From Microcaldota archaeon (lineage in GTDB: Archaea > Micrarchaeota > Micrarchaeia > Micrarchaeales > Micrarchaeaceae): a stretch of 38,022 bases of DNA. This document shows positions 1 to 38,022 of the stretch, in pieces; position 1 is the first letter of the stretch; each line of letters begins with the position of its first letter. The position numbers were made by a program, and so were the translations under genes. Under the pieces are notes generated by a model that made no database searches, was not told where the DNA came from, and saw only the letters and a program-made list of their open reading frames with translations. The stretch covers positions 1 through 38,022 of the forward strand of contig JAKAUR010000034.1 in assembly GCA_021827665.1 (NCBI GenBank), read 5' to 3'.

Positions 1-1
1 T

Positions 2-331
2 CCGCTCGTCAAGAGCGTGTGCAATTCTGACGAGTTCAAAGCCGTCAAGATAGAGATAGAAACGTTCAGCAGGGAGGACCCCGCAGAACCGACAAGCATG
101 GATTCCGAGGTAGTGAAGAGGCTGCTCAGGAGCATAAAAGAAGTAATGAGCGTAGACGCGAAGCCCATGGGCGTAGGCGGAGGAACGTGCGCGGCATTCT
201 TCAGACATAAGGGCTTTCCGTCGGTAGCGTGGGGCACAGAGGCGGAGGATGTGGCGCACCAACCCAATGAGTATTGCAGGATAGATGACATGGTGAACGA
301 TGCAAAGGTATTCGCCAATATGTGCCTGTGA
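2..331 (+). CDS. C-terminal fragment of M20-family metallopeptidase (DapE/ArgE-like), truncated by window start
   Basis: Frame is open to the window start; 'MGVGGGTCAAFFRHKGFPSVAWGT...AHQPNEYCRIDDMVNDAKVFA' matches the C-terminal region of M20 deacylases. Confidence 0.75.
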   Translation, partial: PLVKSVCNSDEFKAVKIEIETFSREDPAEPTSMDSEVVKRLLRSIKEVMSVDAKPMGVGGGTCAAFFRHKGFPSVAWGTEAEDVAHQPNEYCRIDDMVNDAKVFANMCL

Positions 332-362
332 ATATCTTTACCGCATAGGGCAGGGCTTAGCC

Positions 363-3041
363 TTATTTTATGAGCATGCCTTGAGCTATGCGCTTTGAGC
401 CGCCTCCCCTGAATTCCTTGGCCTTGAGCTTCGCAAGGCTTGACTTAAGGAATTCGCTTGCGTCCTTTCCTGAATCGTTTCCTGATATGCATACGACGTT
501 TCCGGAATTGTTGTATAGTATTATTATCCTTGATGTATCCGTATCGACAACCTTTGTGGCTATCTGCCTGAGCGCATCCATGCCGTAATCCATTTTCTCT
601 ATTATCGACTTTTCCTTTGAAGACAAAAGCTTTTCGGCAGCTCCGGATGCTTCGCTTGCTTTCATTGATTCTATTGAGTTTTTGTATTCTGAGAGCTGCT
701 TCGACATCTGCGATAGCGCATCAGTCAGCTTAGAACCGTCCGTTCCGATAATCTTTGCAGCTTCTGAAAGCTTATCCTCCATCGCGCTTATGTGCTTGTA
801 CGATGCAAGCCCGGCGACATACTCTAGCCTGTCTATGCCGTCGTGTATCCTTTGCGATCCGATTATTTTTATTGTTCCTATTATGGATTCCATGCCCATG
901 GCGTGTATGCCGCCGCACGCCTCAGCATCTATCAATTTCCCTTGCATGTCGGTTATCTCGACAATCCTTGGCCTAGCAACTGGGACTCCGTGTCCCTGAT
1001 ATATTGAGAATCCGAATTTTGATTCTGCATCCTTCCTGTCCATCTCCTGCATTTTTACTTTTATCCCGTTCTGCAAATAGGAGTTTGCAGTTGCTTCTAT
1101 GTCTTTTATTTGCTTGTCGCTTAGCTTTTCGTAATGCGCTATGTCTATATGCGCCTTTGAAACCCCCTTGTGCGCTCCTTCCTGCCATGCATGCTTTCCG
1201 AGCACGCTTCTCGCTGCCGCGCTTATCAGATGCGTAGCCGTATGATGCGCTATCAGCTGCATCCTTCTTTTCTTGTCGACTACGCAATGGACCTTCGAAC
1301 CGGCCTTGAAGCCCGGCTTGCCGTCAAGCAGATGTATTATCACTCCGTTCTGTGACTGTACGTCTTTGACGTTTATGCCATTTATGGTGCCGTGGTCTGC
1401 CTCTTGGCCGCCGCTTTCGGCGTAGAAAGGAGTCTTGTCGAGAACCACCATATCGGAGCTGCACAGGAGCACCTTTGAGTCGGATTCTAGAGTGAAGTCA
1501 TAGAAAAGCTTTTCGGTGCTTTTGAGTCCAGAAACGTCCAAATCGAAGCGGTCTTTTTTCTTGGCCTTCTCTGTGAAGTCCCCCTTTATTATGCTGGAGT
1601 ACGAGCTTTCAGGCAGTTTGAGCGTTATCCCTTTGGATGCCGCTACGCTGTTTATCAGGTCAGGAGTTATGCCGTTGCTTTCGTAGAGAACTCTCATCCT
1701 TTCTGGAGTTATCTTCTCATGCTTTTCTATTATCGTGTTTATAGTCTTTATGGCCGAAGTTCTCGTGTTCTCGTAACGTTCCTTCTCTACCCTTATTACA
1801 TCTTCGAGCTCGTCTATGCTGCCGGAGAGCTCAGGATACATGTGCGACATGGACTTGGCTATTATCTCCATTAGCTCCCTCATGTCGAAATCCATGCGGT
1901 ACCTTGACCTGAAATCAAATATCCTCCTTAGTATTATCCTTAGGTTGTAGCCTCCCCCGACATTGCTCGGCAGCGCTCCGTCAGTTATGGCGAACAGCAG
2001 CGTTTTCGCATGATCTGCTATGGCGTACGCGGCCTGCATCGGCTTTATTATCGTAGCGTAGTCCTTTGCGCTTATGCCTGCTGCCTCTACCGCCTTGAGC
2101 TCGACATCTTCGAACGACTTGGTTTCGCTCAGGTCTATACGGCCGAACTGTCCAGCAACCTTGGAATAAAGCTCCCTGTCCGGAGTTATGCCGCTCTTTT
2201 TGTATATGTAGGCAAGCGCCTCTTTGAATATCGGATCATATGCGGTCTGCGCACCGCTTTTGAACCAGACAAGCCTCTCAAGCCCCCAGCCCACATCAAC
2301 AACCTTTCCGGAGAGCTCGCGCCTGACTCCGTTGTTATATTCAAACTGCGTGAACACGTTGTTGACCATTTCAAGTCCTCCGGAAAAGGCTTCAAGGCTT
2401 GGCCCGAATTCTGAGAAGTCGCCCATCGCCCACACGTCTTCCACGTATGTTATATCCTTCTTTTTTACTCCTACGATTTTTGTTAGTGCATCGTAGTTAA
2501 GTTCTATCGTCCTGTCCCTCCAATAGCCCTCTTTGGGATAATTAAAGGCGGTCTGCCCTGCCATAATGAATGAGGTGAAGTGCCTACCGGTTACCCCAGT
2601 GTTTGGTATGTCATTGAACCTGAGGCACATCTGTGGCACGAGAAGGGGATTGGCGCTGTACTCAAAATTCATGTTGCCATTTTCTATCCTCTGGAAATCC
2701 TGTATGCTTGCTATGGTAAAATAAAGATCCTGGCGCCATCTGCTTACGACAGGGTATCGCTCTATCACTGTGTGGCTGTTGTCTTCGAAGAATTTTGCGA
2801 ACTTGGACCAGAATTGTTCAAGCGACACGTCTTCTGGGCTCTTTTTCATGAAGCTGTACCCCTCGTGCTCCGAATCGCCGCAATATTCCCTTGATTCGTC
2901 AGCGGTCCAGAAAAACTTTCCGCAGCCTTTGCACTGCCTGCGCGTGAATCCTTCGTTTTTGAAAAGCTCGGTATTGTAGTAAAAATTGGGCTTTTCGGAA
3001 AATTCCTTTCTTAATGATTCCTTGTCAAGCATGCCAATCAC
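363..3041 (-). CDS. alaS: Alanyl-tRNA synthetase, archaeal type
   Basis: 892 aa; archaeal-type N-terminal Zn motif (CKGCGKFF...YCGD), editing-domain 'HHTATHLI' and 'ACGGIHAMGM'. Confidence 0.95.
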   Translation of the reverse strand: MIGMLDKESLRKEFSEKPNFYYNTELFKNEGFTRRQCKGCGKFFWTADESREYCGDSEHEGYSFMKKSPEDVSLEQFWSKFAKFFEDNSHTVIERYPVVSRWRQDLYFTIASIQDFQRIENGNMNFEYSANPLLVPQMCLRFNDIPNTGVTGRHFTSFIMAGQTAFNYPKEGYWRDRTIELNYDALTKIVGVKKKDITYVEDVWAMGDFSEFGPSLEAFSGGLEMVNNVFTQFEYNNGVRRELSGKVVDVGWGLERLVWFKSGAQTAYDPIFKEALAYIYKKSGITPDRELYSKVAGQFGRIDLSETKSFEDVELKAVEAAGISAKDYATIIKPMQAAYAIADHAKTLLFAITDGALPSNVGGGYNLRIILRRIFDFRSRYRMDFDMRELMEIIAKSMSHMYPELSGSIDELEDVIRVEKERYENTRTSAIKTINTIIEKHEKITPERMRVLYESNGITPDLINSVAASKGITLKLPESSYSSIIKGDFTEKAKKKDRFDLDVSGLKSTEKLFYDFTLESDSKVLLCSSDMVVLDKTPFYAESGGQEADHGTINGINVKDVQSQNGVIIHLLDGKPGFKAGSKVHCVVDKKRRMQLIAHHTATHLISAAARSVLGKHAWQEGAHKGVSKAHIDIAHYEKLSDKQIKDIEATANSYLQNGIKVKMQEMDRKDAESKFGFSIYQGHGVPVARPRIVEITDMQGKLIDAEACGGIHAMGMESIIGTIKIIGSQRIHDGIDRLEYVAGLASYKHISAMEDKLSEAAKIIGTDGSKLTDALSQMSKQLSEYKNSIESMKASEASGAAEKLLSSKEKSIIEKMDYGMDALRQIATKVVDTDTSRIIILYNNSGNVVCISGNDSGKDASEFLKSSLAKLKAKEFRGGGSKRIAQGMLIK

Positions 3042-3935
3042 TCACAGGGTTTTTTGAGCAGACCAAACCTTGCACTCCTTGCCGAAGAATGCGCAGTAGT
3101 CGCACTTCCATTTCTCTTCGTATGGAACCGGCAAGGCCTCCCTCTCGCCGCTCCAATATTTAAGCGCGAAATTTATAGTCCCGTCGAGTTCGTCTTCGGA
3201 CACCTTGAACTTGTAGTTGTCTATCTTCTTCCCGGTATATTGGTTTATGTATCGTATAACCAAGGTTTCGCTTAGATGTCCTATGCCCCTGTACAACCTG
3301 AAGAACTTTTCGGTTATTTCCGGCAGCGACTGCATGTTTTTTGGTATTTTGAGGGCATCGAGCTGTCTTTCGAACTCTTTGGTGACGCTGAGCCTGTGTA
3401 TCCCGTATTCCTTTGAAAAAACGTCTTCGTTGTATGTCCCGGATATTATGTCGCCAAGAAGCTTTTTGTAAAGTATTACCTGGGCCCTGTGGGATTTTAT
3501 TTGTGCCTCGGACGGCAGCTTGTCCGTTGCCCTTGTCTTGTCTTCGACTATTACGACGTTGCCGCTGGATATCAGGAGCTCGTCCATTTTTCCAACTACC
3601 CTGTATTTGCCAAGGTTCCCGTAAAGAAGAAGCTCCCTTGACTTCTTGTTTTTCTTCAAAGTCTCAAGCGCTTCATAAGTGGTGTAGAGGCTTTTGTACA
3701 TGAAGTCAGCATAGCTTTTAGTCTGAAGCACTATTGGGATGTTTGTCTCGTTCTCCATCTCCTCGTGTATTTCCTTTCCCTTCATTATTTCCTTTGTTAT
3801 GGACGGGCCTATGAGGTAGTTGAGTTCCATCTGCTTCTCGCACCAGTATTGCGCGGCTATGTCAGTAGCGCGAATACTTTTCTTTCCAAGCCTTTGCAAT
3901 GCATCCAATAAATCAGCCCGCCTACCTCTCTTCAT
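3042..3935 (-). CDS. PD-(D/E)XK nuclease of the EXO5/Cas4/Dna2-like group with probable 4Fe-4S cluster
   Basis: 'ATDIAAQYWCEKQMEL', 'GKMDELLIS...VIVEDKTR..LPSEAQIKSHRAQVILYKKLL', C-terminal Cx2Cx5C (CDYCAFFGKEC). Confidence 0.8.
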   Translation of the reverse strand: MKRGRRADLLDALQRLGKKSIRATDIAAQYWCEKQMELNYLIGPSITKEIMKGKEIHEEMENETNIPIVLQTKSYADFMYKSLYTTYEALETLKKNKKSRELLLYGNLGKYRVVGKMDELLISSGNVVIVEDKTRATDKLPSEAQIKSHRAQVILYKKLLGDIISGTYNEDVFSKEYGIHRLSVTKEFERQLDALKIPKNMQSLPEITEKFFRLYRGIGHLSETLVIRYINQYTGKKIDNYKFKVSEDELDGTINFALKYWSGEREALPVPYEEKWKCDYCAFFGKECKVWSAQKTL

Positions 3936-4016
3936 AGCCTTAGCTCAGCGATTACCTCATTCATCATATGCTATGAATTGCATTATAGGTTATAAATAAG
4001 TTTTGTGGCTGCGTCG

Positions 4017-4634
4017 CTATTTTTGTCTTGTCATCCTTGACATGGCAAACCTGTATAGCACATATAGCACTATGGCGAAAGCACCTATCGCCGTCAGGGT
4101 TATTACCGCGTTGTGCGTGGTGAGCGCCTTCATGCCGAATATTATTAGCACTATGTCATATATGCCGGTTCCAAGTATCGAATAGGCATAGAACTTTTTC
4201 TGAGGCATCTTGGCAAACCCTGCCGGAAGGCTCATGATTGTCCTAAGCACGGGTATGAAACGCGTGAAAAAGACCGAAGCGACGCCGTTCTTGTCGAACC
4301 ACCTGTCGAACGCATCAAGCTGTTCCTGGCTTATGTGGAATAGTTTCAGGTGCTTGTACACAACGTCCTTTCCGAGAAAATACCCTATGTAGTAGTCTAT
4401 CGCCAGGCCTCCGATGCTCCCGAGCAGGGCCGCTATGTAGACAGGTACGAACGAAAGAGTGTGCTGTGCTACAAGAACCCCAGCGAGTGGAAGCACAACC
4501 TCACTAGGAACCGGAAGGGACGAACCCTCCAAAAGCATCAATCCGAATATCGCGAAGTATCCATATTGTGCGATCAGGGCGTTTATTGTCCCGTAGGCGT
4601 TTGAGAGTATCGAGAGCAGAGCCAGTTCAATCAT
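4017..4634 (-). CDS. DedA/SNARE-associated family membrane protein
   Basis: 'FGLMLLEGSSLPVPSEVVLPLAG', 'YYIGYFLGKD', 'FFTRFIPVLRTIMSLPAGFAKM' are DedA signatures. Confidence 0.9.
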   Translation of the reverse strand: MIELALLSILSNAYGTINALIAQYGYFAIFGLMLLEGSSLPVPSEVVLPLAGVLVAQHTLSFVPVYIAALLGSIGGLAIDYYIGYFLGKDVVYKHLKLFHISQEQLDAFDRWFDKNGVASVFFTRFIPVLRTIMSLPAGFAKMPQKKFYAYSILGTGIYDIVLIIFGMKALTTHNAVITLTAIGAFAIVLYVLYRFAMSRMTRQK

Positions 4635-4679
4635 TGGAATCCATATTGTTTTTGCGGTTGGATTTAAAAATACGCTTGG

Positions 4680-5609
4680 TTAGCCGACTTCTGCGGGGCA
4701 TGGTATTGGATGCGTCCTCGTGACCTTGAATAAAGCATACTGGCCGGCATAACTGGCATTATGCAGATATGCTATGTAGCCGGAGCATGAAAAACCAACC
4801 TCCTGCCCGTTGTGAAATGTTTCTTTTGCCGGCTTTACCGTTGCATTTGAGATTATTCCGTAGTACGGATATACCAGCCCGGTTATTGTACCGTTTGGAT
4901 TAACTTGCGACAAGACGAAGTTCAGCAGGCGTGAGCCGTCGCTGCAGCTCGTGTAGCTGCTTTGGTTTATCGATATTGGAAGGCCCGTGCCGCAGCCGTC
5001 CAGAGTAGTCGTTGAGTTTAGATACGTTCCAGGCAATAAATTTATCGAATAGTTTGCAGTAGAATTTGCTGGTCCGGTGCGCAAGCCGTATGATCTTGAA
5101 ATCGCCAGTATGAACATGGGGCACGCCAGACCTGGGAAACAGTACGGGCTTTCGGATCCCTTTACGGTGACAGTATAATTAGAGTATGGCCTGAGCCCGG
5201 TAAAAAGCATATGCGTTTCGTTGTCTGGAACCACTATGGTTCCGTTAAGTTCCGTGCTTGAGCTTATAGTAATGGGCCCTGATGCAGTGCCTATGCCCTT
5301 TACCTCACTGGAATTGAGAGAGTAAAGTTTAGGGCCAAGCTCTGCACGCTGTGATTCGTTGAATCCGTTACCGGATACCGTGACTACAAAACTCTCCACG
5401 GAATACGCAGGGGCAGTTATATAGATATTGAGGCCGGCTTTAGGGGCTTGAGGGGCTATGCTTGTGGGGGGTGTGCTTGGAATAGATTTTGTTATTGAAT
5501 ATATTGCGAACGATTCGAGCACTAGCGCTGCCGCCAAAATCATTATGGCTGCAACAAAGATGTAAGAGGCATCGTTTTTCGATTTTCCAGCCATTTTACC
5601 ACCATGCAA
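4680..5609 (-). CDS. Hypothetical membrane-anchored extracellular protein
   Basis: 309 aa; N-terminal hydrophobic segment 'YIFVAAIMILAAALVLESFAIY', Ser/Thr/Asn-rich ectodomain with several Cys. Confidence 0.7.
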   Translation of the reverse strand: MHGGKMAGKSKNDASYIFVAAIMILAAALVLESFAIYSITKSIPSTPPTSIAPQAPKAGLNIYITAPAYSVESFVVTVSGNGFNESQRAELGPKLYSLNSSEVKGIGTASGPITISSSTELNGTIVVPDNETHMLFTGLRPYSNYTVTVKGSESPYCFPGLACPMFILAISRSYGLRTGPANSTANYSINLLPGTYLNSTTTLDGCGTGLPISINQSSYTSCSDGSRLLNFVLSQVNPNGTITGLVYPYYGIISNATVKPAKETFHNGQEVGFSCSGYIAYLHNASYAGQYALFKVTRTHPIPCPAEVG

Positions 5610-5706
5610 AACAATATTTATTATAGGGGCAAATAATAAATGAGAGTAAGGGACTGTGAGGTTTTGTTTTATGCATATAGTGAAATTTTACCACGGGGAG
5701 GGCGTC

Positions 5707-6693
5707 ATGAGGCTTAAGCTCGACACGCTGGAAGACCTTTGGACCGTACAGCGCATAGTATTCCCGGACGATCTGGTAAAGTCCAAGAGCCTCAGGAAGT
5801 TCAAGGCCAACGAAACAGATATCGGAGAGCTAAAGGAGGTAATCATAACTTTACGCGTTGAGAAGACCGAGCTCGACAAGAACGCACTGCGGTTAAGGAT
5901 AATGGGCAAGATAGTCGAAGGCAAGCCCGAGCAATACATAAGGCTTAACAGCTACCATACGCTCAACATAGCGCCGTCGGACACGCTTGACATAATAAAG
6001 GGTGCGTGGCCTGATTACCTGGTGGACGTGATAAGGAATGCGGTCGGAGACACGAAAAAGCCAAGGCTTGGCATAATAATGGTAGACGACGAGAAGGCTC
6101 TTCCGGCCTATCTTCTTGGATATGGCATGGAGTTCAGGAACGAGATCTACAGCAACCTGAGCAAAAGGATGACGCAGAAGGACTTCCAGGAACAGCAGAG
6201 GAAGTTCTACGAAGCTATAACCGGAACGATAAAAAGCATGGATGTCGACACCGTTATAGTTGCAGGTCCGGGATTCACGAAGGATGATGTCCGCGCATAT
6301 ATCGAAGCTAAGCAGGAGAAGATAGACAAGCGCATAATATACCAGCAGGCAAGCAATACGGAAAGATCTGGGGTATATGAGATAATACGCAGCTCGGAGG
6401 TTGAAAACCTCCTCAGGAGCGAGCACATAAGAAGCGAATTTGCGGTGATGGAAGAATTTCTGAAGGGGCTTTCGTCAGGGACATCGAAATACGGAATAAG
6501 TAATGTCGCAGCAGCCATTGACGACTATGCGGCTGGCACCCTCATAGTCAACGACTCCATGCTCGGAAACCAGGATGTGCAAAAGATACTGGCAAAGGCC
6601 GAATCGATGCACATAAAGATAGAAATCTTCAACTCCATGGACGAGGTGGGGAGCCAACTTGCTTCGTTTAAGGGGATTGCCTCAATAGCGTGA
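5707..6693 (+). CDS. pelA: mRNA surveillance protein Pelota (Dom34)
   Basis: 'MRLKLDTLEDLWTVQRIVFPDDLV...' and conserved 'YRLGYGM'-like C-terminal domains; ATG at 5707 favoured over the ORF-track start at 5656. Confidence 0.93.
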   Translation: MRLKLDTLEDLWTVQRIVFPDDLVKSKSLRKFKANETDIGELKEVIITLRVEKTELDKNALRLRIMGKIVEGKPEQYIRLNSYHTLNIAPSDTLDIIKGAWPDYLVDVIRNAVGDTKKPRLGIIMVDDEKALPAYLLGYGMEFRNEIYSNLSKRMTQKDFQEQQRKFYEAITGTIKSMDVDTVIVAGPGFTKDDVRAYIEAKQEKIDKRIIYQQASNTERSGVYEIIRSSEVENLLRSEHIRSEFAVMEEFLKGLSSGTSKYGISNVAAAIDDYAAGTLIVNDSMLGNQDVQKILAKAESMHIKIEIFNSMDEVGSQLASFKGIASIA

Positions 6694-6709
6694 CGTCGCG
6701 ACGCGTTAT

Positions 6710-7771
6710 TTACACCTTCTCTTCTTCCACGAGACGGATTGCATCGTGTATTGCACCGTAGGTGTCGCCGCCGTAAAATTCTTTCACGATCCACTCCATG
6801 CCAAACGCTTCCCAGTCGCGGTAGGATAGCCCGTACGGGTTTTTATGTAAAACGTTTGAAAGCCACAATGTTGATTTTGCCCTGATTGTCTTGTCAAGAA
6901 AGAGCGACTTTGGAGGATCTTCCATTTCCCACAACTCAAAACCTTTAACCGAGTCTGATACGGCAAGCCCGACGAGCAGTTTGTTTTCGTCCTCTGGCTT
7001 TATGAAGTTTTTCAGAAACGCTTGACTCTGCATATAGTATGACAACAGCAGTTCCATTCCGAAGATTTCGAAACTTTTATAGGTCAATGACTTAGGCGAC
7101 CCAGTTAGTTTTATCAGAGCAGATATTGCTGCGCGCCTTTTGTTTTGGTTGTTTACGAAAGCTTTGTCTAGGTATTTATCTGCCAGGGTCTTCATGGAGC
7201 CGCTTTCTATAAAATCAGGCTGCGCAAATATTATTGCGTCGAAAGCGTTGCTGTAGAACGAAAGCGCGAAACTTACACCGCTTTGCTCGAAATCGTTCTC
7301 GGTTACAATTCCAGATTTCTTTTTTATGAGCCACTTTATAGCTTCATCTGCGGTTTCCCTGTTTCTTGATATGGTGCCGTTCAAACTCCTCATGTCCCAA
7401 AGGTTTATTTCAAGCTCCGGATACGCCTCTTTAAGAGCGTTGAAAACTGCGGGAAAACTTACGCGTTTTACCGAATATACCTTCAGCATGTCTATTAGAC
7501 CCATTTTGAAAAAGTCTTCGTTTTTAAGGTCTAGCGGTGATATCTGCATTACCTCCACTAGCTTGCGCACGGATTTTATCCTGTCTTCCTTGTTGTTCCA
7601 GCGAGTATTGACCTTTAGCTTGCCGTCTCCGTCTCTGATTACATATCCTTCAGATTCCATCCATGAGATGAATTCCGCTTTTGCGGGCCTGGAAAATTCT
7701 TTTCTGGATAAAGACGAAAGTCCTTCGTACACGTCTTTGTCAGCGGTCGCGGGTTCCTTCTTTATTTCCAT
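6710..7771 (-). CDS. Hypothetical helical repeat protein
   Basis: 353 aa with repeats such as 'TENDFEQSGVSFALSFYSNAFDAII', 'TYKSFEIFGMELLLSYYMQS', 'SYRDWEAFGMEWIVKEFYGGDTYGAIHDA'. Confidence 0.7.
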   Translation of the reverse strand: MEIKKEPATADKDVYEGLSSLSRKEFSRPAKAEFISWMESEGYVIRDGDGKLKVNTRWNNKEDRIKSVRKLVEVMQISPLDLKNEDFFKMGLIDMLKVYSVKRVSFPAVFNALKEAYPELEINLWDMRSLNGTISRNRETADEAIKWLIKKKSGIVTENDFEQSGVSFALSFYSNAFDAIIFAQPDFIESGSMKTLADKYLDKAFVNNQNKRRAAISALIKLTGSPKSLTYKSFEIFGMELLLSYYMQSQAFLKNFIKPEDENKLLVGLAVSDSVKGFELWEMEDPPKSLFLDKTIRAKSTLWLSNVLHKNPYGLSYRDWEAFGMEWIVKEFYGGDTYGAIHDAIRLVEEEKV

Positions 7772-8086
7772 GAAAACCTGATGACTTGTATGTTTTGTAA
7801 ATATTTATTCTTTGGGTTGAAGCTATTCGTGCACCGACGTTGCTGCACATAAGGTTTAAATATTGTTGCTCTGGTTTAAACATAACACAATGTGCTTTAG
7901 CAAATAGGCAGCAAATGGAACTGGTGTGAAAAAAATGCAATTCGCAGTGCTGTGGAGAAGTTTTGTCTCATCCTTTATAGGCAGCGACTGCATTGCAAAT
8001 AATTCAATGATTAAGTACACACCATTGAACCATTTGGCTGCATAAACCCTCTTTAAAAAAATTTCTGAGGTGTTTATGTGGGCCAA

Positions 8087-8440
8087 ATGGTATTTAGTGT
8101 AGAGAAGGGTTTGTTGAGACTTACAGAGCGTGAGCAGCTCGTGATTCTTGAGATAGGAAGCGACGCCATAGACAGCGCGAGCAGCTTCGTGGGGTACATA
8201 AGCGATACCTACAGCATATCTAAAAGCTCGGTGTGGTACCTGCTCAACAGGCTTAAGGAGAAGGGATTGCTTGATTTCGCCAGCAGGGACGAGCCGGGGA
8301 AGCCTTTGAAGCTTACCCAGCTCGGCAAAAGCACGCTCGAAGACATAAATGCAAACGGAAAGGACCTGATGGCAAGGTACGAGAGCGTGTCCCTGGCTTA
8401 CAGCGCTAAGAATGAGAGCTTTGGTGCTTACAGGTTTTAA
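8087..8440 (+). CDS. Small winged-helix DNA-binding protein
   Basis: 'YISDTYSISKSSVWYLLNRLKEKGLLDFASRDEPGKPLKLTQLGKSTLE' reads as a winged HTH; ATG at 8087, alternative GTG at 8078. Confidence 0.75.
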   Translation: MVFSVEKGLLRLTEREQLVILEIGSDAIDSASSFVGYISDTYSISKSSVWYLLNRLKEKGLLDFASRDEPGKPLKLTQLGKSTLEDINANGKDLMARYESVSLAYSAKNESFGAYRF

Positions 8441-8456
8441 GCCTTGGGTGGATAAG

Positions 8457-8495
8457 AGCCCCGGCGGTATATTCCGCCGGGCTACTTCTTTTTGA
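8457..8495. terminator. GC-rich hairpin followed by T-rich tract between convergent genes
   Basis: AGCC-CCGGCGG TATATT CCGCCGG-GCT, then ACTTCTTTTT; overlaps the stop codon of the minus-strand gene. Confidence 0.5.
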
Positions 8496-8811
8496 AATTT
8501 ACGATACCGCGGCTTATTTCAACGCCTTCTCGTTGAAGCAGCCCTATTTTCCTGGTGCCGGATTTGCCCGAATATTTTCCTGGCTCTCCGTTGCTTTTTA
8601 TCACCCTGTGGCATGGTATCGTTATTGGAAATGGGTTTTTGCGCAGAGCAGTCCCAACGGCCCTGCAGGCGTTCGGATGCCCTATTTCTATTGCTATTTC
8701 CTTATATGTCTTTACATGGCCCTTGGGTATTCTTGATGTGGCTTCGAGCACGCTTACCTGGAAGTCAGTCATACCGCTTTCGATGAGCTTTCTCCTTAGG
8801 GAAACATCCAT
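8482..8811 (-). CDS. ogt: Methylated-DNA--protein-cysteine methyltransferase
   Basis: 'RIPKGHVKTYKEIA', 'RAVGTALRKNPFPITIPCHRVIKSNGEPGKYSG' with PCHRV active site. Confidence 0.95.
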   Translation of the reverse strand: MDVSLRRKLIESGMTDFQVSVLEATSRIPKGHVKTYKEIAIEIGHPNACRAVGTALRKNPFPITIPCHRVIKSNGEPGKYSGKSGTRKIGLLQREGVEISRGIVNFKKK

Positions 8812-8867
8812 GATTGTATTACAGGCACAAACGCTATTAACTTATTATATTTTCATATGGGAGTCTT

Positions 8868-9794
8868 ATGGGTATATTTATGGATGGCAGCAACCTCAAG
8901 GTATGGCTTGATGGAAAGATTATGGATTACGCGGACGCAAGTGTTCCGATACTTACGCATTCGCTGCAGTACGGAAGCGGGATTTTTGAGGGAATAAGGG
9001 CTTACAAGAACGGCTCTGGCAGCGCGGTTTTCAGGCTTGGCGACCATGTCAGGCGTTTCTTTGAAACTGCCAAGATATATTCGATGAAGCTCGGCTTTTC
9101 CGAGGACGAGATACAGAAGGCGATACTGCAGGTAATAAAGATAAACGGGCTCGATTCGTGCTACATACGGCCGTTCGCATTCTACAGGGATGACGGCATT
9201 GGCATGACCACTTCAGGTAAGCACGTAAGCGTTTTCATAGCCGCGGTGCCTTTTGGAGCGTATTTTGGAAGCGGAGTCGACAAAGGCATAAAGTGCAAGG
9301 TCTCTTCGTGGCGCAGGATAAATTCGGACATATTGCCGGTAAGGGCGAAGGCAAGCGGCAATTACATAAATTCCATAATTGCCGAGAACGAAGCGCACGC
9401 CTCTGGATACGACGAAGCGATACTGCTCTCGCACAACGGGTACATAGCAGAAGGCCCAGGAGAGAACATATTTTTGGTAAAGAAAGGCAGGCTTCTCGCA
9501 CCTGGAGAGGAATCTGACATACTTTTTGGCATTACAAGGGACAGCATAATAAAGGTTGCGAAGAACGAAGGAATAGATGTCGTAGAAGCGAACATCCACA
9601 GGGAGGAGCTTTACACTGCTGACGAGGTTTTCTTCGCAGGAACTGCCGCTGAGGTTACGCCGATAATAAACGTGGACGGCATGCAGGTGGGAAATGGAAT
9701 GGTAGGTCCTCTCACATCGAAGATTGCTTCAGAATACAGGGACATAGTAAGTGGAAAAAACGCCAAATATAAGGATTGGCTCACCCAGCTATGA
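8868..9794 (+). CDS. ilvE: Branched-chain amino acid aminotransferase
   Basis: 'HSLQYGSGIFEGIRAYKN', 'RAKASGNYINSIIAENEA', 'EGPGENIFLVKKG', 'EVFFAGTAAEVTPI'. Confidence 0.95.
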   Translation: MGIFMDGSNLKVWLDGKIMDYADASVPILTHSLQYGSGIFEGIRAYKNGSGSAVFRLGDHVRRFFETAKIYSMKLGFSEDEIQKAILQVIKINGLDSCYIRPFAFYRDDGIGMTTSGKHVSVFIAAVPFGAYFGSGVDKGIKCKVSSWRRINSDILPVRAKASGNYINSIIAENEAHASGYDEAILLSHNGYIAEGPGENIFLVKKGRLLAPGEESDILFGITRDSIIKVAKNEGIDVVEANIHREELYTADEVFFAGTAAEVTPIINVDGMQVGNGMVGPLTSKIASEYRDIVSGKNAKYKDWLTQL

Positions 9795-9799
9795 ATGCA

Positions 9800-10156
9800 T
9801 CATAGCAGCTTGAGCTGCTTGGTGAAGAGGTCTATCTCTTCGCTTTTCCATGGGCCTATGCCCAGCGCAGTCTTGCTTCCAGGAGGTATTTCGGTAAGCC
9901 CTGCATCGGTAACCAGCGCGCATGGAACCTTCTTAAACTTGAATGCATTGTAGAGCTTTATTAGGGATTCTTCGTCGCTGACTTTGAGCACTATCTTCTT
10001 CTCCCCTGTATCGAGCCATTCCCTTGCTATCTGCTTGTCCTGCCTGTCTGCCTCAAAATAGCTCATCAGCGATGCGTGCGCGGCCTGTGCTGCAGTCTTT
10101 CCCTTGCTCATCTCAAGGTCGGATCTTATTATTATTGCCTGCTTTATCTCTGTCAA
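9800..10156 (-). CDS. pth2: Peptidyl-tRNA hydrolase 2
   Basis: 'QAIIIRSDLEMSKGKTAAQAAHASL', 'CALVTDAGLTEIPPGSKTALGIGP'. Confidence 0.95.
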   Translation of the reverse strand: MTEIKQAIIIRSDLEMSKGKTAAQAAHASLMSYFEADRQDKQIAREWLDTGEKKIVLKVSDEESLIKLYNAFKFKKVPCALVTDAGLTEIPPGSKTALGIGPWKSEEIDLFTKQLKLL

Positions 10157-10335
10157 TCAAACGCCAGCTGTGTCGGTTTTACGTTGCGGCCGATAGTTGC
10201 GGCCTGACATATTTATTACGCTGTTGATATTTTATGCCTTGCGTGTTGCAGCCAAAGTTTGTCAAAAGGATTAGGCAGATGGACGGCTCTATGAATTTAT
10301 AATGGTTTTCTGCCAAGAGTGTATGCATTCAGAAA

Positions 10336-10860
10336 GTGTTTATGATGGACGCACTTCTTTACGCGATATATTCGATTGTGATATATCCCATAATCTACAT
10401 CTTCCCGGCGTACGCTGCAAACGGAGCCCCGGTGCTCTTCGGAGGCGGGAAGCCATTGGACATGGGCAGAAAGATAAACGGGAGAAGGATATTCGGCGAC
10501 CATAAGACAATTAGAGGAACTGCGTCCAGCCTGATTGCAGGAATAGCCGTAGGATTAATAGAGTACCCGTTCCTGCATTATATGCTGCCGGTAGCGATAC
10601 TGCTTACGCTTGGAGCCAACTTCGGCGACCTTATCGGGAGCTTCATAAAAAGGCAGCTTAGGATAAAATCAGGCAAGAGCTTCCCAGTAATGGACCAGTA
10701 CGGGTTCTTCATTTTCGCCATGGTTTTTGCATTTGCGGCTTATCCTGTCGGCATTCCTGGCTTGTACGGCCTTATTTTCCTGGTTTTGCTGACCGGAATA
10801 ACCCACTTGATGACAAACATGGGGGCGTACAGGCTGAAGCTCAAGGAGGTTCCATGGTAA
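10336..10860 (+). CDS. carS: CDP-archaeol synthase
   Basis: 'PAYAANGAPVLFGGGKPLDMGRKINGRRIFGDHKTIRG', 'GANFGDLIGSFIKRQLRIKSG...MDQYGF' (CarS/DUF46). Confidence 0.93.
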   Translation: MFMMDALLYAIYSIVIYPIIYIFPAYAANGAPVLFGGGKPLDMGRKINGRRIFGDHKTIRGTASSLIAGIAVGLIEYPFLHYMLPVAILLTLGANFGDLIGSFIKRQLRIKSGKSFPVMDQYGFFIFAMVFAFAAYPVGIPGLYGLIFLVLLTGITHLMTNMGAYRLKLKEVPW

Positions 10861-10971
10861 TATCCCTGCAAAAGGGTTTAAATTTTAATAAATATAAGAG
10901 ATAATGCAGTGTAGCAGGTGGCGTGTAGGCATAGCGCGATATGCGACGCCGTGCCGCAGCAGGTATTTCGG

Positions 10972-13725
10972 ATGCCAAAAATAGGTAACGAGGAGATAAA
11001 AAGCGAAAGAGTCCGCAATATACTCAAGCAGGCAAAGCGCGGGCCCCTGTGGTATTACAGGATAAAAGACCTGCTGATGAATATACGGTCCAACAAGAAC
11101 TTCCTAGATGCGGTTCTCGTAGCGCTTGCTTTTGTATCGATAGCATACGCGTTTCCGTTCTATCCGTACCTTATACTTCTGCTAATAGTCATAGGACTCT
11201 TTGCAGCCACGGAGATACACCCGTTCCTGGGATTTGTATTGTTAATGCTGATAATGGTGCCCATATTAGTGTATCAGACGCCGGCCCTGGCCTGGATATT
11301 CCTCTTCATACTGAGCTTCTCGCTAATATATGGCTACCTGCATTACAGGACCATACTGTTCGCATATATATTGATTGCTTCGGCATTTTCAGTAGTAGGT
11401 GCAATAATTGCGATACCGGCAGCCATATTTGCGGTGCTTACCGTAGGGTTCAAAAGATCGGTCGTAATGTTTCTCTTAGTGGTGCTCGGCATTGCCGCAT
11501 TCTCAGGGATTATGGGGATAGGAGTAAGCGCCTTGGTGCCGTTCAACGGACATCTGGTGCATCAAGGATTCAGCACCAAGGATTTCGGGAGCGAACTAAA
11601 TTATACCTATGAAGGGTTGCCTATTCTCAGTCTTACCGGTTTTGCCAAGGGAGTAGAAGTAGCATCGAACAAATTCGTTTCCAAAAACGCAATAGAGAGC
11701 ATAGATGTTACGTTTGCAATGATGCTTGGCTCCATTTCAAAACAGATATTTTACCTTTTGGTAATACCGATATACCTTCTCGCTGCCTTTGTTGTTGAGA
11801 GGATTGCCATAAACAGCAGGTCCAAGATGAAGGGCAGTAAGGCGGCGATAGCAGGAGTGATAATCCCGATAGGATACCTAGCAATTAGCACGTTCCAGCC
11901 TATAAACATAAATTACATTTACCCCTTCATCAGCTTTGCAATAGAGACGATAGGTCTCGGGATAATGGAACTCTACAACGTGAAGGTCGTAAAGGCTCTC
12001 GATGTTAAGAAGCAGGACACGAGGATGAAGTTTGGCGAGGCCTTCGAAGATCTGCAGCAGGGCAACGTTACTGAAACGTTTGACGACATAGGAAACTATG
12101 ATAATACAAAGACCGAGCTGAAGGAAGCCATAATAGCGCCATTGGAGCAGAAAGGCATTTCCAGAGCTTACAACATAAAGCCACTCAAGGGCATAATATT
12201 TTTCGGGCCTCCTGGAACGGGAAAGACCCTCATGATGAGAGCCCTTGCCAACGAAATACACGCTAATTTCTTTTATATCAAGGGAACTAGCATAGTATCG
12301 GCGTATACCGGCGAATCCGAGAAGATGCTCAGCAACATATTCGGAATAGCAAACAAGAACACGCCCTGCGTGCTTTTCATAGACGAGATAGATTCAATAG
12401 CGATGAGCAGAGACATAGAAACAGACGAGGTGCACAGACATATACTGTCACAGTTGCTGCAGGAGCTCGATGGATTCCAGAAACTTGAGCACGTGATAGT
12501 TGTTGGGGCTACGAACACGCCAGACAAACTTGACCCTGCTCTGCTCAGGCCCGGAAGGATTGACAGGGCAATATACATGCAGCTTCCGGACTGGAACGGC
12601 AGGAAGAAGATATTTGAGATATACCTGAAAAAATTGCCGGTAGCAAACAACATAAACCTTGACGTTCTTGCAGAAAAAACGCCAAGATATACAGGTGCCG
12701 ACATAAAAGCAGTGTGCCAGAGCGTGGCCCAGATGGTAGCCCAGGAAGCCGCTAACGAACACAGGATACTGGAAATAACGATGGATGACATGCTGAGCGT
12801 CATCAAGTCCACAAAACCTTCCACAACACTTGCACAGATAGAGAAGTACAATACGTTCAAGGTGGATTTCGAAAGGCGCATGGGCAATGACATAACGTCC
12901 AAAAAGGAGGATGAGATCACTCTTGACAAAGTCATAGGGCTTGACGCAGCAAAGAAGGCGATAGTCGAGGCAATACAGATACCGCTGATGCACCCGGATC
13001 TTCTTGAGAAGTACGATATAAAGACCATAAACGGCATGCTTTTGTTCGGGCCTCCCGGAACGGGAAAGACCATGCTCATGCGTGCTGTGGCCAATGAGCT
13101 GAAGGGCGTGACCATGCTCGAAATAGACGCGCCTACGCTCCAGAACGAGGGCATAGAAAACGCCAACGCGAAACTTAAGTCAATATTTTACAGGGCCATA
13201 GAGAACAAGCCGTCAATCATATTCATAGATGAAATAGACGGAATAATAATAAACAGGCAGAACGCAAGCGAGATAAACGCGCAGATAACAACTGAAATGC
13301 TCAAGGACATGGACGGACTAAAGCAGATGAACAATGTGATAGTGGTTGGGGCTACGAACAGGCCCGACGTTATGGATCCTGCAATACTAAGGCCCGGAAG
13401 ATTCGACAAACTCATATTCATAAAACCGCCTGACGAAGAGGCGCGCGCAAAAATATTCGAAGAGTATTTGGAGAAGGTCCCAAAAGCGCCGGATTTGGAT
13501 TTCAAGCTCCTTGCTAGCATGACCAAGAATTACACCGGAGCCGATATAGCCAGCATTTGCAGGGAGGCGAAAACCAGGGCAATGCAGCGCACCATAAAGA
13601 GCGGCGAGGATTCGAAGGTCACAAACGAAGACTTGGAAGGCATAATAAAATTGACAAAGCCTTCAGCGCCCGACGTCGTGATGAGCCAGTACCTGTCGTT
13701 TTATGCAAAATACGGGCAGAGATAG
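10972..13725 (+). CDS. Tandem AAA+ ATPase (CDC48/VAT-like modules) with N-terminal polytopic membrane domain
   Basis: Two 'FGPPGTGKT' Walker A, two 'FIDEID' Walker B, 'ALLRPGRIDR' and 'AILRPGRFDK'; first ~330 aa very hydrophobic with multiple TM segments. ATG at 10972 favoured over the ORF-track start at 10918. Confidence 0.9.
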   Translation: MPKIGNEEIKSERVRNILKQAKRGPLWYYRIKDLLMNIRSNKNFLDAVLVALAFVSIAYAFPFYPYLILLLIVIGLFAATEIHPFLGFVLLMLIMVPILVYQTPALAWIFLFILSFSLIYGYLHYRTILFAYILIASAFSVVGAIIAIPAAIFAVLTVGFKRSVVMFLLVVLGIAAFSGIMGIGVSALVPFNGHLVHQGFSTKDFGSELNYTYEGLPILSLTGFAKGVEVASNKFVSKNAIESIDVTFAMMLGSISKQIFYLLVIPIYLLAAFVVERIAINSRSKMKGSKAAIAGVIIPIGYLAISTFQPININYIYPFISFAIETIGLGIMELYNVKVVKALDVKKQDTRMKFGEAFEDLQQGNVTETFDDIGNYDNTKTELKEAIIAPLEQKGISRAYNIKPLKGIIFFGPPGTGKTLMMRALANEIHANFFYIKGTSIVSAYTGESEKMLSNIFGIANKNTPCVLFIDEIDSIAMSRDIETDEVHRHILSQLLQELDGFQKLEHVIVVGATNTPDKLDPALLRPGRIDRAIYMQLPDWNGRKKIFEIYLKKLPVANNINLDVLAEKTPRYTGADIKAVCQSVAQMVAQEAANEHRILEITMDDMLSVIKSTKPSTTLAQIEKYNTFKVDFERRMGNDITSKKEDEITLDKVIGLDAAKKAIVEAIQIPLMHPDLLEKYDIKTINGMLLFGPPGTGKTMLMRAVANELKGVTMLEIDAPTLQNEGIENANAKLKSIFYRAIENKPSIIFIDEIDGIIINRQNASEINAQITTEMLKDMDGLKQMNNVIVVGATNRPDVMDPAILRPGRFDKLIFIKPPDEEARAKIFEEYLEKVPKAPDLDFKLLASMTKNYTGADIASICREAKTRAMQRTIKSGEDSKVTNEDLEGIIKLTKPSAPDVVMSQYLSFYAKYGQR

Positions 13726-13729
13726 AACG

Positions 13730-14497
13730 TCATTTCGAAAGCATTGCGATCCTGGACAGATCTCCGGCATGCGCTTCTATTGTGCCATTGCGTTCACGAA
13801 CGTCGCAGAATTCTATCTTTACCTTGGAATTTAGGGGCACCTTGGAGGCTATTTCCGCCGAAGAGCCAGTGCATGCAACATTGACTGACGTTTTGCCGTC
13901 GCTCAATACCAAATACGTAGATGCGAATTTCCTCGACGGAGAGGTCTCCGCAACCCTGATTGGACCTGCCTCTATTGCAATTCCCTCGATATCTATGTTT
14001 TTCATTCCAGAAGTTAGCAAGGAAAAATTCTTTATGAGGTTGTCTCCCTTCGCTATCTCCTTTATTGAAGTTTTTGGCGTCGCTCTAAGAAGCGAAGTTC
14101 TTATATCCAAAGTCAAGTTTGTGATTATTATAATGTCGCCGCGGCAAAAATTCCCAGAGTCTATTGCATCTGAGGTTTTTTGGCTAAGCAACACGTTTAC
14201 CGTGCGGTCCTCCTTCCCTAGAACCAAAATGCGTGAAACAGAGTTGGAGTTCCCGAAATTTTTCTTTATAGGATTGAAGATGCGATAGATTTCGTCTTTG
14301 ACGTTTAGCCTTTCCTTTTCCAGGCCTTTTAGGATGCCTGTCGCACCCGGTTCCATGAGATGGCTTATATATTCTGCCGTCACCGTTCCGTCGTTTGTCC
14401 CTTGATGGACCCTTGATTCCGAATACAGCCTATCTGCTTGTTCCTTTGTAAGCAGACCGTCGAAGCCATCTATTATGTCGTCAGATGTTTTCATCAT
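13730..14497 (-). CDS. RPA-like OB-fold single-stranded DNA-binding protein
   Basis: 'SVSRILVLGKEDRTVNVLL...IDSGNFCRGDIIIITNLTL', 'YLVLSDGKTSVNVACTGSSAEIASKVPLNSKVKIEFCDVRERNGTIEAHAGD' look like OB folds. Confidence 0.6.
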   Translation of the reverse strand: MMKTSDDIIDGFDGLLTKEQADRLYSESRVHQGTNDGTVTAEYISHLMEPGATGILKGLEKERLNVKDEIYRIFNPIKKNFGNSNSVSRILVLGKEDRTVNVLLSQKTSDAIDSGNFCRGDIIIITNLTLDIRTSLLRATPKTSIKEIAKGDNLIKNFSLLTSGMKNIDIEGIAIEAGPIRVAETSPSRKFASTYLVLSDGKTSVNVACTGSSAEIASKVPLNSKVKIEFCDVRERNGTIEAHAGDLSRIAMLSK

Positions 14498-15357
14498 CGG
14501 ATCGACCTAGTTGCGAGCCCCAAGCCTTTGACGAATTCCGAGTACCGCATGGGTTCTTTTATAACCTCATTGAGTATGCTGTCAGAGCGGTAAAAATCAT
14601 ATCCGAGCATGTCTATCTGCTCCTTTTCTATTATGCCGTAATGTGCCAATATGGGCGACATCGTCTTGAACAAAAGCATTGGTGCCTGGTGTATAGGTTT
14701 CTTTCCGAACCTTTTCCTGAATATGTTGAACATGTCGCCAAACCTAAGGTTCTCATCCCCGCAAACATTGAAAGCCCCAGTGCCATTCATCTTGGATTTT
14801 ACGACATTTGTTATATCGTCAATATGCACAGGGTATATCAAACCCGATTTTGGAAACAGTGGAATGTTTTGGCTTATCATTTTATAGAATTGCAGAGTAA
14901 GAAAATCATATTTTCCATATATTATCGAAGGTCTTATTATCAGGCTGTTTTTATATGAGGAGATTATTTTCTCGGCCTCCCTTTTCGTCCTGAAATATTC
15001 GGTGGTCCCATTTTCGGCGTTTATGGCAGATATGTATATCATTTTGGGTTCAATGCCTGTGGATAATGCAGCATCTATTATGTTTTGCGTTCCTGTTATA
15101 TTGACGTCGGAGTGCTTCTCTGCTTTTTCGCTTATCAGGCCCACAAAATCGAATACGTAGTCGTAGCCCCTCCCCAATGCCCTTTCGACGTCCACCTTGG
15201 AGGTTATGTCACCTTCTATCCAATCCTTACCGGGTATGTTGCCGTTATCGTGCTTGAATCTAGACATCACTTCCACAGAATATTCTCCTGATAGCACAGA
15301 GTACATGTGGCTCCCGAAGAAGCCATAGCCTCCGATTAACAATACCTTTTCCATCAA
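14494..15357 (-). CDS. NAD(P)-dependent epimerase/dehydratase (NDUFA9-like SDR)
   Basis: 'VLLIGGYGFFGSHMYSVL', 'GRGYDYVFDFVGLIS', 'YISAINAENGTTEYFRTKREAEKII..SLIIRPSIIYG'. Confidence 0.85.
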   Translation of the reverse strand: MMEKVLLIGGYGFFGSHMYSVLSGEYSVEVMSRFKHDNGNIPGKDWIEGDITSKVDVERALGRGYDYVFDFVGLISEKAEKHSDVNITGTQNIIDAALSTGIEPKMIYISAINAENGTTEYFRTKREAEKIISSYKNSLIIRPSIIYGKYDFLTLQFYKMISQNIPLFPKSGLIYPVHIDDITNVVKSKMNGTGAFNVCGDENLRFGDMFNIFRKRFGKKPIHQAPMLLFKTMSPILAHYGIIEKEQIDMLGYDFYRSDSILNEVIKEPMRYSEFVKGLGLATRSIR

Positions 15358-15443
15358 ATCATATCCATATGCGCTGCTATTTGTTTTGATGTAAAACGTA
15401 TTAAGGCTTTTATATATTTCAGGGCAAAATAATCTGATTCCTT

Positions 15444-15518
15444 GGGCTCGTAACTCAGTTTGGCCAGAGTGGGAGGCTTTTAACCTCTAAGTCGAGGGTC
15501 CAAATCCCTCCGAGCCCG
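15444..15518 (+). tRNA. tRNA-Lys(TTT)
   Basis: Acceptor GGGCTCG/CGAGCCC, anticodon loop CTTTTAA, T-arm GAGGG TCCAAAT CCCTC; no intron. Confidence 0.93.
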
Positions 15519-15585
15519 CTTTTTTTAGTTGCATGATATTGGACGCATCTACATGGCACATTCCAGAAATTGCTAAATAAAAGAA

Positions 15586-16191
15586 ATGGCATCTGCTGTT
15601 TGTGATTCTATGGATGAGAAAAAGTTTGATTTTAGGGATACTGCCTTAGTTGTAATAGATTTGCAGAAGGGCATAGCAGCAAGCGGAAGAAATACAGAAC
15701 CGAACGCAGCTTCAGAAGTAGTTTCCAACGCGGCAAAGCTTGCGGCTAAGTTCAGGGAAAACAAAGCGCCAGTGTGCTTAGTGCATGTATCTTCGATAGA
15801 CGGCAAAGACATGCTAAATCCGATAGTCGACAGCACGCCGAATTGGGGAGGCGAAAGGCCGGCAGACTGGGATAAATTCGTCCCTGAGCTAAATGAACAG
15901 AAGAGCGACATAATAATAACGAAGAGGCATTGGGGCGCTTTCCACGGAACGGAACTTGACCTGCAGCTCAGGCGCAGAGGGATAAAGAATATTGTCTTAT
16001 GCGGCATATCGACAAACATAGGCGTCGAATCCACTGCAAGGGAGGCATACCAGAACGGTTACAACCAGGTATTCGCCGAGGACGCAATGAGCGCGATGAG
16101 CAAGGAGGAGCACGATTCTACCGTCAAGAACATATTTCCAAGGATTGGCTTGGTAAGAAAAACTAGCGAGATACTTGAAATGCTTTCCTGA
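15586..16191 (+). CDS. Isochorismatase-family cysteine hydrolase
   Basis: 'ALVVIDLQKGI', 'ITKRHWGAFHGTELDLQLRRRGIKNIVLCGISTNIGVESTAREAYQNGY'; an alternative start is the internal ATG at 15613. Confidence 0.9.
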   Translation: MASAVCDSMDEKKFDFRDTALVVIDLQKGIAASGRNTEPNAASEVVSNAAKLAAKFRENKAPVCLVHVSSIDGKDMLNPIVDSTPNWGGERPADWDKFVPELNEQKSDIIITKRHWGAFHGTELDLQLRRRGIKNIVLCGISTNIGVESTAREAYQNGYNQVFAEDAMSAMSKEEHDSTVKNIFPRIGLVRKTSEILEMLS

Positions 16192-16278
16192 AAACAATCT
16201 TAATGCAAAAAAACAATTTTGCTTTGAAAAGACTAGAAGAAAGCTATTTATTGTTTTTTAAATATTATATGTGAGCGC

Positions 16279-17199
16279 ATGCAGACGAGGATTGGATTTT
16301 TGGTAAAAAGTTCGGCAAAATCGCAGTCGGCAATGGAATACCTGATGACATATGGCTGGGCAATTCTAATTATCGCAATTGTCCTCGCAGCATTGTTTTC
16401 CCTTGGTGTTTTTAACCCAATGACGTTCGCACCGAAGGCACAGCCGGGCTCTTGCCAAGTTACACGGCCAGAAGGGCCAGGGACGCTGAACCTCATAAGC
16501 CTTTCGGGAACATGTAATGGAGAAATTCCGCAGTATACAGCAACATTTATCGGGACTGGGTACACTAGCGACATTTCAACTTCGTTGTATTTTCCATCGT
16601 CAAATATGGTGAGCTTTTCTGTATTCGCTTGGATAAAACCCGCTTCCAGTACGCTAGAATGCTCATATTGCGGGATAATAGATGCGGACAACGGCAATGA
16701 GGGCTGGGGCTTGACGTACTGGAGCGGCGGCCCGATGGATTTTTGGATACTTGGCCAAGGCTATACACAGGACATGGTGTTCGGCACAGAGCCAAGGAAT
16801 ACGTGGACGTTCGTAGGGATAACAGACTCTTGCAAAAATGGCATATGCTATGCTAATGGCTACATAAACGGCGTTGACGTTGACCCTAATGTGGAGAGGG
16901 CTCCGATACTGGAACCGATACCATTCGGCATAACTATAGGCCAATCCAGGGAAACGGCGAGCCAAAACTTTAACGGCTCGATCGCCAATGTGCAAATCTA
17001 CAACGCTGCCTTGTCTGCCAACCAGATTCAGGCAATCTACCAAGAAGGCATAGGCGGAGCTCCAATAAAAATACAGAACCTGGTTGGATGGTGGCCCCTG
17101 AACGGCAACGCCAACGATTACAGCGGCAACAATAATAACGGCGTAGGCAACGGCATTACTTATACGAGCGGCTGGTATTCAGGTTATACTACGCCGTGA
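16279..17199 (+). CDS. Class III signal peptide (type IV pilin-like) protein with ConA/LamG-like domain
   Basis: 'KSQSAMEYLMTYGWAILIIAIVLAALFSLGVF' then 'FSVFAWIKP...WTFVGITDSCKNGICYANGYINGVD...SIANVQIYNAALSANQIQAIY'. Confidence 0.8.
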   Translation: MQTRIGFLVKSSAKSQSAMEYLMTYGWAILIIAIVLAALFSLGVFNPMTFAPKAQPGSCQVTRPEGPGTLNLISLSGTCNGEIPQYTATFIGTGYTSDISTSLYFPSSNMVSFSVFAWIKPASSTLECSYCGIIDADNGNEGWGLTYWSGGPMDFWILGQGYTQDMVFGTEPRNTWTFVGITDSCKNGICYANGYINGVDVDPNVERAPILEPIPFGITIGQSRETASQNFNGSIANVQIYNAALSANQIQAIYQEGIGGAPIKIQNLVGWWPLNGNANDYSGNNNNGVGNGITYTSGWYSGYTTP

Positions 17200-17246
17200 C
17201 TTTGTCTTCCGCCCATCATAGAATAAGCGTTTAACGTTAAAATGAG

Positions 17247-17347
17247 CGCCGGGGGTGGGAATCGAACCCACGAAGGCCTTTCAGCCAAACAGCTTAGCAG
17301 GCTGCCGCCCTTTAGAGTGCTTGCGCATACCTCTAGGCGACCCCGGC
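17247..17347 (-). tRNA. tRNA-Ser(GCT) containing a 17-nt D-loop intron (intron 17312-17328)
   Basis: Acceptor GCCGGGG/CCCCGGC, anticodon loop CTGCTAA, long variable arm GGCT-GAAA-GGCC, T-arm GTGGG TTCGATT CCCAC. Removing ATGCGCAAGCACTCTAA restores D-arm GCCT-AGAGGTA-GGGC. Confidence 0.9.
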
Positions 17348-17386
17348 ATGCTATTCATTTACGTTTGCACTGTTTTTAAATCTTAG

Positions 17387-17650
17387 CGGCGGAAGCCGGC
17401 CTTGCCATGCAAGCAGCAGTTGCGTTGACCATACTTCAGCTCAGCCCCGTATCCCGGGAGCGTAGCCTGAATGTGCTTAAGGTTGCTCCTTCCGGCCTGG
17501 CCTGGTTCACGCACCAAGCTACCACCTGGGGCAAGGCATCAACGCTTCCATCTGGGCGCAAAAGCCGCTTGCATAACGCAACCGGCATTGGCCCGCCAGA
17601 AAGGGATTTGCGAACGGGAAACCCTTAGCTTCCCGGCCTATCCGCCAAGG
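17387..17650 (-). ncRNA. Signal recognition particle 7S RNA (boundaries approximate)
   Basis: Minus strand contains the SRP helix-8 motif 'GTGAACCAGGCCAGGCCGGAAGGAGCAACC'; ends pair (GGCGG...GGCCGG with CCGGC..CCGCC). Confidence 0.88.
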
Positions 17651-17756
17651 CTTATATTCAATAAGGAGTTATAAATAGGTTTGCGGAGATAAGAATGAGG
17701 CGCAGTGCAGCGTGCTCAAAATAGCATATGCTAAATATTTTATTCCCTAGAATAAT

Positions 17757-18188
17757 ATGCTGGTGATTGAAATAAATGACAAAGAATACTCGGAATTGCT
17801 AGACAGGGCTTTTTCGAAACTCCCCGCATTGGAAGCGGAGAAATCCGACTTCGTGATACCTACGGTTGAATCCATGGTGCAGGGGAACAAGACCATAATA
17901 AGAAACATGACGATAATTGCCGACAAGGCAAGGAGGGACGTCTCGGACATTGCGAGATATCTCAGCAGGGAATTCGGAGTGCCGACGAGCATGGAGGACC
18001 AGAGGCTTGTCCTGACGGGAAAATTCTCCCAGGAGCAGCTGGATAAGGAGATGCACAAGTATTTCGAGACTTACGTCATCTGCAGGGAGTGCCACAAGCC
18101 GGATACGCATTTGGAAAACGCAGGCAGGGGCATGCTCATGCTGGTGTGCGAGGCGTGCGGCGCGAGATACGGATTGAAAAACTATTGA
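17757..18188 (+). CDS. eif2b: Translation initiation factor aIF2 subunit beta
   Basis: 'GNKTIIRNMTIIADKARRDVSDIARYLSREFGVPT', zinc ribbon 'CRECHKPDT...LVCEACGARYGLK'. Confidence 0.95.
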   Translation: MLVIEINDKEYSELLDRAFSKLPALEAEKSDFVIPTVESMVQGNKTIIRNMTIIADKARRDVSDIARYLSREFGVPTSMEDQRLVLTGKFSQEQLDKEMHKYFETYVICRECHKPDTHLENAGRGMLMLVCEACGARYGLKNY

Positions 18189-18195
18189 TGATCAG

Positions 18196-18516
18196 ATGGG
18201 AAAAAACGAAGGAAGGACTCACGACAGCAGAAGGGGTGCGCCGGTATCCTACCAGACCAAGATGCCGAACAACGGCGAAGTCGTGGGAAGAGTCTCGAAG
18301 ATAGTAGGGTCCACGAGGTTCCTGGTAGACTGCAGCGACGGCAACCAGAGGCTATGCATAATCCCCGGAAGGCTCAGGAGGAGGTTCTGGATAAAGGAAA
18401 ACGACGTGGTGCTGGTAAAACCGTGGAGCGTGCAGGCAAACGAGCGAGGCGACATAGTATGGAGGTACAGCCTCATGGACATAAGCAAGCTTAAGAGCAT
18501 GAACATGATAAGTTAG
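18196..18516 (+). CDS. eif1a: Translation initiation factor aIF1A
   Basis: 'GEVVGRVSKIVGSTRFLVDCSDGNQRLCIIPGRLRRRFWIKENDVVLVKPW'. Confidence 0.95.
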   Translation: MGKNEGRTHDSRRGAPVSYQTKMPNNGEVVGRVSKIVGSTRFLVDCSDGNQRLCIIPGRLRRRFWIKENDVVLVKPWSVQANERGDIVWRYSLMDISKLKSMNMIS

Positions 18517-18557
18517 ATGTTGGCAATCGGCAAGCCTGCTAGCGGCAAGGGGGTAAT

Positions 18558-19778
18558 ATGCAGACTTTGAAGGACATCATAGGCGAATCAAAGATATTTG
18601 CCCAGCGTGAGGTATTGTCGCCGCATTACACCCCGAAGAAGCTCATACTAAGGGAAAAGGAGATAAACAGCATTGAGAAGGCGATAAAGCCCGCACTGGA
18701 AGGGGAGAAGGGCAGGAACCTTTTCGTATACGGTAGGACAGGCACCGGAAAAACCACGTGCGCCAGATATGTAATAGCAGAGATAAAGGACATACCAAAC
18801 ACCAAGGCCAGGGTTTCGTACGTAAACTGCAGGATGTACAACACGCGATTCAGGGTGCTCAACAAGGTCATAGCTGACCACATGCCCAACTACGCAAGGA
18901 GAGGATACGGCATAATAGACCTTTACGGGAAGCTCACCAGCTGGATAGAAGAGGACAACAAGATACTGGTTCTCGTGCTCGACGAGATAGACATGGTAAA
19001 GGATCTCGACGACCTCGTATACACAATGACCAGGATAAACAGCGAGATAAGGTCAGGAGGCGTGGCGATGATAGGCATATCCAACAAGGTGTCATTCAAG
19101 GAGGAGCTGGACCCGAGGAGCCTTTCGGCATTGTATGAAAGCGAGCTAGTGTTCCCGTCATATTACTCTGACGAGCTTTACGAGATAATAAAGGACAGGG
19201 CTGAGAACGGCTTCAAGAAGGGGGTTGTTGAAGACGACATATTGCATTTCATAGCCGCGGCTGCGGCCAAAGAGGGCGGAGACGCAAGGCTTTCGCTGAA
19301 GATACTTTCAAAATCCGGAGAGCTTGCTGAAGAGCACGGCAAGGACAGGATAACCATGGCGGAAGCAGAGGAAGCGATAAAAATGGCCGAGAGCGAAATA
19401 GTTTACGAGCTCATATCTTCGCTTCCGGAGCACCAGAAGCTTGTCCTTTATTCTATAGTCCTGCTTGCGCAGAGCGGAGGTTCATACAAAAAGCTTACCG
19501 ACGGAATAGACACCTACCTTTTCAGCGGCGAGGTTTACAACAGGTACAAATCCATAGCTGAGGGGCTCAAGAGAGTGCCGAAAAGCGAGAGATGGTATAG
19601 GAACTACATATCCGAGCTGGAGATGCAGGGGCTCATAGCATCGTTCGATTCGAGCAAAGGGATAAGGGGGCACACGAAGCTGATAAAACTGCTTTACCCT
19701 ACGCAGAAGACGCGAGCTGTCCTGGAGAAGAACATATTCGGGCTCAACGGCAATTCTGAAAAGAAGGAAGATGATTAG
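18558..19778 (+). CDS. cdc6: Orc1/Cdc6 replication initiator ATPase
   Basis: 'NLFVYGRTGTGKTTCARYV', 'LVLVLDEIDMV', C-terminal winged helix. Confidence 0.95.
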   Translation: MQTLKDIIGESKIFAQREVLSPHYTPKKLILREKEINSIEKAIKPALEGEKGRNLFVYGRTGTGKTTCARYVIAEIKDIPNTKARVSYVNCRMYNTRFRVLNKVIADHMPNYARRGYGIIDLYGKLTSWIEEDNKILVLVLDEIDMVKDLDDLVYTMTRINSEIRSGGVAMIGISNKVSFKEELDPRSLSALYESELVFPSYYSDELYEIIKDRAENGFKKGVVEDDILHFIAAAAAKEGGDARLSLKILSKSGELAEEHGKDRITMAEAEEAIKMAESEIVYELISSLPEHQKLVLYSIVLLAQSGGSYKKLTDGIDTYLFSGEVYNRYKSIAEGLKRVPKSERWYRNYISELEMQGLIASFDSSKGIRGHTKLIKLLYPTQKTRAVLEKNIFGLNGNSEKKEDD

Positions 19779-19786
19779 GTGTTTAC

Positions 19787-20311
19787 TTGGCATATTACGA
19801 CGCGGCGCGCAGCGGAATGGCAAACGCGCGCGGGCTTTTTAAGCGCCTGGGCTTCCATGATGTCATAATAGAGGGCGAAGATTTCGATTTCTCAAAGGAT
19901 CCCGGATCCGCTAACGGAAAAGCGGTGGTCTATTCTTCGAAGAGCGAAAGCCTCACGCCCTACCTTAAGAATGGGGCAAGGTCCATAATACCGCAGAATC
20001 CCGAGACGCTTGGCGAGATGAAGAAATACGTAAGGGACATGAAGGATTACGGCACCTCGTTCGTCATAGACGCATCTACAATGGAAAACGCTTACGGGAC
20101 GTACAGGGCGCTGCTTATCGGCAAGTTCGGCGAGTGCACGGCAATGATGCTCGGCAAGGGCATTGGAATAGGCATCGCTTCCCTGGCAAGAAACGAGATG
20201 GAGGTCCTTGCGCCAGAACAGCTTATGGCGATATGCGGTGCGCTCGGGCTGGATAGGAACGACGCAAGGAAGGCGCTCGCGGAAAACAGAGGCATGATTT
20301 CAAAACTGTGA
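19787..20311 (+). CDS. rnp3: RNase P protein component 3 (Rpp30)
   Basis: Rpp30-like TIM-barrel-type sequence 'SFVIDASTMENAYGTYRALLIGKF...'; directly precedes Pop5; TTG start. Confidence 0.75.
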   Translation: MAYYDAARSGMANARGLFKRLGFHDVIIEGEDFDFSKDPGSANGKAVVYSSKSESLTPYLKNGARSIIPQNPETLGEMKKYVRDMKDYGTSFVIDASTMENAYGTYRALLIGKFGECTAMMLGKGIGIGIASLARNEMEVLAPEQLMAICGALGLDRNDARKALAENRGMISKL

Positions 20312-20323
20312 ACGGTACTTGAA

Positions 20324-20656
20324 ATGCTGAGGGACAAAAAACGCTATATAATGCTTGAAGCCACTTCGGAACTTAAGACAGACAAGGACGAGTTGGACCG
20401 CGCGCTCAAGCAGGCTGTCCTATCGCTGGTGGGGCAGCTGGGATATTACGACATTTCGCCAAAGCTGGTTTCACTGGTAGACGGCAAGCATTTCGTGGTC
20501 AGATGCAGATTAAAAGGCTACGAAAGAATGCTTCTCGCATCCGCCCTGGTAAAAAGGCTCGGGGCTACAGAAACCGGGCTCTACACGCTCAAAAGCTCCG
20601 GCACGATAAAAGCGCTAATGAAGGATATAGTATCAGAAAATCTCGCCGACGATTGA
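20324..20656 (+). CDS. rnp2: RNase P protein component 2 (Pop5)
   Basis: 'LDRALKQAVLSLVGQLGYYDISPKLVSLVDGKHFVVRCRLKGYERMLLASALVKRLG'. Confidence 0.85.
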   Translation: MLRDKKRYIMLEATSELKTDKDELDRALKQAVLSLVGQLGYYDISPKLVSLVDGKHFVVRCRLKGYERMLLASALVKRLGATETGLYTLKSSGTIKALMKDIVSENLADD

Positions 20657-20965
20657 GGTTATGCCTCCCCTAAGGTTGAATGTCTCTATACCGTGCTTGT
20701 CCCTTATCATCTCGGATACGAAAGCCGACGTGTTCCCATGATAGCACACCAGAACGGAGCCTTCGTATTTCAACAGCTCCTCTTTGGGGGCGTTCAGCAT
20801 TTCCATTGGATCCGCGGCTTCTATGAGTCCCTCCTCTATATCCAGCAGGCTGCGTATGTAGTCCTCTGGCTCAGATCCAAGCCAAACCAGCTTCTTTCCG
20901 TTCTGCTTGGCCATTTTCAATGCCTCCTCGTATTCAACGTTTTGCATATTTGGTATTGGATGCAT
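20633..20965 (-). CDS. Rhodanese-like domain protein
   Basis: 'YEGSVLVCYHGNTSAFVSEMIRDKHGIETFNLRGGI' resembles the rhodanese active-site loop and C-terminus; overlaps pop5 3' end by 24 nt. Confidence 0.7.
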   Translation of the reverse strand: MHPIPNMQNVEYEEALKMAKQNGKKLVWLGSEPEDYIRSLLDIEEGLIEAADPMEMLNAPKEELLKYEGSVLVCYHGNTSAFVSEMIRDKHGIETFNLRGGITSIVGEIF

Positions 20966-21091
20966 GCAGTTTTTAAGAATGGCGCTGTAATTAGGGTAAA
21001 AAAGGTAACGAACGGCAAGATTATTTATATATTATTAACATTAAGAACCATATCCTAAGATATTTTAAGACATAACCCGAGGGCCGTCCAC

Positions 21092-21595
21092 ATGGGAGAA
21101 ACAAGCAAGAACAAAGATTTCGAATCAGTAAGCCTGAGCGTAAACAATAAGATATATACCAAAATCATGCGTAGCGATGAAGCTTTGGCCTACAGGGAAA
21201 GGCAGAAGCTCATAGGAGAAGTTGTACCGGAAGTGAAAAACCGGTTTGACGGCCTGATAGCTAAGCTAGGCCAGGCCTTTGTTAATTTGGACATCCCGAA
21301 AACGCTTGCTGCGAGACTTATTGGCAATGAGAAGAAGATGTACGAGGATTTCGTAAGGCCGGGGCTCGAGGCAAGGATCGGAATCATCTGCAGGAGCTAC
21401 ATAAACGAGCATGGCACATACGTTGAAAAAGCCGAAAATGAGGTCTTTGAACTGAAAGACAGGCTTGACCTGGTCATCGAAGAGACGAAGAAGAGCATAG
21501 GAGACGGGAAAATAGGATTTCACAGCACAGTGTTGTTGTCATACGAAACCCTCAAGGAATCCATGGCCGAGATACTTAAGATAAAGGACGGTTAG
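21092..21595 (+). CDS. Hypothetical alpha-helical protein
   Basis: 167 aa ORF in a plausible gene position; no family recognised. Confidence 0.6.
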   Translation: MGETSKNKDFESVSLSVNNKIYTKIMRSDEALAYRERQKLIGEVVPEVKNRFDGLIAKLGQAFVNLDIPKTLAARLIGNEKKMYEDFVRPGLEARIGIICRSYINEHGTYVEKAENEVFELKDRLDLVIEETKKSIGDGKIGFHSTVLLSYETLKESMAEILKIKDG

Positions 21596-21751
21596 CATAC
21601 CTGCAAAGCGTTAAAAGGTTATATTCCATAATGCTAACTGACCCCTTGGAATTTTGCAGTTTTGTATATTCAGAGGTAGATAAAATTTTTTAAGGGCATG
21701 TTTAAAAAGCATTGATTCTAAATAAGTAAGGAATATTTGATTGGTGAATAC

Positions 21752-22447
21752 ATGTACCCAAACATACAGGCTTACGACAGAGGAGTGATGTTCAGCCCGG
21801 ACGGAAGGCTGTTTCAGGTGGAATATGCAAAGGAGGCAGTAAGGAAAGGGGCGACTTCAGTAGGCATGGTGACCGACGAAGGAGTTGTTCTGATAGCCCA
21901 TAAGAACATAGTCGAGCCGCTCATAATACCAAGCACTGTGCAGAAAATATTCAAGGTTGACTCGTTTGTGGGAACGACCTACAGCGGCCTTGTCTCTGAC
22001 GGACTGCACGTAGTAGGAATGATGCGCTCCAAGACGCAGACCCACAGGATGGTTTACGATGAGACCGAGTCCGTAGAAACCATAGCTAGAGAGATATCGG
22101 AAGAGATGCAAATGGCCACGCAATACGGAGGACTTAGGCCTTACGCGATATCGCTTCTCATAGGCGGCTATGATACCGATTACAGGCTCTTTGAGGTCGA
22201 GCCTGGAGCTTCGTTCTCAGGCTACAGGGCCGACGCAATAGGCATCGGCAAAAAGGTGGCCGAGGACATACTCGTGAAGGAATACAAGGACGGCATGAAG
22301 CTCAACGACGCAATAAACCTTGGCGTCAGCATACTGAAGAAAATAAACGAGAAGAAGCTGTCTCCGGAAAACGTAGACATATCGACGATAACGAAAGCGA
22401 AAGGCTACAAGCCCTTCGACATAAAAGATATAAACACATACCTATGA
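21752..22447 (+). CDS. psmA: Proteasome subunit alpha
   Basis: 'MYPNIQAYDRGVMFSPDGRLFQVEYAKEAVRKGATSVGM'; ATG at 21752 favoured over TTG at 21737. Confidence 0.96.
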   Translation: MYPNIQAYDRGVMFSPDGRLFQVEYAKEAVRKGATSVGMVTDEGVVLIAHKNIVEPLIIPSTVQKIFKVDSFVGTTYSGLVSDGLHVVGMMRSKTQTHRMVYDETESVETIAREISEEMQMATQYGGLRPYAISLLIGGYDTDYRLFEVEPGASFSGYRADAIGIGKKVAEDILVKEYKDGMKLNDAINLGVSILKKINEKKLSPENVDISTITKAKGYKPFDIKDINTYL

Positions 22448-23139
22448 GTGGTTTTATGGGTAAGACCGTAACGGCAAAATATTCCGAGGGCAAGGACAGC
22501 TTCGAGATATTGGTAGATGCTGATATGGCTTATGAGTATGTCACGGGGAAGAGGAAGGAGCCGCTCTCAGTGCTTGAGGCGGAGCAGGTTTTTAAGGATG
22601 CAAGGAAGGGGGAACGCCAGAGCGACGAAAAGATAAAGAAGGTGTTCGGGACTACCGATCTCGCTTCCGTTGTCGACCAGATATTGAAAAAGGGCGATCT
22701 GCCAATAACCACTGAGCAGAGGGCGAAGATGCTGGAGGAAAAGAGAAAGCAGATAATAGACATCATAGCGAGGAACTCGATAGACCCAAGGACCAACGCC
22801 CCGGCAACTGCGCTTAGGGTCGAGAACGCCATGAAGGAGGCCAAGGTGCCGATAGACCCGTTCAAGAACGCCAATGAGCAGGTCGAAGCTGTGGTAAAAA
22901 AGATAAGCATGCTGCTGCCGATAAAGTTCACCAACATAAAGATAGAAGTGATCATACCTGCGGATTCAGTCAACAGGTGCTACAACACGCTAAAGCAGTT
23001 CGGGCTCAAGTCTGAGGAATGGATGGGCAATGGAGCTCTTAAGGCCGTGGTCGAATTCCCCGCAGGCATGCAGAACGAGCTTTACGACAAGCTGAACAAG
23101 GCAACACAGGGAAGAGTAGAGACTAAGATACTTGGATGA
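22444..23139 (+). CDS. Ribosome maturation protein SBDS homolog
   Basis: 'SFEILVDADMAYEYVTGKRKEPLSVLEAEQVFKDARKGERQSDEKIKKVFGT'. Confidence 0.95.
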   Translation: MSGFMGKTVTAKYSEGKDSFEILVDADMAYEYVTGKRKEPLSVLEAEQVFKDARKGERQSDEKIKKVFGTTDLASVVDQILKKGDLPITTEQRAKMLEEKRKQIIDIIARNSIDPRTNAPATALRVENAMKEAKVPIDPFKNANEQVEAVVKKISMLLPIKFTNIKIEVIIPADSVNRCYNTLKQFGLKSEEWMGNGALKAVVEFPAGMQNELYDKLNKATQGRVETKILG

Positions 23140-23145
23140 TTTTGA

Positions 23146-23769
23146 ATGAGGCAGTTTGTTACCCCGGGAGAGGAGCTACCGAAAGACACGAGGCGCAACG
23201 AATACGTGATGCTCCAGGACGGGAAGGCTTATTCCAACATATTGGGCTTTTACGACAGCGACAAGAAGGACGTCATACCGCTTGAAGGCATGTGGAAGCC
23301 CAGGATAGGCGACAACGTCATAGGAGTGGTGGAAAAGCCCAACAAGCCCGGCCTGTACAACGTTGTGCTCACCGAATTCGTGCAGGGGCTAATAATAACC
23401 AGCAAATTCGACTCCGGGCCAATTTTCGAGGCCAACGACATAATAGAGGCAACGGTTGCCGATGTTGAAAGGAAGAGGCTGGCAATACTCGAAAGGCCAA
23501 GGAAGCTCGCGCTCGGGCAGACGCTGTACGTAAAGCCAGTCAGGATACCGCGCATAATAGGCAAGAGCGAGACCATGGCCAACCAGATAGCCAGGCTCAC
23601 AGGCAGCAGGATAATAATAGGCAGGAACGGCATAATATGGGTAAACGGCGGCAACACCGAGCTTGCCATAAAGGCAATAAGGACCGTTGAAAGCGAAGCC
23701 CACACAAGCGGGCTTACTGAAAGGATTAAGGCAATGCTGGAGGCCGAAGCACAGGAGGAAAACCGCTAA
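23146..23769 (+). CDS. rrp4: Exosome complex RNA-binding protein Rrp4
   Basis: S1 then KH-like region 'TGSRIIIGRNGIIWVNGGNTELAIKAIRTVE'; precedes rrp41/rrp42. Confidence 0.95.
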   Translation: MRQFVTPGEELPKDTRRNEYVMLQDGKAYSNILGFYDSDKKDVIPLEGMWKPRIGDNVIGVVEKPNKPGLYNVVLTEFVQGLIITSKFDSGPIFEANDIIEATVADVERKRLAILERPRKLALGQTLYVKPVRIPRIIGKSETMANQIARLTGSRIIIGRNGIIWVNGGNTELAIKAIRTVESEAHTSGLTERIKAMLEAEAQEENR

Positions 23770-23839
23770 AAAGCTTATTATATTATTACGTTAAAAGAAA
23801 TATGCAGATTTTCGCAATTTTTGATTTTGAAGTGATTTC

Positions 23840-24565
23840 ATGGCTTCTTCGTTAAACAAACCAGAGCTTATAGTAAATGGCAAAAGGCTCGACGGAAGGG
23901 ATTTTGGCGAGCTAAGGCCCCTGAAGATAGAGGCAAACGTGCTAAAGAACGCGCAGGGCTCGGCTTACTTGGAGTGGGGCAACAACAGGGTGCTTGCAGC
24001 AGTATACGGGCCGAAGGAGGCGATGCCTAGGCACACTGCGGACTCGACAAAAGCAGTGGTCAAGTGCAGGTACTCTATGGCTCCATTCTCAGGGCTGGGA
24101 GAGCACGGTAGGACCGGACCTAACAGGAGGGCAACCGAGATATCAAAGGTAACAAAGGAGGTATTCGAGAACGTCATATTCCTTAACGAATTCCCCGGAA
24201 GCGAGATAGACATATTCATAGAGATCCTGCAGAGCGACGGAGGAACCAGGGCAGCAGGGATAACCGCTGCAGCAGTGGCGCTGGCAAATGCAGGAATAAA
24301 GATGAGGGACCTTGTCTATGCCGTGAGCGCCGGAAGGATAGGGGAGCACGTGGTCCTTGACGTTGACATGATAGAGGACAATTATTCTGATGCAGACATG
24401 CCTATGGCGATATCGCCCAAAAGCAACGACGTTCTGCTGCTCCAGATGGACGGAGGGCTTGACAGGGACCAGCTGAAGAAGGCAATGAACATGGTGGTTG
24501 AGGCTGGCAAGACCATATCAAAGGTACAGAGAGATGCCCTGAAGGCCGTATATGAAAACAGGTGA
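23840..24565 (+). CDS. rrp41: Exosome complex exonuclease Rrp41
   Basis: 'RLDGRDFGELRPLKIEANVLKNAQGSAYLEWGNNRVLAAVYGPKE', 'EILQSDGGTRAAGITAAAVALANAGI'. Confidence 0.97.
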   Translation: MASSLNKPELIVNGKRLDGRDFGELRPLKIEANVLKNAQGSAYLEWGNNRVLAAVYGPKEAMPRHTADSTKAVVKCRYSMAPFSGLGEHGRTGPNRRATEISKVTKEVFENVIFLNEFPGSEIDIFIEILQSDGGTRAAGITAAAVALANAGIKMRDLVYAVSAGRIGEHVVLDVDMIEDNYSDADMPMAISPKSNDVLLLQMDGGLDRDQLKKAMNMVVEAGKTISKVQRDALKAVYENR

Positions 24566-25355
24566 TTTTACGGGCGCAATAGAAATTATAAAGAGCGATT
24601 ACATAAGGGAAATGATAGCAAAGGGCGAGCGCGAGGACAAGCGCGGCTCGATGGATTACAGGAAGATAGAGCTAAAGACAGGCATCATAGACCATGCAGA
24701 GGGATCTGCACAGGTCGACATGGGCAACACCAGGGTGCTGGCCGGCGCAAAGATAGTGGTGGACGAAGTGCATTCGGACACCCCTGATCAGGGCAACATA
24801 GTTGTTTCCGCGGAGCTGCTGCCGCTCGCTGCGGCTGAGTACGAAGCTGGGCCGCCAAGCCCGGAAGCCATAGAGCTCGCAAGGGTAGTGGACAGGGGCA
24901 TAAGAGCCGGAAACTGCATAAAGCTTGAGGATCTGTTTTTGGAGGAAGGAAAGGCGTGGACTGTTTACGTTGACGTGTACGTGCTCAACTACGACGGCAA
25001 CCTGTTCGACGCAAGCACGCTTGCGGCAATGGCAGCAATAGCCAACTCCAGGCTGCCGGCATACAAGGATGGGGTAGCGGATTACAAGGAGAGGAATACG
25101 CCGATAAATGTGAACAACATAGTTGCATCGTGCACATTCGCCAAGATAGGCGACTCCATTGTGTTGGACCCTAGCGGAGTAGAAGAGTCCGCTATGGACG
25201 CAAGGCTGACCATAGCAACTGACGGCAAGGTGGTCAGGGCAATGCAGAAGGGATTGAAGGGAAGTTTCACGCTCAAGGAAATTGAAGAACTGGTAGATGC
25301 TGCACTCGACAAGCACAAGGAGCTCGCGAAGCACATCGAAGAGGCAAAGAGATGA
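24552..25355 (+). CDS. rrp42: Exosome complex component Rrp42
   Basis: 'RGSMDYRKIELKTGIIDHAEGSAQVDMGNTRVLAGAKI'; follows rrp41 with overlap. Confidence 0.95.
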   Translation: MKTGDFTGAIEIIKSDYIREMIAKGEREDKRGSMDYRKIELKTGIIDHAEGSAQVDMGNTRVLAGAKIVVDEVHSDTPDQGNIVVSAELLPLAAAEYEAGPPSPEAIELARVVDRGIRAGNCIKLEDLFLEEGKAWTVYVDVYVLNYDGNLFDASTLAAMAAIANSRLPAYKDGVADYKERNTPINVNNIVASCTFAKIGDSIVLDPSGVEESAMDARLTIATDGKVVRAMQKGLKGSFTLKEIEELVDAALDKHKELAKHIEEAKR

Positions 25356-25359
25356 TTTT

Positions 25360-25608
25360 ATGGCAAGCCCTAATATAAGATATGGAGCCAGGATAAGGAA
25401 GAGGCAAAAAGCGGTAAAGGCCGAAAAGGTCGCGCTCTACAAATGCGAGGAATGCGGCCACGTTGCAGTTAAAAGGATAAGCACCAGCATATGGAGGTGC
25501 AGGCACTGCGGAGCAACTTATGCTGGAGGCGCATACACCATGACCACTGCGGCCGGTGAGGTCGCAAGAAGGCAGGTGGATTCCATAGGAAGGAACAACA
25601 AGGGATAA
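25360..25608 (+). CDS. rpl37ae: Ribosomal protein L37Ae
   Basis: 'YGARIRKRQKAV...YKCEECGHVAVKRISTSIWRCRHCGATYAGGAYTMTTAAGE'; the ORF-track start at 25297 is too far upstream. Confidence 0.95.
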   Translation: MASPNIRYGARIRKRQKAVKAEKVALYKCEECGHVAVKRISTSIWRCRHCGATYAGGAYTMTTAAGEVARRQVDSIGRNNKG

Positions 25609-25613
25609 TCGCA

Positions 25614-25994
25614 ATGGTAAAGATAAGCTTTTCACCGGTCAACGAGCTCGTGGTTCACGAAGTGGTAAAAGTAGGGATGGACGACCTCATGAGGGAGAGG
25701 ATAACCCCTGCAGGGACAATGCCGCTGTACTGGTGCAACGGTCTCGTATTCAGCTTTTCGTCAGTTCCGATGAACAAGCGCGTTCTCGACGATTACCTTA
25801 ACGGCAGGATACACTGGATGGAGGTGCATTACGCCGAGATGAAGGACTATGACGAGGTGCTGGTGCTCAACGACGAGCACTACAACGGCAGCATGAAGAT
25901 AAGGGTCATAGACACCAGCAAGTCCGCGCTCCACAGCGACTTCGTCAAATGGCTAAAGGCAAACAGCAAACAGGGCAAGGAAAGCAATAAATAA
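25614..25994 (+). CDS. Hypothetical protein inside the exosome superoperon
   Basis: 126 aa ORF tightly packed between rpl37ae and rpoP; no family recognised. Confidence 0.65.
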   Translation: MVKISFSPVNELVVHEVVKVGMDDLMRERITPAGTMPLYWCNGLVFSFSSVPMNKRVLDDYLNGRIHWMEVHYAEMKDYDEVLVLNDEHYNGSMKIRVIDTSKSALHSDFVKWLKANSKQGKESNK

Positions 25995-26042
25995 TAATAA
26001 AGCCAACATTATCGCAATGTTTACGTTCAAAGGTGTCAAAAA

Positions 26043-26174
26043 ATGAGCTATGTATGCATGAGCTGCAACAGGGAAATCGAGCAGATAGAGGGATTCGTGA
26101 GATGCCCTTACTGCGGAGGAAGAAGGCTTATAAAGAAAAGGCCGAGCATACCGAGAGAAGTCTCAACGGATTGA
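26043..26174 (+). CDS. rpoP: DNA-directed RNA polymerase subunit P (Rpo12)
   Basis: Own translation: MSYVCMSCNREIEQIEGFVRCPYCGGRRLIKKRPSIPREVSTD*; zinc ribbon plus exosome-operon context. Below ORF-track cutoff. Confidence 0.9.
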   Translation: MSYVCMSCNREIEQIEGFVRCPYCGGRRLIKKRPSIPREVSTD

Positions 26175-26202
26175 GGCTTCGCTTTTTGTTTTAAGCCAAG
26201 GC

Positions 26203-26448
26203 TCAGCGCTTGCTCTCCGAACCAACTATGACGGTCTCGGAGACGTTCTTTACCCTGTCGTAGCTTACGCTGTTTTTCTTCAGCAGCTGCGCGGTGTGGT
26301 CGCTCCTTATAAGGCTGTCTATCTTCACGGTGAGCATGCTCGCTATCTTGCCCTCCTCGAAATCTATTATCAGATCCTCTACAGTCCCTATCCTCTTGCC
26401 TTCGTTGCTTATTATCTGCTTTCCATACATGTCCGAGAGTAATACCAT
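26203..26448 (-). CDS. PRC-barrel domain protein
   Basis: 'LLSDMYGKQIISNEGKRIGTVEDLIIDFEEGKIASMLTV'. Confidence 0.88.
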   Translation of the reverse strand: MVLLSDMYGKQIISNEGKRIGTVEDLIIDFEEGKIASMLTVKIDSLIRSDHTAQLLKKNSVSYDRVKNVSETVIVGSESKR

Positions 26449-26457
26449 TTCAAAAAC

Positions 26458-27003
26458 CTATTTTACATTTAGTACGTGCTTGGAGGCGAATACCCTTATT
26501 ATATAGGCTTTGAGCTCATTTATAAACTTTTGCTCGTCAGCCTCGAATTCCTTCATGTCCATGCCCTCGAAGAGCTCTTTGTTTGAAACCACTAGCTTCT
26601 TCAGGTACCTGTCGGTGAGGTGGTACGCCTTCGCGCCGCAATTGCTGCAGTCGTACATGGGCATTATTGGTATCTTTGAGGGCTTTTTCTCCGACGAGGC
26701 GTGCCTTATTAGGGTCTTGTGGTGGCATGAGAGGCATTCCCTGTGCAGGGTTATCGGCTCGTAAACGCTCTCCTTTGGCTCTATTCCGTTTGATTCCATG
26801 AACGCTTCGACTACCTCCTTTTGGTCGTGTCCCTTGAGGTTTATGAGCTTCTGGTCCAGTATGCCACCATCCCTGTCGAAGATAGTTTGAAGGGTATAGC
26901 CGCCGTCCTTGGGCTCCCACAGCGCACGCAAGAGTTCTCCGCCTAGCTCATATTCGAGCTTTATGGAGTGTTCCGGGCTTTCGGATATGTTCCCTGACAC
27001 CAT
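26458..27003 (-). CDS. Zinc-ribbon hypothetical protein
   Basis: 181 aa; two Cys pairs 'CLSCHHKTLIRH' and 'CSNCGAKAYHL'; starts immediately after the histone stop codon. Confidence 0.75.
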   Translation of the reverse strand: MVSGNISESPEHSIKLEYELGGELLRALWEPKDGGYTLQTIFDRDGGILDQKLINLKGHDQKEVVEAFMESNGIEPKESVYEPITLHRECLSCHHKTLIRHASSEKKPSKIPIMPMYDCSNCGAKAYHLTDRYLKKLVVSNKELFEGMDMKEFEADEQKFINELKAYIIRVFASKHVLNVK

Positions 27004-27213
27004 TCAATTACCGGAGTCCAGCTTGTACGCCTCCACGTCTTCAGCGGTAACCCTGCCGCTATTGCTCGATTTGGCGTGCTCCACCGCGTACTTGGCTATC
27101 TCCGAGGCCTTGTCGTCAAGCATCTTAACCATTGCCGCGGCGGCTTCATCGTCTATTTTTATCCCGTATTTGCCCATGACCAGCTTCTTCACAGCAGCAA
27201 TCGGTATCCCCAT
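27004..27213 (-). CDS. Archaeal histone
   Basis: 'MGIPIAAVKKLVMGKYGIKIDDEAAAAMVKMLDDKASEIAKYAVEHAKSSNSGRVTAEDVEAY' histone fold. Confidence 0.88.
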   Translation of the reverse strand: MGIPIAAVKKLVMGKYGIKIDDEAAAAMVKMLDDKASEIAKYAVEHAKSSNSGRVTAEDVEAYKLDSGN

Positions 27214-27444
27214 TCAACCACACAATCAGCACTCAAGATCCACATCACAGCAATTGCTCAGTGCGCTTTGCTCATCACTGCAGACTTATTGCAGTTTAAC
27301 ATATAAAAATATGACGCCGTCGTGGATAGCGGAAGTGCGGCATGCGCTGTGCTTAGGGTGGCCGTTTATTTATTTTGATAATTGGCGCGTTGCGATAAGC
27401 TTAAATAACATATAAAAAAGAATATATATGAAAATGGTGATAGA

Positions 27445-27765
27445 GTGAGCGTTAAGGACGTAAATGAAAAGGAATTCGAAGAAGAAGTGCTTAAATCCAA
27501 GCTCCCGGTCCTTGTTGACGTATGGGCAACGTGGTGCGGACCGTGCAGGATGTACTCTCCGATAGTCGACGAAGTATCCAACGACTACGACGGAAAGATA
27601 AAATTCGTCAAGGTAGACGCGGACGAAAACGAGAACATAGCCGCGAGGTACGGCATAATGAGCATACCGACTACGCTGCTCATCGAGGGTGGCAAGGTGA
27701 AGGCCCAAAGCGTTGGGGCAGTGCCGAAGGAAGTCCTAAAGAAGTGGATAGAGAAGAACCTGTGA
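27445..27765 (+). CDS. trxA: Thioredoxin
   Basis: 'VLVDVWATWCGPCRMYSPIVDEV...DADENENIAARYGIMSIPTTLL'; GTG start. Confidence 0.96.
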   Translation: MSVKDVNEKEFEEEVLKSKLPVLVDVWATWCGPCRMYSPIVDEVSNDYDGKIKFVKVDADENENIAARYGIMSIPTTLLIEGGKVKAQSVGAVPKEVLKKWIEKNL

Positions 27766-27842
27766 CTGCAGGGCTTCTTTTTATTCTTTTTCTTCTGAAT
27801 ATCAGTGTTTGGACATATATCAATGTCCATTAGTGTGTTTTT

Positions 27843-29114
27843 ATGGGAGAGATACCATTCCCGAGAGGAGTAAGGGACCTTATGCCCAACGAGGCCATAG
27901 CCAGAAACGAGGTCATGGAAAAAATCGAGAGAGTATACAGGAGCTTCGGCTTCCTCCCGATATACACGCCCTACATGGAAAGCCTGGACGTGCTCAAGGC
28001 AAAGGAGGTCATAGGCGAGGAGAACAAGCTCATATTCGAGCTCAGGGACCAGAACAACGGGCTAAGGTACGACCACACGGTAGGCTTGGCAAGGTACATA
28101 AGCATGCACAACAGCATGCCGCTGCCCTTCAAGAGATACGCGATAGGCACAGTATGGAGAATGGACGAGCCGCAGAGGATGAGGCTAAGGGAGTTCGCCC
28201 AGGCAGACGTGGATATTTTGGGAGGCGACCCGATAAAAGCTAACGCGGAAGCCTTGGCCACAGTATGCAAGGCCATGGACGCACTCGGGCTGGATTACAC
28301 CATAAGGCTCAACAGCAGGCAGACGGTGGACATTTTCATGGAGAAGATAGGCTTGAAGGAGCAGACGCAGAAGATAATGAGGATAATGGACAAGGCCGAC
28401 AAAATAGGGAATGAGGGCGTAATAAAAGAGCTTTCCGCAATGGGCGTGAGGGATGATGCAATAGACCAGATAAGCGCGCTCGTAGGGGTTTCGGGAAGCA
28501 ACGACGAGAGGATTAAGAAGATAAACGCAATGGCTGGAAGCGACGGCGCCTGCACGGAGATATCTGGGACCCTCGAGCTTTTGCAGAGATATGAGATAAA
28601 GGGCAAGTACATGGTCGATCCTTCGATAGTCAGGGGCATAGACTACTACACAGGCATAGTGGTTGAAACGTTGGATAATACAGGCGTTGCTGGCAACTCC
28701 TCCATATGCTCCGGCGGCAGATACGACAACCTGGTGTCAAGGTTCAGCGAAAGCAAATTGCCGGGAGTGGGGTTCAGCATAGGGATAGACAGGGTGCTCG
28801 ACGTCATAAAGTTCAGCGAAAGCAAGAAACGCACATATTCGAGGGCATTCGTGGCCTACATAAAGGAGCAGAATTACGATTACGCGCTTGGAGTAGCCCT
28901 GAAGCTTAGAGGCGCAGGCATAGAGGTTGACCTAAACCAGGCAAGCAGGAACATATCAAACCAATTGTCTTATGCCTCTTCGCTCGGGATACCGTATTCG
29001 ATAGTTGTCGGGCCGAAGGAGCAGGAAAGCAGCAAGGTGAAGCTCAGGGACATGAATACTGGCGATGAATCGGAAATGTCTGTCGATGAAGCGATAGCCA
29101 GGATTTCCAAGTAA
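27843..29114 (+). CDS. hisS: Histidyl-tRNA synthetase
   Basis: 'FPRGVRDLMPNEA', 'LRYDHTVGLARY', 'FKRYAIGTVWRMDEPQRMRLREFAQADVDILG', 'RGIDYYTGIVVE'. Confidence 0.96.
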   Translation: MGEIPFPRGVRDLMPNEAIARNEVMEKIERVYRSFGFLPIYTPYMESLDVLKAKEVIGEENKLIFELRDQNNGLRYDHTVGLARYISMHNSMPLPFKRYAIGTVWRMDEPQRMRLREFAQADVDILGGDPIKANAEALATVCKAMDALGLDYTIRLNSRQTVDIFMEKIGLKEQTQKIMRIMDKADKIGNEGVIKELSAMGVRDDAIDQISALVGVSGSNDERIKKINAMAGSDGACTEISGTLELLQRYEIKGKYMVDPSIVRGIDYYTGIVVETLDNTGVAGNSSICSGGRYDNLVSRFSESKLPGVGFSIGIDRVLDVIKFSESKKRTYSRAFVAYIKEQNYDYALGVALKLRGAGIEVDLNQASRNISNQLSYASSLGIPYSIVVGPKEQESSKVKLRDMNTGDESEMSVDEAIARISK

Positions 29115-29159
29115 TTTATAAATTTTTAGGATAGAGTATATTATTCGAAGGTAATTGAC

Positions 29160-29669
29160 ATGGGAAAATCAGAGGTAGAGAAGCTTACCGACGAGAAGAT
29201 AGCAAAGGGCGGCGTTCTCGTGAAATTTTATTTTGACATGCAGCACAAGGACAAGGAGAAGCTGCAGCCGCTGATGGCTGATCTGATAAACGAAAGGCTG
29301 ATGAAGGAGAAGGGCGTTGTCTACTGCTACGGCAGCATAGAGGAGCCGCTCAAGAGGGACGACATTTACACCACCAGCGCAATGGTCACGGTGCTGTTCG
29401 AAAGCTTCTTCCCGCTAATAGGCGTTGCCTTCAACTATGCGCCTGCCGGTGTTGAGGTATTGAGGCCGGAGAAGGAGATGAGGTTTAGCACGGCGGAGCT
29501 GCAGAGCCTGATACTCGAGCTATCGCAAATATCGGTGACGTATTCAAAATACATACTTGAGCATGTGATGAAGCCGGAGGAGATAGATTCGCTTAGCAAG
29601 AGCATGGATACGCGGGCAGAAGTCGGCAAAAAGTTCCTGGGAAAAAAGGACGATGAGCAGGCAGCCTAA
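29160..29669 (+). CDS. Hypothetical protein
   Basis: 169 aa ORF downstream of hisS; no family recognised. Confidence 0.65.
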   Translation: MGKSEVEKLTDEKIAKGGVLVKFYFDMQHKDKEKLQPLMADLINERLMKEKGVVYCYGSIEEPLKRDDIYTTSAMVTVLFESFFPLIGVAFNYAPAGVEVLRPEKEMRFSTAELQSLILELSQISVTYSKYILEHVMKPEEIDSLSKSMDTRAEVGKKFLGKKDDEQAA

Positions 29670-29674
29670 ACTGC

Positions 29675-30766
29675 TTATTTGGCGCCTGCAAGGCGGTACT
29701 GCCTCGCAAGGTCTGTTGAAAGCCTAGCCAGGGCCTTTGATGATTCGCCGCTATCCATTTCTGAGGCTTTTACGACCTCGGACATTTTCTCTATAACGTC
29801 GTCATATTCCCCGAGGTTTATAGGATACGGTATACCGTCCTTGCCGCCAACGTTGTAGGAATACATTACCGGATCCCTGTACGATACTTCTTTGTCGTAT
29901 ATTAAAGACGATATGAGAGCGAGCGATTTCAGGGTTTTCCTCCCAAGCCCCTTTATTGAAAGCAGCTCCTCATAGCTCTCCGGCTGCATTTCGTTGGCGT
30001 ATTTCAGCGTATCGCGCGCGCGTTTGGACAGGTCCACGTTCTCCAGTATTTCGTGGCGCGATGGCAGCTTGTACACCGTGCCATTGAAATCAAGCACTCT
30101 GCTTATGTCCTCGTTTACGGCAGAAACGCTGTCCCTTTTTATGCCGGTGTTCTCCTTGAAGGTAAGGTCAAGCGTCTGCGAGCTGCTGGAGGCGCCGACG
30201 GCGCTGTTCGTCTCCCTTGTCATGTCGGAACGGTCTATTTTTCTTGAGTCTATCTGGAATCTTATTGCGTTGTCTGTCGAGTTCTGCATCGCCTGCTGGA
30301 CCACGCACCAGTCACCCTTGTCCGAGAATACGAACGTGTGGTGGTATATCCCTATGTCGTCGTATACCAGCGCCGAGTCTATCTTTGCCGACATCCTGCT
30401 CATGCGTATGTATTCGTCGGCCTTTGACCCCATCGAGAAGTATTCGAGGCCCTGCATTATCTGCTCCGGAGCCGACGTTCCCTGCTTGCCCTTGCCTCCG
30501 GCTATGAAAATCCCGGAATCGTTATTGAGCGCCTCTTTTAGTGCGCCCATGGTGACCGTGGTTGTGCCGCTGCTGTGCCAATCGTAGCCTATGGCGCAGG
30601 AAAGCGCCTGAAACCAGTAAGGATTAGAAAGCCTTGATACGAATTCAGATTCGCCGTACTCGCGTATTATTACTTCGCTTATAAGCTTTGAGAGCTTGAC
30701 CATTCTCGGAAACAGCCATTTCGGGGCCCTTCCTCCATGCAGAGGCAGCACGCTTACGCTTTGCAT
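29675..30766 (-). CDS. DUF763 family protein
   Basis: 'VLPLHGGRAPKWLFPRMVKLSKLI', 'LSNPYWFQALSCAIGYDWHSSGTTTVTMGALK'. Confidence 0.9.
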   Translation of the reverse strand: MQSVSVLPLHGGRAPKWLFPRMVKLSKLISEVIIREYGESEFVSRLSNPYWFQALSCAIGYDWHSSGTTTVTMGALKEALNNDSGIFIAGGKGKQGTSAPEQIMQGLEYFSMGSKADEYIRMSRMSAKIDSALVYDDIGIYHHTFVFSDKGDWCVVQQAMQNSTDNAIRFQIDSRKIDRSDMTRETNSAVGASSSSQTLDLTFKENTGIKRDSVSAVNEDISRVLDFNGTVYKLPSRHEILENVDLSKRARDTLKYANEMQPESYEELLSIKGLGRKTLKSLALISSLIYDKEVSYRDPVMYSYNVGGKDGIPYPINLGEYDDVIEKMSEVVKASEMDSGESSKALARLSTDLARQYRLAGAK

Positions 30767-30810
30767 AGTTAGAATTCCGCTTGCAGCTATTTAAAAAGAT
30801 TGTTTGATTA

Positions 30811-31960
30811 TCAGGAAGAAGCTGTCGTCAGGTTTATCAGTATGCCTGGAGTCTGTGACGGAAGTGGCGACATGCGGAAACCTGTGACTGCGATATAGCT
30901 GTGGTGTTTGAGGCTCAGGCCGACTACCCTTATCTGCACAGCATCACCAGATAGAGATATCAGCGGTATGCTGGCGTTCCTGAACGTGTAAGGCGCGGTG
31001 GTTCCGAATTTCGATATGTTGAACGTGTTGTAATGGGCTATCTCCGCAGGGAGCCCGTTATGCAGTATTTCAACGTATATGTTCGCATCTTCGGGGCTTA
31101 TTATCTTGAAGTTCAGGAACGGCTCCGATACTACGAATGGGCTTGAAGTCAGGTTGCCCGGAGAATTGCTCAGCCCGCAGTTGAACGTGGTGGCAAAATA
31201 GCTGCCGTTGTAGCCTGCCCATGGTGCAGTGAGATAGCACCCTTCGCTGTCTGCCTTGGCCACGCTCATCGGGGCGGTGCCGAATCCTGTGCCGTTGAGG
31301 TGCCAGCCATTGTATTCGCCGGTGCTGAAATTGCCATTGTACACCTCTGGATATGTTACGTTGGAAGGCGCGGTAGTCGTGGTGTTGAGCTTTATGAATG
31401 CGTACTTGTTGCTGCACGTGCCCCCTGGAAGCCCTGTCTTAAGCGTTACGTTGTACACCTGCACAGGAAGCGTCATGTTCTGCAGGAACGTTACGCACGA
31501 ATAGGAAGAAGAACCGTTAAGGTAGGTTATGTTGTTTATCCCTTTTATTGAGTAGCTTATGCTTTTGGTGCTGCCTGAAGCGACCCATATGCCGATCGTG
31601 CCGCCATGCCACAGGCAGTAATTTGTGGTTATGGTGTTGCTGGTGGAATTGAATATGCCGAGATCTGCGCAGTTGCTCAGATAGTATATTGTGGTCGATG
31701 CCGGCGTTGTCTTGTTTGCAGTCACGTTTGTAGTGGTGTTTGGAGCTATGGTGCTCGAAAGAGTTGAGGTGCTGGTTATCCTTGTGGGAAGCCTGAAACC
31801 GATGGTAAAATACCAAAGGGCTATTATAACGAGTATTATTGCTATGTATGCGATTATGCCTTTATGCGTTGCAACACCGTACGGATTATTAGGACAGTAT
31901 ATATGAATACAGAACTTATTTAAAGGATGATGGACAAATACTATACGCCGATGCAGCTCA
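30811..31960 (-). CDS. Hypothetical membrane-anchored extracellular protein (start uncertain)
   Basis: Hydrophobic anchor 'GIIAYIAIILVIIALWYFTIGF' followed by Thr/Asn/Ser-rich ectodomain. The ORF-track start at 32154 reads through a structured intergenic block and is doubtful. Confidence 0.65.
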
Positions 31961-32007
31961 GTAGCGGCAATGTTCAAAGGTGTTATTTTGGGAAGCATCC
32001 CTAGAAA

Positions 32008-32178
32008 ATGGAAGAAGAAAGGGCGCATGCGCTGGAAATGGAAGAAAAAAAGGCGCAAGCGCTTGAAGAGAGCACAGAAGCGCAGGGTAGGAGAGCTTTG
32101 AGCTCTCCGTTCTTGCGGAAAGTCTTTTCCTTTGTGCCGGATAGGATCCGGCAAGCTTTATTTTTACCCTTATTATGA
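32008..32178 (+). other. Intergenic 10-codon tandem repeat plus serial hairpins (possible 56-aa ORF, ncRNA or secY terminator block)
   Basis: Two 30-nt repeats, hairpins GGAGAGCT-TTG-AGCTCTCC and GCCGGAT-AGG-ATCCGGC, then TTTATTTTT. Confidence 0.5.
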
Positions 32179-32180
32179 TT

Positions 32181-33635
32181 CTACTTCGTGAGCTTGTCAA
32201 GCATCGGGTATGTCTCAAATAAGCTCTCCTGCTCGAGCTGCTGGTACAGCATGTATATTATGCCGACAGTAAGCAGTATGCCTATCCCGGTGCCTATTGC
32301 ACCAGTAAGGTTGGCTACAGCTGCGAGCAATCCCACGAATATGCTTCCAAGCACCGTTATCGTGGGTATGTATTTGTTAAGCACATTCTCCACTATCCTC
32401 GGATCGCGCCTGAACCCTGGTATCTGCCAGCCCATATCGCCGAGCTGCTGGGCCATGTTCTTCGGGGACTGACCCGTCATCTCGACCCAGAACTTTCCGA
32501 ATATCACACACAGGACTACGAACACCAGCACGTATATTATCATGTGTATCCATTCCGGAACGAACACGAAGCCGCCCCATGGCATGAAAAGCTGGGTAGT
32601 GTGCGTTGCGAGATAGGTGAAGTAAGTGGCGTAGTTGCCTATGCCGTAAGGAGCAGCGTATGGAAGAGGGAAATCTGGGGATATCAGGTACAGCAGCCCG
32701 CCATTGAGGGTTACTGTCCCGCCTATGTTCTGGTACAGCCCTATGAATTTGGCTATGTTGCCGAGCGAACCTCCAACGTTGTATAGCAGCGGCTTGAACC
32801 AGACGCTTAAGCTTTCTTCAAGCGCTGTTGCAAGTATCACGGGAAGCACGCTGACATATAGGAACGGTATCGGAAGCCTTCCTCCAACTCCCCTGAGCTG
32901 CTCAAAGCTAAGCGGCAGCTCTATCTTCATCCCGTAGGCGTATATGCTTATCAGGAATATTATTATTGCGAAGAACAGCGGACCGAATGCCATTATAGCG
33001 TTGGAAAGCGCTGCGGCGCCTCCAGCCTGTATTGCCGCTATTGCCTCTGGTATGAGTATCTTTATCGTTCCTGCGACTATGGCAAAAGAAACGCCTCCGG
33101 CTATGAACATGTTTATTCCGGAGGTTATTCCGTACTTCGTCATTATTTCGTCGAGGAATATGATTATTATCGCGCCGATGGCTAGCTGAAGTATGACTAT
33201 GCCTATCTGCGCCGAGCTTATAACCGGCACGTAGCCGCTTATAACGAAAACCGCGGATTCTATTACGGCTATGGACATGGCGGCGAGCTTCTGCATTGCC
33301 TGGAACCTTGACTTCTGCGTGGTGTCGTTCATGTCCATTTTGAGCAGACCTGAACCGTTCAGCAGCTGCAGGATTATGCTCGAAAGCACTATGGGGCCTA
33401 TTCCCACTGTTATAAGGCTGCCGATCTTGGCGGCGAATATTATGCTTATCAGCTGCAGCACGGGCTGTGAAACAGCGGTAGGGCTGACGCCTATTGCATA
33501 AGCATTGTAGAGTATGAAATAGATAGTCATTATGCCTGCCGTCCAGTACATCTTTTCCCTTAGCGACAGGGGTTTTTTAGGACCCTTTATCGTTGGTATG
33601 TACGGGGCTATCTTGTCCATGAATTCTAGTGTCAT
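32181..33635 (-). CDS. secY: Preprotein translocase subunit SecY
   Basis: Multi-TM; 'GIGPIVLSSIILQLLNGSGLL', 'FVPEWIHMIIY', 'VEMTGQSPKNMAQQLGDMGWQIPGFRRDPRIVENVLNKYIPTITVLG'. Confidence 0.96.
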   Translation of the reverse strand: MTLEFMDKIAPYIPTIKGPKKPLSLREKMYWTAGIMTIYFILYNAYAIGVSPTAVSQPVLQLISIIFAAKIGSLITVGIGPIVLSSIILQLLNGSGLLKMDMNDTTQKSRFQAMQKLAAMSIAVIESAVFVISGYVPVISSAQIGIVILQLAIGAIIIIFLDEIMTKYGITSGINMFIAGGVSFAIVAGTIKILIPEAIAAIQAGGAAALSNAIMAFGPLFFAIIIFLISIYAYGMKIELPLSFEQLRGVGGRLPIPFLYVSVLPVILATALEESLSVWFKPLLYNVGGSLGNIAKFIGLYQNIGGTVTLNGGLLYLISPDFPLPYAAPYGIGNYATYFTYLATHTTQLFMPWGGFVFVPEWIHMIIYVLVFVVLCVIFGKFWVEMTGQSPKNMAQQLGDMGWQIPGFRRDPRIVENVLNKYIPTITVLGSIFVGLLAAVANLTGAIGTGIGILLTVGIIYMLYQQLEQESLFETYPMLDKLTK

Positions 33636-33744
33636 TGTTACCTCCGTTATAGAGTTTCTATTGCTGCTGTTCTAATTTCAGGTGCAGGGCTTCGGTTGTA
33701 AGCCATGCTTGGATTAGTCCCCAAAGAAGCACCAGCATTTTAGC

Positions 33745-34917
33745 TTATTTATTCTTCAGTTTTAAAAGCTTTGCGCCAAAGCTTATTGCCAGCACGTAGG
33801 AAAGCCCGGTATCCGAGAGGTTTACGGATATTTTAGCCGCACCGTTTGTCAGCCCTGACGCGAACTGGCTCAGCGAATCCATGTAGCGCGAATCGGAATT
33901 CATTGGATCAAATGTGAATTTTACCGCAGAGCCATTGTACTCGGAATTGCTTGAAGCCGAGACCGAGCGCATTATCTCGGAAATCATGCGCACAGGGTTC
34001 CTTGGATCGGATCCGCCAAAGCCGAATTCCTTGCTGGCGTATTCGCCCAGCCTGTGCATTTCCTGAATCGGACCCCTCACGTGCTTTGCTGTGGAAAGTA
34101 TCATTGCATTGTAAAGCCAGGAGAAGTCTCCGTGCCCACTCTTTTTGATGTGCGAAACTGCAAGATGTTTCGCAAAATTCCTCATCAGCGCAATTCTGTC
34201 TATTGCAATTTCGGCTTTTTGCCCATGCTCGAATACGCATTCTTCTGCGCCGTTGCACTCGCACTCACTTTCGTGCATTGCCATATAGGCGTTCTTTGCG
34301 TCGCTCAGGAAACCGGAGATTATGCCTGCCTCGAACGAATGCGCGTTAAAGCCAAGCTTGATGCTTGCAGTTGATTTTAGGGTTATGATGGGATTCCCGG
34401 AACGGGATATCCTGTATTTGGCCGCGTATCCGAGCTTCTGAAAGAACTTCGTGAGCTCTGGGATAGAGTCTTCGTACCACTTCGGCCTTGATGAGCCTGC
34501 GGCTTGGCTGTAATAGAGCTTGCCTAGCCTGAATCCTGACCTGTATTGCTCGCTCGCAGGCATGCTCAAATACACCATGAGTTTCGAGAATATTATGGCT
34601 TCGGCCGGAACATTGGCTTCAGAATTATAATGCGGCGAGAGCAGATCCTTTATGATTGCGTGGTTGTATGAATCAGGGGGTTCCGGTTGATAATCCACTG
34701 GCTTTGGTTCTTCCTTTCTTTTTACGGATGGCAGACTTGCTTTGCTCGTTTTAAGGGCATTTTTTGTAGATGAACTCCTTCGAGCCTTGGATACGCTCTT
34801 TGCAACCGAAGTTTTCTTTGGTTTTTTGGCTTCGGCCATTGCCCGTGTGGATTTTTTTGTATCGTATTGCTGCTTGCGATGTTTCCTTGGCTTGTCGGTT
34901 TGGCGTTTTGCTGCCAT
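33745..34917 (-). CDS. Basic-tail protein with probable V4R-like domain
   Basis: Lys/Arg/Ser-rich N-terminus (~70 aa); 'YRSGFRLGKLYY...FNAHSFEAGIISGFLSDAKNAYMAMHESECECNGAEECVFEHG' resembles V4R. Confidence 0.6.
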   Translation of the reverse strand: MAAKRQTDKPRKHRKQQYDTKKSTRAMAEAKKPKKTSVAKSVSKARRSSSTKNALKTSKASLPSVKRKEEPKPVDYQPEPPDSYNHAIIKDLLSPHYNSEANVPAEAIIFSKLMVYLSMPASEQYRSGFRLGKLYYSQAAGSSRPKWYEDSIPELTKFFQKLGYAAKYRISRSGNPIITLKSTASIKLGFNAHSFEAGIISGFLSDAKNAYMAMHESECECNGAEECVFEHGQKAEIAIDRIALMRNFAKHLAVSHIKKSGHGDFSWLYNAMILSTAKHVRGPIQEMHRLGEYASKEFGFGGSDPRNPVRMISEIMRSVSASSNSEYNGSAVKFTFDPMNSDSRYMDSLSQFASGLTNGAAKISVNLSDTGLSYVLAISFGAKLLKLKNK

Positions 34918-34918
34918 T

Positions 34919-35446
34919 TCATCTTACCTGTTTTCTCCCATTCTTGGACTTTTTAGTTTGCCTTATTGCGCACGCAGGCTTTGAAAGCTTGTTTGCGTAG
35001 TAGCCCAGTATCACAATGTTCAGTATGAGAGCAGCCAGCATTAGAGGAGTCTCGTAATTTGCTATTGTCGTATCAAGGCTTATTATCGAGCCGGTGCTCA
35101 GGCCTATTACGGCAAGGTATGAAAGTGCAGAGAAGCTGCAGCCGCAGCTTACGGCGAAACTTCCGGCAAGAGCTATTGCGCTCCCGGAGACTGGCGCGGA
35201 TACCTTCGCTTTGTTGTTTCTGGTATTGAAGGCAGCATACACGGCCAATGTTACAATAACGGATGAGGTTATGGCTATCAGATAAAACAGGTATTCCGAG
35301 ATTGTATTATTGAAAAGTATTATCTTGTTGTCGGAAAGGACTATGCTCCTCATCACGAAGTAGTATATTAGGAAAGCTGCCACGTTCAATGCGATGTATT
35401 TTGGCTTTCTTACATAAAGTGCTTTGAACATTCCATAAACTCCCAT
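34919..35446 (-). CDS. Hypothetical integral membrane protein with Cys-Gly-Cys motif
   Basis: About 4 hydrophobic segments; 'AVSCGCSFSALSYLAVIGL'; abuts the upstream DUF929 gene. Confidence 0.7.
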   Translation of the reverse strand: MGVYGMFKALYVRKPKYIALNVAAFLIYYFVMRSIVLSDNKIILFNNTISEYLFYLIAITSSVIVTLAVYAAFNTRNNKAKVSAPVSGSAIALAGSFAVSCGCSFSALSYLAVIGLSTGSIISLDTTIANYETPLMLAALILNIVILGYYANKLSKPACAIRQTKKSKNGRKQVR

Positions 35447-36448
35447 TCAAACACCCATTGCAGACTCTAGATCCTTTATTCCCTGCAACTGGCAAACCGA
35501 TGGAGCATTGTTCAGGGAAGGGCACAGATAAGCTATGTAAACGTCTGCGGCAGCATACTCGCCCCATGCGAACTGGTCATTAAAGTTCTTGAGCTGCGAA
35601 AGTACCTGAGCATGCGTTTCGTTGGTCAAAGGAAGAGTTGAAGTACTCGGAGTCGTATTTCCGAATACTATACCCGTTGCCCCAGGAGCGAGAACCGTGC
35701 CCCAGAAAGTGAACGGCGTGCCCTGAAAATCGTTGGTTGAATTCATGAATGACATTGCCGACCTGTAAGTGGCGTTCGGGGCCTGGCCTACGAAATAGGA
35801 TAGCGGCTGGACTTCAAAACCGTCGACTATAGGCGATTCGTAATCTGCTGATATGAAGTTTATGTATTTGCTGTTGTAGTAGTTGCCGAAGCCCACTCCT
35901 TCCGAAGTGGTGTAGTTGTCCTTGCTCCAGTACACAGTCGGTACGTCGTGGTCGCCAAAACTGCTGTAACCTTCGTAGAGCCGTGAGAAATTGCCGAAGC
36001 GCGACAGAGCAAGCGCCATTGCCCACCTGTTCTCCCCGCAGAATACGCATGAGATTGCACCTATGTATATTACACTAGGCTTTCCGTTCACAACGAATGT
36101 ATGGTTTGACTTCAGAGTCGGAGGCGTGTCTATTATCTCGTCAGTTAACGAACCGTTGAGAAGCTTCAGGGCTGACGTGTTGAAATACGAGTTCGGGGCA
36201 TTATTTATTATTGACAGATATTGCGAGCTGAAAGGAACGTCTATGTTTGTAAGCCTGGAGCCGAAATGCTCGTTTGCAGGCTTAAACGGATTTACCATTG
36301 CAAATGCTAGTACTATCACAATAATCAGGAGCGCTATGGTGCTCCACTTGTAGTGATTCTTCTGCCTTGAAAGCTCAGCCACAGACTGATTGGAGCGGCG
36401 CCTTCTCGATTTGGGCTTTGAAGAGGGCATTCGAGATTCCATTACCAA
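35447..36448 (-). CDS. DUF929-family thioredoxin-fold-like membrane-anchored protein
   Basis: 'GKPSVIYIGAISCVFCGENRWAMALALSRFGNFSRLYEGYSS' matches DUF929; N-terminal TM anchor. Confidence 0.85.
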   Translation of the reverse strand: MVMESRMPSSKPKSRRRRSNQSVAELSRQKNHYKWSTIALLIIVIVLAFAMVNPFKPANEHFGSRLTNIDVPFSSQYLSIINNAPNSYFNTSALKLLNGSLTDEIIDTPPTLKSNHTFVVNGKPSVIYIGAISCVFCGENRWAMALALSRFGNFSRLYEGYSSFGDHDVPTVYWSKDNYTTSEGVGFGNYYNSKYINFISADYESPIVDGFEVQPLSYFVGQAPNATYRSAMSFMNSTNDFQGTPFTFWGTVLAPGATGIVFGNTTPSTSTLPLTNETHAQVLSQLKNFNDQFAWGEYAAADVYIAYLCPSLNNAPSVCQLQGIKDLESAMGV

Positions 36449-36523
36449 AACCGTATTTAATTATATTTTGAAATAAAGAATATATAATCTTTTGTTGTAT
36501 GTTTTTACCTTGAGGGCATTTTT

Positions 36524-37324
36524 ATGGCATTGGCGCAGCTGAGCACTAAAAAGGAGGATACCAAGTACAAGCAGAAGCTGGAGTTCATAGATGCGCACTG
36601 CCATCCGGACTTTCTCAGCGATGAGGAGCTGGATATTGCAAACGGGCACGGGGTCACAGCGCTGGTGGTCAACGGCGTTGACACGAAGTCGAACATGTCA
36701 ATAATTGGAGAAAGATGGCGCTCAGGGGTTTTCGCGGCGTTGGGCATACATCCCGAAAACGCTCTGAAAATGGCAGATGAAGAGATTGATTATAACATAA
36801 GCCTGATAAGGGCAAATGCAAAGGGCATATCCGCAATCGGCGAAATAGGACTGGATTACAAATTTGCAAGCAGCGAAAAAGACAGGGAAAGGCAGAAAGA
36901 GACCTTTAAGAAGTTCGTAAACCTTGCGATAGAGCTTGACAAGCCTGCCAGTGTCCATTCCAGGGACGCGCTTGACGACGCTTTGGAGATCCTAGGCTCG
37001 TCAGGGATAAAGAAGGCCCATATACACTTTTTCGAGGGTGACGGGGCTCAGGCTGAAAGGGTTGCCAAAATGGGCTTCATGGTTTCTGTGCCGCCCATGC
37101 ACTCTGCAAAAAGAATGGCGGCAATTGAATCGATACCGATATCAAACATAATGGCAGAGACAGATTCGCCCACTGCTGGGATGCACGTTTACGACATTGA
37201 CAAGTCAATAATGCTGATAGCCAAAGCGAAGGGCATGGATTTTGAGAGCTGCGCCGTGGCGGTAGCGGACAATACGAAAAGGTTCTTTAATATTGGCGTG
37301 CACAATCTAATTCGACGGATTTAA
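36524..37324 (+). CDS. tatD: TatD-family metal-dependent hydrolase
   Basis: 'FIDAHCHPDFL', 'GISAIGEIGLDYK', 'KPASVHSRDALDDALEIL', 'IMAETDSP'. Confidence 0.93.
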   Translation: MALAQLSTKKEDTKYKQKLEFIDAHCHPDFLSDEELDIANGHGVTALVVNGVDTKSNMSIIGERWRSGVFAALGIHPENALKMADEEIDYNISLIRANAKGISAIGEIGLDYKFASSEKDRERQKETFKKFVNLAIELDKPASVHSRDALDDALEILGSSGIKKAHIHFFEGDGAQAERVAKMGFMVSVPPMHSAKRMAAIESIPISNIMAETDSPTAGMHVYDIDKSIMLIAKAKGMDFESCAVAVADNTKRFFNIGVHNLIRRI

Positions 37325-37431
37325 GGGCCCGTAGCTCAGCTTGGACAGAGCAGCAGCCTTCTAAGCTGATGGTCGCGGGTTCAAAATAAGTTTAGCGGTT
37401 CGCTAATGCTATGAAATTCCCGCCGGGCCCG
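37325..37431 (+). tRNA. tRNA-Arg(TCT) containing a 32-nt T-loop intron (intron 37386-37417)
   Basis: Acceptor GGGCCCG/CGGGCCC, D-arm GCTC/GAGC, anticodon loop CTTCTAA, T-stem GCGGG/CCCGC. Removing the 32 nt restores T-loop TTCAAAT. Confidence 0.9.
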
Positions 37432-37867
37432 AATCCGCGCTTTCTTTTTGGCCTCTTCCTCCTCTTTTGTCCTGCTTTCCCTGCTTCGCGTTAACGAACT
37501 CTATCGAGAGGTCCTCATCCGACGGCGTCTCCATCCATGCCTTTATGTACGAAGCTATGTTCCTGAGCGGCTTCGAATACCTGTCGGTCAGCTCGTATAT
37601 GGAATTTTCGTGCTTAAGCAGCCCCAACTGAACTGCATAATCAAGATACCTCTTTGCGGTGGCAATTGGTATGCCTTCAGGCACGTCTTTGAGCCTTAGG
37701 CCGGACTTTTTGGCCATGCTAAGGAGCGTGGCGAACCTGTATGCCTCTGTTTCGTTTTCGAAGAATATCCTTGCAATGTCTGCGACCTTTGGGCTTTTGA
37801 CCTTCTCCCTGAAGGGCGCATCCTCGAATTCCCAGTATTTTATCGCCATTTTTACCTCCGCATACAT
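37409..37867 (-). CDS. Hypothetical winged-helix-like protein
   Basis: 'YRFATLLSMAKKSGLRLKDVPEGIPIATAKRYLDYAVQLGLLKHENSIYELTDRYSKPL' reads as a winged HTH; an internal ATG at 37849 (MAIKYW) is a likely start. Confidence 0.7.
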   Translation of the reverse strand: MYAEVKMAIKYWEFEDAPFREKVKSPKVADIARIFFENETEAYRFATLLSMAKKSGLRLKDVPEGIPIATAKRYLDYAVQLGLLKHENSIYELTDRYSKPLRNIASYIKAWMETPSDEDLSIEFVNAKQGKQDKRGGRGQKESADSGPAGIS

Positions 37868-37912
37868 ATTGGATTATAAGCATATATTTTTATCCGTGGA
37901 ACTGTTTGCACC

Positions 37913-38022
37913 CTATCTCTCTTTTATGAATGTGACCGTGTCCCTGTCCCTCAGAACGTGCTTTACCCCTACGCGCTGGTTTCTGAATTTCACACTTGGG
38001 CCATCGACAAATGCGCAGATCG
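37913..38022 (-). CDS. C-terminal TGS domain of a DRG/Obg-like GTPase, truncated by window end
   Basis: Own translation: ...ICAFVDGPSVKFRNQRVGVKHVLRDRDTVTFIKER*, resembling a TGS domain. Confidence 0.65.
   Translation of the reverse strand, partial: ICAFVDGPSVKFRNQRVGVKHVLRDRDTVTFIKER

Follow-up and report, generated by a model that had tools for sequence, protein, structure and literature searches.

Archaeal tRNA genes can carry introns at non-canonical positions, of which 673 have been counted in 217 archaeal genomes (PMC8450103), and the site between tRNA positions 59 and 60 is among those listed by Yoshihisa in 2014 (PMC4090602), with an emphasis on Crenarchaeota and Nanoarchaeota rather than on the DPANN order considered here. 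The tRNA-Arg(TCT) gene described below shares with these BHB introns its position, its hBHBh' motif and an inferred endonuclease route, and its T-loop intron is a well-supported further example of this known archaeal type. What differs is that tRNA-Arg genes of a single DPANN order are commonly intron-bearing at one site. A preliminary description of the locus had called the position non-canonical, which is correct, but the novelty that this suggested was overstated, as 59/60 had already been listed.

Three other groups invite comparison. ARMAN-1 and ARMAN-2 (Micrarchaeum; PMC4033280, PMC6379350, PMC12397907) belong to the same lineage and are both listed with multiple-intron tRNAs (PMC4033280); a feature shared with the present genome is the epsilon2 three-unit EndA, which in ARMAN-2 has a broad specificity that takes in relaxed BHB motifs (PMC6379350). 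The Thermoproteales, where transposition of introns among tRNAs has been reviewed (PMC4090602, PMC4033280), resemble the present case in having introns at several positions and near-identical introns across isoacceptors, but belong to another phylum with another endonuclease type. Non-canonical tRNA introns also occur in the Asgard Atabeyarchaeia and Freyarchaeia, a different lineage in which 92-95% of tRNA genes contain introns (PMC11291895).

The window analyzed here is a stretch of 38,022 nucleotides, in which the tRNA-Arg(TCT) gene occupies positions 37325-37431 (+) and is interrupted between T-loop positions 59 and 60 (Table 1). Its 5′ part reads GGGCCCG TA GCTC AGCTTGGACA GAGC A GCAGC CTTCTAA GCTGA TGGTC GCGGG TTCAAA, and is followed by the insert ATAAGTTTAGCGGTTCGCTAATGCTATGAAAT (32 nt) and then by T CCCGC CGGGCCC G. 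All four stems (acceptor, D, anticodon, and T) are present, with TCT as the anticodon and a G-A mismatch at 27-43, and the 61 bases of the 5′ exon are 100% identical to the gene of a cultured relative. ARAGORN called no tRNA on the unspliced locus, and the Rfam tRNA model scored 33 bits over 37325-37383 only, with the T-arm broken. Once the insert was removed, and only then, a canonical tRNA emerged, with the T-loop TTCAAAT, a length of 75 nt, and an ARAGORN call of tRNA-Arg(tct). The preliminary description had read the locus in just this way, as a tRNA-Arg(TCT) with a 32-nt T-loop intron that uses the T-stem as its outer helix and whose excision (37386-37417) yields TTCAAAT and a 75-nt tRNA; its coordinates, anticodon, boundaries, and product were all confirmed.

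Table 1. Features of the tRNA-Arg(TCT) gene and its T-loop intron (window coordinates)
Feature	Position	Strand	Remarks
5′ exon, tRNA positions 1-59	37325..37385	+	acceptor GGGCCCG/CGGGCCC, D-arm, anticodon loop CTTCTAA
T-stem 5′ strand GCGGG, outer BHB helix	37375..37379	+	pairs with CCCGC 37419-37423
Central helix 5′ strand TTCA, T-loop positions 54-57	37380..37383	+	pairs with TGAA 37412-37415
5′ bulge AAA, 3 nt	37384..37386	+	predicted cut after 37385; AAN conserved in relatives
Intron, 32 nt, between tRNA positions 59 and 60	37386..37417	+	removal gives back T-loop and 75-nt tRNA
Intron hairpin including inner BHB helix	37387..37411	+	folding; inner helix covariation among archaeal relatives
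Central helix 3′ strand TGAA	37412..37415	+	TGAA, TGGA, TGGG or TGAG in relatives, each pairing TTCA
3′ bulge ATT, 3 nt	37416..37418	+	predicted cut after 37417; ANT in all relatives
3′ exon: T60, T-stem 3′ strand, acceptor 3′ strand, discriminator G	37418..37431	+	

The splice-site motif is readily recognized in the sequence. Two 3-nt bulges, AAA and ATT, lie on opposite strands with the 4-bp helix TTCA/TGAA between them, as had been proposed, and this core is flanked by the T-stem GCGGG/CCCGC on the outside and by a bulged helix, TA-A-GT-TTAGCG, on the inside. The hairpin TTAGCG-GTT-CGCTAA noted earlier is present, but it is longer than first drawn and contains bulges (TA-A-GT-TTAGCG / CGCTAA-T-GC-TA). 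When the isolated T-arm was folded with its interior otherwise free, forcing the central helix cost 0.9 kcal/mol relative to the minimum-energy fold, and a hand-drawn version of the BHB in the isolated T-arm lay 1.8 kcal/mol above it. The minimum-energy alternative keeps the T-stem and inner hairpin and leaves the central helix open. The BHB is close to optimal in energy, and the enzyme might capture this state.

The machinery for removing such an intron is encoded in the same genome, whose assembly comprises 852 kb in 40 contigs and is 87% complete. A host endonuclease and an RNA ligase are both represented, each by one gene. Residues 10-392 of the single 392-aa EndA align with residues 9-387 of the ARMAN-2 EndA 4fz2, nearly end to end (phmmer E 1.1e-167), and a single chain of ~390 aa with homology over all three units is, by that comparison, of the three-unit epsilon2 type. 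The RtcB ligase was recovered with an E of 5e-167. Enzymes of the epsilon2 type cut introns at various tRNA positions, and with EndA, RtcB, and the known pathway at hand, splicing of the tRNA-Arg(TCT) precursor would be expected.

Taken in this light, the locus is almost certainly a functional tRNA-Arg(TCT) gene whose 59/60 BHB intron would be cut by the epsilon2 endonuclease and whose exons would be joined by RtcB. The gene, its motif and conservation, the enzyme genes, and the lack of a further copy within the assemblies are read from sequence and comparison; cleavage and ligation we infer from the known pathway. According to this model, the precursor in this Micrarchaeum-related archaeon would be interrupted at the non-canonical 59/60 site by a 32-nt BHB intron, and the first four T-loop bases would pair with the TGAA near the 3′ end of the intron, so that each splice site falls within a 3-nt bulge. 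In each bulge the endonuclease would then cut behind the second of the three nucleotides, RtcB would join the exons to restore TTCAAAT, and the T-loop would presumably fold only after splicing.

Other tRNA-Arg genes of this genome are interrupted at the identical site. The Arg(CCT) gene has a 21-nt intron (TTCA-AAT...TGAA-AAT) and the Arg(TCG) gene a 34-nt intron (TTCA-AAA...TGGA-AAT), and both were likewise recovered by ARAGORN as tRNA-Arg only after intron removal. The three introns of this one genome (TCT, CCT, and TCG) therefore share one site and have unlike interior sequences. Separately, a tRNA-Leu(CAA) (L038:69-171, on contig C35) has 18 extra nt in its T-loop, with a relaxed BHB; because AAA stands on both flanks, this insert could be placed at either 56/57 or 59/60. 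A leucine-like tRNA on contig C7 (L045, 15130-15400) has a D-loop that seems to hold a further insert.

A covariance model built from the three tRNA-Arg genes was run on 60 genomes, from which 80 genes were read out, a set biased toward intron-bearing genes since relatives were found partly via a model built on the T-loop motif. Auto-read anticodons "AAG" or "AAT" (five relatives) were left unused, and the automatic reading misplaced the T-stem in L091 and L136 (contig-end or unusual cases) and possibly in L156. Arg(TCT) contains a T-loop intron in each of the other seven genomes of the genus. In three of the genomes (G002, G003, and G004), the introns are homologous with few substitutions, one of which changes TGAA to TGGA with pairing kept. 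The first of these is the closed genome (NZ_CP060530.1) of "Ca. Micrarchaeum sp. A_DKE", a strain in culture whose genome is complete (PMC8975820, the text of which makes no mention of tRNA or introns), and its homologous intron lies in the sole Arg(TCT) found (160723-160829). The sole Arg(TCT) seen in each of the single-contig genomes G002, G014, G015, and G031 (ARM-1, AP024486.1) likewise has an intron. Roughly 60 distinct homologous inserts were recovered from relatives. The central helix was fully paired in 56 of 56 distinct inserts in this register and in none in shifted registers.

The comparison among related Micrarchaeota that had been proposed at the outset turned up both intron-bearing and intron-free genes. 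Several other genomes of the order have uninterrupted Arg(TCT) or Arg(CCT) genes of 75 nt, and G004 has, on a contig of 601 bases, an additional copy that lacks the intron and may be contamination. In ARM-1, the Arg(TCT) and Arg(CCT) genes (L219 and L226) possess identical 13-nt T-loop introns, and the corresponding pair in G006 is near-identical. The identical introns of ARM-1 may indicate that an intron was copied from one isoacceptor to the other, and the overall pattern at 59/60 gives the impression of introns repeatedly copied and lost, as has been described for Thermoproteales. In the literature searched, with Fujishima 2011 outside its scope, no account was found of one-site recurrence in the arginine tRNAs of an order together with turnover of the intron sequence, its loss from some members, and isoacceptor-shared introns.

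Pattern scans extend this picture beyond the genus. The T-loop BHB pattern GGGTTCAAA-N7..37-TGRAANTCCC was matched in 176 of 303 genomes of the phylum and its reversed control in none, so the insert is not a product of chance. A longer version with GCGGG, run over a collection of 85,462 prokaryote species, returned at least 118 stretches, and among the matches listed, all record titles were archaeal except for one Bacteroidales contig. That match (L254) lies in an apparent coding sequence with no cloverleaf and, like a doubtful Nanoarchaeota match (L265), was not entered into the covariation test. The matches listed include Asgard genomes, and with low-confidence "?" anticodons set aside the commonest isoacceptors in this list are Arg TCT, TCG, and CCT and Ala GGC, and acceptor stems are paired at 7/7 positions in 113 of 117. 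The inner helix, which is absent from the search pattern, is paired at 2.50 of 3 positions in 102 distinct loops (among the matches listed) versus 1.31 when partners were shuffled, with a maximum of 1.64 in 5000 shuffles; since the loops are related and not independent, these shuffle counts are not probabilities. The pairs in use are TA, GC, CG, AT, TG, and GT, and such covariation supports what would be an RNA structure common to archaea. Together, the two paralogous tRNA-Arg genes, the ~60 homologous inserts, the presence/absence pattern, the epsilon2 endonuclease, and RtcB lend support to the original BHB-intron reading.

It could be argued that the locus is a disrupted, non-functional pseudogene hit by a random insertion, with another tRNA serving AGA codons, and standard gene finders do miss or truncate it. 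The preliminary description had named an intact tRNA-Arg(TCT) elsewhere as evidence against its own reading, and none was found in the assembly, which at 87% completeness does not strictly exclude a second copy, or in the four single-contig genomes. Moreover, the exon stems are intact, and the position and structure of the motif are conserved across an order even as the sequences are unlike. On these grounds the pseudogene reading was rejected as highly improbable. Still more remote is a self-splicing group I intron or another mobile element: group I introns do occur in archaea (PMC6125680), but their catalytic core needs at least about 200 nt, a size that the 32-nt insert falls far below, Rfam gave no match of this kind at the locus, and the strict BHB and the endonuclease gene point elsewhere. 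Insert size and structure exclude it.

A further suggestion adds to the functional-gene reading rather than replacing it, namely that selection maintains 59/60 as an intron hot spot throughout the Micrarchaeota lineage, in Arg and Ala tRNAs, because an intron there is useful. For example, an intron there could break the T-arm-to-3′-end attachment site of archaeal virus or plasmid integrases, or it could act as a maturation gate, whereby only the spliced tRNA forms the elbow and receives its T-loop modification. One site is indeed strongly favored in Arg (TCT, CCT, and TCG) and Ala (GGC) tRNAs across the order while the intron sequence turns over. Nevertheless, many relatives have the same gene without the intron (75-nt), so that it is dispensable, and neutral gain with copying among tRNAs also fits, as with the identical Arg TCT/CCT introns of ARM-1. 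Selection for usefulness is accordingly an unlikely, if conceivable, addition.

The consequences are both practical and evolutionary. Essential tRNAs of Micrarchaeota are missed or truncated by simple gene finders, and the paralogous tRNAs offer a natural series of intron gain, loss, copying, and length change at one exact site, which could be used to test how non-canonical tRNA introns spread and whether selection acts on them. With closed genomes of the cultured A_DKE and ARM-1 available, splicing is directly testable.

Several other features of the window deserve mention. The locus had been counted as the second such interruption in the window, and another interrupted tRNA does exist, but it is a tRNA-Ser(GCT) (17247-17347, -) whose 17-nt intron (17312-17328) sits in the D-loop rather than the T-loop. 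Its intron forms a full BHB (central AGAG/CTCT, inner TGC/GCA, and outer CCT/GGG), and ARAGORN misses the gene unspliced. Adjoining it is an archaeal SRP RNA gene (17386-17648, -; Rfam RF01857, 100 bits). On the strand opposite tRNA-Arg(TCT), a gene for a 152-aa protein (37409-37867, -) with no Pfam match and 91-94% identity in three close relatives runs into the 3′ end of the tRNA gene, and its stop codon lies inside the intron, which therefore also ends an opposite-strand protein gene. Finally, at 36524-37325, the stop codon (37322-37324) of a TatD-family DNase gene directly abuts the first base of tRNA-Arg(TCT), an arrangement also seen in close relatives and one that suggests read-through transcription from the protein gene.
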